The position numbers were made by a program, and so were the translations under genes. A DNA stretch of 61,454 nucleotides from positions 1 through 61,454 of the forward strand of contig BBRT01000070.1 in assembly GCA_001417715.1 (NCBI GenBank). Reading direction: 5' to 3'. The stretch comes from Candidatus Symbiothrix dinenymphae (GTDB lineage Bacteria > Bacteroidota > Bacteroidia > Bacteroidales > Azobacteroidaceae). How positions within the stretch are numbered: position 1 is the first letter of the stretch; every line of letters starts with the position of its first letter. Below the pieces are notes generated by a model. That model saw nothing but the letters and a program-made list of their open reading frames with translations, was not told the origin of the DNA and searched no databases. Shown one piece after another: positions 1-61,454 of this stretch.

Positions 1-218
1 GCTTCGGAACAATCCTTTATTTGCGTTTCTCCCGCTCCTACATTAGTGGCAAACCATAGAAAATGATAGTGATATTCTTCATTCGGTTGAAGCGTGGCAT
101 AAGGACTTATTAGCTCGCTTTCAAAAAAATACGGATTTTGTTTCGGGTCGTTCTCGCCTGTCAAATCCTGTCCGTAGGCATGATAGCTGCCCACACCGTT
201 TGTCCATACTCCTGACAG
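1..218 (-). pseudogene. Internal fragment of an unrecognised protein (aldose-epimerase-like?)
   Basis: The minus strand is open across the whole stretch and reads as protein-like sequence, including NPYFFESELISPYATLQP followed by EEYHYHFLW. The segment FESELISPYATLQP resembles sugar-binding/aldose-1-epimerase-like proteins (DUF4380 type); that likeness is from memory and weak. The frame runs off the left edge, so the rest lies outside the window. Near 216 the sequence switches abruptly to an OmpA-like fragment on the other strand, so this is probably one side of a rearrangement. Confidence 0.4.
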
Positions 219-434
219 GGACACTGCGACAATGTGGGAACGCCGGAATATAATAAGGTGCTGGGACAAGAGCGTGCCGAAACGGTTAAAGCCTATCTGC
301 TCGAACACGGCATCCCTGCCACAATGATAGTTAAAGTCACCAGCAAAGGCGCAACAGAGCCTATCACCACCAATAGCAGCGAAGAAAGCAGACAAAAGAA
401 CAGGCGGGTAGTGATTATTGTGGTGGAAAAATGA
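219..434 (+). pseudogene. OmpA C-terminal domain, 5'-truncated
   Basis: The reading frame from 219 gives GHCDNVGTPEYNKVLGQERA and ends with a QKNRRVVI motif. This is the peptidoglycan-binding OmpA/MotB domain from its GHxD motif to the C-terminus. The upstream half of the domain and the signal peptide are absent; an in-frame TGA lies at 213-215. A GTG at 234 could start a 66-residue peptide, but no ribosome-binding site is apparent. Best read as the surviving 3' end of an OmpA-family gene. Confidence 0.7.
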
Positions 435-472
435 AAATGAAGCAATATTTACATGTAATAAAATAAAAAATT

Positions 473-1309
473 ATGAACACAAAGGCAACAATTAAATGGC
501 TATTAGCGGCAGTAAGTCTGTTGCTAACTCTCAATCTGCAAGCACAAAATGCCCCGCAGATAAGTTCAAAGGCACATATTCCTCAATATGTGTCTGATTA
601 TGCATCAAAAGACCGTTCAGACTTTTTGAAGAAGCATAAGGCATCTGCTGCCAACATTACCTATCGGTTTTACTACGACAGCAAAGGCGATGCGCATCTT
701 GAAGCAACGGTTAAGCCCAAAGCCGGATACACTTGGGATGAGACTACTTGGATTCTCAAATCTTGGAAAGGTGGTTCCGGAATTGTTGGTGTAAACGGTA
801 TTGTGTATCAGCAAACCCAAAAAAACAGTGATGAGGCAGCCTATCGAATGCAAATGCGTAGAAGCGATGCGACTTTTAACGCGATTGAAAAGGTTGTGTT
901 ACAAGTGGCAACCGAATATGATTATGATTTTTATGCGGTTTATAAAATTGCTGTAAAATATAGAAATCCCAAAGTAAAAAAAGCCTCTTGCGAAGGCTAT
1001 TCCGATGCCACCATATCGGCGTTAAAAAAGCATCCGCTGGTTGACCATGTTGAAAAATGGGCAGGTGGAGGACATGCCTGGAATGTGATAGTTTTGAAAG
1101 ATAAACGAAAAATTTATGCCGATGTAACGTGGTACGATGGCAATAACATTGACAAGGACGGATATGTCATTCATAAACCGGTTCGCAGTCCGGTGAATTT
1201 AACATTTGATTTGGAAGAATTTAACAGTCTGGGAGGCGCAATTGATACGCAAACAAATAAGTTACTGCGAATCCATTTTGCGTATCCTGACGTGCATCGT
1301 GTGAAATAA
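473..1309 (+). CDS. Secreted transglutaminase-like protein
   Basis: A 278-residue protein with a signal peptide (hydrophobic residues 9-22, then LQAQ). Residues 171-220 hold a transglutaminase-like catalytic triad in the expected order and spacing: Cys173 in SCEGYSD, His201 in GGGHAWN, Asp217 in YADVTWYD. The fold includes cysteine proteases and protein cross-linkers; periplasmic Bacteroidetes members are mostly uncharacterised. The N-terminal half (25-165) is unrecognised. It leads a same-strand run (473-5785) of envelope genes with short gaps, so an operon is likely. Substrate unknown. Confidence 0.75.
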   Translation: MNTKATIKWLLAAVSLLLTLNLQAQNAPQISSKAHIPQYVSDYASKDRSDFLKKHKASAANITYRFYYDSKGDAHLEATVKPKAGYTWDETTWILKSWKGGSGIVGVNGIVYQQTQKNSDEAAYRMQMRRSDATFNAIEKVVLQVATEYDYDFYAVYKIAVKYRNPKVKKASCEGYSDATISALKKHPLVDHVEKWAGGGHAWNVIVLKDKRKIYADVTWYDGNNIDKDGYVIHKPVRSPVNLTFDLEEFNSLGGAIDTQTNKLLRIHFAYPDVHRVK

Positions 1310-1334
1310 TTAAAAATTAAAAATAATAAAAGTC

Positions 1335-2309
1335 ATGAAAAAAGTTTTAGTTCTGGTGGCTGCCCTTTGCAGCAGTGTAGTGTATGTGTGTGCGCAGGAG
1401 CAAAAGTTTCCTGCACAAGGTGTTATTGTCAGGAAAAATGGCGAAGAAATTAGAGCCACAATTCTTGAAGAGAATGAAACGAAAGTCCGGTACAAGAAAA
1501 AAGGAAATGACGCCACATTTGCTTTACCCATGACGGGCGTCCGGTCGATTCACTATATCGAAGACACACCGCGAGTTGCACCTGCACCAAAAACGGCGAA
1601 TACAACAGATGTAGCACGAACAAACTATCCAAGTGCTAACAGCCAACCAATTGAGCAAAGTAAGCCGAAACCACAGCCAAAAAGGAGGAGGTCATCATCA
1701 CAATTCAGACTGGGAGGAATAGTAGGATTAAATTTATCCTCTCTGGCTTGGTCTGTGGCGAGCGAAGCAATAATAGAAGAAGAAAGAACAAAAGACTCAA
1801 AATACGGGTTAAGATTGGGCATGGTTGCGGAATATTCTTTTGGCGATTTTGCTATTGCACCGGAGTTAGTTTTTACGCAAAAAGGTTATACAGTGACGGC
1901 GACATCCGATTATGGAAAATCTGAATCTGTTATGACTTTGAATTATATACAGTTACCAATTAATCTTTTAGGACGTTTCACACTCAGCGATGATTTTAAT
2001 CTCGTAGTTTTTGCCGGACCGTCATTTGGGTATGCCATATCGGGGGAGGAAAAATCAACATACACCTACAATGGAGAATCTGAATCGACAACGGAGGATG
2101 TTAAAATTGGTTCAGGCGAAGACGACTATATAACAGCCTTTGAATACGGCTTTACGCTCGGCGCAGGATTGGAATACAAAAGTTTCTTCATTAAAGTGCA
2201 GCAAGAATGGGGCGGCAACATTGGTAATTTTAAAGATGATGACGATGCAAAGTATAAACGTTCGTTATCAAACAACAACATCGGTTTGTCAATCGGTTTC
2301 CTTTTTTAA
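1335..2309 (+). CDS. PorT-like outer membrane beta-barrel protein
   Basis: 324 residues with a signal peptide ending VCAQ. Residues 22-75 form a small beta-rich domain (GVIVRKNGEEIRATILEE then VRYKK), followed by a low-complexity Thr/Pro/Lys linker to about 125. The C-terminal 200 residues alternate polar and aromatic residues as in OMP_b-brl_2/PorT barrels (YGLRLGMVAEYSFGDFAIAP) and end in an aromatic strand, IGLSIGFLF. It follows the transglutaminase-like gene by 25 bp. Exact role unknown. Confidence 0.75.
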   Translation: MKKVLVLVAALCSSVVYVCAQEQKFPAQGVIVRKNGEEIRATILEENETKVRYKKKGNDATFALPMTGVRSIHYIEDTPRVAPAPKTANTTDVARTNYPSANSQPIEQSKPKPQPKRRRSSSQFRLGGIVGLNLSSLAWSVASEAIIEEERTKDSKYGLRLGMVAEYSFGDFAIAPELVFTQKGYTVTATSDYGKSESVMTLNYIQLPINLLGRFTLSDDFNLVVFAGPSFGYAISGEEKSTYTYNGESESTTEDVKIGSGEDDYITAFEYGFTLGAGLEYKSFFIKVQQEWGGNIGNFKDDDDAKYKRSLSNNNIGLSIGFLF

Positions 2310-2350
2310 TTCTAAATAAAAAATATGAACATTAAAAAAAATAGATAAAA

Positions 2351-3571
2351 ATGAAAGCAACATTTAAAAGGGCGAAAGCCCACAGTTTGAGAGGCAAAGT
2401 ATTTTGCTCTATGATGATGGCGATGGCTGTCGTAAGTTTCATCGGCTGTGAAAACGATGGTGATGATGCCCCATTGGTAGCAGGCATTCCCCGTGATAGT
2501 AGCGCGGAACCCAATCCCGATATCGGGACGGCGACTATGTCTGTACCAAATTTTCTGATGACCGTAAAAAAAGAGAGTGGACACGATGTCTTGTATCTTG
2601 ACATGACGGGAATTCAAAATCCGCAAACTAAAGAATGGTTAACTCTCACCGGTGGAGAATCAGACCAAAGTGTATGGAAACCATGGGAAACCTATAGCGC
2701 AGGTTCAAAACAAAATGTATGGTTATCCATCGATGGCAAACCTAAAGGCATTGCTGTTCTTAATAATAGCAATATCGGGCAATCAACACTATTTATGACT
2801 GATGTGGTGTTGCTCGTCGATAATTCAGGAAGCATGAGTGAAGAGGCTGATGCTATTGCTCTCGACATTATTGATTGGGCTGCTGAATTATCTAATTCAC
2901 GTCTTGATGTACGTTTTGGCTGTGTGGGATATGATGACCTCGGAAGCATTAGTGGTGCATTAAATATTACGGATGAAAAGTTTTTAAGCACATATCTGCA
3001 AAGAGCCTTCGGAACCGATAGAACCGTAGGATTTTCCGGGTTTGATGCTGCTACTTTGGAACAAGCAGCCAATGATTATGGCTTCGCAGGGGGCGAATGT
3101 GGCGTATTAGCTTTACGTTTCGCTGATGAAAATCTATCGTTTCGAAAGGGAGCATTGCGCACATACGTTAATTTTACTGACGAGCCAAATCAACCGAGAG
3201 ACAGCGCAGGATGGTCGGTAGAATTTGTGAATAGTCAAAATAACTGGCCGCCCTCTAAGGGAACGATACATACTGTATTTAGTGACGATACTACATTTTT
3301 TGACACTGGCGAATTTTATTCGTATGAAGAAAAGCCTTGGGAAATGTCTCGTTATACCGGAGGAACAGAATTATTTGTTTCCTCAGACTTCAGCGGAGTC
3401 ACATTGAACACGCTTCCTGTAACAGGAGCCTTGCAAAACGCTTATCAGATACGCGCTGTTGTAGATGAATATATGAACAATAAACCGCATGTTGTAACAT
3501 TGACAATTTTTTCAGAAAACGGGCAGGTGAAAGCAAAAAAGGAAGTTTCAACAATATTTACTTATCAATAG
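2351..3571 (+). CDS. Lipoprotein with von Willebrand factor A domain
   Basis: 406 residues. A hydrophobic segment ends in the lipobox VSFIGC, with lipidated Cys33. Residues 150-400 form a VWA domain: VVLLVDNSGSM carries the MIDAS residues Asp157, Ser159 and Ser161, and the sequence continues with the usual alternating strands and helices (LDVRFGCVGYDD). VWA domains bind protein ligands through a metal ion, so this is probably a surface or periplasmic adhesion or assembly factor. Only 5 bp separate it from the T9SS-sorted BspA-like gene downstream. Confidence 0.8.
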   Translation: MKATFKRAKAHSLRGKVFCSMMMAMAVVSFIGCENDGDDAPLVAGIPRDSSAEPNPDIGTATMSVPNFLMTVKKESGHDVLYLDMTGIQNPQTKEWLTLTGGESDQSVWKPWETYSAGSKQNVWLSIDGKPKGIAVLNNSNIGQSTLFMTDVVLLVDNSGSMSEEADAIALDIIDWAAELSNSRLDVRFGCVGYDDLGSISGALNITDEKFLSTYLQRAFGTDRTVGFSGFDAATLEQAANDYGFAGGECGVLALRFADENLSFRKGALRTYVNFTDEPNQPRDSAGWSVEFVNSQNNWPPSKGTIHTVFSDDTTFFDTGEFYSYEEKPWEMSRYTGGTELFVSSDFSGVTLNTLPVTGALQNAYQIRAVVDEYMNNKPHVVTLTIFSENGQVKAKKEVSTIFTYQ

Positions 3572-3576
3572 CAGTT

Positions 3577-5010
3577 ATGAACAGAAAAAAAATAGCTACA
3601 GTCGCCGGTTTGCTGCTTTCACTAAGCAGTTTGGCGCAAACATGGGACATCGGCTACCCCATTGCAGCCAAGGTAACCGCTACGCTTGACGGCGGCACCC
3701 TCACCATTAGCGGCACGGGGACTATGCGCGATTGGGTGTTTCATTTTAGCGATATTACTGCCAATTATACTTATGCTCCGTGGGATTCGCTACGAAGCCG
3801 CATTACAACTGTGGTGATAGATGAAGGCGTGACAAAAATTGGGAATGATGCGTTTCAGAATTGTCAAAACCTCACTTCTGTGACCATTCCCAACAGTATG
3901 ACCTCTATTGGCAGGCAGGCTTTTCTCCTGTGCCACGGTCTCACTTCTGTCACCATTCCGCCCGGCGTTACCGACATTGGAACGCAGGCTTTTCACTTTT
4001 GTGATGGTCTTACGGCTATCCATGTAGATGCCGGCAATACGCTTTACAGTTCGATAGATGGTGTGCTTTACAACCACAATCAGACGGAGTTGTTAATATA
4101 CCCTACCGGAAAACAGGGTGCTTTCACCATTCCTAACAGCGTTACCTACGTTGATGGGCTTGCTTTTCAAGGGGCTCGGGGGCTCACCGCCCTTACTATT
4201 CCCGCCGATGTCCGCCGTATTGATTTCAGCGGGTGGAGCATTTTCGGCAGTCCTGTTTCTATCACCAATTTAAGCATTGTTCCACAAATCCTGTTTAATT
4301 ATTCGCCGGACGACTTGAGCCGGTGCACACTCATCGTGCCGGAATGTGCACTATCAAACTATCAAAATGCTTTTGTGTGGAACAAATTTGGGACTATTAA
4401 GGGCGATGCATCGCTGCCATGTCCCGACGTTGGCTCAGTCCCAACTTTCACTCCCTGCCTAAATATCATGCAAATGTGGGACGATGTGCTGTCGGTGGTC
4501 ATGCTCCCTGAGCACAATGGCGGCGTAGAGGTTGAGGCGTGTCAATGGCTGTTGAAAGACGAACCTATTCCGGGCGAAACATCTCCCTATTTGTATATTC
4601 CGGAACCGGATTCGGGGCGCTATACTGTCCGCTTGACACTTAAAAGCGGGGAAACGGTGCTATCCTGTAATTATATCGAACCATTGCCACCGCCACCACC
4701 ACCAATTATAAGTCCTCCAATAATTATAGGTCCTCCAACTCCACCACCACCGCCATCAACAGAACCGCCACCAATGGGGGATCCAATAACAGATACCGTA
4801 GTGTATCCCAACCCAATGAAATCTTATGTCACGATTGAAAATGCAGACATTGCCGCAGGCGATAAGATTAAAATTTTTAGCATCGACGGGCAAATGGTGC
4901 AGCAGTTTTCGGCAGATAAAAATCGAACTACACTCAATATATCAAGTTTGCCGCGAGGCACTTATATTCTGAAAGTGAATGACAAGCAGGTGAAGGTTTT
5001 AAAGAATTAG
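3577..5010 (+). CDS. BspA-like leucine-rich-repeat protein with T9SS sorting domain
   Basis: 477 residues with a signal peptide (LLLSLSSLAQ). Residues 70-240 carry BspA/LRR_5 repeats of the type LTSVTIPNSMTSIGRQAF. An Ig-like domain opening CLNIMQMWDDVLSVV follows, then a Pro-rich stretch (about 370-395). The last 75 residues are a type A T9SS sorting domain (VVYPNPMKSYVTIEN to RGTYILKV). It is therefore probably exported across the outer membrane and surface-anchored or released. The next gene is an outer-membrane barrel, an arrangement repeated at 12.4-15.8 kb. Confidence 0.85.
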   Translation: MNRKKIATVAGLLLSLSSLAQTWDIGYPIAAKVTATLDGGTLTISGTGTMRDWVFHFSDITANYTYAPWDSLRSRITTVVIDEGVTKIGNDAFQNCQNLTSVTIPNSMTSIGRQAFLLCHGLTSVTIPPGVTDIGTQAFHFCDGLTAIHVDAGNTLYSSIDGVLYNHNQTELLIYPTGKQGAFTIPNSVTYVDGLAFQGARGLTALTIPADVRRIDFSGWSIFGSPVSITNLSIVPQILFNYSPDDLSRCTLIVPECALSNYQNAFVWNKFGTIKGDASLPCPDVGSVPTFTPCLNIMQMWDDVLSVVMLPEHNGGVEVEACQWLLKDEPIPGETSPYLYIPEPDSGRYTVRLTLKSGETVLSCNYIEPLPPPPPPIISPPIIIGPPTPPPPPSTEPPPMGDPITDTVVYPNPMKSYVTIENADIAAGDKIKIFSIDGQMVQQFSADKNRTTLNISSLPRGTYILKVNDKQVKVLKN

Positions 5011-5014
5011 ACAG

Positions 5015-5785
5015 ATGAAACAAATCATTGCAATAATTGTTTTTTGCTTGTGTTTCAGCGAATTAGCCGCGAGAAAATACTCCAACCATGAATGGGGTAT
5101 CCATTTCGGCTATGGCTTCGGCGAATCGTTGATTGAAGGGCAATATATAGCCTTAGCGTCTTTGGGTGGCAATTACAGTTACTTTTTCTCAACCAATTTT
5201 GGCATTTCCACAGGGTTGGAAGTCATTCCGTACTCCGATTCTAAAAATGTATATCGCGATAGTGAGGTGCCCATAGAGAAAATCTTCGCCTATGAACGCT
5301 ACTCGCCCGGGGCTCCAATAACAAACTATCTCTATGGATTAGATGGCGACCTTTTATTCCGAACGCATTATGATGGATTGGTGGACAGGCGGTCGACACT
5401 GCTGCTTCAACTACCATTGATGCTGCAATTTCAAACACCGATTTACCGCACAGCCTTTTATTTGGGAGGCGGATTCAAATTTGGCATCCCTATCGAATCT
5501 TACACTTCGCTCAAAGCCGACTCTCGAACAACCACTGTTTATTCGGAATATACAGGCGTGGTCTATAAAAATATGCCTGCACACGGGCTTACAACAACCC
5601 AAAACATCTCTCTCCCCCCTGCCGATCCCGCTAAAACATCCATTATCGGCTCTGTTGAAACCGGCTTCAAAGTGAATAAATCCATAGGCACCGGCACCAT
5701 GTTTCTCTACTTCGTCTTGTATTTTGATTATGGCACCTACTCTGCTGCCGGCATAAAATTTCAAGTGGGCGGCTGGGGGAAATAA
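5015..5785 (+). CDS. Outer membrane beta-barrel protein paired with the BspA-like protein
   Basis: 256 residues with a signal peptide (IIAIIVFCLCFSELAA). The body is a predicted 8- to 10-strand barrel. It is paralogous to the protein at 15011-15790: both have an EWxIH start, SYFFSxNFGxSxGxE-like strands, FRTxY and LLLQLPLxLxxQxPI. Its start is 5 bp after the BspA-like stop, so the two are probably co-translated. The last 67 bases, with the stop and downstream promoter, are duplicated at 6757-6872. PorP/SprF-type barrels partner some T9SS cargo; whether this is one is inference. Confidence 0.75.
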   Translation: MKQIIAIIVFCLCFSELAARKYSNHEWGIHFGYGFGESLIEGQYIALASLGGNYSYFFSTNFGISTGLEVIPYSDSKNVYRDSEVPIEKIFAYERYSPGAPITNYLYGLDGDLLFRTHYDGLVDRRSTLLLQLPLMLQFQTPIYRTAFYLGGGFKFGIPIESYTSLKADSRTTTVYSEYTGVVYKNMPAHGLTTTQNISLPPADPAKTSIIGSVETGFKVNKSIGTGTMFLYFVLYFDYGTYSAAGIKFQVGGWGK

Positions 5786-5834
5786 AGTGTTAAAAAAAAA
5801 CAGGAGGTTGTATTAAAAAAAAGCGTACTTTTGC
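5719..5834 (+). repeat. 116-bp direct repeat, copy 1
   Basis: Covers the last codons of the barrel gene, its stop, an A-rich spacer and the promoter TACTTTTGC. It matches 6757-6872 over the same 116-bp length with only a few mismatches. The two copies bracket the two-gene AbiE-like cassette. Confidence 0.9.
5826..5834 (+). promoter_or_regulatory. Promoter of the AbiE-like cassette (TACTTTTGC)
   Basis: Matches the Bacteroidetes -7 element TAnnTTTG. It lies in copy 1 of the 116-bp repeat and faces the antitoxin-like gene. Confidence 0.65.
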
Positions 5835-5922
5835 AGAAATATTATCAATGACCGGTTTTAAAAAACAGATATTTTACCGGTTTTTGGAATAAGATGTGTT
5901 ATGTTTTTGTAAAGGAGATAAA

Positions 5923-6342
5923 ATGATGAAACGAAAGTATGGTGGCGAATTTACGGTAAAAGATAAGATTTTGAATAGAATAAAGCGTTCAAAGGTCAAT
6001 GTCTTTATTCCAAATGATTTCAAGGGGATTGCAGCATACCCCCAGGTTCTTCGTGCATTAAAGCAACTGACCGATAGCAACATTCTTATCCGCTTGGGGT
6101 ATGGAGTGTATGTCAAAACAGACTTAAACCCGTTTAATAACAAACTTTATCCTGCGGGCGACCCAACATACAATATGCGGGATTTATTAGGCAAACTTAA
6201 ACTGAAGTGGGATTATTCCCAAGCCGTCAAAGATTACAATGCTGATATTTCAACCCAAGTTCCTGTTCGTCATTATCTGGTGATTCAAGACCGATTTTCA
6301 CGAAAACTCAACGATATGGAGGATACTTATGTCGTTAGATAG
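5923..6342 (+). CDS. AbiEi/DUF6088-like antitoxin
   Basis: About 139 residues from the ATG at 5923. AAAGGAG at 5911-5917 is well placed and rules out the upstream GTG. The protein starts with a winged-helix-like region (IPNDFKGIAAYPQVLRALKQ, then LIRLGYGVYVK) typical of DUF6088/AbiEi-type transcriptional antitoxins of type IV systems. Its stop overlaps the next start by 14 bp, giving translational coupling to the nucleotidyltransferase-like partner. The partner appears to have lost its catalytic core. The pair sits between two copies of a 116-bp repeat. Confidence 0.65.
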   Translation: MMKRKYGGEFTVKDKILNRIKRSKVNVFIPNDFKGIAAYPQVLRALKQLTDSNILIRLGYGVYVKTDLNPFNNKLYPAGDPTYNMRDLLGKLKLKWDYSQAVKDYNADISTQVPVRHYLVIQDRFSRKLNDMEDTYVVR

Positions 6343-6748
6343 AGAATTATTGCAGTCAATTTCAAAGCTATACCGATTTAATAACCTTGAATTTGTAAAT
6401 AAGGATTTCTATGTTTCGGAAGTTCTGAAAATCATATCCTCAATTAAGCCTGACTTTTGCGATGTCTATGACATCTATTCTATTCATCCGGTGGTTGATA
6501 CCGTCCTGTTGAAAACATTAGTCCGGGAAATAGCAAAACAGGATGCAGCCGCCTTTGAAACGTGGCACCCCCAATGGAGTGCGGACATTGCAACAAACAC
6601 AAAACTCGCGATGAAGGAACTGCACGGCGACAAATATGCAAAGATGTATGCAGAATATGCCGGAGACATGATTTATGCCAAAGAAGTGCCGGATTATGAA
6701 ACCGCACTAAATCGGATAGATGAAATTATCATTGATATATTTGGATAG
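6329..6748 (+). pseudogene. AbiEii-like toxin with its catalytic core deleted
   Basis: 139 residues against roughly 250-330 for the AbiEii/AbiGii nucleotidyltransferase family. Residues 1-40 (LEFVNKDFYVSEVLKIIS) look like the family N-terminus, where the EKDYWV-like motif normally precedes the GGTSLSK and SEDIDL catalytic motifs. Neither motif is present: the sequence runs straight into a C-terminal-like region (DFCDVYDIYSIHPVVDTVLL and onward). I infer an in-frame internal deletion. The ORF is intact but probably inactive. An unrelated small partner protein is the alternative. Confidence 0.55.
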
Positions 6749-6756
6749 CTTGCGCC

Positions 6757-6872
6757 GTATTGTGATTATGGCACCTACTCTGCTGCCGGCATAAAATTCC
6801 AAGTGGGCGGCTGGGGGAAATAAAGTGTTAAAAAAAAACAGGTGCTTGTATTAAAAAAAAACGTACTTTTGC
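6757..6872 (+). repeat. 116-bp direct repeat, copy 2
   Basis: Second copy of the barrel 3' end, stop codon and promoter, lying directly after the AbiEii-like gene. The barrel coding part has no start here and is a relic. The copy keeps the promoter that now serves the polyprenyl synthase gene. Confidence 0.9.
6864..6872 (+). promoter_or_regulatory. Promoter of the polyprenyl synthase gene (TACTTTTGC)
   Basis: A -7 element of the TAnnTTTG type within repeat copy 2, 13 bp before the start at 6886. Before the cassette arrived, this was probably the single promoter between the barrel gene and the synthase gene. Confidence 0.65.
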
Positions 6873-6885
6873 GACCTTAATTAAA

Positions 6886-7899
6886 ATGCACCTTATGACA
6901 CTCTCACAAGCAATTGCAACGGTTGAAAACAACCTGCAAGCCATCAATTACCCCGCGCAGGCGAGGCAACTCTACGAGCCAATCGCCTATCTGCTGGCTT
7001 TGAAGGGGAAAAAAATACGTCCGGCACTCACGCTTTTGGCGTGGGATTTATTCCAACAAGGGGGTATGCCTCCTTGCCAATCAGCTGTTGATATGGCTCT
7101 GGCGTGGGAAATTTTTCACAATTTCACGCTAATGCACGACGATGTGATGGACAAAGCCGATATGCGGCGTGGACAGCCTACGGTGCACAAGCAGTGGGAC
7201 GAAAACACCGCTATTCTTTCGGGCGATGCGATGCTGATTTTGGCGTATCAATTTGTGGCGCGGGCGGGGGTCATAACAGACCAAAATGCCATTGTCCCCC
7301 CCCTACACATACTGCTGGATTTGTTTTCCACGACGGCAGCTGAAATTTGCGAAGGGCAGCAATTGGATATGGCGTTTGAAAGCCGCTTGGACGTGCAAGA
7401 AGCAGAATATCTAAACATGATTCGCTTGAAAACGGCTGTCCTGCTGGGAGCAAGCCTCAAATCGGGCGCAATCATCGGCGGCGCAGCCGCCACGGATGCC
7501 GATTTGCTCTACAACTTCGGCGAAAATCTGGGCATAGCGTTCCAAATTCAGGACGATTTGCTGGATGTGTATGGCAATGCAGCCATATTTGGCAAAAAAA
7601 TCGGCGGCGATATTTTGGCGAACAAAAAGACCTACTTGCTGGTCAATGCGCTCAACACGGCGGATGCCTCCCTGAAAAAATCGCTGCTGTTGTGGCTGGA
7701 TTACAACGGCGATGAAGCCACGAAAATCGGCAATGTCACCAATATCTATAATCGTCTGGCATTGAAAGAAACAGCCCACCAAGCGATGGATGGCTATTTC
7801 CAGCGGGCTTTGAGTGCTTTGGAGGCGGTGAATGTGCCATCAGAGCGAAAGTCCGTTTTGCAAGAACTCGCAGGGGATTTGATGCTGCGGAATAATTAA
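6886..7899 (+). CDS. Polyprenyl (FPP/GGPP-type) diphosphate synthase
   Basis: 337 residues, a normal length for trans-isoprenyl diphosphate synthases, which condense isopentenyl diphosphate with an allylic diphosphate. The first aspartate-rich motif is DDVMD (85-89), followed by RRGQPTVH; the second is DDLLD (223-227). A bulky Phe five residues before the first motif argues for a shorter product than octaprenyl, so no ispB symbol is given. The start is at 6886 or the ATG at 6895. Likely role: isoprenoid precursors for quinones or the cell-wall carrier. Confidence 0.85.
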   Translation: MHLMTLSQAIATVENNLQAINYPAQARQLYEPIAYLLALKGKKIRPALTLLAWDLFQQGGMPPCQSAVDMALAWEIFHNFTLMHDDVMDKADMRRGQPTVHKQWDENTAILSGDAMLILAYQFVARAGVITDQNAIVPPLHILLDLFSTTAAEICEGQQLDMAFESRLDVQEAEYLNMIRLKTAVLLGASLKSGAIIGGAAATDADLLYNFGENLGIAFQIQDDLLDVYGNAAIFGKKIGGDILANKKTYLLVNALNTADASLKKSLLLWLDYNGDEATKIGNVTNIYNRLALKETAHQAMDGYFQRALSALEAVNVPSERKSVLQELAGDLMLRNN

Positions 7900-7967
7900 A
7901 TTTTTGTACCTTTGCACCCGCAAAAGTATATGAAAACATAAAGTTTTGCGGAAGCACAAAACCGCTT

Positions 7968-8176
7968 GTGAAAGAACACATTGACCTGTATGTTACAGGG
8001 TCAAATGCCTATTTTCTCTCATCAGAACTTGCAACACTCCTGACAGGCAGGTACTGCGACCGCTACGCTCCATCCGCGACCACAATCCCAAAGTTTTGCT
8101 CACACTCGACCCCGAAGAGCCTGTGTATGAAGGCATTATGACTATCCGCCATCCCCCTACCTACCTACTTGATTGA
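7968..8176 (+). pseudogene. Relic of an AAA_14/DUF4143 ATPase
   Basis: Two pieces of one gene in different frames. From 7968 the frame gives DLYVTGSNAYFLSSELATLL, the sensor region of AAA_14 ATPases. From about 8051 a second frame gives LRPLRSIRDHNPKVLLTLDP and ends at TGA 8174-8176, matching the extreme C-terminus of the same family. The Walker motifs and the whole middle (DUF4143) are gone. It is related in kind to the intact ATPase genes at 33063 and 54130. Confidence 0.7.
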
Positions 8177-8189
8177 TAACCCCGTACAA

Positions 8190-8459
8190 CTATAACAATG
8201 CCGTTGCAGCCTTTCCTGTAAGGAGTTTTGAAAGAAACTGAGAAACCGTCATATTGTGTGCTCCCGCTTTTTCGTATGCCACTTTGTAAGCGTGCGTTGG
8301 AAGTTCTACGACAGTGACAGGACTGGAACTTTCTGCCAATTTGTTAGCAAACCAATCAAGTCCTTCGTCATGCGTTTGCCCATCTACAGCATACTGAAGA
8401 ACATCATCGCCCTTTTCAAACGCATCAAGAAATTCGTTAAAATTATTTATCCGTGCCAT
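8190..8459 (-). CDS. Small antitoxin-like protein downstream of brnT
   Basis: 89 residues from the ATG at 8459, which has GAGGAGAA upstream; a longer start at 8474 is less likely. The N-terminal half is acidic (FLDAFEKGDDVLQY). The C-terminal half (VVELPTHAYKVAYEKAG, then MTVSQFLSKLL) suits a ribbon-helix-helix-like DNA-binding segment. It overlaps the 3' end of the BrnT-like gene, where a BrnA-type antitoxin is expected. Not a clear BrnA by sequence; the assignment rests on context. Confidence 0.55.
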   Translation of the reverse strand: MARINNFNEFLDAFEKGDDVLQYAVDGQTHDEGLDWFANKLAESSSPVTVVELPTHAYKVAYEKAGAHNMTVSQFLSKLLTGKAATALL

Positions 8460-8714
8460 ATCTTTTCTCCTCATTTTTGTGTGCTCGGCGAACCGAAATT
8501 ATCCGTATTTTATCATTCCGAAATGTAATTATCGCCGTCCACAGTTTATTTTCCAATGGTGCCGTTACAGCATACCTTTCTTCAGACTCATAATCAAGTC
8601 TAACTATACTATACGTGCATTGCACCAAAGTTTTTGAGCCTCAATAAAGTCAATACCATGCTTTTCTTTATTGCTCCGACTCTTCATATCATCAAATTCA
8701 AACTTAAAATTCAC
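8443..8714 (-). pseudogene. brnT: BrnT-like RNase toxin, frameshifted
   Basis: Two frames together make one BrnT-family protein. The first (from GTG 8714, after AGGGGAAGAAA) gives FKFEFDDMKSRSNKEKHGID and FIEAQKLW, then hits TAG. The second gives YESEERYAVTAPLENKLWTA, IITFRND and KIRIISVRRAHKNEEKRYG, the canonical BrnT C-terminus. The break lies near a TATAGTATAG tandem repeat, consistent with slippage. The second half alone could start from TTG but would lack the N-terminal half of the fold. Confidence 0.7.
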
Positions 8715-8756
8715 TTTCTTCCCCTCTCAATTATTATGTACCACTAAAATCTGCCC

Positions 8757-8765
8757 GCAAAGGTA
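8757..8765 (-). promoter_or_regulatory. Promoter of the brnT/antitoxin pair
   Basis: TACCTTTGC on the minus strand, about 45 bp before the GTG start of the BrnT-like gene. Confidence 0.65.
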
Positions 8766-8819
8766 CAACATTTTTTTTGAATTATGCAACTATTTTTGAA
8801 AATAATAAAATTTATTTCG

Positions 8820-8828
8820 TACCTTTGC
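8820..8828 (+). promoter_or_regulatory. Promoter of structured RNA copy 3
   Basis: TACCTTTGC, about 310 bp upstream of the first gene on this strand (9140), so it implies a long untranslated leader. Confidence 0.65.
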
Positions 8829-8833
8829 CGCGA

Positions 8834-9100
8834 TTTTCAAATGATAAAAAAAAAGCAGTTATATATGTATGGATAAAAACATAGCATAGAGTGAGGTAAG
8901 ACTCACATTGGACGACATTTTGGGCATTAGAGAGCATTAGCTTTTATCTTTCTTGTTGATAAAATTCAGCGATTTTAAAACATAATTGAAAGATAAGTTA
9001 ATGTTTGCGCGACAGCGTGAACTTGACTTATTTGCAATTATCGGGTTACGCTGAATACCTTCAACAAGCGGATATTTTAAGTATCGCGCTTTTTTTACGT
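8834..9100 (+). ncRNA. Candidate structured RNA, copy 3 (leader of the LPP20 operon)
   Basis: No ORF fits this 300-bp stretch. Positions 8895-8924 match 17235-17206 of copy 1 at 25 of 30 bases without gaps, including CACATT and GACATTTTGGG. A hairpin GTGAG-GTAAGA-CTCAC sits at 8891-8906, with the same GTARNA loop as copies 1 and 2. Two longer perfect helices follow: 8944-8952 with 8988-8996 (9 bp) and 9013-9018 with 9048-9053 (6 bp). The end carries the shared CGCGCTTTTTTTA block (9086-9097), which resembles a terminator or attenuator. The conserved 3' part of copies 1 and 2 is absent. Confidence 0.6.
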
Positions 9101-9139
9101 TCATAAAATGACGAAATTAATTTATATAATATAAACGCA

Positions 9140-9325
9140 ATGAAAAAAACATTGATTCTCGCTGCTTCGGCGGCGATTGCAGGCGCAACAGTTGCGGGTT
9201 GCGGGAGTAGTAAGGTGCAGCAACGGGTGTCCGATGAGCAACGAATGCGGATGGATTTTGAGTTTGACCAATATCACAAGCATCTGGGAGGTGAACTCGA
9301 AAAAGGTAAACAAGGAGAAAATTAA
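9140..9325 (+). CDS. Short lipoprotein, internally deleted LPP20-like paralogue
   Basis: 61 residues with lipobox TVAGC (Cys21). The last 30 residues (VSDEQRMRMDFEFDQYHKHL) match the C-terminus of the next gene product (ISDDDKMKMNFEFDQYRKRV). The roughly 140-residue central domain of that paralogue is missing, so this looks like a duplicate with an in-frame internal deletion, or a minimal family member. It is the first gene after structured RNA copy 3 and is probably co-transcribed with 9361 and 10073. Confidence 0.7.
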   Translation: MKKTLILAASAAIAGATVAGCGSSKVQQRVSDEQRMRMDFEFDQYHKHLGGELEKGKQGEN

Positions 9326-9360
9326 AAATTAGGAATTAAAAATTTTAAAAATTTATTTAG

Positions 9361-9966
9361 ATGAAAAAAGTATTTATTTTTGCTGCTACGGCAGTGGTCG
9401 CAGGCGCAATTGTTGCGGGCTGCGGAAGTAGTAAACAAACGTCCAGCGCAAGAGGCGCAGTGGAAATCAAGCTAAATGCTTGTGAAGAGTATGCGTTGAT
9501 GTCGCCGGCTACGCGAGCCTTTGGCAAAGGCTCGCATTTTGAAGAGTCCGCCGCTCGCGAGATTGCGGAACTAGAAGCCCGAGCAGAATTTGCGCGCAAA
9601 ATCGCCACTGCCACCACATCTGCTGCGACTACGGATAGAACATCTATGACTTTGTATTCCGGCGATACGAAGTCAGGCGACAAGGTGTCTGACCAGGCCA
9701 CCAAAATCAGTACTTTTGCTGAGGGCATTGCAAAACAGATGGTGTCTAATACGGTGATAGTGAAGATGACAAAATTTATGCTTCCTAATGACCAGTTTGA
9801 GGTGTGGGTGTGTTTGGAATACAAAGAAGGTGTGGCGGCTTTAGCGCAAAACATCGCTAATAGTATGAAACAACGAATTTCTGACGACGACAAAATGAAA
9901 ATGAATTTTGAGTTCGACCAATACCGCAAGCGCGTGGAAGCCGAACTCGCAAAAAGGCAACAATAG
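9361..9966 (+). CDS. LPP20-like lipoprotein
   Basis: 201 residues. Signal and lipobox IVAGC with Cys21. The middle resembles LPP20-type outer-membrane lipoproteins: a helix rich in Ala/Glu (EIAELEARAEFARKIATA), then IVKMTKFMLPNDQFEVWVCL. The C-terminal 30 residues are shared with the preceding gene. Start-to-stop spacing in the cluster is short, so an operon with 9140 is likely. The stop codon overlaps the first base of a long inverted repeat. Confidence 0.75.
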   Translation: MKKVFIFAATAVVAGAIVAGCGSSKQTSSARGAVEIKLNACEEYALMSPATRAFGKGSHFEESAAREIAELEARAEFARKIATATTSAATTDRTSMTLYSGDTKSGDKVSDQATKISTFAEGIAKQMVSNTVIVKMTKFMLPNDQFEVWVCLEYKEGVAALAQNIANSMKQRISDDDKMKMNFEFDQYRKRVEAELAKRQQ

Positions 9967-10056
9967 TCTGAATCAGGATTTTCAGGATTAAAGGATTTAC
10001 AGGATGGATTACTGTAATCTTGTAAATCCTAAAATCCTGAAAATCCTGATTCAGAC
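9966..10056. repeat. Inverted repeat with 36-bp arms
   Basis: Arms at 9966-10001 and 10021-10056 are complementary except for two positions, around a 19-base loop. Core words are AATCAGGATTTTCAGGATT and its complement. The transcript would form a very stable hairpin between two genes of one operon. Repeats of this wording are common between Bacteroidetes genes (recollection). Confidence 0.85.
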
Positions 10057-10072
10057 AAAAAAATGAAATAAA

Positions 10073-10873
10073 ATGAAAACTGCTATCAAATATTTTCTTG
10101 TCTGCCTGCTGCTGCTCACGGCGGGCAACACTTACGCGGCGAAAAAGACTTTTACGAAAGAGTATAAATATCAGGCAAGCGAAGCAGATAGCAAAAATAC
10201 TGCACGAGAGATTGCCTCCGATGAAATGCGCAAAATTTTGTTGCGTGAGGTTGGAACTTACATCACCGAGCACCAAAAACTTGTGCAAGGCAGCAAGCAG
10301 GAATACACGAAAACGGTAGAGTCTATCACGGCAGGTAGTGTGGAAATGACTATGCTGGATGAGCAGTGGGACGGCAAAATGTATTACATAAAGGCTAAAA
10401 TGACCGTTGACCTTGATGATGTGAAAAAGCAAATTGATGCAGTGTACAACGACAAGGAAAAAATGAAAGAGTTGGAAGCTGCCCGCAAAAGAGCACAGGA
10501 GGCAGAAGCAGCAATGGCAAAATTGAAGCGAGAAACAGAAGCACAACTGAAGCAAGCAGCCAAGGAGCGCGATGAAGCCAAAAGAGAATCGGAGAAAACG
10601 CGCGTGATACAAATTTACCAAGATAAGGTGGTTGGGAGAGAAGAAAATAACAAGGGCTACAGATATGAGATGCAAGGAAAATATGCAGAAGCCAAACAAT
10701 CGTACTACAATGCTGCTTTCTATTACAACTATGCTCCGGCGCAATACAATTTGGGGCTATTGTACGAATTTGGCTATGGCGTGAAGAAAAGCAAAAAAGA
10801 TGCCATATTCTGGTATCGGGCGGCAGCAGCGCAGGGAGTGAGTGAGGCGAGGGTGAGGTTGAAAAAACTTTAA
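10073..10873 (+). CDS. Secreted protein with coiled coil and Sel1-like repeats
   Basis: 266 residues with a signal peptide ending TYAA. Residues 25-125 form a domain shared with the TPR protein at 24846 (EYKYQASEADSK, ILLREVGTYI, ITAGSVEM, YYIKAKMTVD). Residues 130-185 are a charged coiled coil. Residues 200-266 hold about two Sel1-like repeats (YNLGLLYEFGYGVKKS, AIFWYRAAAAQGVSEA). Probably a periplasmic scaffold. It follows the inverted repeat within the LPP20 cluster. Confidence 0.75.
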   Translation: MKTAIKYFLVCLLLLTAGNTYAAKKTFTKEYKYQASEADSKNTAREIASDEMRKILLREVGTYITEHQKLVQGSKQEYTKTVESITAGSVEMTMLDEQWDGKMYYIKAKMTVDLDDVKKQIDAVYNDKEKMKELEAARKRAQEAEAAMAKLKRETEAQLKQAAKERDEAKRESEKTRVIQIYQDKVVGREENNKGYRYEMQGKYAEAKQSYYNAAFYYNYAPAQYNLGLLYEFGYGVKKSKKDAIFWYRAAAAQGVSEARVRLKKL

Positions 10874-10885
10874 AAACAGGAATAT

Positions 10886-12400
10886 ATGCAAAAGATTGAT
10901 TTAAGGGCGTTATATGGGACCACCAAAATAATAAATTTGGAAGATGTTTTTAAAACATCTGGTGTGCCTACTCACACTTTTGTAAAACCGCAAGAGTACA
11001 CAAAATTACTCGTTGCATTACGAACTAATGGGAAAGGATTAATTATTGAGGGACCCTCTGGAATTGGTAAAACGACGAGTGTCAATCAAGCAATTAAAGA
11101 ATTAGGACTAAACCAACACGCTGTAATTACGTTATCTGCAAGAACGCCAAGTGATGTTGAGATGATTACAATGTTACCGGAACTGAAAGATGTTGGGATT
11201 GTAATAATTGATGATTTTCATGTTCTTTCAAATGAGATAAAGAAAAATTTATCTGATTTTATGAAAACTCTTGCAGATGAAGAGTATATGAATTCAAAAT
11301 TGATTTTAGTTGGCATCAATAAAGCGGGAACAACCTTGGTTTCGTTTTCTCCTGATTTGAATAATAGAATTGATACCATTAAATTTGAGGCAAATCCGGA
11401 CAATAAAATTGATGAGATGATTTCCTTAGGCGAAGCAGCATTAAGAGCCAAAATCAACATAAAACCCGAAATAATCTCTGAGTCTCATGGAAGTTTTCAT
11501 ATTGCACAATTATTGGCACAAGAGGCGTGTATAGCATGCAACATTATAAATAACAATTCAGGGAAAGCATCTACTCACACAAGTATAGAAACAATAAGAG
11601 AAAAAGTGTTAGAAGATTTATCTCGCGTGTTTTTTGCAAAAACTCGAGACTTTGCAACAGGCTCTAAAATACGAAAAGAAGGAAGAGCTCCTTATCTACA
11701 TTTGCTATATTGGCTATCTCAAAGTTCAGCTTGGTCTATAGAGATAGACTCAATATTACATCAATATCCAAAGATGAAAGTCAGTATTAATCAGGTAATA
11801 GAAAAAGGGTATTTACAAAAACTACTCGAAGATAAAGCCACTTTACAAGATGTAATACATTTTGATAATCATTCTAAAATACTGACCATAGAAGACCCTA
11901 AATTTTTCTTTTATTTGAAAAATATTGATTGGGACGATTTTGCAAAACAAATAGGATATTCGAACATAAAATTTACTAAATCATATGATTTTGCATTGTC
12001 ATTTGCCGGAGAAAACAGAGATTTTGCAGACGAGATTTTCAACCAACTAACAGAAAGAGAAATTTCTGTATTTTACGATAGAAATGAACAGCATAGAATA
12101 TTGGGTGAGAATGTTGCAGAATATCTCGCACCTATCTATAAATCCGACGCAGAATATGTAATTGCTATACTGTCAAATAATTATCCAAAAAAAATGTGGC
12201 CAATTTTTGAATCGGAACAGTTTAAAAGTAGATTTGGTGAAAACGCCGTAATTCCTATTTGGTATTCTGATACAACGAGAAGTTCCTTTGACAAAACCAT
12301 AGAGTATGGTGGTTTCACTTATGATGTGAATAAAGAATTGAAGCCTCAAGTAGCAGAATTTGTGGAAATTTTATCTAACAAATTACAAGAACAAAGATAA
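10886..12400 (+). CDS. P-loop ATPase with C-terminal TIR domain, candidate immune effector
   Basis: 504 residues. Residues 30-215 form an AAA/STAND-like ATPase: Walker A GPSGIGKTT (56-64), Walker B VIIDDF (106-111), and a sensor-like segment LILVGI. Residues 230-360 are helical and unrecognised, perhaps a sensing region. Residues 366-500 are a TIR domain: YDFALSFAGENRDF, VFYDRNEQ, then W438-PIFESE with a candidate catalytic Glu442. Bacterial TIR domains often degrade NAD+ in phage defence. The gene is more A+T-rich than its neighbours and starts 12 bp after the Sel1 gene, suggesting acquisition. Role in defence is inferred. Confidence 0.75.
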   Translation: MQKIDLRALYGTTKIINLEDVFKTSGVPTHTFVKPQEYTKLLVALRTNGKGLIIEGPSGIGKTTSVNQAIKELGLNQHAVITLSARTPSDVEMITMLPELKDVGIVIIDDFHVLSNEIKKNLSDFMKTLADEEYMNSKLILVGINKAGTTLVSFSPDLNNRIDTIKFEANPDNKIDEMISLGEAALRAKINIKPEIISESHGSFHIAQLLAQEACIACNIINNNSGKASTHTSIETIREKVLEDLSRVFFAKTRDFATGSKIRKEGRAPYLHLLYWLSQSSAWSIEIDSILHQYPKMKVSINQVIEKGYLQKLLEDKATLQDVIHFDNHSKILTIEDPKFFFYLKNIDWDDFAKQIGYSNIKFTKSYDFALSFAGENRDFADEIFNQLTEREISVFYDRNEQHRILGENVAEYLAPIYKSDAEYVIAILSNNYPKKMWPIFESEQFKSRFGENAVIPIWYSDTTRSSFDKTIEYGGFTYDVNKELKPQVAEFVEILSNKLQEQR

Positions 12401-12421
12401 TAAACATAATTATTTAAAAAT

Positions 12422-14770
12422 ATGAAAAAGTCAACAATCTTATTGAGTTTCTACATGGTAGCTGTTTTGAGCATAAATGCTCAAACATACAGCGGCGGTT
12501 CAGGTACACAATTACACCCCTATCTGATTTCCACAAAAGCAGATATGCTTGCTCTGTCAAATGCTGTGTATGGCGGCACAACTTATTCCGGCAAGTATTT
12601 TCTATTGACAAGCGACCTCACCGGTTCAAGTTTGCTAACAACTTCGGTTGGCAACTACGAGTATAGTAAAGCATTTGGGGGAACATTTGACGGAGGTGGA
12701 CATGAAATTGAAGTAAACAATGCTTTCGGAGTGTTTGGTTATTTATCCGGTGCAACCATTCAATATCTGGGGGTAAAAGGAACTGTTTCTGCATCATCAT
12801 CAAACAGTTTTTATGTAGGCGGTATTTGTGGATGTGCCAAGTCCTCGACAATCAGTTATTGTTATAATTCGGCAACAATTACTGCATCCTCATCCTCACC
12901 CTCATCCTCTAATAGGCTTTATGCTGGTGGTATTTGTGGGTATGCAGGTGAAAGTGCAAATTTAAGTTCAATTACAAATTGTTATAATTTAGGGAGTATT
13001 ACTTCTTCTTCTTCTTCTCCTGATTCTGATTCTTATGCTGGTGGTATTTGTGGAGGAGGTGGCTCTATTAGCAGTTGCTTTTCGGCCAATTCAACCATAA
13101 CAGCAAAGCGCGGTAGTTATAACAGCAATGCCGGAAGAATAGTAGGTTCAAAAAACTCCGTCAATAACTGTTATGCGTTATCGTCCATGACTATAAACGG
13201 CACAACTGTAAGCAGCACAGATGTTTACGGGAAAGACGGATACGGAACGGCATTATCCTCTTTTCAATCGCAAGCATGGATTGTAGATAATTTGCTTTGG
13301 GATTTTAATACTGTTTGGAAGATGTCAAGCAGTGGCTCTGCTAATCAAGGTTTGCCTATTTTCAAAAATAAGCGAGAACAAATCCAAATCTATACTATCA
13401 CAACTCAATCAGGCACAGGAATTTCAGCCACAACAGGTTCCGGCAGTCACGTTTCCGGAACTACCGCAACAGTTGGCTGCACAGTGCAAAGCGGTTACAC
13501 CTTTGACGGTTGGTATGAAAACTCCACAAAAGTATCAAGCAATCAATCGTATAGTTTCACTGTAACCGCCACAAGAACCTTGCAAGCACGAGCAACACAA
13601 CCAACCTATACCGTCAATGCCACAAGCAACAGCACAACAATGGGAACAGTGTCCCCAAGTTCAAAACAATTAGAAAATGGCACTTACACGATTTCAGACC
13701 ATTTCAGTTATACTGCAAAAACAGGCTATCGCTTCGTGAAATGGACATTAGCGGGCAGCAGCACAGCAATTACATCATTCACAGTACGCAGTGCAACCAT
13801 CAATTTAGTAGCAAATTTTGAAAATGTACCAACCTATACTGTCAATGCCACCAGCAACAGCACAACAATGGGAATAGTATCGCCACCTTCAAAAACCCTA
13901 ACAAATGGCACCTATCTAATTTCAGACCATTTCACGCCCACAGCAGCCACAGGCTACCACTTTGTAAAATGGACATTAGCGGGCAATAGCACCGCAATTA
14001 CAACATTCACAGTAAACGGTGCAACGGGCTATCTAACAGCAAATTTTGAGGAGGATGCAAAATACACCATCACAGCATCGGCAAACACCGGCGGCAGCAT
14101 TTCACCCAACGGCGAAGTGACGGTAAACGCAGGCACCAACATCACTTTCCGCATCACGCCCAACAGCGGCTATGCCATTTATCAGGTATTGGTGGACGAT
14201 GAGGACAATGCCGCAGCCGTTGCAACAGGCAGTTGCACCTTTACGAATGTAACCTCGCATCACAGCCTTGCAGTAAGATTCCGATTGACAACCTGCCTGC
14301 CCGACATCATCGCAAAGGTGTGGGACGATGTGTTGCTGGTAAACAACAACTCATCCACCAACGGCGGCTACACATTCACGGTATACCAATGGCAAAAAAA
14401 CGGCATCGACATACAGGGCGAAACCTCCGGCAGCCTCTCATTCGGCAGCCGCACATTTGAAGCCAACGACGAATTTCTGGTGCTACTGACCACCACCCAA
14501 GGCGAACACCTCCAATCCTGCCCCATAAGAATGACCGCAGGCACCACCCCCCTCCGAACCTACCCCAACCCCACCGAAGGGCAGCTCACAGTAGAGGACG
14601 AAACGATGCAAGCAGGCGACAAGATAATGTTGTTCGACATCAGCGGTCAAATGGTGCACCAAACAGCAGCAGAGCAAAATAAAGCATGCAATATCGACCT
14701 GTCGCGTTTGCAGCGCGGCACATACCTCATGAGAGTCAATGAAAAGATGAAGAAAATAATTAAAAATTAA
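12422..14770 (+). CDS. GLUG/InlB-B-repeat surface protein with T9SS sorting domain
   Basis: 782 residues with a signal peptide (AVLSINAQ). Residues 120-260 carry GLUG-type repeats (YVGGICGCA, ISYCYNS; YAGGICGYA, ITNCYN). Residues 320-610 carry divergent InlB B-repeat-like modules (GYTFDGWYENS; TGYRFVKWTLAG; TGYHFVKWTLAG). An Ig-like domain (CLPDIIAKVWDDVL) and a type A T9SS sorting domain (LRTYPNPTEGQLTVED to RGTYLMRV) end the protein. The last two domains are paralogous to those of the protein at 3577. A barrel gene follows, as at 5015. Confidence 0.85.
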   Translation: MKKSTILLSFYMVAVLSINAQTYSGGSGTQLHPYLISTKADMLALSNAVYGGTTYSGKYFLLTSDLTGSSLLTTSVGNYEYSKAFGGTFDGGGHEIEVNNAFGVFGYLSGATIQYLGVKGTVSASSSNSFYVGGICGCAKSSTISYCYNSATITASSSSPSSSNRLYAGGICGYAGESANLSSITNCYNLGSITSSSSSPDSDSYAGGICGGGGSISSCFSANSTITAKRGSYNSNAGRIVGSKNSVNNCYALSSMTINGTTVSSTDVYGKDGYGTALSSFQSQAWIVDNLLWDFNTVWKMSSSGSANQGLPIFKNKREQIQIYTITTQSGTGISATTGSGSHVSGTTATVGCTVQSGYTFDGWYENSTKVSSNQSYSFTVTATRTLQARATQPTYTVNATSNSTTMGTVSPSSKQLENGTYTISDHFSYTAKTGYRFVKWTLAGSSTAITSFTVRSATINLVANFENVPTYTVNATSNSTTMGIVSPPSKTLTNGTYLISDHFTPTAATGYHFVKWTLAGNSTAITTFTVNGATGYLTANFEEDAKYTITASANTGGSISPNGEVTVNAGTNITFRITPNSGYAIYQVLVDDEDNAAAVATGSCTFTNVTSHHSLAVRFRLTTCLPDIIAKVWDDVLLVNNNSSTNGGYTFTVYQWQKNGIDIQGETSGSLSFGSRTFEANDEFLVLLTTTQGEHLQSCPIRMTAGTTPLRTYPNPTEGQLTVEDETMQAGDKIMLFDISGQMVHQTAAEQNKACNIDLSRLQRGTYLMRVNEKMKKIIKN

Positions 14771-14792
14771 AAATTACGATGATAATATATTG

Positions 14793-14981
14793 CCCTTTCA
14801 GGGCGTAGGATGACGAATATGGAACAAATTACCCAACGCGATGCGTTGGGCTGGGATATATAAGGCTTTCAGCCTAGAAATGTGATGAATAAAAATTGGC
14901 GATAAACATGCGCCCCCAAAGGGGGCGAACAAGGCTGAAAGCCTTATATATGCCAGCCCAATGGCAACGCCTTGGGGAATA
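14793..14981. repeat. MITE-like palindromic element, about 150 bp
   Basis: A short hairpin GCCCTTTCAGGGC (14793-14805) is followed by a large imperfect palindrome, about 14829-14981. Its arms share GGGCTGG-ATATATAAGG and CTTTCAGCC, some 30 bp with one or two mismatches, with outer arms CCCAACGCG / CGCCTTGGG. The centre holds a second hairpin, GCGCCCCC-AAA-GGGGGCG. No ORF lies inside. It separates the T9SS gene from its barrel partner. Confidence 0.85.
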
Positions 14982-15010
14982 TGATGATGATAAAAATGAC
15001 AAAAAATAGA

Positions 15011-15790
15011 ATGAAAAAGATAACAACAACAATGATTTTGGTATTGCAAATCACCGGCATAGCCGCTCAAACGCAATACCGCAACGAATGGCGCATCCAC
15101 GCCGCCGTTGGCATATCCACATTCCAATTCAGCTCGGAAGCACTGGCATCCGAAATCGCCAACTCCAAAGGCGGCTTCGGCGGCAATGCAGGCGTTGAAT
15201 ATGCTTACTTCTTCTCGCGCTATTTTGGCTTTTCCGCAGGCGCAGAGGTGGCGATGTACAACAACGCCATCACCTCACCAAACACCGTCAACACCGAAAC
15301 GCTCATCGAAACGCCCGCAGGCTTAACCGGCAATTTCTTCTTCCGCACACAATACGAGGACATCAAAGAAACCCAAACCGCCATTTTCCTGCAACTGCCC
15401 CTCAAATTGCATCTGCAAATCCCCATCAGCTCCAAAAACTACATCTACATAGCCGCAGGAGGCAAATACGGCATCCCCCTCACAGCCACCTGCGAGCAAA
15501 CCATAGGCACACGAACGACCTCCGGCTATTCCGAAGATTTCAAAGAAACCATCACCAACGCCCCCCAACACGGCTTTGAAACAGTGCACGACGTGCACAC
15601 CACCGAAAAATTAGCCCTGAAAAGCCTCATCATCCCCACAGCAGAAGCAGGCTTCAAATGGAACAATCACCTCTACACCGCCGCATACATAGACATGAAC
15701 CATGCAATAGGCATCAAAATAGCGTATGCTTTCGGCTTCGGTGAAAGAATAGAACCGCCCAAGAAGCCGCAGCCGCTGTGGGGGTATTGA
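15011..15790 (+). CDS. Outer membrane beta-barrel protein paired with the GLUG protein
   Basis: About 259 residues from the ATG at 15011 (MKKITTTMILVLQ); upstream in-frame ATGs (14972, 14996) would put charged residues ahead of the signal peptide and lie next to the palindromic element. The signal peptide ends GIAAQ. The barrel is paralogous to 5015-5785 (EWRIHAAVGIS, YAYFFSRYFGFSAGAE, FFRTQYED, IFLQLPLKLHLQIPI). As there, it directly follows a T9SS-sorted protein. Confidence 0.75.
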   Translation: MKKITTTMILVLQITGIAAQTQYRNEWRIHAAVGISTFQFSSEALASEIANSKGGFGGNAGVEYAYFFSRYFGFSAGAEVAMYNNAITSPNTVNTETLIETPAGLTGNFFFRTQYEDIKETQTAIFLQLPLKLHLQIPISSKNYIYIAAGGKYGIPLTATCEQTIGTRTTSGYSEDFKETITNAPQHGFETVHDVHTTEKLALKSLIIPTAEAGFKWNNHLYTAAYIDMNHAIGIKIAYAFGFGERIEPPKKPQPLWGY

Positions 15791-15807
15791 AAAAAAACGC
15801 TACGTTC

Positions 15808-15840
15808 AGACATTCCATATCTTGGAGATATGGAATGTCT
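15808..15840. other. Perfect 14-bp inverted repeat
   Basis: AGACATTCCATATC (15808-15821) and its exact complement (15827-15840) around a 5-base loop. It lies just after the barrel stop and before the next promoter. No U-tract follows on the plus strand, so it may be a terminator, an mRNA-stabilising hairpin or an operator. Confidence 0.6.
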
Positions 15841-15866
15841 AAAAATTGGATAAACAAAAAAAATCG

Positions 15867-15875
15867 TACCTTTGT
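15867..15875 (+). promoter_or_regulatory. Promoter TACCTTTGT
   Basis: -7 element 30 bp before the small gene at 15905. Confidence 0.6.
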
Positions 15876-15904
15876 CGCGAAAATAATTTTAAAAATTAAA
15901 AAAT

Positions 15905-16072
15905 ATGGAAGCAACAGTGAAAAAACGTGCAAAGAAAGTATCAGCTGCAGAAGCAGTCCTTCAAAGAATGATAAAAGAAGGAAGACCTTTATCGCCGACA
16001 GCCAAGTATTGGTTAACAATGAAGAACATTGATGATGGTTCAAAAAGAGACATGAGGGCAATATTACGATGA
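15905..16072 (+). CDS. Small hypothetical protein (55 residues)
   Basis: Starts at ATG 15905 behind its own promoter. The protein begins with a Lys-rich stretch (MEATVKKRAKKVS) and ends GSKRDMRAILR. Small Bacteroidetes proteins with a similar PLSPTAKYW and DMRAxL layout occur in small gene pairs of unknown function (recollection). No partner gene is seen here. Confidence 0.6.
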   Translation: MEATVKKRAKKVSAAEAVLQRMIKEGRPLSPTAKYWLTMKNIDDGSKRDMRAILR

Positions 16073-16216
16073 GATACTATATTAACATACAATTCAATTT
16101 TGGAATATAAAACCATATACATAATTTATTGTTTTTCAATCACATACAAATTTTGTCGTTAATTTAAATTATTTTGATTACCCTTGTGCCGTTGCATATA
16201 GCAACATACAATGAAA

Positions 16217-16243
16217 CCCCCGACCACCCAATGTGGTCAGGGG
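16217..16243. terminator. Bidirectional hairpin terminator
   Basis: Stem CCCC-GACCAC with GTGGTC-GGGG and one internal mismatch. On the plus strand CTTCTTCATCTTTTT follows; on the minus strand GTTTC follows. It separates the small gene from the convergent barrel gene. Confidence 0.65.
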
Positions 16244-16262
16244 CTTCTTCATCTTTTTAATT

Positions 16263-16883
16263 TTAAAATCTATACCCAACTGAAAATAAGCCATCAATAA
16301 TAGAGCCCGGACCTGATACGGCCCATCCTAAATTATCGAATGCTTTCCCTGCCGGCGCATCATCGGGAACGGGCACGCCGCCAACAAACTTAGCTCCAAT
16401 ATTAACGTCTATTGACCATTTGTCATCTTTCCCGAATAACATTTGATAACCAACTGTAAGCCCTCCGCCCACATTGAAAAATGTTTGCGTTTTTGTAACA
16501 GGATCGCCATTCGTCATGTCGCCAAACATGTCATAGTTTGGCGCAGTTTCACCCTCTTTCAGCTTATACGTTGCGTAATCATTCAGGTGCATACCGAAAA
16601 CGATTTTTGCTTGTGCATAAAATCCTTCGGGCGCATGCTTTTTGAAATAGTACCTGACAATCGGAGCTAATTGACCTCCGGGAAAATCACCATAATAGCC
16701 TGTTAATAAGGCTCCATAACTGATTTTGTCACTCAAAGGCTTTTCGTACTTAATACGAACTCCATGCATAAGTTGAACAGGTGAAATGCCAATAATAGCT
16801 TTCGAACTTTCTGATTGGGCGAACATCGAAACAGATGTCATGATAGCCACACTCACTAAAAATAAATTTTTAAACTTTTTCAT
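16263..16883 (-). CDS. Outer membrane beta-barrel protein downstream of structured RNA copy 1
   Basis: 206 residues with a signal peptide (VAIMTSVSMFAQ). The sequence alternates strand-like segments (GVRIKYEKPL, ISYGALLTGYYGDF, APIVRYYF, FYAQAKIVFGM, FNVGGGLTVGYQM) and ends in the aromatic strand GLFSVGYRF, as in DUF3575/porin-like barrels. The start is preceded by a 7-bp hairpin (CGTCCGT/ACGGACG, 16898-16918) in a leader of about 460 nt. Translation or transcription may therefore be regulated from the leader. Ligand unknown. Confidence 0.75.
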   Translation of the reverse strand: MKKFKNLFLVSVAIMTSVSMFAQSESSKAIIGISPVQLMHGVRIKYEKPLSDKISYGALLTGYYGDFPGGQLAPIVRYYFKKHAPEGFYAQAKIVFGMHLNDYATYKLKEGETAPNYDMFGDMTNGDPVTKTQTFFNVGGGLTVGYQMLFGKDDKWSIDVNIGAKFVGGVPVPDDAPAGKAFDNLGWAVSGPGSIIDGLFSVGYRF

Positions 16884-16939
16884 TTTGAAATGTTTTTACG
16901 TCCGTTCCTTGTACGGACGATTAAATTATTAAAATAGTT

Positions 16940-17347
16940 CCTACTCTAAAAGGCTTCGTAGGTGTCTTGCCCCCTTTTAATCAGTTGTTGGGCAACCGTT
17001 GTCCTTCCTCACAATACGCAGCATAAAAAAAGCGCGGACAAAATTCTAATATCTCTATCCGTACTGTGAGGTCTTCAACTACCTATTGCTCAAATAAAAT
17101 GAATTTGCCCGTGCCGTAGCACGAACGTCTCCACTTTTATCCATTGAGCAATCGTTGAAATTGTTGAAGTTTCACAGCACTCAGAATACAAGCTATAACG
17201 CTTTTCCCAAAATGTCTTAAAATGTGCGTATTACCGCCGTCATGTCATCATAATCTCCTATAATTTAAACAGTTAATCACTCCCTTATCTGCTCATTCAT
17301 TCGAGCCGATACCGGTCGACATTTGCCTATTCATTACTTAGCGCAAA
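16940..17347 (-). ncRNA. Candidate structured RNA, copy 1
   Basis: A transcribed stretch of about 400 nt without a credible large ORF, homologous from end to end to 51342-51742. Helices seen on the minus strand: 17172-17177 with 17064-17069; 17163-17169 with 17073-17079; 17144-17152 with 17085-17093; and a hairpin at 17110-17123 closing a C-UACG-G tetraloop. Copy 2 has the same helices in the same order with different bases. Conserved blocks include GGGAAAAGCG, CGCGCTTTTTTTATG (17021-17037) and a 3' stem CCTAC/GTAGG. It could be a cis leader or a separate RNA ending at the U-tract. Confidence 0.75.
17217..17243 (-). other. Mini-ORF in RNA copy 1
   Basis: ATG at 17243 to TAA at 17217 encodes MTAVIRTF, behind AGGAG. 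Copy 2 encodes MTVVVRTF at the same place (51638-51612). A leader peptide is possible, but the bases also form the GCG-GTAATA-CGC hairpin, and copy 3 has no such ORF. Confidence 0.35.
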
Positions 17348-17354
17348 TTCGGGC

Positions 17355-17363
17355 GCAAAGGTA
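17355..17363 (-). promoter_or_regulatory. Promoter of structured RNA copy 1
   Basis: TACCTTTGC on the minus strand, with a TTTG upstream at about the -33 spacing. It lies about 470 bp from the barrel start, which defines the long leader. Confidence 0.65.
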
Positions 17364-17415
17364 GATAAAATTTTTCAAATTTTCAAGCGTCTGCAATGAA
17401 AAAAGTTTTTTTACG

Positions 17416-17443
17416 CCCCCCCCGCCCCCCCCCCGCCGCCCGG
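17416..17443. repeat. C-rich homopolymer tract
   Basis: C8-G-C10-G followed by CCGCCCGG, inside otherwise A+T-rich DNA between the RNA promoter and the mobile element. Such tracts are prone to slippage and to sequencing error. Confidence 0.8.
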
Positions 17444-17606
17444 TATCCGTCCTTTAATTTACATTAAATTAATTTATCGCCATACTACGCTTAATTGTTT
17501 GGTGCAGATACTTTTTGAAAAATTTTGAAAAAAAACAAGTAACTCTTGATAATTCAAAAAGTTTCTATATATTTATTGTAGGATAAAATTTAAAAACAAA
17601 TTTTTT

Positions 17607-17801
17607 ATGGACAAACGAAAATTCAGAGAGCCGGATGCGGCTACACGCGCGAAGATGAGCGCAAAAAAGGCAGGCTGCAATAATCCGATTTACGGACAAG
17701 CACGAAGCGCAGAGACTAAGAAAGCCATTTCAGATGCTTTAAAGGCGTATTGGGCTACGGTGCCGTCAAGGAATAACAATTTAAACAACAGCAACGCATG
17801 A
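17607..17801 (+). CDS. Small NUMOD3-like DNA-binding protein
   Basis: 64 residues. The core KMSAKKAGCNNPIYGQARSA followed by ETKKAISDALKAYW matches the NUMOD3 motif, a short DNA-binding module found in homing endonucleases and their relatives. No nuclease domain is attached. Its stop overlaps the next start (ATGA at 17798-17801), so the two genes are translationally coupled. It opens the A+T-rich mobile element. Confidence 0.6.
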   Translation: MDKRKFREPDAATRAKMSAKKAGCNNPIYGQARSAETKKAISDALKAYWATVPSRNNNLNNSNA

Positions 17802-18739
17802 AAAATTTAGAAATGTGGCAAAAAAATTTTTATTACTACGAATTTGGCGAATTGCTAAAAGAAAAAAAGGTAAATATCGGTATTGATAAATTAAAATTGT
17901 GTTATAGCATTGATGACGACACAATTATTAAGGAATTAGAAGAGATGCGACCAGAATTATATCCTTTGTTTAATTTTGACCTTCGCAGGATAGACGGCAA
18001 ATATCATAGCGATGTTTACCAGATACTCATCAAAGACTTAAATAAACAGAATGAGCTTGAAACGGTTGTGTTTGGGGAATTGCGATTTAATCTGAAAGAA
18101 GAAGACGAAGCCACTGCGAAGGAAAAAAAAGTATGGCTGTGGATAGAAAACAAAGTGTTATATGATAAAACACAGTTGTGGTATCTACCTTCTCTTACAA
18201 GTGATTTAGGGTTGTCGCTTCGTAACGTGACGGAGCTTGAAATATACATTGATAGTACACATAAAAACATTCCTAACCTCTTAAAACGATGTATACGGGA
18301 TAAAAATATGACCACGGTTCTAAATGGAAAAGTTGTGCATGATAGAAAAGCGGATCGCCCCGAAATCGTTTATACTCACAGTGGCAACATGGAAAAATAC
18401 AAAACCATGACCTTAAACATTTATTCTAAAAAGGCATTAAACAACAAATTAGACGGTATTTCAATTTGCTCATATAATAAGGTTATAGACTGCCAGAAGA
18501 AAGGTAAAAATTATATTTTAGAACAATACGACGACCCTAAAATACTATATAGAACGGAAATAAGAGTTGGAAATGAAAAATTTAAAGAGTATGTAAATAA
18601 AAATAGGATAGAATTGTACGAAAATTTATTTTGCAACAAAGGTTTTCTATATTGCACCTTTGTATCTTTTTTTGACAAAGTAATATATTTCATTGGAGAA
18701 AAAAAAGAGAGATTTACCGTTGCTGATATTTTGCTTTGA
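17798..18739 (+). CDS. Replication-initiator-like protein of a mobile element
   Basis: 313 residues, A+T-rich and without a signal peptide. Its opening (VNIGIDKLKLCYSIDD) and the later segments LGLSLRNVTELEIYIDSTHK and YRTEIRVGNEKFKEY resemble plasmid/phage replication proteins (Rep_trans or gene II/X type) of small Bacteroidetes elements. I cannot point to catalytic residues with confidence, so the call rests on general pattern and on context: a coupled DNA-binding gene, an A+T-rich inverted-repeat region and two recombinase genes. Confidence 0.45.
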   Translation: MKNLEMWQKNFYYYEFGELLKEKKVNIGIDKLKLCYSIDDDTIIKELEEMRPELYPLFNFDLRRIDGKYHSDVYQILIKDLNKQNELETVVFGELRFNLKEEDEATAKEKKVWLWIENKVLYDKTQLWYLPSLTSDLGLSLRNVTELEIYIDSTHKNIPNLLKRCIRDKNMTTVLNGKVVHDRKADRPEIVYTHSGNMEKYKTMTLNIYSKKALNNKLDGISICSYNKVIDCQKKGKNYILEQYDDPKILYRTEIRVGNEKFKEYVNKNRIELYENLFCNKGFLYCTFVSFFDKVIYFIGEKKERFTVADILL

Positions 18740-19044
18740 ATAGCCGTTGTCAAGGGTAATAATAACCCCCCTGACAATGTTTGTTTTTATGCCTTAAACT
18801 ATTATATATTAACTATTTATATTAGTCAAAAGTGTGAAACAAAATTGCACATAAATTTACATACACTAATATATAGTAAATTACAAAGCAGCGCAAATGG
18901 AACGCAAAACATTACATAACTAATTTAATATAAATTAATTTACTATATAATAAATTTGTGTGAATATTACAATAATAACGCTTTATTTAAGCATATTTGC
19001 AAAAGTAAAGCGTTATGTGTATGTAATTTATATTAAATTTCAAT
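18740..19044. other. A+T-rich intergenic region with an 11-bp inverted repeat, possible origin
   Basis: No gene is seen. The region repeats words such as TAATTTAATATAAATTAATT and TATATTAACTATTTATATTA. A perfect inverted repeat ATAACGCTTTA (18975-18985) / TAAAGCGTTAT (19006-19016) has a 20-base loop and could be a terminator between convergent genes or an origin or nick site. Being next to the Rep-like gene makes an origin plausible but unproven. Confidence 0.45.
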
Positions 19045-19668
19045 TCATACTGCAATTGCTCTTTTAATTTTAATTACGGTCGGCTTTGACTTGTGGGTTA
19101 GTTTGCATATAGTGTTGAGGCTTAAACCGTTCTTGAGGTATTTTATCACATCTTTATTTTCATTTTTCAAGGTTTCAATGCTTTTGGTATCACCCTTGTG
19201 CCGACCAACACTTCCGCCGTTATTGATATGATTTGCGTACCCGCTTGCCATACGTTGGCGAATTTGTGTGCGTTCCATACTTGCGAACTCCGCAAGCATT
19301 GTAATCATCAACTTACTGCTTATACTTACCTCTTTGCTGCTGTTCAAAGTTTCGATGCCTAAATTGTGAATGTGCAAGCTAATTTTGTTGTCGTTCAATA
19401 ATTCAACTGCCTTCAAAACTTCAATCGTGTTGCGACCGAGCCTCGACAATTCAGAGATTAAAACCTTTTCTACATCGTTGCTTGTGCAATATTCAATCAT
19501 TGCGGATAGTTCAGCACGCTCCTCATTTTTCTTTGCACCGCTTACCTTCTCGCTAAACGTATTAACTACATCAAAGCCCTGTTTCCCGGCAAATGCCGTG
19601 AGGTCATTAATTTGTCTCTCATAATCCTGTACACTTGTCGAAACACGTGTATAAATAACTGTTTTCAT
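19045..19668 (-). CDS. Small serine recombinase (resolvase/invertase type)
   Basis: 207 residues from the ATG at 19668, chosen because the promoter at 19698-19706 lies inside the longer reading frame. The N-terminus MKTVIYTRVSTSVQDYERQI carries the catalytic Ser10; LISELSRLGRNTIEV and the E-helix QIRQRMASGYANHINNGG follow. The C-terminus (LSLNTICKLTHKSKPTVIKI) is the helix-turn-helix expected in resolvases and invertases. It lies 144 bp downstream of the large recombinase on the same strand. Confidence 0.9.
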   Translation of the reverse strand: MKTVIYTRVSTSVQDYERQINDLTAFAGKQGFDVVNTFSEKVSGAKKNEERAELSAMIEYCTSNDVEKVLISELSRLGRNTIEVLKAVELLNDNKISLHIHNLGIETLNSSKEVSISSKLMITMLAEFASMERTQIRQRMASGYANHINNGGSVGRHKGDTKSIETLKNENKDVIKYLKNGLSLNTICKLTHKSKPTVIKIKRAIAV

Positions 19669-19697
19669 ATCATTGTAATTTTTAATTGTTTCACGGT

Positions 19698-19706
19698 GCA
19701 AAGGTA
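19698..19706 (-). promoter_or_regulatory. Promoter of the small serine recombinase
   Basis: TACCTTTGC on the minus strand, 30 bp before ATG 19668; it decides the start. Confidence 0.65.
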
Positions 19707-19812
19707 CGAAAAAGTTTTGAATGGTAAACAAAAATCTAAAAGAAATATCTTTACTTTTATGAAAGTTTAACACAGTGGTAAAAGGGCAGTCCGTAAGATT
19801 TATTTTTACCAC

Positions 19813-21549
19813 CTATTTTTTTTTACTACTCTGCTTCGAAAACCGTTCAACTATTTCAAAATCGGCATAAGTTATTTTACCTTTTTTTTTCCCTTCTGAC
19901 GTCTGTACCCTATAAATTCTGTCAGGCATTATTTGATAGAGTTGTTTGGATTTGTCTTTTTCCCGGAAATCATAATAGTAGAAGTTATATGCATTTCCAT
20001 CTCTGCCGTAAAGTTCGTGGAAGTATACCGTAATTCGTTTGGTTTTTGTTGATTCGTTTTTGACATTAACAGACTTTATGTGCTTGTGGACGAGTTCGTA
20101 GCGTGTTTTGTCGTCCGTAGCATCCAAATGTTTTGAGATGTTTTTTTCCATGGTCTTGTCTTCGCGAAATCCTATAGCGAGTTCTCCATTTCTCTCACCT
20201 ATTTCCATAACACCGTTATATTGCGGCTCGCTTTCGGCTATTATTTTCGTGAGGCGTTTTATTTCTTCTGCGCAATGTATCTTGTCTTGTTTGATTCGTT
20301 GTCTTTCGTCTTTTGTTTCAGCAACGGCAAATGCCTCCAATTCTTTCTCTCCGAGTGAACGCATTACTTTCGAGATATCGGTTTTCTTTTTCGCGACAAC
20401 CGCATTATACTGCTTGTCGGAGTTATCTATCTCGTTTTGCAGTCTATCAATCTCATTTTTCCATTCAACTATATTTTTTTCGCTGAGGTTGAGAAGGAAA
20501 AATACCTCCTCTTCTTTGGCTAAATGCCATAAAAGGCTATCTATCACATTTATATTTATTGAATCTCCCCCAGAACATTCTATTTTGGTTTGCCTATTGT
20601 ATTTGTTGTTGCATAAATAAACGACCTGTTTTTTTGACGCAGTCAAACTCGACCCGCAACCGCTGCACTTTATTAGTTTGTTGGCGTAATATATGTTTTT
20701 GGATTTATCAATGTTATTATTATTTTTTTTTGCAACCTGTCGGCATTTATCGTATGTTTCTTTTGAGATTATTTGTGGATAAGACCTTCTATATCGCCGT
20801 TTTTTTTGCTCTTTCCCGCGAACTTTCGCTGCATATTCGCATTCCTCTATTTCCTCGCCTGTGTACTCTTTGTTAGTTAATATTTGTTTTATAACCCCTA
20901 TTCCCATATTTTCACCAATTTTAAGCAGCTCGTCATGTATTTTAATGGCACCATATTTACCTGTGGAATATAACTCAAAAATTGTCCTAACTACGTCCGC
21001 TTGTTGCGGGTCGACAACGTATTCCTTTTTGGGGTTGTTTTTGTCATAGGTATAGCCGTATCTTACGGTTCCACCAATGTAGCATCCTTGTGCGGCTCTC
21101 AAACGCTTGCCTCTCTCTGTTCTTTCTGTTTTTAGTTGAATCTCGCTCTCGCACATTCCAACATAGATGCTAAAAATCATCGTGAAATTGCCTGCTTCCC
21201 TCAGCATATTAAGGTTTTGCTGTTTAACAATTAGATTTATTTTTTTCTCCGCCAGATACTCTTTGATATTCCACACCGTTGCCGGCTTGCGGCTTAGCCG
21301 CGATAGTTCCCAACAATAGACTGCCTCTATTTCATTGTCGGGATTTTCAATAGCCGCATACATTTTAGTTAGCCCGTTTCGCTCTTCATCCGATAACTTG
21401 CTTCCACTCTCTTTATCTTCGATAACTTCCATCTCACCATCGGAGTAGCCATCCTTTCGTACAAATTCTCGCAACTCGATTAACTGTGCTTCGTAATCCT
21501 GCCGAATAGACGACACACGCACTAATAACACTACCTTTTTCATTTCCAT
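19813..21549 (-). CDS. Large serine recombinase (integrase)
   Basis: 578 residues. Catalytic N-terminal domain: VVLLVRVSSIRQDYEAQL with Ser13, and YCWELSRLSRKPATVW. A recombinase domain follows (GGTVRYGYTYDKN to TNKEYTGE), then a zinc ribbon (KCSGCGSSL with downstream Cys residues near 310-350) and a long charged coiled coil (about 370-450). This is the architecture of integrases that insert and excise phages and integrative elements. It lies at the right end of the element, transcribed inward. Confidence 0.92.
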   Translation of the reverse strand: MEMKKVVLLVRVSSIRQDYEAQLIELREFVRKDGYSDGEMEVIEDKESGSKLSDEERNGLTKMYAAIENPDNEIEAVYCWELSRLSRKPATVWNIKEYLAEKKINLIVKQQNLNMLREAGNFTMIFSIYVGMCESEIQLKTERTERGKRLRAAQGCYIGGTVRYGYTYDKNNPKKEYVVDPQQADVVRTIFELYSTGKYGAIKIHDELLKIGENMGIGVIKQILTNKEYTGEEIEECEYAAKVRGKEQKKRRYRRSYPQIISKETYDKCRQVAKKNNNNIDKSKNIYYANKLIKCSGCGSSLTASKKQVVYLCNNKYNRQTKIECSGGDSININVIDSLLWHLAKEEEVFFLLNLSEKNIVEWKNEIDRLQNEIDNSDKQYNAVVAKKKTDISKVMRSLGEKELEAFAVAETKDERQRIKQDKIHCAEEIKRLTKIIAESEPQYNGVMEIGERNGELAIGFREDKTMEKNISKHLDATDDKTRYELVHKHIKSVNVKNESTKTKRITVYFHELYGRDGNAYNFYYYDFREKDKSKQLYQIMPDRIYRVQTSEGKKKGKITYADFEIVERFSKQSSKKK

Positions 21550-21584
21550 TTAATTAAAGTCGCAGCAATATTGCTTTGACGGGC

Positions 21585-21593
21585 GCAAAGGTA
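21585..21593 (-). promoter_or_regulatory. Promoter of the large serine recombinase
   Basis: TACCTTTGC on the minus strand, 36 bp upstream of ATG 21549 and only about 30 bp from the first codons of the PIN gene on the other strand. Confidence 0.65.
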
Positions 21594-21624
21594 GCAATAA
21601 TTTTTTATATTCCAAAATCGGATA

Positions 21625-22035
21625 TTGTGTTTTGATACCAATGTGCTGATTTTTAGTTTATCTAATACCAGCGATGACCTGAGTCCAAAAGTAACCGATA
21701 TTTTAACTGATTTCGGCAATACAATTCTGGTTAGTTCAGTGGCAATTAAAGAATTGCTGTTATTGTATAAGATAGGGAAAATAAAACATCTTCGTTTCAA
21801 ATCGGAAGAAGATATTTTGGATGCAATCGAAAAGGCGTATTTTGAAATTGTCTTCTTCAATAAATATCATCTTGCCAAATATGTCAAATTGAACATCATG
21901 GCAGGGCACAAAGATATGAACGACCACGCGATTATCGCGCAAGCCATGTCCGAAAAAATCGCCCTCATCTCGTCCGACAAGGAGTTTGCAAACTACACAG
22001 CGCAGGGATTAAATTTTGTTTTCAACAAAAGATAG
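21625..22035 (+). CDS. PIN-domain (VapC-like) RNase, start uncertain or 5'-truncated
   Basis: 136 residues. LCFDTNVLIFSL holds the first PIN aspartate, VSSVAIKELL the conserved Glu, and GHKDMNDHAIIAQAM then LISSDKEF the distal acidic residues, so the catalytic set is complete. No ATG precedes the domain: an in-frame TAA lies at 21598 and the only candidate is TTG 21625. PIN proteins normally have a few more residues before the DTN motif. The recombinase promoter abuts here, so the mobile element may have removed the original start. No antitoxin gene is adjacent. Confidence 0.7.
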   Translation: MCFDTNVLIFSLSNTSDDLSPKVTDILTDFGNTILVSSVAIKELLLLYKIGKIKHLRFKSEEDILDAIEKAYFEIVFFNKYHLAKYVKLNIMAGHKDMNDHAIIAQAMSEKIALISSDKEFANYTAQGLNFVFNKR

Positions 22036-22190
22036 CAGATGTTCTCCGGTTTGGCGTACATTTTTCGTAGAGTGTAGTCCGGTCGTTGGAAGAAAAAAAT
22101 GTCAATTCAAAACTAAGAATTTTGTTATCGTTTCGTTATCACTGAATTTCACAGCTCATAGCTTATAGCTCATAACTCACAAATTTATTG

Positions 22191-22199
22191 TACTTTTGC
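22191..22199 (+). promoter_or_regulatory. Promoter of alaS (TACTTTTGC)
   Basis: -7 element 25 bp before the alaS start. Confidence 0.65.
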
Positions 22200-22224
22200 A
22201 GCCAAATTTTGAAATTCAAAGAAA

Positions 22225-24840
22225 ATGACAGCAAAAGAAATTCGTCAATCGTTCAAAGATTATTTTGAACGCCACGGGCATAAAATTGTGCCGTCTGCAC
22301 CGATGGTGATTAAGGGCGACCCCACTTTGATGTTCACCAATGCCGGTATGAACCAGTTTAAGGACATTATTTTGGGTAATGTGCCGATTAGCAGCCCGCG
22401 AGTGGCAGACTCTCAAAAATGCTTGAGAGTGAGTGGCAAACACAATGATTTAGAGGAAGTTGGGCACGACACCTACCACCACACCATGTTTGAAATGCTC
22501 GGCAACTGGTCGTTCGGCGACTATTTCAAACAGGAGGCAATCGCCTGCGCGTGGGAATACCTGACGGAGGTGCTGAAATTGGACAAAAACCGCCTCTATG
22601 TTACAGTGTTTGAGGGCAGTAAGGCAGAAAACTTGGAGCGCGACGACGAAGCCGCCGGCTATTGGGAGCAATACCTCCCCAAAAACCGCATCATCAACGG
22701 CAATAAGCACGATAATTTCTGGGAAATGGGCGACACAGGACCGTGCGGACCGTGTTCGGAAATCCACATCGACCTCCGCCCCGAAGCCGAGCGCGCCAAA
22801 ATAGACGGTTTAACGCTGGTCAATCACGACCACCCGCAAGTGGTGGAAATCTGGAACCTCGTGTTTATGCAGTTCAACCGCAAAGCCGACGGCTCGCTGG
22901 AGGGACTCCCGAATAGGGTAATCGACACCGGAATGGGCTTTGAACGCCTCTGCATGGCTGTTCAGGGCAAGACCTCCAACTACGACACCGATGTTTTCCA
23001 ACCGATTATAAAGGAAATAGCGCGTCATTGCGGGCTTGACCCGCAATCCCCTGACAAGCAGCAGGCAGTGGCGATGCGCGTAATCGCCGACCACATCCGC
23101 ACAATCGCGTTTGCCATCACCGACGGGCAATTGCCCTCCAACGCGAAAGCCGGCTACGTCATTCGCCGCATTTTGCGCCGCGCGGTGCGCTACGGCTACA
23201 CTTTTTTGGGACAAAAACGCCCCTTTATGCACCGCCTAATCCCCGTCCTAATAGCCTCAATGGGCGATGCCTATCCCGAATTGAGCGCACAAAAAGATTT
23301 GATTGAAAAGGTGATTAAGGAGGAAGAAGACTCGTTTTTGCGGACGCTGGAAACAGGTATTCGGCTGTTAGACAAGAAGATACAGGAGGCGAAGGCGGCA
23401 AGTACGCAAACGATTAGCGGCGTGGATGCTTTCACACTCTATGATACTTACGGCTTCCCGCTGGATTTGACGGAACTCATTCTGCGCGAGCAAGATATGC
23501 AGGCAGACAAGGCGGGCTTTGACGTGGAGATGCAAAAGCAAAAAGAGCGCGCCCGCAATGCCGCCGCCGTGGAAACGGGCGACTGGGTGACGGTGAAGAA
23601 TGGCGACTCGGAGTTTGTGGGCTACGATTTCACCGAATCCGATGCGCAAATTCTGCGCTACCGCCAAGTGAAGCAAAAAAACGCCGACTATTATCAAATC
23701 GTGCTCGACCAAACGCCGTTTTACGCCGAAATGGGCGGGCAGGCGGGCGACAGCGGTTGGCTGACGGATTCCAACGGCAACAAAATTGAGATTTTTGACA
23801 CCAAGCGCGAAAATAATTTGGCGGTGCACCTCACAAAACACCTTCCTGCAGATGTTACGGACACTTTTCAGGCAGCAGTGGATGTGAAAAAACGGCGCGC
23901 CACAGAAGCCAACCACACGGCGACGCACCTCTTGCACGAAGCATTGCGCGAGGTTTTGGGCACGCACGTGGAGCAAAAAGGCTCGTCTGTAACCCCCGAA
24001 TCGCTGCGTTTCGACTTTTCGCATTTCCAAAAAGTGACCGACGAAGAAATCCGCAAGGTGGAACAAATTGTGACAGCAAAAATCCGCGAAGATTTTCCGT
24101 TGGACGAACGCCGTCACGTGCCAATCGCCGAGGCAACGTCGTTGGGCGCGATGGCATTGTTTGGCGAAAAATACGGCGACGACGTGCGGGTGGTGCGCTT
24201 TGGTTCGTCCGTCGAACTCTGCGGGGGCACGCACATCGCGTCCACCGGTCGCATCGGCTCGTTCCGCATCTTGGCGGAATCGTCCGTGGCGGCAGGCATC
24301 CGCCGCATCGAAGCCATCACCGCCGAAAATGTAGAGAAATATTTCGACATGCAGCAGGATATTTTGCGCAGTTTGCGAGCAGCATTCAACAATGCGCCCG
24401 ACCTGGTGCAGACCATCCGCAAGTTTGTGGACGAAAACGCCGACCTGAAAAAGCAAGTCGAGGGCTTCGTGAAAGAAAAATTGGTGCAAGTCAAAAAGCA
24501 ACTCATCGAATCCAAGCAGCAGGTCAACGGCATAAATCTGTTCGTGCTCCGCGGACCATTCTCCGCCGAAATGGTCAAAGATTTAGCCCTCCAAATCCGC
24601 AGCGAATTTCCAGAAAAAGCCTGTTTCGTGGCAGCCACCACCTTCGACAGCAAGCCATTACTGACCGTGATGCTGAGCGACGACCTCGTGAAAGGCGGCT
24701 GGGATGCCTCCCAAATAGTCCGCGATGCCGCCAAACACATACAAGGGGGTGGGGGAGGGCAGCCTCATTTTGCCACTGCCGGCGGGAAGGAAGCTGGCGG
24801 GTTGGCGAAAGCGTTGGAGGAAATGATTACAAAAATATAA
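22225..24840 (+). CDS. alaS: Alanyl-tRNA synthetase
   Basis: 871 residues, full length for the family. The N-terminal class II catalytic core includes [17 protein letters not shown] and [18 protein letters not shown]. The editing domain has the zinc site HTATH and CGGTH. The C-terminal domain ends [14 protein letters not shown]. It charges tRNA-Ala with alanine and hydrolyses mischarged product. Odd feature: residues 267-276 ([10 protein letters not shown]) are encoded by an in-frame copy of a palindromic repeat between KEIA and the conserved VAMRVIADH. The TPR gene starts 5 bp after the stop. Confidence 0.97.
23023..23050. repeat. Palindromic repeat inserted in alaS
   Basis: CGTCATTGCGGG-CTTGA-CCCGCAATCCC: 8-bp stem ATTGCGGG/CCCGCAAT. 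The same unit occurs at 40570-40597 and, in longer form, at 34483-34583. It adds about ten codons without breaking the frame. Confidence 0.9.
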
Positions 24841-24845
24841 AAACA

Positions 24846-27005
24846 ATGAAACATATGACAAAATACATTATTTTCTGCTTGCTATTGTTTATGGCGGGCA
24901 GTGCGTATGCGAAACAAAAAACTTTCACTCGCGAATACACTTATCAGGCGAGCGAAATAGATAGCAAAGTGAGTTCGCGCACCAATGCTACCGCTGAAAT
25001 GCGCAACATCTTGTTGCGTGAGGTTGGAACTTACATACGTTCCGAACAAAAAGCATCTGTGAAGGGCAATACCCAAGACTACGCAGAAACGATAGAAGCC
25101 ATCACGGCAGGCATTGTGGAAATGAAAGTGCTCGAAGAAAAATGGGACTTCGGAACTTACTACATCAAAGCAGAGATGACCGTTGATCCCGATGATGTGA
25201 ACAAGCGCATTGCCGAAGTGCTCAACGACAAGCAAAAAACCAAAGAATTAGAGGAATCCCGCCAAAGAACGCGGGCAGCAGAAGCAGAAGTAGCAAAATT
25301 GAAGCGTGAAATTGAAGCTCAGCAAAAACGATTTACAGAAGAAACAAATGCCACAAAACGAGCATTGGAAGAAGAAAAAAACAAAGCGTTGCAGGTTTCG
25401 TTCGCAAAGCAGGTGGATAAACTTTCTGCGGAAGAATACAAAACAAAAGGAGACAATGCTCTTGAGAAAAAATTGTACATATTGGCTATTGAGTACTACC
25501 AAACAGCTGTTGCCATTGATCCAAACCATGCGCAGGCATACTACAACATGGGAGTTACCTACGCTGAACAACAGAATTATACTCAAGCCATAAGTTGCTA
25601 TCAAAAGGCTATAAGTATTGACCCAAACTATGTGTGGGCATATTGTAGAATGGGACTTGCCTACGATGCGCAGAATAATTATACTCAGGCCATAAGTTGC
25701 TATCAAAAGGCTATAGATATTGCCCCAAACGATGCGTTTGCATATTGTAGAATGGGATTTGCGTACGCTAAACAACAGAATTATACTCAATCCATAAGTT
25801 GCTATCAAAAGGCTATAGGTATTGACCCAAACTATACGTTTGCATATTCTATGATGGGAATTGCTTACGCTGAACAACAGAATTATACTCAAGCCATAAG
25901 TTGCTATCAAAAGGCTATAGATATTGACCCAAACTATACGCTTGCATATTCTATGATGGGAGTTGCTTACGCTGAACAACAGAATTATACTCAAGCCATA
26001 AATTGCTACCAAAAAGCCATTGCCATTGACCCAAACAACGCAGAGGCATACAGTGATATGGGGATTGCTTACGCTAACCAGGAGAATCATACTCAAGCCA
26101 TAAATTGCTACCAAAAAGCCATTGCCATTAACCCAAACAATGCACGGGCATACTATAATATGGGGATTGCTTACGCTGACCAGGAAAATTATACTCAAGC
26201 CATAAATTGCTATCAAAAAGCCATTGCCATTAACCCAAACAATGCACGGGCATACTATAATATGGGGATTGCTTACGCTGACCAGGAAAATTATACCCAA
26301 GCCATTAATTGCTATCAAAAAGCCATTGCCATTGACCCAAACGGTGCATACGCATACCATAACCATAATAATATGGGGAATGCCTACCGTGCACAGAATA
26401 ATTATGCTCAGGCCATAAGTTGCTACCAAAAAGCCATAGGTATTGACCCCAATGATGCGGCGGCATACAACAATATGGGGATTGCCTACTGTGAGCAGAA
26501 TAATTATACTCAAGCCATAAATTGCTATCAAAAAGCCGTTGCCATTGACCCTAACGATGCATCGGCATACAAGAATATGGGGCTTGCCTACTATGAGCAG
26601 AATAATTATACCCAAGCCATAAATTGCTATCAAAAATCCATTGCCATTGATCCAAACCATGCACCGGCACACGGAAGTATGGGGCTTGCCTACTATGCGC
26701 AGAAAAATTATACGCAAGCCATAAATTGCCATCAAAAAGCCATTGACATTGACCCAAATGATGCATACGCATACTATAATATGGGGCTTGCCTACGATGC
26801 GCAGAATAATTATACTCAAGCCATAAATTGCTTTCAAAAAGTCATTGCCATTGACCCAACCGATGCATACGCATACTATAATATGGGGCTTGCCTACGAT
26901 GCGCAGAATAATTATACTCAAGCCATAAGTTGCTATCAAAAAGCGGCACGGTTAGGATATGCAAATGCGCAAGAGTGGTTGAAGGAAAATGGATATGAGT
27001 GGTGA
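24846..27005 (+). CDS. Secreted protein with about fifteen tetratricopeptide repeats
   Basis: 719 residues with a signal peptide (FCLLLFMAGSAYA). Residues 25-125 are paralogous to the N-terminal domain of 10073-10873 (EYTYQASEIDSK, ILLREVGTYI, ITAGIVEM). A coiled coil covers 130-195. From about 205 to 710 run 34-residue TPR units of the type NYTQAISCYQKAIDIDPN, nearly identical to each other; one has a two-residue insertion (HNHNN). It ends with a Sel1-like half repeat. Probably a periplasmic or surface protein-binding scaffold. Start at 24846 or the ATG at 24855. Confidence 0.85.
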   Translation: MKHMTKYIIFCLLLFMAGSAYAKQKTFTREYTYQASEIDSKVSSRTNATAEMRNILLREVGTYIRSEQKASVKGNTQDYAETIEAITAGIVEMKVLEEKWDFGTYYIKAEMTVDPDDVNKRIAEVLNDKQKTKELEESRQRTRAAEAEVAKLKREIEAQQKRFTEETNATKRALEEEKNKALQVSFAKQVDKLSAEEYKTKGDNALEKKLYILAIEYYQTAVAIDPNHAQAYYNMGVTYAEQQNYTQAISCYQKAISIDPNYVWAYCRMGLAYDAQNNYTQAISCYQKAIDIAPNDAFAYCRMGFAYAKQQNYTQSISCYQKAIGIDPNYTFAYSMMGIAYAEQQNYTQAISCYQKAIDIDPNYTLAYSMMGVAYAEQQNYTQAINCYQKAIAIDPNNAEAYSDMGIAYANQENHTQAINCYQKAIAINPNNARAYYNMGIAYADQENYTQAINCYQKAIAINPNNARAYYNMGIAYADQENYTQAINCYQKAIAIDPNGAYAYHNHNNMGNAYRAQNNYAQAISCYQKAIGIDPNDAAAYNNMGIAYCEQNNYTQAINCYQKAVAIDPNDASAYKNMGLAYYEQNNYTQAINCYQKSIAIDPNHAPAHGSMGLAYYAQKNYTQAINCHQKAIDIDPNDAYAYYNMGLAYDAQNNYTQAINCFQKVIAIDPTDAYAYYNMGLAYDAQNNYTQAISCYQKAARLGYANAQEWLKENGYEW
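25530..26960 (+). repeat. 102-bp tandem repeats encoding TPRs
   Basis: Units repeat every 102 bp with words such as TATACTCAAGCCATAA and TGCTATCAAAAAGCCATT kept at base level, including synonymous positions. This implies recent expansion or gene conversion. Confidence 0.9.
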
Positions 27006-27092
27006 AAAATGGAAAAAATGGTGATTAGATGGCATGAAACACTCATGAGAACTAAACTAAATGGGGTTAATTGAAAAATTTTAAATAATGTG

Positions 27093-27101
27093 TAATTTTG
27101 C
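27093..27101 (+). promoter_or_regulatory. Promoter of the methyltransferase-like/DUF1848 operon (TAATTTTGC)
   Basis: -7 element about 70 bp before ATG 27169, following 85 bp without a gene after the TPR stop. Confidence 0.55.
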
Positions 27102-27168
27102 AACCGTGAACATCAATATCTGAATAGGGCGGATTTTGTGGATTGAGGAATAATTAAAGTAAAAAATA

Positions 27169-28035
27169 ATGATAAATAAATTAGTGGAATTTTGCGATAC
27201 GCAATATAATAGAGACAAAAGTGGGCGATGTAAAAATTGCCCTAACGATGAAGGTTGTACATCATGTTTCAATTGTTTAGAAAAGATTCATGATGTAAAT
27301 ACTCATGAAAGAACATATAATTGCCCTAATATTGCATATTGTTATACATGCAAATATCTATATCGTTATTCATCTGAAATAGAGCATTTATTAAAACGGT
27401 ATAATTTTATAAATGTCCATACATTAAGAGTTTGTTCAATTGGCTGTGGGCCCTGTTCGGATTTGTTTGGACTTTATTCTTGGAAAACACGAAATAGTCT
27501 AACTTGGCAAATAGAGTATAAAGGTTTTGAATTGAATCGAATTTGGGAGCCAATCCACAATCAAATAAAATTGCCAGATTGTGATGCTGAATTTGTTTAT
27601 GATGAGGTATTTCAATATTATCAAGCAGGTACGCAATTGCCCAATGTGTTGATATTAAATTATGTTCTATCGGATGTTTTGAAAAATAATCCAGATGATT
27701 TTACGATTTTTATTGATAATCTCTGTGTTTTATATCAAAAAATGTCAAATTCAGTTTTGATAGTAAATGATATTAATTTGGGTCGTAATGAAAAAGAGAT
27801 TCGTTTCCATTTTGACACACTGATTCAGCGTATTCAAAAGGATAATGACGTGCAAATAGTTGACAAATTTCATTTTGAAAATACACAAAAATCATATTTC
27901 CGATATGGAACTCAACATATTGTTAATAATGCAATAATAACGCCTCTTCAAAATATCAACGCTAAATATTCTCCGTGGGTAGAATGTAGAAGTGCACAAT
28001 TATTCATCTTTAAAAAGCAACACAATGATACTTAG
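27169..28035 (+). CDS. Cys-rich methyltransferase-like protein
   Basis: 288 residues. The first 65 residues hold nine cysteines (9, 21, 24, 30, 33, 36, 52, 58, 61) in CxxC-like spacing, as in a zinc or Fe-S binding module. Residues 85-100 (LRVCSIGCGPCSDLFGL) are a class I SAM-dependent methyltransferase motif I, with later segments LILNYVLSDVL and VLIVNDINLG. The 3' end overlaps the DUF1848 gene by 11 bp. The substrate is not known. The operon is A+T-rich against its surroundings. Confidence 0.6.
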   Translation: MINKLVEFCDTQYNRDKSGRCKNCPNDEGCTSCFNCLEKIHDVNTHERTYNCPNIAYCYTCKYLYRYSSEIEHLLKRYNFINVHTLRVCSIGCGPCSDLFGLYSWKTRNSLTWQIEYKGFELNRIWEPIHNQIKLPDCDAEFVYDEVFQYYQAGTQLPNVLILNYVLSDVLKNNPDDFTIFIDNLCVLYQKMSNSVLIVNDINLGRNEKEIRFHFDTLIQRIQKDNDVQIVDKFHFENTQKSYFRYGTQHIVNNAIITPLQNINAKYSPWVECRSAQLFIFKKQHNDT

Positions 28036-28954
28036 TGTAAGTCGGCGAACTGATATTCCCGCTTTTTATTCCGAATGGTTTTACAATCGGATAAAAGAGG
28101 GCTCTGTGTATGTTCGTAATCCAATGAATATAAACCAAGTAAGCAAAATTTTGATAAATCCTGAGATTGTGGACTGCATGGTTTTTTGGACAAAAAATCC
28201 ACAGGCAATGATAAATAGGCTTGGTGAAATAAAAAAGTTCAATTATTATTTTCAGTTTACAATAAATCCATACAACCAGAGTATCGAATCGTTTGTACCC
28301 ACAAAAGACAATATAATAAACACATTTAAAACTTTGTCAGACAAAATTGGAAAAAATCGGGTTATTTGGCGATATGACCCCATTCTGTTATCTGACAACA
28401 TTAATGCAGATTATCATATTAAATACTTTGAATCAATTGCTAAGAGATTATTTTCATATACAAATAAATGCGCAATCAGTTTTATTGACTTCTATAAAAA
28501 AACAGAAAGAAATTTAAGACAGACTACGGCTGTAGAGCTGAACGAATGTGAAATTTTATATATTTCAAAAGCCATTGCAGATATCGCGAAAGTGTATGAC
28601 ATAGAGGTGCAATCTTGCGCTGAAAAATATGATTTGGAAAGTGTTGGCATTAAACATGGTAAATGTATTGATAATGCTATTATTGAAGACATTGTTGGCT
28701 TCCCTATTGAATCAAGAAAGGATAAAAATCAAAGGCAAGAGTGCGGTTGTATCGAAAGTGTTGATATTGGCGAATACAATACATGTGGGCATAATTGTCT
28801 ATATTGTTATGCAAATTTTAATCACGATGAAGTACAAAAGAAAAAAAGCAGACACATTCCTACATCGCCTTTATTAATTGGGAATATTACGGAGAAAGAT
28901 ATTATAAAAGAACGAAAGTTGCATTCGTTAAGACGAACGGGATTATTTGATTAA
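28025..28954 (+). CDS. DUF1848 family protein with radical-SAM-like cysteine cluster
   Basis: 309 residues from the ATG at 28025. It starts ILSVSRRTDIPAFYSEWF and continues VDCMVFWTKNP, FQFTINPY and VIWRYDPI, hallmarks of DUF1848. Near the C-terminus Cys240 and Cys242 are followed by Cys254, Cys258 and Cys261 in CGHNCLYCYAN, a CxxxCxxC pattern as in radical SAM enzymes although it sits at the wrong end of the protein. The family has no firmly known function that I can recall. It overlaps the Cys-rich methyltransferase-like gene, so the two products probably act together. Confidence 0.8.
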   Translation: MILSVSRRTDIPAFYSEWFYNRIKEGSVYVRNPMNINQVSKILINPEIVDCMVFWTKNPQAMINRLGEIKKFNYYFQFTINPYNQSIESFVPTKDNIINTFKTLSDKIGKNRVIWRYDPILLSDNINADYHIKYFESIAKRLFSYTNKCAISFIDFYKKTERNLRQTTAVELNECEILYISKAIADIAKVYDIEVQSCAEKYDLESVGIKHGKCIDNAIIEDIVGFPIESRKDKNQRQECGCIESVDIGEYNTCGHNCLYCYANFNHDEVQKKKSRHIPTSPLLIGNITEKDIIKERKLHSLRRTGLFD

Positions 28955-29083
28955 ATAAAAAAAACGAGCCGTAGCCATTGGGAGGAGCCTACGCCCAACA
29001 CAAAGGAAACAGAGGCAGAGATGTATCAAGTGTTCATCACTTGGTATTAAATAAGGTTGATTACACCCAATATGGCATTGGCT

Positions 29084-29485
29084 TTATTCGTAAAGTTTTA
29101 ACTCTGTAACTACTGTGGCGATATTTATGTAATCGTTATCGTTGTGCAATAAATACAGGTTGTTTTCTATTGCCGTTTGAGCGATTATCAAATCTACGGT
29201 ACTTCTTATCGTAATGCCTGATTTTCGACATTTCATGTACATCAGTGCGGCATTTTCGTATGATTTTCTGCCGTTGTACAAATCGTAAAATGGTATTATA
29301 TTCAGATATGCTTTCAGTTGATTAAACTCGGCTTCTGTCTTTGCGCCTTGCAATACCTCTTGATAAATGTGGTTATTGATACCGAAAACAATTTGATTAT
29401 CTATGATTTCATCTAATTTGTCGTAAGGTGAACCACCTATCCCTTTGAAATATCCAATCAATATCGAAGTATCAACAAGTATCAT
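29084..29485 (-). CDS. VapC-like PIN-domain toxin
   Basis: 133 residues beginning MILVDTSILIGYFKG (first catalytic Asp), with NNHIYQEVLQG (Glu), STVDLIIAQTAIE and LLHNDNDY supplying the other acidic residues. This is a complete PIN RNase. Its ATG overlaps the stop of the VapB-like antitoxin by 4 bp. The 129 bp downstream (28955-29083) hold no gene I recognise. Confidence 0.88.
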   Translation of the reverse strand: MILVDTSILIGYFKGIGGSPYDKLDEIIDNQIVFGINNHIYQEVLQGAKTEAEFNQLKAYLNIIPFYDLYNGRKSYENAALMYMKCRKSGITIRSTVDLIIAQTAIENNLYLLHNDNDYINIATVVTELKLYE

Positions 29486-29685
29486 AGCGTTTCTCGCATT
29501 AGTTTGTAATCGTAGTCTTCACGGAATTGTATTTTCCCTTTTAATTCTTTGATACTCTTTGGTTTACGATGTATTACATACTCCCGCAGGGCAATTTCAA
29601 TCAATTCCCTTTCTGTGGATATGTTTTGAGAATAGCGAAAAGCCTCCTCCACAAGATTATCATTTATCACAAGATTTGTCTGCAT
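29482..29685 (-). CDS. VapB-like antitoxin
   Basis: 67 residues from the ATG at 29685; the longer frame starts upstream of the promoter. MQTNLVINDNLVEEAFR forms the DNA-binding strand and helix. REYVIHRKPKSIKELKGKI and FREDYDYKLMR form the toxin-binding tail typical of VapB antitoxins with PIN partners. Probably autoregulated with VapC. Confidence 0.82.
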   Translation of the reverse strand: MQTNLVINDNLVEEAFRYSQNISTERELIEIALREYVIHRKPKSIKELKGKIQFREDYDYKLMRETL

Positions 29686-29702
29686 AATAGCGTTGTTTGG
29701 CG

Positions 29703-29786
29703 GCAAAGGTAGTGATAATTTTGTGGATTACAAAAAAAGCCGCATTGATAAATTTTTGATATTTGTCAAATTTGATGTACCTTTGT
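29703..29786. promoter_or_regulatory. Divergent promoters of vapBC and the DUF433 gene
   Basis: TACCTTTGC on the minus strand (29703-29711) and TACCTTTGT on the plus strand (29778-29786) face away from each other across about 65 bp. Confidence 0.65.
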
Positions 29787-29817
29787 CGCTGCAATATTAA
29801 AACAAACAATCAACAAA

Positions 29818-30045
29818 ATGGATAATTTTGTTTCATACATCGTGATTAATCCGAATATTCGATTTGGAAAACCGTGCATCGTTGGTACTCGGATTGCTGT
29901 TTCCGATATTTTGCAGTGGCTGGCATCGGGGATGACTTTTCAAGAAATTATTGACAATTACCCCGCCTTGCAGGATGTTCATATTCGGGCTGCTTTGAGT
30001 TTCGCTGCCAATAGAGAGGTGTCGATAAAAGTGCTTGCGGCATGA
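29818..30045 (+). CDS. DUF433 antitoxin-like protein
   Basis: 75 residues: IVINPNIRFGKPCIVGTRIA, VSDILQWLASGMTFQEIID and YPALQDVHIRAALSFAA are the DUF433 signature, a winged-helix-like fold of antitoxins usually followed by a DUF5615 PIN-like toxin. Here the stop is followed only by ATG AAA ATA AAT GTT GTC and a stop within ten codons, so the toxin gene seems to be lost. Confidence 0.85.
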   Translation: MDNFVSYIVINPNIRFGKPCIVGTRIAVSDILQWLASGMTFQEIIDNYPALQDVHIRAALSFAANREVSIKVLAA

Positions 30046-30156
30046 AAATAAATGTTGTCCTCGTTTTTTAATTTTCTTCATACGCATTTTGTTTCAATTT
30101 GTTGTCTTGATACAACGACACATTTCTTTTTGTCGGGTAATCACAAGAAATAGTTG

Positions 30157-30165
30157 TACCTTTGC
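30157..30165 (+). promoter_or_regulatory. Promoter TACCTTTGC of the RhuM-Fic gene
   Basis: -7 element 27 bp before ATG 30192; it rules out the longer reading frame starting at 30162. Confidence 0.65.
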
Positions 30166-30191
30166 GCCGAAAACAGAAAATTGAAAAATCT

Positions 30192-30916
30192 ATGAATCAG
30201 GAAATAAAGAATAAAGGCGAAGTAATCATCTATCAAATGTCCGGTGGTGTTGCTGAATTAGATGTTCGTTTGGCAAAAGAAACTGTTTGGCTCACGCAAG
30301 AACAAATGGTTGCGTTGTTTCAGCGTGAAAGAACGGTTATTGGCAAGCATATACGCAATATTTTTGCAGAAGGGGAATTGCAGGAAGAAGTGGTATGTGC
30401 AAATTTTGCACATACCACTCCACACGGTGCTATAGAAGGTAAAACACAAACTTCAATAGTGCAACGCTACAATCTGGATGTTATTATCTCTGTTGGGTAT
30501 CGAGTAAAATCTCAACGCGGCACTCAATTCCGTATTTGGGCAAACAAAATTTTGAAAGATTATCTCATAAAGGGTTATGTGGTAAACCAGAAGATGAAAC
30601 TCAAACAATATGAAGACTTGAAACAGACAGTAATGCTTTTATCCAATGTCATCCAAAACACGGTATTGAAAAAGCAGCGATGTTGCTCTATCTCGTTACA
30701 AAAAATCATTCGTTCAGCGATGGCAACAAACGAATTGCGGCATTCCTTTTCCTGTGGTTTTTAGAAAAGAATGGCATCTTGTACAAACCCAACGGATTGC
30801 GACTGATAGAAAACAACACCTTGGTTGCGCTTACTTTAATGATTGCGGAAAGCCGGACGGAGGAGAAAGATGTAATTGTAAAGGTGGTTGTGAATTTGAT
30901 AAATGGGAATAATTAG
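30192..30916 (+). pseudogene. RhuM-Fic protein, internally deleted and frameshifted
   Basis: The N-terminal part (from ATG 30192) is a RhuM/virulence-type DNA-binding domain: ETVWLTQEQMVALFQRERTV, IGKHIRNIF, YNLDVIISVGYRVKSQRGTQ and FRIWANKILKDYLIKGY. After the QYEDLKQTVMLLSNVIQ region the frame breaks. The second frame gives IEKAAMLLYLVTKNHSFSDG followed by NKR, an intact Fic motif (HxFxDGNKR), and ends at 30916. The part normally joining them is missing, so the AMP-transferase is probably inactive. The first frame alone ends at 30764. Confidence 0.78.
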
Positions 30917-30929
30917 GCAATATTAAATT

Positions 30930-32912
30930 TCAATTTCTCTCCTTAACACACCGATAAGCATATCTCTCCGTCTTTTTATGTGAGGAGGAATAAGTGTTTT
31001 TGCTGCCAAAATACACGGTATAAGCATAATCCCCTTTATTCGTGCTTGTCCAATAGATGCCGTTGGTGTCGAAATCCGAACGGTTTACAGCGATGCTGTT
31101 GGGATTTGTTAACTCATTCTGTGTTGGAAGTCGCCAGCCCGCACCTCTCGCAGTGCATGCATCTCCGGCTTCTTGCCATCTAACATACGGCACTGCAAAA
31201 TTTTTGCTATTATTAGTTGTGTTTTCTGTTTGGGGAGGGTCTTCCATACCAAACTGATACACAATGAGTCCAACAAGGGTAAAGAATACAAGCAAGAGTA
31301 GTATCAAAAGGATTTTATTCCGCTTTTTGGCATTGGATAATTGGGTATTAAGTTGATTTATTTCATCGGCAAACTCTTGATTTTGTCTTTCTGCATCGGA
31401 CAATTTTGATTGAGTTTCGTTTAATTGCGCATTAAGCTCATTGATGTTATTAACAAGATTTTGGTTTTGTTTTTCTATATCGGATAGTTTTAACTGAGAT
31501 TCTCTTAATTGCGCATCAAGTGCATTTATTTTATCACCCAAAATTTGATTTTGTTTTTCTGTATCGGATAGTTTTATTTGCGCTTCTCTCAATTGCGCAT
31601 TAAGTGCATTTATTCTATCACCCAAAATTTGATTTTGTTTTTCTGTATCGGATAGTTTTAATTGCGATTCTCTTAATTGCGTATGAAGTTCATTTATTCT
31701 ATCATCAAAAATTTGATTTTTCCTTTCTGCATCTAATAGTTTTGATTGAGTTTCTCTCAATTGTGCATGAAGTTCATCTATTTTATCCGAAAACTCTTGA
31801 TTTTGCTTTACTGTATCGAATAATTTTGACCGAGTTTCTATAAATTGAGAATACAGTTCATTTATTCCATTAGGTGCCGGATATGCCCGGTACAGGCAAC
31901 TAGCACATCCTTGTTGTTGTTGAAGTATTTCTTGATATAATCTTGCATTTTCTATTTTACTTGCATTTATTTCATCAGCAAAAATTTGATTTTGTCTTTC
32001 GGCACCGAATAATTTTGATTGAGTTTCTTTTAACTGAATTTTCAGCTTTTCTATTACATCAACCGGAGGATTAATAGGAGGATTAATAGGAGAATTGATA
32101 GGAGAATTGATAGGAGGATTAACCGGAGGTGGAACCGGTATGCTTTTTTTCATTAATCGTATTGAACAAGTCCATTCTTTGTCTTTTAACCACTGACCGG
32201 TATCATAATCTCGACGAAAATAAGCAGTACCATTATTTAAGATTTCAACAAACTCGTCCATTCTTCTTCCTCGAGAACTCTCTCTGATGTACGGAGACGC
32301 ACACACATATTCATTATACGGTGCTCGAACGCTTTTCACGTTATTGGCAAATTTTGCTAAATCAATGCTTTCAACATCAATAATATTTGAAAATAAATGT
32401 ATTACGGTATTATTGTGTTGTTCTAAATCGTTAGCCGTCAAGTCATCAACATATTTACATATCGTCGTTATTTTGGTCTGTGGAAGAAAGGTTTGCACAT
32501 GTAATTTTGCTCTTTCTAAGCATGGTTCAGACGGTTCTATCAGGATTACTTGTTTAATTTTATTCCGGTCATAACCTTTTGCTTTCATATAGTCTGCAAG
32601 CACCATGGTTGCCAATGCCTGTCCACATCCATAGTCAATTACAGTTATTGCCTCTTGTTTCCACAATTCTTTTGAAACATATTCCAAGGCAAATTGCATT
32701 TTTGCTTCGTGCATATTGCCAAATGCTTGTAAATATTGGCACATTAATTCGTGCGAATCTAACAAAGCAACATCTTCATCAAGTTGTTTATAAAGAGCAT
32801 CGCGTTCAGCATCTGTTAAATGCACAATAGAGCCCATTGCGACCTCTCGAACATGTTGAAACGATAGATTTTTCAACGATTGAATTGCGTTGATATATTG
32901 TTGTTCACCCAT
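30930..32912 (-). CDS. Methyltransferase-like domain fused to coiled coil, membrane helix and DUF1566-like domain
   Basis: 660 residues. Residues 1-255 are cytosolic-type, with a SAM-binding-like motif AITVIDYGCGQA (88-99) and ILIEPSEPCLERAK. A repeat of PINPPINSP-like units follows (260-284). Residues 286-528 are a coiled coil; part of it consists of exact 28-residue repeats (INALNAQLREAQIKLSDTEK and so on). A single membrane helix (about 534-554) precedes a DUF1566/C-type-lectin-like domain (VRWQEAGDACTARGAGWRLP, GIYWTSTNK, RYAYRCVK). The helix would put the last domain outside the inner membrane. Function unknown. Confidence 0.65.
   Translation of the reverse strand: MGEQQYINAIQSLKNLSFQHVREVAMGSIVHLTDAERDALYKQLDEDVALLDSHELMCQYLQAFGNMHEAKMQFALEYVSKELWKQEAITVIDYGCGQALATMVLADYMKAKGYDRNKIKQVILIEPSEPCLERAKLHVQTFLPQTKITTICKYVDDLTANDLEQHNNTVIHLFSNIIDVESIDLAKFANNVKSVRAPYNEYVCASPYIRESSRGRRMDEFVEILNNGTAYFRRDYDTGQWLKDKEWTCSIRLMKKSIPVPPPVNPPINSPINSPINPPINPPVDVIEKLKIQLKETQSKLFGAERQNQIFADEINASKIENARLYQEILQQQQGCASCLYRAYPAPNGINELYSQFIETRSKLFDTVKQNQEFSDKIDELHAQLRETQSKLLDAERKNQIFDDRINELHTQLRESQLKLSDTEKQNQILGDRINALNAQLREAQIKLSDTEKQNQILGDKINALDAQLRESQLKLSDIEKQNQNLVNNINELNAQLNETQSKLSDAERQNQEFADEINQLNTQLSNAKKRNKILLILLLLVFFTLVGLIVYQFGMEDPPQTENTTNNSKNFAVPYVRWQEAGDACTARGAGWRLPTQNELTNPNSIAVNRSDFDTNGIYWTSTNKGDYAYTVYFGSKNTYSSSHKKTERYAYRCVKERN
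31353..31781 (-). repeat. 84-bp tandem repeats encoding coiled-coil units
   Basis: About five units, each encoding 28 residues (four heptads), with DNA words such as TTTTGTTTTTCTGTATCGGA repeated. Length variation by recombination is likely. Confidence 0.8.
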
Positions 32913-33062
32913 AATTATCTTCCTGTTATTGTGTCAGAAAACTTCATCTTTTTCCACCTCATTTTTTTGTTTTTTGCCTGCAAAATTACACATTATTTTT
33001 TAATTCAAAATTTTTCAGCTATCCGGTGCATCTTTTTTTGTCAATTATTATCAAAACTTGAA

Positions 33063-34232
33063 TCAATAATTCATCCCAAACTGCCAAAGCGGAATCACGT
33101 TGGCATACCCAAATTCGATGTCGTCTTTGACAATATAGCCTTTCTCGATGCCTTGAATCTGCTTTTGTCCCTTGTTTTTGCCTCCTACTTCAAATGTCAT
33201 GTCGTCAATTAAAAAATCGGATACAGGGGAGGCGATTACATCAAAATTGACCCGCGTTTGATTCAAAAAGAAGGTTTCGCGCACATTGCCGATGTTGAAA
33301 TCGTCTTTTGCCAGATTGTGGATGAGGTTGGGGTTCTCTAAGTAGATTTTTTCTACCTTTCCAAGTCCTCTAATGCCGCCTGTGGCATCGCGTAGCTGCG
33401 CAATTAGTCCCGCTTCTTCGATGTAGAGGCAGTAGTCGGCAATGTTGTTGCGGCTGGCACTCACCACCTCTGCAATCCTGCTGAAATTGGGCTTAAAAGG
33501 CGAACTTTTGGAGATAAGTGCCATCAGTTGCTTCAATTTTCGCCCCGTGGACACGTTCATCTCGGCATACAAGGGAATATCCGACTCCAAAGTCTGATTG
33601 ATGATTTGTTGCAGGCGCAAATCGTAATTCGGCTCCATGGCAAACGGATAATAGCCCCGTTTCAAATAGTCTTCAAAAAGGGGCAACGGATGTTCAACGC
33701 CCTGAATTTCAACTTTATGCGCCATAATATCCGGCAAACTATAAACTGCCACCGGAATTTGATGAAACAGTTGCAAATATTCCCGAAAAGACAGCCCCGA
33801 CAGCCGATACATCACCGCCCGACGGCTCAAATCGGCAGCCCCCTTTTTGATGTCCAACACCGACGAACCGGTGAAAACAACTTTCAATCGCGGATGATAG
33901 TCATACATCAGTTTTAGCTCCTGCGACCATTTTTTATATTTGTGTATTTCGTCGATGAACAAGTATTTACCACCTTTTTTGACGAATGTGTCCGCCAAAT
34001 CAAGCAGGTTGTGGTCGGCAAAATAGAAATCTTCGGCGGTAACGTACAAAGCCTCCTCAGGCTTCAAGTCGTTTTTGATGTGCTGAAGAATCAGGGTCGT
34101 TTTTCCAACCCCACGTGCACCTGTAAGCCCAATCATCCGGGCATTCCAATTGATTTTGGATGCCAAGTATCGCTGAAAATCAGAGTCTAATTCCCGCAAT
34201 AATTTGTAGTAGAACGCTAATAATTTATCCAT
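33063..34232 (-). CDS. AAA_14/DUF4143 family ATPase (A)
   Basis: 389 residues. Walker A GARGVGKTT (38-46), Walker B LFIDEIHK (91-98), sensor VVFTGSSVLDI. The C-terminal half is the DUF4143-type region (DYLKRGYYP, IADYCLYIEEAGLI, IYLENPNLIHNL, FEVGGKNKG) with a nuclease-like fold of unsettled activity. These widespread ATPases have no agreed function. Directly upstream of its promoter lies an array of six palindromes at exactly 32-bp spacing. A second family member at 54130 also has a repeat array, and a relic lies at 7968. Confidence 0.88.
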   Translation of the reverse strand: MDKLLAFYYKLLRELDSDFQRYLASKINWNARMIGLTGARGVGKTTLILQHIKNDLKPEEALYVTAEDFYFADHNLLDLADTFVKKGGKYLFIDEIHKYKKWSQELKLMYDYHPRLKVVFTGSSVLDIKKGAADLSRRAVMYRLSGLSFREYLQLFHQIPVAVYSLPDIMAHKVEIQGVEHPLPLFEDYLKRGYYPFAMEPNYDLRLQQIINQTLESDIPLYAEMNVSTGRKLKQLMALISKSSPFKPNFSRIAEVVSASRNNIADYCLYIEEAGLIAQLRDATGGIRGLGKVEKIYLENPNLIHNLAKDDFNIGNVRETFFLNQTRVNFDVIASPVSDFLIDDMTFEVGGKNKGQKQIQGIEKGYIVKDDIEFGYANVIPLWQFGMNY

Positions 34233-34250
34233 AATTCACCATTTTTGGGC

Positions 34251-34259
34251 GCAAAGGTA
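34251..34259 (-). promoter_or_regulatory. Promoter of ATPase A
   Basis: TACCTTTGC on the minus strand, 19 bp before the start; the nearest palindrome of the array begins 18 bp further upstream. Confidence 0.65.
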
Positions 34260-34276
34260 CAATAAAAATTTGAAAT

Positions 34277-34456
34277 ATGCACTATAATAATGCATATTTT
34301 AAAATAAATTGCACTGTGACAGTGCAATTTTTAAAGAAAATTGCACTGTGATAGTGCAATATTTGAAGAAAATTGCACTATGGCAGTGCAATATTTAAAG
34401 AAAATTGCACTGTAGCAGTGCAATATTTGAAGAATATTGCACTGTGGCAGTGCAAT
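34277..34456. repeat. Array of six 32-bp units, each with a 19-21-bp palindrome
   Basis: TTGCACTGTGNCAGTGCAA-type palindromes begin at 34309, 34341, 34373, 34405 and 34437, all 32 bp apart. A diverged unit (ATGCACTATAATAATGCAT) begins at 34277 in the same register. Spacers are 11-13 bp and A-rich (TTTAAAGAAAA or TTTGAAGAAAA), so this is not a CRISPR. Changes in the palindrome centre mostly fall in the loop (GTGAC, GTGAT, ATGGC, GTAGC, GTGGC). Confidence 0.95.
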
Positions 34457-34482
34457 TTATTGATGAGGCTGTTTCAAAAGTC

Positions 34483-34583
34483 TGTCATTGCGGGCTTGAC
34501 CCGCAATCCCTTGCTCTACATTGCTCTGTTGCCCAACATTCGGCTCCTTTTCAGGGGATGGCGGGTCAAGCCCGCCATGACAT
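34483..34583. mobile_element. Full-length palindromic repeat element (REP/MITE-like), about 100 bp
   Basis: The ends are inverted copies: TGTCATTGCGGGCTTGACCC at the left and the complement of TGTCATGGCGGGCTTGACCC at the right. No ORF is inside. The left half is the unit found inside alaS (23023) and the M3 peptidase gene (40570). Translations of this element ([14 protein letters not shown]) recur in many bacterial genomes (recollection). Confidence 0.85.
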
Positions 34584-34587
34584 AGTG

Positions 34588-35643
34588 CTATTGCTGCAAA
34601 TAATATTGCATCAGCCTATGCACAGGGTATTGGTCGATGGTATTGGTTGGGATTTTGATGAAATCTGTCGGGAAGCATACATTGTCATTGCAATTTGTGA
34701 CGGTGTAGAAGGTGGCGTAGATGATGCGGTGCGACAAAATGTGTTTTTTATTTTCTATAACAGCTTTAAACAGAGCATTTTGTGGGAACCATTTCTGAAA
34801 CTGTTCTGTTTGTTGTAACTCGTTGAATTTAAAAGGACTATTTGATTCTATTAAAGGAAATTCTAAGAGATTTTGCCAAATTCCTTTGCCTGTGCGCTTT
34901 TTCAAATAGGTATAATCATCGTTTTCCTGAATATGGAAATAGTAGAGGTACAGGTCTTTCGTTTGGGTTCGGTTTTGCTTGACGGGGTATTGTGCTACGG
35001 CGTTTTTGGCTCGTGCCAAACATTGGTCGGCGAATGGGCAAACGCTGCAATTGGGGGCTGTGGGCGTGCATTGGAGTGCTCCAAATTCTATCATTGCCTG
35101 ATTAAATTGCCCTGCGTGCGACTTGTCCATCAATTCTCCGGCTAATTCGGTGATGTATTTTTTGCCTTTGCCCGTGTCTATCGGTTCGTCTATGGCAAAC
35201 AGTCGCGACAAAAAACGGAACACATTGCCATCCACAGCAGGGTAGGGGAGGTTCCATGCAAATGAGGTGATTGCTGCCGCCGTATATTCGCCGATGCCTT
35301 TCAACCGGCGAACTGACTGATAATCTTTTGGAAACACCCCACCATACTCTTGCAAGATGGTTTTTGCCGCAGCGTGCAAATTACGCGCCCGCGAATAGTA
35401 GCCCAAGCCTTGCCAAAGGAGCAAAACATCCTGCTCATCGGCTTCTGCCAGCGATTTCACATCAGGAAAACGTGCAATAAAGCGATTGTAATAGTCAAGC
35501 CCCTGTTTGACTTGCGTCTGCTGCAAAATAATTTCCGACACCCATATTTTGTACGGGTCGCGCGTAAGTCGCCATGGCAAATCGCGCTGCGCAGATTGAA
35601 ACCAATCAGCTAATTTCTGAGAAAACAATGGAAAATTTTTCAT
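34588..35643 (-). CDS. mutY: A/G-specific adenine glycosylase
   Basis: 351 residues from the ATG at 35643; the longer start overlaps the promoter. It removes adenine mispaired with 8-oxoguanine. Seen: WVSEIILQQTQV with the catalytic Glu, the helix-hairpin-helix LKGIGEYTAAAI, the catalytic Asp in PAVDGNV, and the Fe-S cluster ligands C-x6-C-x2-C-x5-C (CTPTAPNCSVCPFADQC). The C-terminal NUDIX-like domain (TGKGIWQNLLEFPL, KHILSHRIIYATF) reads out 8-oxoG. Full length. Confidence 0.96.
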   Translation of the reverse strand: MKNFPLFSQKLADWFQSAQRDLPWRLTRDPYKIWVSEIILQQTQVKQGLDYYNRFIARFPDVKSLAEADEQDVLLLWQGLGYYSRARNLHAAAKTILQEYGGVFPKDYQSVRRLKGIGEYTAAAITSFAWNLPYPAVDGNVFRFLSRLFAIDEPIDTGKGKKYITELAGELMDKSHAGQFNQAMIEFGALQCTPTAPNCSVCPFADQCLARAKNAVAQYPVKQNRTQTKDLYLYYFHIQENDDYTYLKKRTGKGIWQNLLEFPLIESNSPFKFNELQQTEQFQKWFPQNALFKAVIENKKHILSHRIIYATFYTVTNCNDNVCFPTDFIKIPTNTIDQYPVHRLMQYYLQQ

Positions 35644-35651
35644 AATGCGGT

Positions 35652-35660
35652 GCAAAAGTA
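35652..35660 (-). promoter_or_regulatory. Promoter of mutY (TACTTTTGC)
   Basis: -7 element 8 bp from the ATG, implying a nearly leaderless transcript or a downstream start. Confidence 0.5.
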
Positions 35661-35789
35661 CAAAAAAAAATCATTTTTCCTAACGTCCTCATCGGGGTTA
35701 ACGCATTAAAAATGGCTCTATATCGTTTGGTGCGGGTATGTTAAATGTGGGGGGGAGATTGACTATGCAATCTCAGTAGCATTTTGCTG

Positions 35790-38700
35790 CTATTCAAAAA
35801 ACAACTGGGGCAGCGTGGTGAGGCCGGATTGGCCGTCTTTTCCGTTGACCGTGTTGGGCTTCCAGTACTTACCGGGACCCGAACCGTCGCCGGTACCCCA
35901 ATTGCCGGTTGCATCATTCGGAGTAAAGCCGTTAGTGAAGGAACTGCTGGCTGCGTCCATCGGAGCACCAGTGCTTCCCGAAAGACTAGGGAACGACTCC
36001 CAGTAGCAGTCGTTTATAGGGGCGGCGTTCACCCCTGCTATGCCGCCGCGACTGCTGCCGCCGCTCACCGTGTTCGCGTTGTAACAGGCGGCGATGGGAC
36101 CCCCGTTCCTCCCCGCTACGCCCCCGATAGTGTTAGTAGTGCCGATCACCGCGCCTTTGTTGTAACAGGCGGTGATACTGCCATTGTTGTTCAGCCCCGC
36201 CACGCCGCCGCCAATGCCGCCGGTCACGTCGCCGGTGTTGTAACAGGCGGTGATTTCGCCCTCGCTATTCCCCGCTATGCCGCCCACATGGCCGGTTCCG
36301 TTCACCGCGGCGTTGTTGTAACAGGCGAAAATGGTGCCGTTGTTTTGCCCCGCTATGCTGCCGACATTGCTGCCTCCGGTTCCGGTCACCGTGCCGTTAA
36401 CGATACCAACGTTCCTGACTTTTCCTGTCCCGCCCACAACGCCGAAGACCCCCGCAGGCTCCGCACCGGACATGTTTATCGAGAGGTTAGAGAGTGTCTT
36501 TCTATCGCCGTCAAAGGTACCGGTAAACGCGGCAGCGGAGCTCCCCACAGGCTCCCAGTAATACCCGGGCTCGTTCATCAGTTCCAGGTCTGCCTCCTGT
36601 TTGTAGTCGGCGTCAAGGGTCGACGTATTGGAGCTTATCAGTTGGAACTCCGCATAACTGCCTATGGGGATAAAGCCTGGGCTGCCCCCCGCCGGGCGGA
36701 AATCCAGTTCCCCGTTGCTCTTCAGATTGAGCACGATAGGATGAGCCGCATCATACGACGGCGCGGCGCGGCCTATCCGGTAGGTCTTGTTTCCTCCCCC
36801 CAACGACGGATCCGTCAGCGTGAGGCTCTTAATGGTACCCGTGGGCACCACGTTAAAGGCATCGTACTCCAGCGTTCCATCGGTGGTAACGACCACGTCA
36901 AGAGTGGCACCGCTCATGTAGGTGATAAAGGCCGGTCCCACATAGCCGCCGGGCACCTCGGTGAAAAAGAAAGTCAGGGGCGTCAGGACGACTACATGAA
37001 AACTTGCCGTTAGCCCATCAATGGTAGCGGCTGTCACTGTTACAAGCGCGGGTGTTGATTGCACTCCCTGGATTGACACTTCTTGATTGAGCCAGGGCTG
37101 TGACGCGGACCCCACCGGAGTCACATCTACATACGCATTGCCACCACCACTCACAGACCATGTAACCGCCCCAATGTCGGCGTTAAACGGTGTTACATCC
37201 GCAAAGATGGGTTTGGTTTCCCCGACGCGCAACCGTATCACGGAAGAACTGTGTATCTCAACACCATTAGCATCTTTGAGGCGTAAGCCGGTTGTCGGTA
37301 CATAACCTTTTGGCCACACGGCCACCGTGATAGAATCTTCTACGATTCCGGGAACGCCCGCGCTGTTGCAGCTCCACACATAGATGGTTCTTGTCGCTAT
37401 ATTCGCTCCCGCCTCAATCTCTACTGCGGCGGAGTTTCTTGTCCACGTCGGCGTCCATGTTGAACTAAACTTTGGACTGCCGGCTGCAGATGTGTTCTCT
37501 TTGGATGCTCCCGTGATGTCGAAAGTCCAAAACAGGTAGTCAAAACCCGGCAGTGCATTCTCTATGGTTGCCGTTAGTTTATATTTTCTTTCAACTGGAT
37601 TAAGCTCGTCACACTCCAAGCGTCTTATCTTCCCGCTTTGGTCAGTGTTGATACCGGGCCAGGAGATTCTAATGTGGGGGGTAAGCGACTGCGGCACAAA
37701 CCCAAAGAAGTACTCAAACAGGGGATAAGTCTTATCGCCGGGGAGGGTTGCAGATGTAGTGAAACCGGTGGTGGTGTTATAGGAAAATGCGTTTCTGTCC
37801 GCCGGCGTGAGGGTAGAGGGAAAGCCAATAAAGGCCGCCATCTTGTCATACAGTTGCCGGAGCGGATAGATTCCGGCATTATCCAAGTGCCACAGCGCGG
37901 ATGCCTGCATTTGTGCCATCCAGCCTTGTATATTCGCCACGGCAGTCTTAAACGCTGACACCCGCGCGTCAAACGTCAACTGCCAGCTGCCCGGCATTGG
38001 TGTGGGCGGCGAAGGGGAAATCGTGTTAGACCAGTAGCGTTTGATGATGATGGTATCCCACACCTCATGATAGTCCAACGCCCATGGTGCGGACGCGGAT
38101 GCTCTGCTAAACACCTCATACGCATTTGCCGCCACTGACGGAAACGCACTGCCGGGCGCATGGTAATAGGGTCGAGGGTCTATGCTCTTTTCAAACAAGT
38201 CCCAGTTGGCGATGGCTACTTTGATGGTGTCGATAAAACGGCTCTCCGGCATATTACGCTCGCGGTCTTTCCATTCAAAGGACGGTTGTGGGTCGCCCCA
38301 AGTAACTCCCAAACTCGCAGTCGGCAGGAAGGTCACGATATCGAACGAGAAGACAGGAAAGCCGACCTCACCGGGGCTGAACGGGATATATTGCCCATCC
38401 ACATCAATGCAGCCGAAGAAAAATTCAAAGAGCTTGCCGCGTGAGGTCACCACGCGCGATGGCGAAGCCGTACTGCCTTGCTGTTGCTGCTCCATAACCA
38501 TATTGGTGAGCATGGCTGTCTGCGCGTTAAATCTGCCAAACCTAAGGCTGTCGTTGTATGGTGGTGCCAAAAGTTCGGGTATGGGTATATTGTTCCACAC
38601 GCTGTGGTCAACTTTGACGCTGTTTTGCGAAGGATAGGCATCCACATTGCTTTTGATGTACGAACCCATATCCGTGAGCAACTCTTGTACGATGGGGTGG

Positions 38701-39431
38701 TTGGCTACACCGTAGGCATCCACAAAGAGTTTGAGGTCGTAATACGCTTTTTCAATTTGCTTGTAAAGAGTCGTATAAGCCGCTCGACGCATCCGGGCAG
38801 AACTCGCCGCTTTCCACCGGACTTTGTCTCTGTCGGAGCGAAAAATACCGGCTCCGCCATGCTCATGTGTCCAACCATACGCATTATCCAATGTATCAGC
38901 CCAATAGCGGTCAAGAGCCAACACCAAATTTCCGGCTTCGTGCGCACTGTTGAGGTACCATTTTTTGCTGCCGACATCATACACCCACCCGTCATAAACA
39001 CTCTTTTCCCCATCATGCTTGTAGTCGCGCAACGTGCTGTTGCTCCCTTTATCATAGACATAGGGACGAGGCTCAATTTGCCACTGAAACCTGTTCCAAG
39101 CAGCCTGATAGATTTTCAAAAAGTTATCATCCGGCACAACAGGATTCACCGCACCCGGATTCACCCAGCCCTCGCCGCCCGCAGGCGCATAAGCCGCATA
39201 AGCCGCATCAGCATCAGCAGGCGCATAAGCAACAGCCCGCATAAGCCCCTCCAAACTCGGAACAGTAGCAGGGTCAGTCCAGAACACCCCCACGCCGCTC
39301 AGCACAGCCTCCGGACGCGGATAACGCGCACCTCCGGAGCCTTCGTCCACATAGTGCGTCTCGCAAGAAGCCGCGCCCAAAAGCACCCCAAGCAGCATTG
39401 CGATGAACCAAAAACCTCTATGTTTCCTCAT
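35790..39431 (-). CDS. Giant GLUG-repeat lipoprotein
   Basis: 1213 residues from the ATG at 39431. Lipobox GAASC (Cys23). Residues 30-600 are unrecognised, with repeated halves (an NxSIDPRPYYH-type segment near 405 resembles QIEPRPYVYD near 135). Residues about 700-830 look like Ig/Big_2 domains (VTPFNADIGAVTWSVSGGG). From about 1010 run five GLUG-type repeats (GHVGGIAGNSEGEITACYNT, GGGVAGLNNNGSITACYN). The gene is visibly G+C-richer than its neighbours, most of all in the GLUG part, suggesting transfer. The long plus-strand frames inside it are shadows. Confidence 0.75.
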   Translation of the reverse strand: MRKHRGFWFIAMLLGVLLGAASCETHYVDEGSGGARYPRPEAVLSGVGVFWTDPATVPSLEGLMRAVAYAPADADAAYAAYAPAGGEGWVNPGAVNPVVPDDNFLKIYQAAWNRFQWQIEPRPYVYDKGSNSTLRDYKHDGEKSVYDGWVYDVGSKKWYLNSAHEAGNLVLALDRYWADTLDNAYGWTHEHGGAGIFRSDRDKVRWKAASSARMRRAAYTTLYKQIEKAYYDLKLFVDAYGVANHPIVQELLTDMGSYIKSNVDAYPSQNSVKVDHSVWNNIPIPELLAPPYNDSLRFGRFNAQTAMLTNMVMEQQQQGSTASPSRVVTSRGKLFEFFFGCIDVDGQYIPFSPGEVGFPVFSFDIVTFLPTASLGVTWGDPQPSFEWKDRERNMPESRFIDTIKVAIANWDLFEKSIDPRPYYHAPGSAFPSVAANAYEVFSRASASAPWALDYHEVWDTIIIKRYWSNTISPSPPTPMPGSWQLTFDARVSAFKTAVANIQGWMAQMQASALWHLDNAGIYPLRQLYDKMAAFIGFPSTLTPADRNAFSYNTTTGFTTSATLPGDKTYPLFEYFFGFVPQSLTPHIRISWPGINTDQSGKIRRLECDELNPVERKYKLTATIENALPGFDYLFWTFDITGASKENTSAAGSPKFSSTWTPTWTRNSAAVEIEAGANIATRTIYVWSCNSAGVPGIVEDSITVAVWPKGYVPTTGLRLKDANGVEIHSSSVIRLRVGETKPIFADVTPFNADIGAVTWSVSGGGNAYVDVTPVGSASQPWLNQEVSIQGVQSTPALVTVTAATIDGLTASFHVVVLTPLTFFFTEVPGGYVGPAFITYMSGATLDVVVTTDGTLEYDAFNVVPTGTIKSLTLTDPSLGGGNKTYRIGRAAPSYDAAHPIVLNLKSNGELDFRPAGGSPGFIPIGSYAEFQLISSNTSTLDADYKQEADLELMNEPGYYWEPVGSSAAAFTGTFDGDRKTLSNLSINMSGAEPAGVFGVVGGTGKVRNVGIVNGTVTGTGGSNVGSIAGQNNGTIFACYNNAAVNGTGHVGGIAGNSEGEITACYNTGDVTGGIGGGVAGLNNNGSITACYNKGAVIGTTNTIGGVAGRNGGPIAACYNANTVSGGSSRGGIAGVNAAPINDCYWESFPSLSGSTGAPMDAASSSFTNGFTPNDATGNWGTGDGSGPGKYWKPNTVNGKDGQSGLTTLPQLFFE

Positions 39432-39449
39432 TGTTGCCATTTTTCGGCG

Positions 39450-39458
39450 GCAAAATTA
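39450..39458 (-). promoter_or_regulatory. Promoter of the giant lipoprotein gene (TAATTTTGC)
   Basis: -7 element 19 bp upstream of ATG 39431. Confidence 0.6.
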
Positions 39459-39589
39459 AATAAAATTTTTCAGATTTACAAGCATGTGCAATAAAAAAAA
39501 TTTTGCAGAGGAAAGATGCGAATGAGTTATGAGTTGTGACATGAGAATAAACATTCACACAAACTGCTTGCACATTCACAAAAATTCAT

Positions 39590-39598
39590 TACCTTTGC
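39590..39598 (+). promoter_or_regulatory. Promoter upstream of the Rpn relic and M3 peptidase (TACCTTTGC)
   Basis: The only promoter-like core before the peptidase gene, about 340 bp from its start, so the relic is transcribed as part of the same message. Confidence 0.6.
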
Positions 39599-39634
39599 AC
39601 CGATTTATTTAATCAAAGCGATTAAATAACCTGA

Positions 39635-39943
39635 AAAATTATAATAATATTTGAATTAGCAGAATTTGAAAATTTAAAAGAAGAAGATATGAGAACGTAT
39701 AAAAAAAATCTGTTGCAGTACAACGATGTGCGAAATGAAGTGGAGTGTGCCCGAGAAGATGGCGTGGAAGAGGGTATGCAAAAAGGTGTGCAACAAGGCA
39801 TCCAACACGGCATACTGCAAGGTATGCAGCAAACCACCTACGAAATCGCACAAAAGTGCATTCAAGAAGGGATGTCCCTTGACTTTGTTATTAGAATAAC
39901 CGGACTCTCCTCCGAAGAATTGAAAAGCATCGGGCTGAAATGA
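39635..39943 (+). pseudogene. C-terminal fragment of an Rpn/PD-(D/E)XK transposase-like protein
   Basis: The frame gives FELAEFENLKEEDMRTYKKN, then GVEEGMQKGVQQGIQHGILQ, and ends with FVIRITGLSSEELKSIGLK. This is the charged linker, the Gly/Gln-rich repeat and the tail of the Rpn family, which usually has about 300 residues with an N-terminal PD-(D/E)XK nuclease. The nuclease domain is missing. The ATG at 39689 could still start an 84-residue peptide. Its TGA overlaps the peptidase ATG (ATGA at 39940). Confidence 0.75.
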
Positions 39944-42087
39944 CAGATATAACAGAGCATAAAACGCTGCACGGGACAATTCCGTTTGATAAAATTCGTT
40001 TGGAGGATTATGAACCTGCATTTCGCGAGGCGATGGCGTTGCATAATGCTGAGATTGACGAAATTGTGAACAATAGGGTAGGGGCTACCTTTGAAAATAC
40101 TATTGAGGCGTTGGAATATGCCGGAGAGGCGTTGGAGAGGGTCGAGAAGGTATTTTTCAATTTGCTGGAGGCGGAAAGTTCGGACGCAATGATGGCGATT
40201 GCGCAGAAAATTCAGCCCGAACTCACGGCGCATGCCAATAATATCACGCTGAATGAGAAATTGTTTGCCCGCGTGAAAGCAGTGTATGACCAATATACCG
40301 GCACGCATGCCCTGCAACCGGAACAAATGAAATTGTTGGACGTCACCTACCACACTTTTGCAGACAATGGCGCAAATTTGAGCGAGGACGACAAGCAAAA
40401 ATACCGCGAATTATCCACCAAATTAGGGGTTTACGCGCTGGAATTTGGGCAAAATGTGCTGAATGCCACCAATGCCTATACATTATTATTGACGGACGAA
40501 GCGGATTTGGCAGGTTTGCCTGCGGATGTGATTGAAGAAGCGGCGCGAAAGGCTCAGGAAAAGGCTAATCGTCATTGCGGGCTTGACCCGCAATCCCCTG
40601 CAAAAGAATGGCTATTCGACTTGTCTGCACCAAGTTACAGCGCCTTTATGAAATATGCCGACAATCGCGAATTGCGCAAACAACTCTATCTGGCAAGCAA
40701 CACCAAATGTATAGGAGGCGCATACGACAACACCGAACACATCAAAAACATCATCAACACGCGGCTGGCAATCGCCAATCTGCTGGGCTACAAAAGCTAT
40801 GCCGACAAGGTGTTACACAAACGCATGGCAAAAAATACAAATGCAGTATCCGAATTGCTGAACGAATTGCTGGACGGTTTTGCAGCCGCAGCAAAGCAGG
40901 AAGTAGCTGAATTGCAGCATTTTGCAGTTACCAGTTACCAGTTACCAGTTACCGATAACTGTTCGCTGGTCACTGATAACCAGTCACTGGTAACTGGTAA
41001 CTGTTCACTGGTAACTGCTTACGATTGGTCGTATTACTCTAACAAACTGAAAGACAGCAAGTTTGACCTCAATGATGAGCTGATTAAACCATACTTTGAG
41101 TTGGAAAACGTGCGGAAAGGCGTCTTCGGATTGGCGACAAAACTGTACGGGATTTCTTTCAAAAAAAATGCGGAAATATCTGTGTATCAGGAAGATGTTG
41201 AAGCATTTGAGGTGTTTGACCGCAGCGGAGAATACCTTGCAGTGTTGTACACCGACTTTTTCCCGCGTACAGGCAAACGTCCGGGGGCTTGGATGACTGA
41301 ATTTCAGAGGCAGCAGGTGCGGCGCAATGGGCAGCAAATTCGCCCGCATATCTCGATTGTGATGAATTTCACGCGCCCCACAGCCACCAAACCGGCTTTG
41401 CTGACGTTTGAGGAGGTGAATACATTTGTGCACGAGTTCGGACACGCCTTGCACGGGATGCTGGCAAACACGGTCTATCCAAGTCTTTCGGGTACAAGTG
41501 TTTATCGCGATTTTGTAGAATTACCTTCACAAATCATGGAGAACTTCTTGCATGAGAAGGAGTTTTTGGATTTGTTTGCGGAACATTATCAAACAGGAGC
41601 GAAAATTCCTGCGGAGTTAGTGCAAAAAATTGTGGATTCGGCGAATTTTCAGGTCGGTTATGCGTGTTTGAGGCAGTTGTCGGTTGCCTGTTTGGATATG
41701 GCATATCATTCTATTTTAAAGCCGTTTAGCGGGGATAGTTTAAAGGACTTTGAAACCCGTGCGATGGCGGCTACGCAGGTTTTGCCCACATTGCCCGAGA
41801 CAATGATTTCTCCGGCGTTCAGTCATATCTTTTCCGGAGGCTACGCGGCAGGTTATTATTCCTACAAATGGGCGGAAGTGCTCGAGGCAGATGCCTTTGC
41901 GCTCTTTAAGGAGCACGGTATTTTCAATGCAGAGGTGGCACAGTCGTTCAGAGAAAACATTTTGAGTCGCGGCGGCACGGAAGACCCAATGGATTTGTAT
42001 GTGCGCTTCCGAGGGAAAAAGCCCACTACTGAGGCTTTGAAGCAGCGGTGTGGGGTTTTAAAACCTTCTTATTCAGCCACTTCCTGA
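39940..42087 (+). CDS. M3 family oligopeptidase (peptidyl-dipeptidase Dcp-like)
   Basis: 715 residues. Zinc-metallopeptidase motif HEFGH (498-502) with GTSVYRDFVELPSQIMENF downstream; this matches M3 peptidases (oligopeptidase A/Dcp) that degrade short peptides. No signal peptide. Two in-frame repeat insertions are seen: residues 211-220 ([10 protein letters not shown]) from the palindromic element, and about 31 residues (330-360, VTSYQLPVTDNCSLVTDNQS and more) just before the conserved DWSYYSNKL. The gene's 3' end overlaps the convergent acyltransferase gene by 62 bp. Confidence 0.92.
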   Translation: MTDITEHKTLHGTIPFDKIRLEDYEPAFREAMALHNAEIDEIVNNRVGATFENTIEALEYAGEALERVEKVFFNLLEAESSDAMMAIAQKIQPELTAHANNITLNEKLFARVKAVYDQYTGTHALQPEQMKLLDVTYHTFADNGANLSEDDKQKYRELSTKLGVYALEFGQNVLNATNAYTLLLTDEADLAGLPADVIEEAARKAQEKANRHCGLDPQSPAKEWLFDLSAPSYSAFMKYADNRELRKQLYLASNTKCIGGAYDNTEHIKNIINTRLAIANLLGYKSYADKVLHKRMAKNTNAVSELLNELLDGFAAAAKQEVAELQHFAVTSYQLPVTDNCSLVTDNQSLVTGNCSLVTAYDWSYYSNKLKDSKFDLNDELIKPYFELENVRKGVFGLATKLYGISFKKNAEISVYQEDVEAFEVFDRSGEYLAVLYTDFFPRTGKRPGAWMTEFQRQQVRRNGQQIRPHISIVMNFTRPTATKPALLTFEEVNTFVHEFGHALHGMLANTVYPSLSGTSVYRDFVELPSQIMENFLHEKEFLDLFAEHYQTGAKIPAELVQKIVDSANFQVGYACLRQLSVACLDMAYHSILKPFSGDSLKDFETRAMAATQVLPTLPETMISPAFSHIFSGGYAAGYYSYKWAEVLEADAFALFKEHGIFNAEVAQSFRENILSRGGTEDPMDLYVRFRGKKPTTEALKQRCGVLKPSYSATS
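40570..40597. repeat. Palindromic repeat inserted in the M3 peptidase gene
   Basis: Same 28-bp unit as in alaS at 23023, in the same reading frame, again encoding [10 protein letters not shown]. Confidence 0.9.
40927..41019. repeat. GTTACCA/TGGTAAC repeat insertion in the M3 peptidase gene
   Basis: 93 bp of short direct and inverted units (AGTTACC three times, then CACTGATAACCAGTCACTGG and CACTGGTAACTG). It is a multiple of three without stops and encodes a Ser/Thr/Val-rich insert. The next codons, DWSYYS, rejoin the family consensus. Confidence 0.85.
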
Positions 42088-43183
42088 CAGGCTCGTCATA
42101 CAATTTCAAGCAGACGTAAGACACGGCGATGGTCGCGACAAACACCAGCAGGGCTACCCAATAGGATTGTGCGAATTTATCGTAGAGCGTCATCGTGGCA
42201 TCATAGTTTTGTTTGGAAAGATAGCCTGCCCAAATGTAAACAACCGGATAATTAACGATATACACCGGATAGGAAATATTGCCCAGAAATTTGCATACTT
42301 TCGAGGCGTATTTGCCTGTTACTTCGCCACTTGCACCAAGATAGACAATCAAGGGAAAAACGAGAATAATCACTACCGACTCATAGATGCCGTTCATCCA
42401 TAAATGACTGTGACCGCCCAATCGCGGCATGAAGAAAACGACTAACAAAAACGCACTGCACCAGAAGAAAGCATTTTTCAGCCGGGTCAATTTTCCCAAA
42501 CGATAGAGCAACATGCCGGCAAAGAAGGGGTATATCAAGCGCGTAAAGCCACTGCGGAGATGGTGACTGCTAAATTCCCAGCCACCACCAACTTCACCCA
42601 TGGTCATGGCCAAGTGAATCGTGGCGCAAGCAGCCAAAAAGACCAACACAGACAGCAGTTTAGTCGAAAATTTGCGGATAAAAAGTCCATAGAGAATGTT
42701 GGCTATATATTCGTAGAACAACGACCAACAAGGCGCATCCAAGGTGTACATCTCTTGCCAACCCCGAATATCCATCGAGGGCGGCGTCGGAATTAAAAAG
42801 ATGCCAAGCACCAAGAAAAGCAGCAATTTCCAAACAGGAATGTCTGCTATAATCGGAAATGCGGGCGATGCTCCGAAGTAAAACAACACGGCACCAAGCA
42901 CCATTCCCATTGTGACCATCGGATGCAGTCGAATCAAGCGGCGTTTAAGAAAGTTACCCAAACTCATTTTTTTCCAACGGTCGTCGTAGGCGTAACCAAT
43001 CACAAAACCGGAAAGGACAAAGAAAAAATCCACCGCCAGATAACCGTGGTTGACAAATTTCTCGTACGGATCCAAGGTATAAGCCTCGAAAATATGAAAA
43101 AGGAGTACCGCGATGGCTGCCACTCCGCGCAGCCCGTCGAGGATTTCGTAATGCGGCTTTGTAGCCAAAGACGTAGTATTCAT
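42026..43183 (-). CDS. Acyltransferase 3 family membrane protein
   Basis: 385 residues from the ATG at 43183; the longer frame reads through the promoter. It starts YEILDGLRGVAAIAVLLFHI with the family's conserved Arg and catalytic-type His, followed by VDFFFVLSGFVIGYAY and about ten membrane helices. Members acetylate or acylate cell-surface sugars such as peptidoglycan or O-antigen. The substrate is unknown. It converges on and overlaps the M3 peptidase gene. Confidence 0.88.
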   Translation of the reverse strand: MNTTSLATKPHYEILDGLRGVAAIAVLLFHIFEAYTLDPYEKFVNHGYLAVDFFFVLSGFVIGYAYDDRWKKMSLGNFLKRRLIRLHPMVTMGMVLGAVLFYFGASPAFPIIADIPVWKLLLFLVLGIFLIPTPPSMDIRGWQEMYTLDAPCWSLFYEYIANILYGLFIRKFSTKLLSVLVFLAACATIHLAMTMGEVGGGWEFSSHHLRSGFTRLIYPFFAGMLLYRLGKLTRLKNAFFWCSAFLLVVFFMPRLGGHSHLWMNGIYESVVIILVFPLIVYLGASGEVTGKYASKVCKFLGNISYPVYIVNYPVVYIWAGYLSKQNYDATMTLYDKFAQSYWVALLVFVATIAVSYVCLKLYDEPVRKWLNKKVLKPHTAASKPQ

Positions 43184-43217
43184 CGAATTATGAGTTTTTT
43201 TTACATTGAATTGCGCG

Positions 43218-43226
43218 GCAAAAGTA
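43218..43226 (-). promoter_or_regulatory. Promoter of the acyltransferase gene (TACTTTTGC)
   Basis: -7 element 35 bp before ATG 43183. Confidence 0.6.
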
Positions 43227-43289
43227 CAACAAAATTGCCTATTTTCAAAAAAAATCAGCATTTTTTGCCGAAAAAATTAAAAAAAGGTG

Positions 43290-43298
43290 TAACTTTGT
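43290..43298 (+). promoter_or_regulatory. Promoter of the thioredoxin-like gene (TAACTTTGT)
   Basis: -7 element 24 bp before ATG 43322, divergent from the acyltransferase promoter. Confidence 0.55.
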
Positions 43299-43321
43299 GC
43301 CGAATTTGAAAAAAACGTAAG

Positions 43322-45067
43322 ATGAAAAAGATAGCGTTAGTGACATTCTCTGTTTTGTTGTTTTGCGGGCAGTTGTTCGCAGAGGTTGATGACATTTTGC
43401 CTGTGCCGGAGGAATTTGTCAAGGCTTCGCAAATTGAGGATGATGGCACACATCTGGAGGCTCCGATATGGCATGAGGCGGATGCGAGTTTTACGGGCAC
43501 TTTTGCCGGATATAAGCCCGAAATGCAGTATGAAATCATTGTGTATGTGAATAATATCATCACGGGCGGGCAGGAAGAATGCAAAACGAGTGTGCGCGAC
43601 GATGGCACGTTTGAGTTGGCTGTGCCGCTGATTGTGTCCACGCAGGTGCTGTTTCGGGTCAGTTATGAGGGCGGAAATAGCAGCCTTTTGAACGATTATG
43701 TATTGTTATCACCGGCAAAAGAAACGCGCTTTTATTGCGATTTGTCCGCGTATTTTAGGCACAGAACAGCGCAAAAACACGATGAAACCGGCAATTTTAA
43801 GGAGGTGTATTTTGCCGGAGCCAATGCCGAAATCAATAATCTGAGTTTTGATTTGAAATACCTCGAATATGCCCGGACAATTTATGAAGTCACCACCGAT
43901 ACGGCTGTGGTCAATAAAATGACTTTGGATGAGTATAAAAACTATATTTTGAAGGTAAAACAGCAGTGTATTGACCGTTTCCTTTTATTGAACAATTCCA
44001 AAGCATTGACTGTCAAGGCGAAAGAGTTTTTTACGATGGGATTGGATTATCAGGCTGCGCGTGAATTAAATTTTGCGACCAACAATTGGGAACCTGATTC
44101 GGCATATTATGATTTTTTTGCTGATTTGCCGTTAAACAATCCGGCTTCGCTCTACCATCAGTCGTTTGGCAGTTTTGTGAACTCATGCCAACTCGTCCGG
44201 TCGCCGATGCCGGATTTAACCATAGCAATGGCTGTGGATATGTTGATTGCATCGGGAAAAATTGCGCCGGAAGATGTGAAATCGGCGCAATATCTCCAGC
44301 AAGCAATTGCAGACATTATGAAAAAAAAACGAGAAGTAAATGAGTTGGACAGGCAAGCAGAACAAGTTATTTTTACAAAATATAAGGAAACTATCAATTC
44401 AATCGTGAGCGATTACCGACAGGCACTACAGGCTCGTATGGTAGAAATTCTCGGAGAAATGGTCTATTCACTCATGGGATGTCAGGTATTTAGTCGACAG
44501 ATGGTTGAAGACTATACGCCGCTGTCGGAAGAGGCATTCGCATGGTTGAACCGGCTGGAAGACCCGTTTTTTGCACAATACATGGAAGCCCAAAACAGTA
44601 AAGTGCTCGCAAAAATCGAAGAAAATAAATCGAAACACAGCTATCACGCAAATGATGTGTCGGGCAAAGAAAAAGAAGAACTGTTTGAAGCCGTCATAGG
44701 CAAAGAAAAGGGTAGGGTGGTGCTGGTGGATTTCTGGGCAACCTGGTGCGCACCGTGCCGCATGGCAAACAAGATGTTCCTGCCCGTAAAAAACACAATA
44801 GACCCCGAAAAAGTGGCATTCGTCTATCTCACAGACGAATCCTCACCATTTGAAACATGGCAAAACATGATTCCAGACCTCTCCGGCGAGCATTATCGCC
44901 TCACGCGCGACCAATATCTCTATGTGATGGAACGGCTGAATGTGACAGTGAGCAGCATTCCAACGTATCTGATTTTGGACAAAAACGGCGAGCAAGTATT
45001 TCATCATGTGGCTTTTCCGGGAGTGGATGTGATGATGAGTAAAATTAATGAGGCGATGGTGCGGTGA
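43322..45067 (+). CDS. Secreted TlpA-like thiol-disulfide oxidoreductase
   Basis: 581 residues with a signal peptide (FSVLLFCGQLFAE). The first 440 residues are a helical, TPR-free region of the sort preceding many Bacteroidetes TlpA proteins. The C-terminal thioredoxin fold contains VVLVDFWATWCAPCRMAN with the CxxC pair Cys476/Cys479 and the cis-Pro in SSIPTYLILDKNG. Probably periplasmic disulfide reduction. Its stop overlaps the helicase start by one base. Confidence 0.85.
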   Translation: MKKIALVTFSVLLFCGQLFAEVDDILPVPEEFVKASQIEDDGTHLEAPIWHEADASFTGTFAGYKPEMQYEIIVYVNNIITGGQEECKTSVRDDGTFELAVPLIVSTQVLFRVSYEGGNSSLLNDYVLLSPAKETRFYCDLSAYFRHRTAQKHDETGNFKEVYFAGANAEINNLSFDLKYLEYARTIYEVTTDTAVVNKMTLDEYKNYILKVKQQCIDRFLLLNNSKALTVKAKEFFTMGLDYQAARELNFATNNWEPDSAYYDFFADLPLNNPASLYHQSFGSFVNSCQLVRSPMPDLTIAMAVDMLIASGKIAPEDVKSAQYLQQAIADIMKKKREVNELDRQAEQVIFTKYKETINSIVSDYRQALQARMVEILGEMVYSLMGCQVFSRQMVEDYTPLSEEAFAWLNRLEDPFFAQYMEAQNSKVLAKIEENKSKHSYHANDVSGKEKEELFEAVIGKEKGRVVLVDFWATWCAPCRMANKMFLPVKNTIDPEKVAFVYLTDESSPFETWQNMIPDLSGEHYRLTRDQYLYVMERLNVTVSSIPTYLILDKNGEQVFHHVAFPGVDVMMSKINEAMVR

Positions 45068-46440
45068 TGCAAGACAAAGAAATAATCCTCTCAGCAGACC
45101 AGGAGCAGGCTTTGACACTCTTGCTCGATTTTATCTTACATTCTGAAAAGCAGGCTTTTACGTTGATTGGCAATGCCGGGACGGGCAAAACTACAGTCGT
45201 CAATAAGTTGCTCAAAGCATTGGAAGCCAATCATTTTACGCAATATGTGCTGTGTGCGCCTACGCATAAGGCTAAGTTTGTGTTGGGACGTGCCACCAAA
45301 CGGGAGGCGATTACGCTGCACAAGTTGTTGAAATTGTCGCCTAATTTGGATGTTATGCGGTTGGATTTGAGGCAGTTGAGTTTTATCACCACGATGGAGG
45401 TGTTTCCCGAAGTGCCGTTCAAAGGCGTTGTCATTTGCGACGAGGCGAGTATGATAAACGATGTGCTGTTCGACACTTTGCTGAATGCGTGCAAGGGTAG
45501 GGGGGCGAAAGTGCTGTTTATTGGCGACAAGGCGCAGATTAGTCCCATTGACGAATATAAAATCTCCAAAGTGTTTGATTTGGATAATCAGTTTGAACTC
45601 ACGTTCAACCATCGGCAATCGGCAGACAATGCGCTGGTGCCGTTGATTGACTTGGCGCGTCATCAAATTCTCACCGATTTTCAGGCGGCGAAAGCTCCGT
45701 TAGGCTCGCTCTATCTCTACCATTCGGCGGCTGAACTGTTGGAAGCCAATAAGAGCGATTTTGAGCAACTCATTGCTACTCAGGACGTTTTCCGCTGCAA
45801 AATATTGTCATATACCAACAAGCGCGTGGCGCAATTCAATCAGGCAGTCCGCCAAATGCTGTACCCGGATAGTCAGGAGACCGAATATCACCTCAACGAA
45901 ATTCTGATGTGCTACGACAATTTGGAGTATAACTGCCATCCGTTTTTTAATTCCAGCGATTATATCGTGCTGAATATCGAAAAAATGACCAAAACATTGC
46001 CCGAATTTGGCGAAATAGACGGCTTCAATCTGACCCTGAGAGACACCATCTACGACAACACAGCCACGATTTTTGTAATCACACGCCAAGTAGATGTGAC
46101 CGATTTAGACCGATTGACCCGACTTATCGACCGCTACCAATCCAACGCAATATGTTGCACGAAAGGCACCAAAGAATATCGACTGGCGTGGCGCAAATAT
46201 TTTGATTTGGTCAACAGCTTTGCCTGCCCAATGAACTTGGAATTGGATTCCAGATTGGTGAAAACCAAAACATTCGATTACGGCTACGCCATCACAATCC
46301 ACAAAATCCAAGGCAGCAGTCTGGAAAAAGTCTTCTTCGACAACAAATCCCTAATAGCCTGCAAAGACCCAAACGAATACCGACAGTTGCAATACGTGGC
46401 ATTGAGCCGAACCCAGACAGACCTGCATGTGCTCATATAA
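45067..46440 (+). CDS. RecD-like SF1B DNA helicase/ATPase
   Basis: 457 residues from the ATG at 45067. Motif I GNAGTGKTT (35-43), APTHKAKFVL, Walker B-type VVICDEASMI, GDKAQISPI, and the C-terminal UvrD_C_2 motif YAITIHKIQGSSLEKVF with LQYVALSRTQTDL. This is the RecD2/AAA_30 type. The ATG shares its first base with the stop of the thioredoxin-like gene. Likely DNA repair or recombination. Confidence 0.88.
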   Translation: MQDKEIILSADQEQALTLLLDFILHSEKQAFTLIGNAGTGKTTVVNKLLKALEANHFTQYVLCAPTHKAKFVLGRATKREAITLHKLLKLSPNLDVMRLDLRQLSFITTMEVFPEVPFKGVVICDEASMINDVLFDTLLNACKGRGAKVLFIGDKAQISPIDEYKISKVFDLDNQFELTFNHRQSADNALVPLIDLARHQILTDFQAAKAPLGSLYLYHSAAELLEANKSDFEQLIATQDVFRCKILSYTNKRVAQFNQAVRQMLYPDSQETEYHLNEILMCYDNLEYNCHPFFNSSDYIVLNIEKMTKTLPEFGEIDGFNLTLRDTIYDNTATIFVITRQVDVTDLDRLTRLIDRYQSNAICCTKGTKEYRLAWRKYFDLVNSFACPMNLELDSRLVKTKTFDYGYAITIHKIQGSSLEKVFFDNKSLIACKDPNEYRQLQYVALSRTQTDLHVLI

Positions 46441-46539
46441 GCCCCCCTCAAAGGCATATATAGATTCGGCACATAATTATTATTATGTTAAATAGGATTT
46501 TTGGGGGTGTGCCCTACCAGCATTTAGACCATGATTTTT

Positions 46540-46899
46540 CTACAATATAATTTCAGATTCGAAAAACACTTCTTTCGACCTTTTGTATTCTTGTGGCGAC
46601 ATCGTCAAAATATCCATCGGGATATTATTGTATTTGCGCCTTACTTCAATTTCAGGTTTTACGGTCATATCAACCCGTTCAAAAATGTTTTTGTCTTCAA
46701 ACGATTTGGATATGATAATAATATCTATATCGCTATCCTTGTGCATTGTGCCGGTTAGTGCAGAGCCAAACAAGGCAATGTTCGTGTCGTTTATGCCATT
46801 GGCGACTAACGTGCTTTTTAAATAATTAAGCACCTCTGTTACTGTTGTTTTATCCATTGCTGTACTATTTTTGTTTGTTGTATCCAACAACACTTTCAT
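46540..46899 (-). CDS. Minimal nucleotidyltransferase (MntA-like)
   Basis: 119 residues. ALFGSALTGTMHKDSDIDII carries the GSx10DxD nucleotidyltransferase signature. Single-domain proteins of this kind act as antitoxins that AMPylate HEPN toxins, or as partners of small proteins. Its ATG overlaps the stop of the upstream small gene (ATGA). No HEPN gene is next to it. Confidence 0.82.
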   Translation of the reverse strand: MKVLLDTTNKNSTAMDKTTVTEVLNYLKSTLVANGINDTNIALFGSALTGTMHKDSDIDIIIISKSFEDKNIFERVDMTVKPEIEVRRKYNNIPMDILTMSPQEYKRSKEVFFESEIIL

Positions 46900-47087
46900 T
46901 TCGAGAGCCGTTCCGCACGGGCTGTATCTATATCAACTTCCGGCGGGAGCATTCCAATAAGCGCACGGGCAACAGCAACTTTTTCATATTTTTCCTCCAA
47001 ATGTTTGATATACTCTTCCTTCGGATTGTATGATTGTGGTGTTTGTGGCAGTTTTTCCCACTTCACTCTCCAACCAGCTGTTTCCAT
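46896..47087 (-). CDS. Small protein coupled to the nucleotidyltransferase
   Basis: 63 residues from the ATG at 47087; the longer frame starts inside the promoter. METAGWRVKWEKLPQTPQSY is followed by a helical segment KHLEEKYEKVAVARALIG and LPPEVDIDTARAERLSK. Not recognised. The 4-bp overlap with the nucleotidyltransferase gene suggests a two-gene module. Confidence 0.65.
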   Translation of the reverse strand: METAGWRVKWEKLPQTPQSYNPKEEYIKHLEEKYEKVAVARALIGMLPPEVDIDTARAERLSK

Positions 47088-47104
47088 AATTTCATTTTTT
47101 ATTT

Positions 47105-47184
47105 TCGGCGGCAAAGGTAAGGATTTTTTTTGAAATTGCAAATCATGGAGTTGGTTAATTGTGAAATTTCTCGTACCTTTGTCG
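47105..47184. promoter_or_regulatory. 80-bp divergent promoter cassette, copy 1
   Basis: TACCTTTGC on the minus strand (47111-47119) and TACCTTTGT on the plus strand (47174-47182). The whole 80 bp match 51744-51823 at about 75 positions without gaps. Confidence 0.85.
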
Positions 47185-47214
47185 TCTAATTATGAATACA
47201 AAAGCATTACTTCA

Positions 47215-47529
47215 ATGGACAAGAGAGCAACTATAATAAACAAGGCGAAAGCCTATAAGGAGTTGGTTATGAATGATTTCCCTGTTGAGATAGACCAATG
47301 TTGGCTTTTTGGTTCGTATGCAAAAGGAACACCACGGGAGCATAGCGACATAGACATTGCGCTGGTGGTTGACCATATTGAAGACAACGACTATTGGAAA
47401 GGAACTACGCTACTGTGGAAATTGAGCAACCGCATAGACGACCGCATTGAACCCGTCCTAATAGCTCGTGACACGGATTATGCCGACTTTCTTAGCGAAA
47501 TTCAAAGGACAGGAATAGAGGTGAAATAA
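47215..47529 (+). CDS. Nucleotidyltransferase domain protein
   Basis: 104 residues from the ATG at 47215; the earlier start lies before the promoter. CWLFGSYAKGTPREHSDIDI holds the GSx10DxD signature and VLIARDTDYADF the third acidic position. It is divergent from the other minimal nucleotidyltransferase. A HEPN partner is not seen. Confidence 0.82.
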   Translation: MDKRATIINKAKAYKELVMNDFPVEIDQCWLFGSYAKGTPREHSDIDIALVVDHIEDNDYWKGTTLLWKLSNRIDDRIEPVLIARDTDYADFLSEIQRTGIEVK

Positions 47530-47553
47530 ATCCATTATGTGAAAAATTTCTGC

Positions 47554-47562
47554 TACCTTTGC
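47554..47562 (+). promoter_or_regulatory. Promoter of proBA(C)
   Basis: TACCTTTGC 22 bp before ATG 47584; it decides the proB start. Confidence 0.65.
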
Positions 47563-47583
47563 AGCCGCAAAAAAAAACGATTA

Positions 47584-48357
47584 ATGACGAAAAAAATAAT
47601 CATAAAAATAGGTTCATCTTCCCTGCTGAATGAGCAGGGCATTGATGACCTGAAAATTGAACAACTCTTTCGGGAAATCAGTGGATTGATGCAAGCCGGA
47701 GTGGAGGTGTTGCTGGTGACCAGCGGTGCGATTGCTTTGGGGTGCCACAAACTTCGGCTTGCAGAAAAGCCTAAATCTATGGCTTTGAAGCAGGCTTGCG
47801 CTTCTATTGGGCAGGTTGGGTTGATGAATAAATATGAGATTGAGGCGGAGAAAGTTGGTTTGAATATTGGGCAAATTTTGGTCAATCACGACGATTTTGT
47901 GAATAAAAAGCGGATGCTCAATCTTTCTAATACCCTCCAGGCGTTGTTGGAAAAGAAGGTCTTACCCGTTATCAATGAGAATGATGCTTTGATGGTGGAA
48001 GAAATTCGGGTGGGCGATAATGATACGCTCTCGTCTTTTTTTGTGCCGATGCTGGATGCTCAACTTTTGATTATTGTTTCCGATATTGACGGATTGTACG
48101 ATAAAAATCCGAAAGAATATCCCGATGCAAAATTGGTGGAAACGGTGGTTGAGATTAACGATGATATTCGGAATATGACAGGCACTAAAATTTCCGCTGT
48201 CGGCACGGGCGGTATGCAAACGAAATTGCAGGCGGCAGAAATTGTGATGCGCGCGGGAGGCAATATGGTCATCATCAATTCCAATCATTTGGAAGGGATT
48301 ACGCAAGCAGTGAGAGGAGAAAAAGTGGGAACATTATTTATCGGGAAAAAGAAATAG
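47584..48357 (+). CDS. proB: Glutamate 5-kinase
   Basis: 257 residues from the ATG at 47584. Amino-acid-kinase fold: IIIKIGSSSLLNEQG, VLLVTSGAIALGCHKL, PVINENDAL, RVGDNDTLSSF, SDIDGLYDKNP and GTGGMQTKLQAAEI are all present. It phosphorylates glutamate in the first step of proline synthesis. The C-terminal PUA domain of longer ProB proteins is absent. It lies 1 bp upstream of proA. Confidence 0.95.
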   Translation: MTKKIIIKIGSSSLLNEQGIDDLKIEQLFREISGLMQAGVEVLLVTSGAIALGCHKLRLAEKPKSMALKQACASIGQVGLMNKYEIEAEKVGLNIGQILVNHDDFVNKKRMLNLSNTLQALLEKKVLPVINENDALMVEEIRVGDNDTLSSFFVPMLDAQLLIIVSDIDGLYDKNPKEYPDAKLVETVVEINDDIRNMTGTKISAVGTGGMQTKLQAAEIVMRAGGNMVIINSNHLEGITQAVRGEKVGTLFIGKKK

Positions 48358-48358
48358 T

Positions 48359-49600
48359 ATGAATTTGACGGAACAAATACAAAAAACAAAAGAAGCGGCA
48401 CTTGCCCTGGCGCAATTATCTTCCGAAGATAAGAATAAGATATTGCATAATATTGCCGTTATGCTTGCAAAAAACAGCGCAAGTATTATCGCGGAAAATC
48501 AGAAAGATTTAGCAGCGGCGCAACTGACCGACATCAGTGAGGTGATGCTAAAACGGCTGACACTCACTGAGAAAGACTTGCAAGAAATTTGTCTGGATAT
48601 TGAAGATATCATCCTTCTGCCCGACCCTGTCGGCGAAATTCTCGAAACTGTCCTCCGCCCCAATGGGCTGAAAATCGAAAAAGTGTGCGTCCCGTTGGGT
48701 ACGGTGTTGGTTATTTATGAATCGCGCCCCAATGTGACGGTCGATGTGGCAACGCTCTCTTTGAAGTGCGGCAATGCCTGTGTCCTGAAAGGCGGAAGTG
48801 AAGCCATCAACACCAATCGCATTTTAGCCAAATTGCTGCGGGAAGCCATACAGGACACGCTCGACCCGAATGTAGTCACTTTTATTGACACCACCGACCG
48901 CAAAGCAACAGACGAATTATTGACTATGCACGATTTGATAGATGTGGTGATTCCCCGCGGAAGTCACAGGCTTATTAAATATGTGGTAAACAATGCAAAA
49001 ATTCCGGTCATCGAAACCGGCGCAGGCAATTGTCATTTATATGTAGAGCAAAGTGCCGACCTGAAAATGGCACTCGAAATAGCGCTCAATGCCAAAGTGA
49101 GCAAGCCTGCCGTTTGCAATGCCATCGAAACCCTGTTGGTGGACGAAGCCGTCGCCGAGCCTTTTCTAAGGGAATTAGTCCTTGCATTCGAGCAACATCA
49201 AGTGGAAATACGCGGCTGCGAACAGACAAGAAAAATTATCCCCGCCGCCAAACCCGCAACGGAGGAGGATTATGCAACGGAATACAATGATTTAATCATT
49301 GCCGTAGCCATCGTAAAAGACTACAAGGCAGCCATCCGGCATATCAATCGCTACTCAACGAAACATTCGGAGACGATAGTATCCGGCAATCAGGCTATCA
49401 TTGATGCGTTTTTGAATGCCGTCAACAGTGCCTGCTGCTATGTCAATGCCTCCACCCGCTTCACCGATGGCGGCTGTTTCGGCTTTGGTGCCGAATTTGG
49501 CATCTCCACCGGAATGCTGCACGCCCGCGGTCCAATGGGATTGAAAGAATTAACGAGTTACAAATATAAGATTTACGGAAAAGGGCAAATTAGAGTTTAG
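48359..49600 (+). CDS. proA: Gamma-glutamyl phosphate reductase
   Basis: 413 residues, full length. VIYESRPNVTVDVATLSLKC, GSEAINTN, VIPRGSHRLIKYV, the catalytic-cysteine region KPAVCNAIETLLV, and STRFTDGGCFGFGAEFGIST are family hallmarks. It reduces glutamyl phosphate to the semialdehyde. The last codons (IYGKGQIRV) are partly duplicated 83 bp downstream. Confidence 0.97.
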   Translation: MNLTEQIQKTKEAALALAQLSSEDKNKILHNIAVMLAKNSASIIAENQKDLAAAQLTDISEVMLKRLTLTEKDLQEICLDIEDIILLPDPVGEILETVLRPNGLKIEKVCVPLGTVLVIYESRPNVTVDVATLSLKCGNACVLKGGSEAINTNRILAKLLREAIQDTLDPNVVTFIDTTDRKATDELLTMHDLIDVVIPRGSHRLIKYVVNNAKIPVIETGAGNCHLYVEQSADLKMALEIALNAKVSKPAVCNAIETLLVDEAVAEPFLRELVLAFEQHQVEIRGCEQTRKIIPAAKPATEEDYATEYNDLIIAVAIVKDYKAAIRHINRYSTKHSETIVSGNQAIIDAFLNAVNSACCYVNASTRFTDGGCFGFGAEFGISTGMLHARGPMGLKELTSYKYKIYGKGQIRV

Positions 49601-49704
49601 AGATTAGTTTGTAGAGACGTGGCGTGCCACGTCTTTTTTAACGCGGATATAAAATTTACGGAAAAGGACAAATTAGAGTAGAGAAGACGTGGCACGCCAC
49701 GTCT
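49563..49704. repeat. Tandem duplication of the proA 3' end with hairpins
   Basis: About 33 bp around the end of proA (49563-49595) recur at 49646-49678. Each copy is followed by a palindrome, AGACGTGGC-GT-GCCACGTCT at 49615-49634 and AGACGTGGC-AC-GCCACGTCT at 49685-49704. The first has a T-run and could terminate or attenuate transcription before proC. Confidence 0.85.
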
Positions 49705-49748
49705 CTACCGGAGGATTTCACGTCTTTACAGGATTTAAAATTTAGTTT

Positions 49749-50558
49749 ATGTATAAATTAGGAATTATTGGCATCGGGAAAATGGGACGTAGCTTTTTGG
49801 ACGGCATTTTAAACGCCGGAGTGCTGACAAAAGCAGAGGTATTGCTTTTTGGAAACAGCAAAAACGCCGGTTTGCTGCAGGAAGGTTACAATGTGGCGCA
49901 CTCCGAACGGGAAGTATTGCAAAAATCCAAACTGGTGTTGCTGGCATTCAAGCCGATGCAATTTGCAACGGTATTGGAAAAACTGCGAGGAATAGACCGG
50001 GAAAACCCCGATTTAATTGTGATTTCCATGGCGGCAGGCATCAAAATGGACACTATCCGCAAGCAATTAGGCGACGTGCGCTATGCCCGAATCATGCCCA
50101 ACACGCCGGTTGTTATCAATCGCGGAATGATTACCATCGCCATAGACCAATCCGGCAAAAAGATAACGCCCGCCGAATCGCACGAACTGTTCCAATTATT
50201 GGAAATTCTGGGCACAGTAGTAGAAATAGACGAAACCGAGATGGACACCGCAATTCCACTACACGGCAGCATGCCCGCCTACTTATACAGTTTCGCCCGC
50301 GCCTTCATCAACAACGCCCTAAAACACGGTTTAGATGAAGAAAAAGCAAAAACATTAGTAACCGAAGCCATCATCGGTTCTGCCTATATGCTTAAAAACA
50401 GCAACCGCCCGCTTGACCAACTCATCGCCGACGTGTGCAGCAAAGGCGGCACGACGCTTGCAGGATTGGAAGTTTTGCAGAATAATGGATTTGAGGGGAT
50501 AATCGATGCCGCTTGCGATGCCTGTATTCGCAGGTCGAAGGAATTGTCCTCGTCATAA
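49749..50558 (+). CDS. proC: Pyrroline-5-carboxylate reductase
   Basis: 269 residues. N-terminal Rossmann motif GIIGIGKMGRSFLDGI; ARIMPNTPVVINRGM; and the C-terminal dimerisation signature VCSKGGTTLAGLEVLQNNGF. It makes proline from pyrroline-5-carboxylate with NAD(P)H. Together with proB and proA it completes the glutamate-to-proline pathway. Confidence 0.96.
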   Translation: MYKLGIIGIGKMGRSFLDGILNAGVLTKAEVLLFGNSKNAGLLQEGYNVAHSEREVLQKSKLVLLAFKPMQFATVLEKLRGIDRENPDLIVISMAAGIKMDTIRKQLGDVRYARIMPNTPVVINRGMITIAIDQSGKKITPAESHELFQLLEILGTVVEIDETEMDTAIPLHGSMPAYLYSFARAFINNALKHGLDEEKAKTLVTEAIIGSAYMLKNSNRPLDQLIADVCSKGGTTLAGLEVLQNNGFEGIIDAACDACIRRSKELSSS

Positions 50559-50577
50559 ACTGCTGCAAATAAAATCA

Positions 50578-50616
50578 AAAACCGCCCGAAAGCTTGCCTC
50601 TCGGACGGTTTTTTCC
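50578..50616 (+). terminator. Rho-independent-type terminator after proC
   Basis: Stem AACCG-CCGA-AG / CT-TCGG-CGGTT with two single mismatches, followed by TTTTTT on the plus strand. Confidence 0.75.
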
Positions 50617-50648
50617 TAGTTGTGTGCAAGGCTGAAGTTTTGTTTTTA

Positions 50649-51302
50649 TTACTCCCGAGGAAGAAAATACCACTTCAACCCGCTTGGCACTGTCGTCGTT
50701 ACATTGCTGGTATGAGTTTTTGTGGTTTCATTTTCAGAATCGGTAAAAAACACTATGTTCCATCCTCTCTTCAGGGAAATATTAAAATTATAAATATATG
50801 TCCACCCATCATCTTCTGTTTCCGTAGCTGTTCCGGTTATCGTAACATCCTTGTCAACATAATGGAGACCGGCATCACCTGTTGCATTGCCATACCTAAA
50901 TTCGCCTACTTTGATGCCATCTTTCCATACATAAATGTTAGCATCATCATCATCTTCATACATCTTGGCAGTGCGGTCACTAACTGTTACACCCGTTCCA
51001 AAGTCATCAATAGTAGAAAGATACTTGCTTTCTAAAGTTGTCGGCAATGTGACAGTAAGAGCACCATTGATATACGTCCCTTTTGTTACAGCTCTTGATC
51101 CATCATTTCCTTTCACCTCGAATGTTACAGAGTCAACGGTTGTTGGTACGCCCTCAGTGCTCACAGTCGCCTTGATTTCTGTGATACTTTGCTGAGTGTT
51201 GTTGTTCTCATTCTCATTCTCATTCTCTTTGTCACACGCTGTAAACGTTACCGCTGAAACAGCCATCGCTGCCAGCAAAAATACATTTTTAATCTTTTTC
51301 AT
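50649..51302 (-). CDS. Lipoprotein downstream of structured RNA copy 2
   Basis: 217 residues. Signal and lipobox TFTAC (Cys23), then a flexible DKENENENENNN linker. The rest is predicted beta-rich (TVDSVTFEVKGNDG, GALTVTLPTTL, YIYNFNISLKRGWNIVFFTD) and not matched to a family I know. Its leader is about 450 nt long and homologous to the leader of the barrel gene at 16263, although the proteins are unrelated. Confidence 0.7.
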   Translation of the reverse strand: MKKIKNVFLLAAMAVSAVTFTACDKENENENENNNTQQSITEIKATVSTEGVPTTVDSVTFEVKGNDGSRAVTKGTYINGALTVTLPTTLESKYLSTIDDFGTGVTVSDRTAKMYEDDDDANIYVWKDGIKVGEFRYGNATGDAGLHYVDKDVTITGTATETEDDGWTYIYNFNISLKRGWNIVFFTDSENETTKTHTSNVTTTVPSGLKWYFLPRE

Positions 51303-51341
51303 TGTTTTTAAAAATTAAATTACAAATTTTACTTTTTTTTT

Positions 51342-51742
51342 CCTACTCTAAACGGCTTCGTAGGGCTTGCCCCAATTTTATATCAGTTGTTTGGTCAACT
51401 GTTGTCCCTCCTCAGATACGCAGCATAAAAAAAGCGCGGACAAAATTTTTAGTTTTATCTGCTTTCTGGGGCTTAGAACGGGCCGTGCAACCAAATAAAT
51501 GAATTTCACCCGCGCCGCAGCGCGAGCGTTATCACTTTACTTTTTACGGTTGCTTTTTGAGTGTTCTAATTTCAGAAAGTCCAAAGTCAAGCTAAAACGC
51601 TTTTCCCAATCTTAAAATGTGCGTACTACCACTGTCATGTCATCATAATCTCCTATTGTTTAAGCTGTTATCACTCGTATTCGCTCATTCATTCGAGCCA
51701 ATATCGTCCGATATTTACTTAATTCATAACTTTAGCGTAAAT
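51342..51742 (-). ncRNA. Candidate structured RNA, copy 2
   Basis: Homologous to 16940-17347 along its length. Minus-strand helices: 51573-51579 with 51462-51468; 51563-51569 with 51473-51479; 51548-51553 with 51487-51492; hairpin 51511-51524 with C-UGCG-G loop. Each corresponds in order and place to a helix of copy 1 with changed base pairs. A hairpin CAGTTG/CAACTG (near 51382-51399) is a G-U variant of the copy 1 hairpin. Conserved blocks: GGAGATTATGATGACATGAC, CGCGCTTTTTTTATG (51423-51437), CCTACGAAGCC and GTAGG. Confidence 0.75.
51612..51638 (-). other. Mini-ORF in RNA copy 2
   Basis: ATG 51638 to TAA 51612 encodes MTVVVRTF behind AGGAG, the counterpart of MTAVIRTF in copy 1. Confidence 0.35.
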
Positions 51743-51743
51743 A

Positions 51744-51823
51744 TCGGCGGCAAAGGTAAGGATTTTTTTTGAAATGGCAAATCATTGATTTGGTGAATTG
51801 TGAAATTTATCGTACCTTTGTCG
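51744..51823. promoter_or_regulatory. 80-bp divergent promoter cassette, copy 2
   Basis: TACCTTTGC on the minus strand (51750-51758) drives RNA copy 2; TACCTTTGT on the plus strand (51813-51821) drives the endonuclease/phosphatase gene. Near-identical to 47105-47184. Confidence 0.85.
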
Positions 51824-51842
51824 CCGAATAAATTATATAAAT

Positions 51843-52727
51843 ATGAAAAAAACGCTGATGTTTTCTCTTTTAGTGGTGCTGTTTTGTTTCGGTTGTACGC
51901 AGCAAAATGCGCGACAATTGCGCGTCATGAGTTTCAATATCTGGGTGGGAGGCGGTCACTCAATTGCCCGTACTGCCGCCGTCATTGTTGAAAGTGGTGC
52001 TGATATTGTTGGCATACAGGAACCCAACCGCGGCAATTTCAAGACCGCCATACATATTGCCGATAGCCTTGGGTGGTATTCGCATGAAAGTGGTGCCATC
52101 CTCAGCAAATATCCTATTACCGAGGTTTCCAAGTCCGGAAGAGGGGTGAAAATTGATATTGGCAACCACAAATATGTGTGGGTGTTTAATGTCCACTTAC
52201 GGTATTGTCCGTATGAGCCTTACCAACTCAACGGTAAAAAGTATTGTGGAGCTTCCCTGTTGCAAACAGCCGACGAAGCAGTGGCTTCGGCATGGGCATC
52301 ACGCGGTGAGGTTATTTTAGGGTGCATCGACGAAATTACAGCCGCCAAGCAAGACAAAATCCCTGTTTTTCTTACCGGTGATTTCAATGAACCTTCCTGT
52401 TTGGATTGGACCGAGCGTGCCGTCACTGCCGGATTGTGCAAAATGCCGGTAGCTTGGCCTGCTACAAAAAATTTGCAGGAAAAAGCAGGCATGAAGGATT
52501 CCTACAGAACAGTTTATCCCGATGAAGTAAAAAATCCCGGTCATACATGGACATCGTTGCCGGTAAATGACATCATGGACCGCATAGATTTCGTGTTTTT
52601 CGGAGGGGATGGCGTGCAGGTTGTCAACTCAGAGATTATCGGAGAAATCAGTCCAAAGAGTGATAAAGGTATGGAAGAGTACCCATCTGACCATCGAGCA
52701 GTGCTTAGTACATTCATGCTGAAATGA
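51843..52727 (+). CDS. Lipoprotein of the endonuclease/exonuclease/phosphatase family
   Basis: 294 residues. Lipobox CFGC (Cys18). The DNase I-like fold is visible in RVMSFNIWVGGG, VGIQEPNRG, FNVHLRY, LTGDFNEPSCLDW and the final SDHRAVLSTFM, which supply the metal and catalytic residues. The substrate could be a nucleic acid, lipid or phosphoester. The stop overlaps the DUF3791 start (ATGA at 52724), so an envelope enzyme is coupled to a toxin-like module. Confidence 0.88.
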   Translation: MKKTLMFSLLVVLFCFGCTQQNARQLRVMSFNIWVGGGHSIARTAAVIVESGADIVGIQEPNRGNFKTAIHIADSLGWYSHESGAILSKYPITEVSKSGRGVKIDIGNHKYVWVFNVHLRYCPYEPYQLNGKKYCGASLLQTADEAVASAWASRGEVILGCIDEITAAKQDKIPVFLTGDFNEPSCLDWTERAVTAGLCKMPVAWPATKNLQEKAGMKDSYRTVYPDEVKNPGHTWTSLPVNDIMDRIDFVFFGGDGVQVVNSEIIGEISPKSDKGMEEYPSDHRAVLSTFMLK

Positions 52728-52957
52728 ATAAATGCAGATTCTGTATGAGTAATATTTCTTACTATATTGTGATGTGCCTGGGTATGTTTGCTGCCAATAA
52801 TGCCCTTTCGTATGTTGGCGCATTTCAAATTCTTCACAATAGTGGTGCCCTTGATTTTTTGATAAGCAATTACAATGCGGAACATTTGCTCGGCATGGAT
52901 GATGTAATGGATGATTTGCAGACAATTGTTGAACGAAAGAAGGAGGTGTTGCAATGA
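52724..52957 (+). CDS. DUF3791 family protein
   Basis: 77 residues; the ATG at 52745 is an alternative start. YYIVMCLGMFAANNALSYVG, then FQILHNSGALDFLISNYNAE and HLLGMDDVMDDLQTIV fit DUF3791, small helical proteins commonly next to DUF3990. The 3' end overlaps the DUF3990 gene (ATGA at 52954). Possibly the antitoxin or adaptor. Confidence 0.72.
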   Translation: MNKCRFCMSNISYYIVMCLGMFAANNALSYVGAFQILHNSGALDFLISNYNAEHLLGMDDVMDDLQTIVERKKEVLQ

Positions 52958-53463
52958 ACTTATATCACGGTTCCAACGTTATTGTAGAGCAAATTGACCT
53001 CGCAATGTGCCACCGGTTTAAGGATTTTGGCAGAGGTTTTTATCTGACTACATTTGAAGAACAAGCGTGTGATATGGCTGCCCGGACAACACGAATCGCA
53101 GCTTCGGGTTCTCCGGTCGTGATGTGCTATGAATTTGACGAAGCTACGCTTGCCAATTTGACTTATAAAAAGTTCGATGTTGTAAGTGATGAATGGGCTG
53201 CGATGATTATTAACAACCGCAATCGCAAGTTTACAAATTTTGCCGACCCGCTCTCTAACCATGACAATAAATATGATGTTGTTTCCGGTCCCGTAGCGAA
53301 TGATAACATTTCGCGCATATTCGCGCTTTATGTTCAAGAAATTATTCGCGCCGAGCAACTAAAAGATGAATTAGAACGCAAAAAACTTAACAATCAATTT
53401 TCCTTTCATACGGAAAAGGCGTTGCAGTTTCTAACTTTATTGGAGGTAACGCATTATGGATAA
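52954..53463 (+). CDS. DUF3990 protein (ADP-ribosyltransferase-like toxin candidate)
   Basis: 169 residues. The opening LYHGSNVIVEQIDLAMCHRF then KDFGRGFYLTTFEEQACDMA is the DUF3990 signature and resembles the H-Y-E type ADP-ribosyltransferase fold: His in YHGS, and Tyr-Leu-Thr-Thr. FDVVSGPVANDNI follows. Target unknown. It lies between two small coupled genes, an arrangement known for DUF3990 and consistent with a toxin-antitoxin module. Confidence 0.75.
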   Translation: MNLYHGSNVIVEQIDLAMCHRFKDFGRGFYLTTFEEQACDMAARTTRIAASGSPVVMCYEFDEATLANLTYKKFDVVSDEWAAMIINNRNRKFTNFADPLSNHDNKYDVVSGPVANDNISRIFALYVQEIIRAEQLKDELERKKLNNQFSFHTEKALQFLTLLEVTHYG

Positions 53464-53659
53464 CACACAGCGTTTTTTAATTGAATCAATGACCAGCGAG
53501 ATTGCGGGTTATATTATGGAAGACCGGCAGGTTGATTTGGAAACTGCACTTGAGCAGTTTTTTAATTCGCCCGCCGCCGAACTGATAGCAGACACCGACA
53601 CCCTACTCTACCGTGAAGGCTCAGCGTATGTCTATGAGAAGTATTTCAAAAATTTGTAA
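53456..53659 (+). CDS. Small protein of the DUF3990 module
   Basis: 67 residues overlapping the DUF3990 gene by 8 bp. TSEIAGYIMEDRQVDLETAL, EQFFNSPAAELIADTDT and LYREGSAYVYEKYFKNL recall small proteins found beside DUF3990 in other phyla (recollection). It may be the antitoxin. Confidence 0.65.
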   Translation: MDNTQRFLIESMTSEIAGYIMEDRQVDLETALEQFFNSPAAELIADTDTLLYREGSAYVYEKYFKNL

Positions 53660-53669
53660 TACCCCACAC

Positions 53670-54035
53670 TCACTCCAAAAACTCATCCAACTCCCGCCGC
53701 TCTTTCTTCGTGGGGCGACCAGTCCCGCGAGCACGGTCAACGAAGCCGCTAATCTTCTGCAATTCAAGTATTTCGTACTGCTCCGGCGGCGTAACATCTT
53801 CCAAATAAGTTGCCACTAATTTGGCACCCACGCGATTGTTGGTAAGTTCCAACACGCGAAACGAATAAGTAACGGGCGGCTTTTTCACATCCACCACATC
53901 CCCAACTTTGACGGCACGCGAAGGCTTCGCCGCCACCCCATTCACCGACACACGCCCCTTATTACACTCCTCCGCCGCCAACGAGCGCGTCTTGAAGAGG
54001 CGAACTGCCCACAACCATTTGTCAATACGTTCCAT
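53670..54035 (-). CDS. hslR: S4-domain RNA-binding heat-shock protein (Hsp15-like)
   Basis: 121 residues. The S4 domain covers residues 1-65: RIDKWLWAVRLFKTRSLAAE, CNKGRVSVNGVAAKPSRAVK, VGDVVDV. The basic C-terminus (RGTGRPTKKERRELDEF) is typical of HslR, which binds stalled 50S subunits. The upstream side (54036-54131) is filled with short repeats. Confidence 0.9.
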   Translation of the reverse strand: MERIDKWLWAVRLFKTRSLAAEECNKGRVSVNGVAAKPSRAVKVGDVVDVKKPPVTYSFRVLELTNNRVGAKLVATYLEDVTPPEQYEILELQKISGFVDRARGTGRPTKKERRELDEFLE

Positions 54036-54049
54036 TTCATTTAGTTTTT

Positions 54050-54131
54050 AGTTATTAGAGTTTAGAGTTTAGACTAAAAACTACACTCTATACTCTATAC
54101 TCTATACTCTATACTCTATACTCTATACTCT
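54050..54131. repeat. AGAGTTTAG unit and (TATACTC)n tandem repeat
   Basis: TTAGAGTTTAGAGTTTAGAC (54055-54074) resembles the ends of the four-helix-bundle cassette at 58739. A 7-bp repeat TATACTC, about six copies, follows up to the stop of the ATPase B gene. Confidence 0.9.
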
Positions 54132-55392
54132 ATTTTTTCAGTAGCCATTTCCACACAGGGATGACTTGGATAGTTACACCGTTTTCTTGGATGGTGTTTT
54201 CCTCGTCATAAGTTACAATTTCGAGCCGGTCTAACGGATAAACTTCAGCGAGTTTAAGCAACGCTTTGATTTCCCGTTGGCGAGTCAGGTCGTTAGCGAT
54301 ATTGTATGACACTTGGACGGCTCTTTTTTCCTTTGGAATAAAAAAATCGACTTCTACGTTTCTGTTGTAAAAATAGAGGTCGTCGTGATATTTTTTTTTC
54401 AAATCAATCGCCACGATATTCTCCAGCAATTTAGTTTCCGGGTCAATTAAAAAATTGTTAAGCAAGCCATTATCAAAGAAATACCGCTTTTTAAAAGTTT
54501 CTTTCTGACTTAGTTTATCTGAGTAATTTGAAATACCAAAAATCAGATAGGCATCCGCCAAAAATTGCAGATAATCCACCAGAGTGTTCCGTGCAATTGA
54601 TGCTCCGGTAGTGTCTATCACATGTTTCATCCGTTCCAAAGAGGCCGGTTGCATCACGCTTTCCGCCAATTTTTTGACAAGAACGCGGATAGCATTTTCA
54701 TTCCGAATTTCATTTCGGGCAATCACATCGCCCAACAGAATTTTTTGATACAACGCATTGAGCCAACCGCGTTTATCCTGCAAAGGGAATACTTCTGCAA
54801 ATCCACCGTAACAAAAATAGTCTTCAAACAACTTCCTGATTTGCAGGCACTTGCTATTATTATATTCCCAATTTTTATCTAAACTAACGTGATAAAACGA
54901 TAGATACTCCTCAAAAGAGAACGGGAAAACATCTTTATCGGTAAAACGTCCGCCAAGAGTGGTATTTATCTCTTTACTAAGCATTTGCGCGTTACTGCCG
55001 GTAATAAAAACCTTGTATTTTGAATCTGCCAAACGCCGCGCAAATTTTTCCCACCCTTTAATATTCTGAATTTCATCCAAAAAAATTATTGGTTTAGTAT
55101 TGTTGTAGAGTTCTTTGTAGGAATCCAGCAACAGACCAAGCTTCTCCGCGGGTATCGAAGCCATACGCTCATCTTCAAAATTAACAAAAAGAATATTCTC
55201 AATAGCGGCTTGCCCCGATTGAATCAAGTTTTGTATGTGTTGATACATCAAATAAGACTTGCCCGCGCGGCGCAATCCCACAAACACATAATTCAGCGAC
55301 GGCTCTAGGTTCAAGGGTCGCTTAACAATCTCTATTTCAGCAACTTGCTGCTGCTTTTCGAGAATAATAGCTTTAATAATTTGCTTTTCCAT
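54130..55392 (-). CDS. AAA_14/DUF4143 family ATPase (B)
   Basis: 420 residues. Walker A GLRRAGKSYL (39-48), Walker B IIFLDEIQ (102-109), sensor KVFITGSNAQML. The DUF4143-type C-terminal region includes FEDYFCYGGFAEVF, NTLVDYLQFLADAYLI, YFFDNGLLN and the Asp-Leu-Tyr-Phe-Tyr segment YFYNRNVEVDFFIPKEK, a PD-(D/E)XK-like site. The upstream array (55433-55705) has about eight units of roughly 32 or 42 bp. Function of the family unsettled. Confidence 0.88.
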   Translation of the reverse strand: MEKQIIKAIILEKQQQVAEIEIVKRPLNLEPSLNYVFVGLRRAGKSYLMYQHIQNLIQSGQAAIENILFVNFEDERMASIPAEKLGLLLDSYKELYNNTKPIIFLDEIQNIKGWEKFARRLADSKYKVFITGSNAQMLSKEINTTLGGRFTDKDVFPFSFEEYLSFYHVSLDKNWEYNNSKCLQIRKLFEDYFCYGGFAEVFPLQDKRGWLNALYQKILLGDVIARNEIRNENAIRVLVKKLAESVMQPASLERMKHVIDTTGASIARNTLVDYLQFLADAYLIFGISNYSDKLSQKETFKKRYFFDNGLLNNFLIDPETKLLENIVAIDLKKKYHDDLYFYNRNVEVDFFIPKEKRAVQVSYNIANDLTRQREIKALLKLAEVYPLDRLEIVTYDEENTIQENGVTIQVIPVWKWLLKK

Positions 55393-55416
55393 ACTAACTT
55401 TTTTTATTTAGACGGT

Positions 55417-55425
55417 GCAAAGGTA
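55417..55425 (-). promoter_or_regulatory. Promoter of ATPase B
   Basis: TACCTTTGC on the minus strand, 25 bp before the start and immediately downstream of the repeat array. Confidence 0.65.
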
Positions 55426-55432
55426 CAAATAA

Positions 55433-55705
55433 TTATTCAATATATTGATAAATAATTCAAATTTTTATTTGATTATGTTGATAAATAATTTAAATTTATT
55501 ATTCAGTATATTGATGGATAATTTAAATTATCGCTTAATATGTTAATCAATAATCTGGATTATTGCTCAATAAAGACAATACAATTGATAAATAATTTCG
55601 ATTATTGTTCAATATGTTAATCAATAATTCGGATTATTGCTCAATAAGGACAATACAATTGATAAATAATTTCGATTATTGCTCAATACGCTAATCAATA
55701 TTTAA
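55433..55705. repeat. A+T-rich array upstream of ATPase B
   Basis: The motif TTGAT or TTAAT within TCAATATNTTRATNAATAAT recurs at 55445, 55478, 55511, 55543, 55585, 55617, 55659 and 55691, spaced 33, 33, 32, 42, 32, 42 and 32 bp. The 42-bp units carry the same inserted word AAGACAATAC or AGGACAATAC. Units are partly self-complementary. The array runs into the 3' end of the porin gene. Confidence 0.85.
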
Positions 55706-56837
55706 ATCGCAAATACGCCCCAAAGCTATAATCCGCCTGATGCAGCCCGCAATCCTGATAAACCTCCACTTGTGCGCCGACCTGCAATTTTTCGTGCAAT
55801 TGCTTTTGATACAGCAGTTTATAGGTTATCAAATCGCGGGTTGGAAATTGCTTTTCGGGTTCGTAGGGATTGAATGAGCCGAAGAGTGCCTCGCCTTCGA
55901 AGGCGTAAAACTTTTGTGCGTGCCAATAGCCTGCCGCGAGGGTGAATGAATTGGTTTTTGCCTCCAAAACGGGGTATATCCCCCACCCTTTTTTGAACGG
56001 TCGCACCACTTTGTCCGCCGTGTTATCCAAATAGCCTACTGCATAAGTCTTTAAAAACAAAGATTGAAGTACTTTAAAACCTGTTACCCATTCCACATCG
56101 AAGCCTGTTGCTGCATTGCCAATCACGATTTTAGGGGCGTCAGACGTGTCTATTTGCCCGCCTTGGTGGTGAATGAGCAGTTGAAACGGTATTGTCAGGC
56201 GGAAACGGCTTTCGGGAGCGGTCAGCAATGCCGATGCCGAGATTCCAAACGTTAGCAGTTCCGGCTTCGGGTCGCCATAACGAATAAATTGCTCCCAATC
56301 CAACCACACGTCCGCAAAATATTTTTTGTTCTGAAAATGCACCTGCAAACCGCTCTCCGGACGGGCGGTGTAGTGCCTCTCCCATTGATACAACGGCTCA
56401 ATCAGGCGGTGATTTAATCCGCCGTAGAGTTTGCCAAACACCAGATGAAAATCGGGATTCACTGCATATTGCATCCGCGCAAACATCTGACTAAACCCGC
56501 CATAAGCAACTTTAACATAATAATAATTATCTGCCGATGTTTGCGTTGTTTCATCGCCCGAATAATATACGGCATAAGCTCCCCACTCTATCCGAAACTT
56601 TTTGTTGATTTGGTAGGTCACGCGCGGCACAAACTGAATGCCCGGCAACGTCTGCCCCACCTCCAGCGGACTAAAAAACTCGCTGTTTTTGAAAAATCCG
56701 GTCGCATCCACTGCAAACCCCAACCCATCTTTGCCCGTCAATTGCGGCGAAGACATCAAATTATCAGGCGTCCCCTGCGCCAAAAGCCCCGCAGAGGCAG
56801 CCACAAACAGTAAACCGATGTAAAAAACTTTTTTCAT
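55695..56837 (-). CDS. Outer membrane porin-like protein
   Basis: 380 residues with a signal peptide (GLLFVAASAGLLAQ). Strand-like segments run through the protein (FVPRVTYQINKKFRIEWGAY, AVNPDFHLVFGKLYGGL, SRFRLTIPFQLLIHHQGG) and it ends YSFGAYLRFKY with a terminal aromatic residue. Predicted as a 14-18-strand barrel; substrate unknown. The last codons reach into the ATPase B array. Confidence 0.72.
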   Translation of the reverse strand: MKKVFYIGLLFVAASAGLLAQGTPDNLMSSPQLTGKDGLGFAVDATGFFKNSEFFSPLEVGQTLPGIQFVPRVTYQINKKFRIEWGAYAVYYSGDETTQTSADNYYYVKVAYGGFSQMFARMQYAVNPDFHLVFGKLYGGLNHRLIEPLYQWERHYTARPESGLQVHFQNKKYFADVWLDWEQFIRYGDPKPELLTFGISASALLTAPESRFRLTIPFQLLIHHQGGQIDTSDAPKIVIGNAATGFDVEWVTGFKVLQSLFLKTYAVGYLDNTADKVVRPFKKGWGIYPVLEAKTNSFTLAAGYWHAQKFYAFEGEALFGSFNPYEPEKQFPTRDLITYKLLYQKQLHEKLQVGAQVEVYQDCGLHQADYSFGAYLRFKY

Positions 56838-56840
56838 AGT

Positions 56841-56900
56841 GCAAAGTTACAAAAAAGTTATGAATTATGAGTTTAGGTATGAGTTTTTTTGTACTTTTGT
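56841..56900. promoter_or_regulatory. Divergent promoters of the porin and ClC genes
   Basis: TAACTTTGC on the minus strand (56841-56849) lies just before the porin start. TACTTTTGT on the plus strand (56892-56900) lies 18 bp before the ClC start at 56918. Confidence 0.6.
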
Positions 56901-56917
56901 ATCCGCTAATAAAGAAT

Positions 56918-58735
56918 ATGGCAAAAAAAAGAAGGCATAATGCAATGACGGTGCTTTTGGCGTGGCGCGAAAAGCACATTAAGGAGCGCAATTTCATTCT
57001 GATACTCAGTTTTGTGATTGGCATTCTCACGGCTGTTGCTGCCATCATTTTGCATGGATTTATTGACATTATCAAGCGGTTTTTGACCGAAAATATTGAT
57101 ATTTCCGGTGCCAACTGGGTCTATCTGGTGTATCCGATTATTGGGATTTTGCTGTCGGGGCTTTTTATCAAATACATGGTTAAGGACGACATTGGGCATG
57201 GTGTGACCAAGATTTTGTTCGCCCTTTCGCAGCGCAAAGCCCGCATCAAATCGCATAATATGTGGAGTTCGCTGGTCGCAAGTTCGGTAACTATTGGCTT
57301 TGGCGGGTCTGTGGGGGCGGAGGCACCGATTGTGCTCACCGGCTCGGCGATTGGCTCTAATCTGGGGCAGTTGTTTAAGATGGAGCAAAAAACGCTGATG
57401 CTGCTCGTCGGTTGTGGGGCTTCGGGGGCTATTGCGGGCATTTTCAAGGCTCCGATTGCGGGGTTGCTGTTCACGATTGAGGTGCTGATGCTCGATTTGA
57501 CGACCGCCTCTGTGCTGCCGTTGCTCATTTCGTCCGTCACCGCCGCCAGCATTGCCTACATCGTGAATGGCACGGAGGCGATATTCAAATTCAGTCAAAA
57601 CGAATCTTTCGATATGGCGCGCATCCCTTACGTGCTGCTGCTGGGCATTGCGTGCGGATTTTTTGCGCTCTATTTCACCCGCGCGATGATTTGGATTGAG
57701 GGCGTTTTCAAGCGGCTGAAAACGTTTTGGAAAAAATTTGCACTCGGAGCCACCATTTTGAGTATTCTCATCTTCTTATTGCCACCTTTGTATGGCGAAG
57801 GCTACGACACGATTTTGCTTTTGCTGGACAATGATTACGACACGCTGATGGACGGCAGCTTGTTTTATGGGCTGAACAAAAGTTATTGGGGCATCATCAT
57901 TTTTATGGCTTTGGTGATGTTCACGAAAGTGTTTGCATCGAGCGCGACCAATGGCGGCGGCGGTTGTGGTGGGGTTTTTGCGCCCTCGCTGTTTTTGGGC
58001 AGCATTGTCGGCTTCATTTTTGCGCACACGCTAAATATGGCTCTTCCGCTATTTCTGTTTGATGACAGTGCAACGCATTTGCCGGAGGAAAATTTTGCGC
58101 TGATGGGCATGGCGGGCGTGATGGCGGGCGTGATGCACTCGCCTCTGACTGCGGTTTTCCTGATTGCAGAACTCACCGGCGGCTTCGACCTGTTTTTGCC
58201 GCTGATGATTGTTACGATGAGTGCCTATTTCACGATAAAACTGTTCAATCCATACAGCATTTATTCCTACCGCCTGGCGCAAAAAGGCGAACTGATGACC
58301 CACGACAAGGATAAAGCCGTGCTGACACTGATGAATATCGAAGCCGTCATCGAAAACGATTTCACCATCGTGCACCCCGAAATGACGCTCGGCGATATGG
58401 TGAAAGCCATTTCTAAGTCGAAGCGCAACGTTTTCCCCGTGACCGACGACAAAAACGTCCTGCGAGGCATCGTCCTGCTCGACAACATCCGCAACATCAT
58501 GTTTCGCCCCGAATGGTACGACCGAATGCTGGTAAACAAATTCATGGTGTCGCCCCCCGCAAAAATCTACAACCACATGCCCGCCGAAAAAATCATGCAG
58601 GTGTTTGAAGAAACCAAAGCATGGAACCTGCCCGTAATCGACAGCGAAGGGCACTATCTGGGCTTCATCTCGCAATCGAAGATTTTCAATGCCTATCGGT
58701 CGGTGTTGCAGGAGCATTTTTCGGAAGAAGCCTGA
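56918..58735 (+). CDS. ClC-family chloride channel/transporter with CBS domains
   Basis: 605 residues from the ATG at 56918; the longer frame starts before the promoter. Selectivity motifs: GFGGSVGAEAPIVLTGS (GREGP-like, keeping the gating-type Glu), GIFKAPIAGLLFTIEV and GGGGCGGVFAPSLFLG. About ten membrane helices are followed by two CBS domains (470-600; VHPEMTLGDMVKAISKS, PVTDDKNVLRGIV, LPVIDSEGHYLGFIS) that may sense nucleotides. Moves chloride across the inner membrane. Confidence 0.92.
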   Translation: MAKKRRHNAMTVLLAWREKHIKERNFILILSFVIGILTAVAAIILHGFIDIIKRFLTENIDISGANWVYLVYPIIGILLSGLFIKYMVKDDIGHGVTKILFALSQRKARIKSHNMWSSLVASSVTIGFGGSVGAEAPIVLTGSAIGSNLGQLFKMEQKTLMLLVGCGASGAIAGIFKAPIAGLLFTIEVLMLDLTTASVLPLLISSVTAASIAYIVNGTEAIFKFSQNESFDMARIPYVLLLGIACGFFALYFTRAMIWIEGVFKRLKTFWKKFALGATILSILIFLLPPLYGEGYDTILLLLDNDYDTLMDGSLFYGLNKSYWGIIIFMALVMFTKVFASSATNGGGGCGGVFAPSLFLGSIVGFIFAHTLNMALPLFLFDDSATHLPEENFALMGMAGVMAGVMHSPLTAVFLIAELTGGFDLFLPLMIVTMSAYFTIKLFNPYSIYSYRLAQKGELMTHDKDKAVLTLMNIEAVIENDFTIVHPEMTLGDMVKAISKSKRNVFPVTDDKNVLRGIVLLDNIRNIMFRPEWYDRMLVNKFMVSPPAKIYNHMPAEKIMQVFEETKAWNLPVIDSEGHYLGFISQSKIFNAYRSVLQEHFSEEA

Positions 58736-58738
58736 ATA

Positions 58739-59173
58739 TAGAGTTTAGTTAGTAGAGTTTAGAGTTTAGTTTTTTTTGATATAGTTTTTTTATGGAAGTT
58801 GAGAAGACGGCTCGGTATAAGAGTAGGGTGTTTGCAGTTCGGATTGTGAACTTGTATAAGTATTTGTGTGGTGAGAAGCGGGAGTTTGTGTTGTCAAAAC
58901 AGCTTCTGCGGAGTGGCACGAGTATTGGTGCTAATTTGGCGGAAGCCGAATATGGAATAAGTGAAAAAGATTTCTTGTTGAAGGTGTATATCGCGTTGAA
59001 AGAAGCCGCAGAAACAATCTATTGGCTTGATATACTATGTGAAACAGAATTTATAAATAACGATGAGTATAAGTCAATGAAAAGCGATTGTGAGGAAATC
59101 CTGAAAATGCTGAAATCCACCACAAAAGCGCTAACTCAAAAACTAAACTCTAAACTCTAATCACTAAACTCTA
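58739..59173. mobile_element. Four-helix-bundle cassette with 36-bp terminal inverted repeats
   Basis: The left end 58739-58774 (TAGAGTTTAG, then TAGAGTTTAGAGTTTAGTTT) is the inverted copy of 59138-59173, with about three mismatches in 36 bp. The single gene inside uses the right repeat for its last codons. Similar AGAGTTTAG words occur at 49592 and 54055. Confidence 0.7.
58792..59160 (+). CDS. Four-helix-bundle (23S rRNA IVP family) protein
   Basis: 122 residues. RYKSRVFAVRIVNLYKYL, EFVLSKQLLRSGTSIGANLA, EAEYGISEKDFLLKVYIALK and EAAETIYWLDILCETEFI match the family first seen in intervening sequences of 23S rRNA genes and related to Avd of diversity-generating retroelements. No reverse transcriptase or rRNA gene is nearby. 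The C-terminus (QKLNSKL) lies in the terminal repeat. Confidence 0.9.
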   Translation: MEVEKTARYKSRVFAVRIVNLYKYLCGEKREFVLSKQLLRSGTSIGANLAEAEYGISEKDFLLKVYIALKEAAETIYWLDILCETEFINNDEYKSMKSDCEEILKMLKSTTKALTQKLNSKL

Positions 59174-59181
59174 AATAAATT

Positions 59182-59448
59182 ATGTTTAAGTTTTTTTTAC
59201 TTGTAGTTTTATTTCTGCTCTTATTGTCGGGAGGATTCATCATATTTAGTGTTTCCTTCCTGAAATCCATTGCGCAAAAGCTATTTGGTGTCAATTTCAC
59301 GCAAACACAAAGTGGCAGGCAACAGCAAGCTAAACAACAGCAAGCTGCACAGCAACAGCGCACGAAAACGCAACCGCAGCCGGAAGTCAAAGAAAAACTC
59401 ATTGATGCCAATGAGGGTGAATATGTTGATTTTGAGGAGATTAAGTAG
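59182..59448 (+). CDS. DUF4834 family membrane protein
   Basis: 88 residues. An N-terminal membrane helix (FFLLVVLFLLLLSGGFIIF), a Gln-rich linker and a conserved acidic tail (DANEGEYVDFEEIK) are the DUF4834 pattern, typical of Bacteroidetes. Function unknown. Confidence 0.8.
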   Translation: MFKFFLLVVLFLLLLSGGFIIFSVSFLKSIAQKLFGVNFTQTQSGRQQQAKQQQAAQQQRTKTQPQPEVKEKLIDANEGEYVDFEEIK

Positions 59449-59455
59449 TGATGCG

Positions 59456-59857
59456 CTACGACACAGCCATCAAATCGGCTCCTAATTTGTGCAATCCGGC
59501 GATGATTTTTTCGCGTTGTGGCTTGCGTGGTTTTTTCAACCCTGAACTGTAATGGCTCAGTTGCGACGGGTGAATGCCGGATGCTTTTGCAAGTGCTGTT
59601 TTTGTTACCGTCCCGTCAATGTATTTCAGCAACGCTTCAATGTCAAATTCAAATACCAATTCGTATTCACCTTGCAAAATTTCAGGAATGGATTTATCGC
59701 GTTCTTCTAAACATTCCAAATAAAATTTTATGACATCTTTGGCATCCTGCATTGCTTTTACCACCGTTTCTCCAAACCCGAAGATGTTATCTATCTCACG
59801 AAAACAAACCCCGTAACCATCTCTTCCTAATTCTAATACAACATGTATCTGTTTCAT
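59456..59857 (-). CDS. HicB-like antitoxin without HicA
   Basis: 133 residues. The N-terminal HicB domain (VVLELGRDGYGVCFREIDNI, FGFGETVVKAMQDAKDVIKF) is followed by a helix-turn-helix (TKTALAKASGIHPSQLSHYS then SGLKKPRKPQREKIIAGLHK). HicB is normally encoded beside the small RNase HicA. The 100 bp upstream and the DUF4834 gene downstream leave no room for one, so it is an orphan. Confidence 0.82.
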   Translation of the reverse strand: MKQIHVVLELGRDGYGVCFREIDNIFGFGETVVKAMQDAKDVIKFYLECLEERDKSIPEILQGEYELVFEFDIEALLKYIDGTVTKTALAKASGIHPSQLSHYSSGLKKPRKPQREKIIAGLHKLGADLMAVS

Positions 59858-59958
59858 AAATAAATATTTTAAATGAATACCGAATATATTACCTATTTCT
59901 TTCTGCGTTTATCCCGTAGGGTGGGGTGTCAAAAAGATTGTTATTTCCAAGAAAATAT

Positions 59959-61185
59959 TCACGCAACTTTTTTCATAAGATTTATTTTTTCACCAAACAG
60001 AGTTTCACCAATATTTTCTTTTTTCCACTCCTTCAATCGATCTATTGAGACAGTTTCAAATTGTTTTTTCAAATTACTATTGTTGCCAAGCATAGCCGAT
60101 ATACAAAGCGACAAATCGCTAATTCCTACCGATTTGTTTGTTTTGACAAGTTCTTTGTATTTTCCAAAACAGGATTCTATAATGTCGCTCGAACAAATTA
60201 CACACTCCCGTCCGCTCACCCTTAGCTGCATTTTATGAACATACTCTATAAATTTTGATTTGATAATCTCTGCGTTCGCATTGTTCTGTGCGTCAAGTAA
60301 TTGCAATGCTTCGTTTATACTTGCCGTACTCATGCCATTTTTCTTCATTATTTTTTGTGTCTGATTCATGCTGCAAAGCAATTCGTAAGTCTCTAATATA
60401 AAGGTTTTGTATAGAGGCAAAAATTTTAATTTTTCGCATTCGTCTTCTGTTAAACAATTGTTTTCCAAAAGTTTAAGCATCTTTACTCCCCACTTGAAAA
60501 GTGGTGTCAGGTTCATGTATCGGGACATTATTCGTTGATTGGGAGGCACGATGCGAGCACATTTACCCATCGAAAGTTTTGCACGCATATCAGATAGTTC
60601 TTTTGTGTAATTCTTAAATATTTCATCTTCCTCAAAAAGATGCTGCATCATCCATGAAAATTTGTGATTTATATCTTCTATATGTTTGATATTCAAAATA
60701 CTAAATGCCTTTGTCAGATTGCTTCCGAGGTCGGATACAGCATATTCAATCTGCTTAATATCTATGGTGTTTTTTATTACTTCTGCAATCTCTTCAGCCT
60801 TCCAAGACGTTGATACTTTTATTTTCAACGGAGTTATATCATTGTATTTCAAGTAACTACCCTTGTTTTCCATTGAAACAGGAACGGCTATTACAAACAA
60901 TAATTTTTTGTTGCCAAATTGAATACTTTCATCGGCTATCAAAATCCATTTTTGGGTGTTAAAATATTCCTTTTCCCGAAAATTTCCTACACCTTGTTTT
61001 TTAGTCCAAAGCAGTATGGTAGTATGTGTTGGAGTCCCAAGATTTAAATGCAAGCAAAGATGAAGCTCGCAAAATATCTTACTCGCAGCCCTGAAACTAA
61101 CACCAACACGCAATACTAACGATAATGCAAGTTGTATTATAAAATCGTCATAACGATGATATTTTGGACGATTTTTACAAGGCAA
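59959..61185 (-). CDS. DDE-type transposase (ORF B)
   Basis: 408 residues if started at TTG 61185, but the frame stays open upstream (TERDNSVVLLPCKNRPKYHR) to the A10 run. Candidate DDE residues: Asp in WILIADESIQFGNKKL, Asp in YAVSDLGSNLTKAF, Glu in CSSDIIESCFGKYKEL. The SDIIESxFGKYK motif is typical of IS transposases from Bacteroidetes. Full-length protein is probably made by -1 frameshifting from ORF A. Confidence 0.85.
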   Translation of the reverse strand: MPCKNRPKYHRYDDFIIQLALSLVLRVGVSFRAASKIFCELHLCLHLNLGTPTHTTILLWTKKQGVGNFREKEYFNTQKWILIADESIQFGNKKLLFVIAVPVSMENKGSYLKYNDITPLKIKVSTSWKAEEIAEVIKNTIDIKQIEYAVSDLGSNLTKAFSILNIKHIEDINHKFSWMMQHLFEEDEIFKNYTKELSDMRAKLSMGKCARIVPPNQRIMSRYMNLTPLFKWGVKMLKLLENNCLTEDECEKLKFLPLYKTFILETYELLCSMNQTQKIMKKNGMSTASINEALQLLDAQNNANAEIIKSKFIEYVHKMQLRVSGRECVICSSDIIESCFGKYKELVKTNKSVGISDLSLCISAMLGNNSNLKKQFETVSIDRLKEWKKENIGETLFGEKINLMKKVA

Positions 61186-61190
61186 TAATA

Positions 61191-61403
61191 CTACGCTGTT
61201 ATCTCGTTCAGTTTTTTTTTTATCTGCGACAAATCATTTTCATACCTGTCTGCACGCTCTTTATTTGCAAAAGATTTTTCTTTCCAACTGTCGCGACTGT
61301 GTTCTATTTCCTTAATTCGCTTTTTTAGTCGCTTAATCGCTTTGGAACGCTCAATTGATTTGGCTTTCCATAATTCAATACTTTGTTGCTCTTTTGTATC
61401 CAT
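61191..61403 (-). CDS. ORF A of the insertion sequence
   Basis: 70 residues from the ATG at 61403, chosen because a promoter core TATCTTTGC lies at 61424-61432. Highly charged and helical (SIERSKAIKRLKKRIKEIEH, SRDSWKEKS), suggesting a coiled coil or DNA-binding leader. It ends SQIKKKLNEITA; the AAA AAA AAA codons form the slippery run. Confidence 0.75.
   Translation of the reverse strand: MDTKEQQSIELWKAKSIERSKAIKRLKKRIKEIEHSRDSWKEKSFANKERADRYENDLSQIKKKLNEITA
61212..61221 (-). promoter_or_regulatory. A10 slippery run, candidate -1 frameshift site
   Basis: Ten adenines on the coding strand. ORF A reads ATA AAA AAA AAA CTG; the ORF B frame, one base back, reads AAA ACT GAA CGA GAT without a stop and continues into the transposase. 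Confidence 0.7.
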
Positions 61404-61454
61404 ATTTATTATTCTTTTTGGCTGCAAAGATACATATTTAGAACGAATAAATAA

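Follow-up and report, generated by a model that had tools for sequence, protein, structure and literature searches.

A multicopy structured RNA core in Bacteroidales, found mostly before genes for predicted exported proteins

The locus and its three leaders

What is encoded by positions 16940-17363 of the window, the whole 61,454-nt stretch of Candidatus Symbiothrix dinenymphae DNA analyzed here, where no open reading frame (ORF) inside the leader exceeds 35 codons? An earlier note had proposed a large structured RNA represented by two leaders of about 400 nt that align end to end. The alignment was confirmed: copy 1 and copy 2 match over 423 nt with 75% identity. The strand had to be corrected, as the promoter-like element TACCTTTG at 17363-17356 and the gene at 16883-16263 place the RNA on the minus strand, and we read 16940-17363 as the 5' leader of this minus-strand gene. 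The two leaders described in the note were joined by a further, divergent third copy on the plus strand. Conservation of the whole stretch of about 400 nt held only in part. The core at 17012-17236, about half of the leader, is far more widely distributed than the remainder, which consists of an extension found mainly in the near kin of the window, plus the promoter element. The features of the three copies are as follows (bit scores are from the covariance model R1 described below).

16940-17363, minus strand: copy 1 leader, from the TACCTTTG element (17363-17356) to the module end AGAGUAGG (16938)
17356-17363, minus strand: copy 1 promoter-like element of the -7 type, TACCTTTG, identified from sequence
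17012-17236, minus strand: copy 1 conserved core (cmsearch with R1, 181.8 bits)
16263-16883, minus strand: gene 3' of copy 1, 206 aa, with a predicted signal peptide and a DUF3575 match under the Pfam cut-off
51758-51340, minus strand: copy 2 leader, 5' of the gene at 51302-50649
51751-51758, minus strand: copy 2 promoter-like element TACCTTTG, identified from sequence
51414-51631, minus strand: copy 2 core (R1, 159.9 bits)
50649-51302, minus strand: gene 3' of copy 2, a 217-aa putative lipoprotein with no Pfam match
8820-8827, plus strand: copy 3 promoter-like element TACCTTTG, identified from sequence
8905-9104, plus strand: copy 3, divergent core (R1, 63.4 bits)
9140-9325, plus strand: gene 3' of copy 3, a 61-aa putative lipoprotein

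We take TACCTTTG to be the Bacteroidota promoter motif of the -7 type. Elsewhere in the window, a palindromic repeat array (approximately ATTGCACTGTGRYAGTGCAAT, with a spacing of 32 nt) lies at 34240-34488, and a direct repeat of 116 nt with 96% identity is found at 5719-5834 and 6757-6872.

Fold and covariation of the leader core

The folding energy of copy 1 was -74.1 kcal/mol (z -6.2), and that of copy 2 was -64.3 kcal/mol (z -2.75), with 1 of 200 shuffles equally good. An initial alignment of the host genome's own copies included 19 of 27 loci, from which L016, only 11 nt long after trimming, was then left out. RNAalifold without guidance proposed 44 pairs, 22 of which had changes on both sides. 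For the covariance model R1 (218 positions, 64 pairs), 52 copies were aligned (A2); of 123 cores, 23 were skipped by the anchor search and 2 for their length, 76 were non-redundant and 52 of these were picked by hand for spread.

Covariation was gauged by pair counts against shuffled and slid controls. With the full structure, 93.6% of the cells in A2 were paired, compared to 84.9% after shuffling and 36-49% when the partners were slid. In A3, an alignment of 43 mostly distant copies fitted to the covariance model, 92.1% of the cells were paired vs. 69.1% after shuffling, and 57 of the 64 pairs had changes on both sides; 40 of its 43 rows were outside model building (L157, L158, and L161 are also rows of A2). 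The corresponding values for A6, in which 18 divergent copies from the host genome were likewise fitted to the model, were 89.5% and 62.2%. The signal in these wider alignments is very strong, and for the 52 and 43 sequences it lies far above both controls, which bears out the proposal that the helices are kept while the bases change. The conserved fold of the leader core is thus strongly supported. Its parts are P1, P1a, P2, a P4-P5 arm, and two hairpins with kissing loops, which are assigned in copy 1 as follows together with the two strands of P7.

17222-17231, minus strand: P1 5' strand (3' strand 17014-17024, containing a single bulged base; 10/10 pairs have both-side changes in A3)
17173-17180, minus strand: P2 5' strand, CTGTGA/TCACAG (3' strand 17061-17068; 7/7 pairs covary and 98.9% of cells are paired in A3)
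17163-17169, minus strand: kissing-loop (PK) 5' strand, in the loop of hairpin P3 at 17157-17173 (7/7 pairs covary and 99.3% are paired in A3)
17073-17079, minus strand: kissing-loop 3' strand, in the loop of hairpin P6 at 17070-17083 (partner of 17163-17169)
17144-17152, minus strand: P4 5' strand, ATTGCTCAA/TTGAGCAAT (3' strand 17085-17093; 9/9 pairs covary and 97.2% are paired in A3)
17110-17123, minus strand: apical hairpin P5a with a UACG loop (94.8% of cells are paired in A3)
17036-17043, minus strand: predicted P7 5' strand UUUUGUCC (cognate-pairing analysis)
16999-17004, minus strand: predicted P7 3' strand GGACAA (cognate-pairing analysis)

All the helices quoted in the earlier note are present. 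Three nested helices are, however, not the best reading, as CTTCAAC/GTTGAAG is better explained by pairing between the loops of two short hairpins. In the family, CUUCGAC/GUCGAAG forms a 7-bp helix that connects the P3 and P6 hairpin loops; one pair of P6 is variable (U-A, C-G, or A-U), and P3 shows hardly any variation. The UNCG-type loop was found in the copy 1 hairpin but is not a family feature, as this loop is variable in the 52-copy alignment. The unpaired joining nucleotides carry a mean information of 0.99 bits, compared to 0.88 bits for paired ones.

Beyond these helices, the bases directly 5' of the P1a 3' strand (UUGUCC and variants) form the 5' strand of a putative pseudoknot, P7, and a complementary partner motif follows about 5-25 nt past P1. 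The UUGUCC type pairs with GGACAA, GGAACU with AGUUCC, GGCACU with AGUGCC, and GGUACU with AGUACC. Of 92 copies, 52 had a strict cognate 5-mer and 40 did not, compared to 14.5% when the downstream stretches of other copies were used and 8.5% after shuffling; with the common types left out, it was found in 18 of 39 copies vs. 10.4%. By these counts P7 covaries, which supports the pseudoknot predicted from sequence. Among 80 measured copies, a P7-like GG[GA]C[AT] motif no more than 35 nt from P1 ended 34-41 nt 5' of the ATG in 26, and a second group had it about 97-123 nt before the ATG. Another helix, P1b, has bases in common with the P7 strand and might allow a switching fold, but its support is uneven, with one-sided changes only in A2, 76% pairing in A3, and covariation in the divergent set.

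Distribution and relation to known RNAs

When copy 1 was searched against its own genome (3.52 Mb, 346 contigs) with blastn, 33 matches were found at E ≤ 1, and a pattern scan of a genome collection identified 97 stretches, 95 of which had a profile match at E ≤ 1. In the host genome, R1 identified 50 matches at E ≤ 0.1, of which 44 scored at least 40 bits, or about 43 after removal of the redundant contig C281. This contig had been considered as a source of a second identical copy, which was rejected; because the whole fetched 2115 nt equal the window, contig C281 is a redundant assembly.

Within the genus, R1 matches at E ≤ 1e-6 were obtained for 29 of 37 genomes (host genome counted). Some larger relatives carried more than 60 copies, with the copy numbers of G002, G010, and G013 being minimum values, and among the genomes with no R1 match were G003 and G022 (99% complete, 1.0-1.2 Mb) and G024 (3.0 Mb). 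The search of Bacteroidota with the covariance model, suggested in the earlier note, showed the family to be widespread in the order Bacteroidales, in at least 142 of 393 sampled genomes at E ≤ 0.001, and in at least 27 of 296 genomes of a phylum-wide sample, the host genome being counted in both; as 5-7 candidates were scored per genome in these two scans, the counts are lower bounds. The number of copies per positive genome varied from 1 to at least 75, and 30 chosen positive genomes had 3 to 75 copies at E ≤ 1e-5. In a control set of 41 genomes of the Parvimonas phylum, matches were found in only one, Parvimonas itself, with a maximum of 29.3 bits. Among the stretches from the pattern scan, the profile matches in Pontibacter and Flavipsychrobacter are weak and are probably due to chance. 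The named carriers are mostly metagenome-assembled genomes of Bacteroidales (Candidatus Symbiothrix, Prevotellaceae, Dysgonamonadaceae, Tannerella, and Alistipes), plus records named 'Bacteroidia bacterium MS...', and many of these records are presumably of termite-gut origin. The isolate Alistipes muris DSM 112343 had 5 matches at E ≤ 0.1, with a top score of 193 bits.

The view that the element is not 6S RNA, RNase P RNA, tmRNA, an intron, or a known riboswitch was borne out by Rfam 15, which left the core uncovered in the window and in 50 loci. No match at gathering level was found in the window, and only tRNAs, one DUF805 motif, and one DUF805b motif were found in the 50 loci, with both motifs 3' of the core; at E ≤ 0.01, the matches in seven loci were to a tRNA and, weakly, to rli40 (27 bits against a cut-off of 100), both outside the core. 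DUF805b RNA (RF02914) resembles the core in context. It is a short element before start codons in Bacteroidales, 16-27 nt from the ATG in 22 of 27 ORF-bearing loci, and the next ORF had a signal peptide by a home-made rule in 16 of 27. Its model has 35 positions, however, vs. 218 for the core, and among the scanned loci it exceeded its cut-off of 35.6 bits only in L172 (38.8 bits), 3' of the core. Similarly, DUF805 RNA (RF03081) was located 4-22 nt 5' of the next ATG in 29 of 30 loci, with a signal peptide in 23 of 30 by the same rule, but it has 68 positions and occurs mostly without the core; it exceeded its cut-off of 51.1 bits in L106 (54.5 bits), again 3' of the core, and not in the window. 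That either motif belongs to the same family as the core was rejected, as only 4 of 60 such loci (L201-L260) had a core match.

A 2017 study reportedly described 224 candidate RNAs. The core leader was not found described in the literature searched, which was covered in part, and such leader control is not named in the consulted passages of a Bacteroides transcriptome paper (PMC7366714) or of a survey of candidate RNAs (PMC2864571). Two known systems were compared by description only, as given in excerpts of the respective papers. The FopS/GibS RNAs of Bacteroides, with 14 FopS members, are likewise a multicopy Bacteroidota RNA family tied to surface proteins (i.e., SusC), but are described as trans-acting sRNAs (PMC11697453). 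The SLH motif is structured and lies 5' of surface-layer protein genes in about 60% of its representatives, but is found in other phyla (Synergistaceae, Firmicutes; PMC6429828). The structured RNA family is real and is new within the reach of these searches.

Genes behind the core and the proposed role

The gene neighborhood was analyzed for 95 of 113 matches, excluding one that was cut off and 17 at or below 52 bits, of which several were antisense. In 67 copies the nearest 3' ORF of at least 100 aa was on the same strand and in 3 on the opposite strand, with none in 25, while the nearest 5' ORF was on the same strand in 48, on the opposite strand in 37, and lacking in 10. Thirteen of the 95 matches, some at locus ends, had no ORF within 450 nt. 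Of 134 copies, 85 had the motif TAnnTTTG no more than 110 nt 5' of the core, compared to 193 of 2680 shuffled windows.

The ORF behind the core usually encodes a protein predicted to be exported. From 161 matches, 120 non-redundant downstream proteins of at least 70 aa were obtained, and by the home-made rule 102 of them had a signal peptide, vs. 95 of 380 background ORFs from the same loci (odds ratio 17). By group, the values were 13/14 for the host genome, 60/68 for the named contigs (69/82 vs. 110/413 before redundancy reduction), 20/25 for the order, and 9/13 for the class. A Pfam scan of 107 of the 120 proteins (the 13 excluded manually were longer than 1000 aa in five cases and otherwise short or cut) returned 45 families, of which outer-membrane barrels (7) were the most frequent, followed by carboxypeptidase-regulatory-like domains (6) and the TonB plug (5). 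The weaker, divergent copies of the host genome are less selective, with a signal-peptide gene next in 7 of 18, and the gene set is therefore envelope-heavy but not envelope-only; the genes behind other divergent copies (10 of the 18 downstream proteins were scanned) include MlaE, MBOAT, acyltransferase, HTH, FHA, HAD, nuclease, and IS66. Among the divergent leaders L293-L310, several are 5' of small HTH-like ORFs or acyltransferases, and one is 5' of an IS66 transposase.

The stretch from P7 to the ATG is modular, holding little further, a GAGUARG motif, a hairpin with AAGGA, or a AAGAGUUU...AAACUUUU hairpin. GAGTARG (GAGUARG in RNA), which is DUF805b-like, was found in 42 of 152 copies vs. 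2.0% of shuffles (16/22 in the host genome, 18/89 in the named contigs, 8/27 in the order, and 0/14 in the class). The AAGGA-loop hairpin was found at 13 places in the host genome, 11 of them directly past a core (one on the redundant contig), and in many divergent copies the AAGAGUUU...AAACUUUU hairpin stops just a few bases short of the ATG. Copy 1 has two such modules.

16938-16977, minus strand: 3' module, weakly DUF805b-like, with the end AGAGUAGG (RF02914, 17.0 bits, below the gathering score of 35.6)
16899-16919, minus strand: small hairpin YCYGYNTAAGGANCRGAYGTAAA with AAGGA in its loop (pattern match at 16895-16917, minus strand, one mismatch)

It should be noted that YCYGYNTAAGGANCRGAYGTAAA hairpins lie mostly 3' of leader cores and 5' of start codons.

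A constant core joined to changing modules at the start codon would be expected of a sensor that feeds an expression platform. These 400 bases probably form the 5' portion of an mRNA, with an elaborate, evolutionarily preserved fold. We propose, with a probability of roughly 0.58, that the leader acts in cis and would be transcribed as one unit with the gene behind it, that the core would sense a common signal (an RNA-binding protein or a small ligand), and that P7 together with the 3' module would relay this signal to the initiation of translation on mRNAs that mostly encode predicted exported and outer-membrane proteins. Fold, family, distribution, position, and gene class were read from the sequences; from them we infer transcription as one unit, regulation, and its translational level.

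The same enrichment before signal-peptide genes of many families, and the many paralogous copies per genome, would also fit a constitutive element that senses nothing and serves in mRNA protection, as a ribosome standby site, or in mRNA delivery to the membrane. We consider this unlikely, although worth weighing: the unpaired joining nucleotides are conserved like the paired ones and a long-range pseudoknot is kept, both beyond what a stability hairpin needs, and some copies precede genes for cytoplasmic proteins.

Less probable still is a family of trans-acting sRNAs encoded 5' of genes, like the multicopy FopS, to which the promoter-like element of its own and the many paralogues could be suited. 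A terminator-like pattern, found in both window copies, could be suited as well, but the single site flagged in each is the P5a hairpin in the middle of the core, with a poor T tract, and between the core and the ATG of these two copies the terminator scan found none. The nearby 3' ORF is, moreover, nearly always on the same strand (67 vs. 3) and at a short distance, and P7 and further modules precede its ATG. The GCGCUUUUUUU stretch was also considered as a terminator and rejected; it is the 3' strand of P1a, with 100% of its cells paired in A2, and the scan flags the P5a hairpin only.

It is very improbable that the family is a mobile or recombining DNA repeat: it is dispersed and multicopy and one divergent copy precedes an IS66 transposase gene, but its covariation is of the RNA type and includes loop-loop pairs, and its copies are oriented to the gene behind. 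A viral or plasmid origin was rejected, as one core used as a query had no match in plasmid or phage collections and the exact pattern had none in a viral collection. A leader-peptide attenuator is the least credible reading, since the 3-codon ORF that suggests it (ATG-NNN-ACN-TRA past AGGAG) lies outside the core, was not found in 78 of 123 copies, and was rejected as seemingly limited to close kin of the window, a weak test given the short stretch searched.

The cis-acting leader is thus the reading that we prefer, and dozens of copies before genes of mostly exported or surface proteins suggest a shared control of the surface of Bacteroidales, which are major gut bacteria and whose surface proteins mediate their effects on the environment. 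More tentatively, and with some doubt, the family may represent a novel class of leaders, sensing a ligand or a protein, that with tens of copies per genome couples much of the Bacteroidales exported proteome to a single shared signal, i.e., an RNA-run regulon of the surface proteome with interchangeable start-codon modules, including DUF805b. If so, the short DUF805b motif could function as a 3' module, and tens of surface-protein genes per genome would be under a layer of RNA control that has no entry in Rfam.
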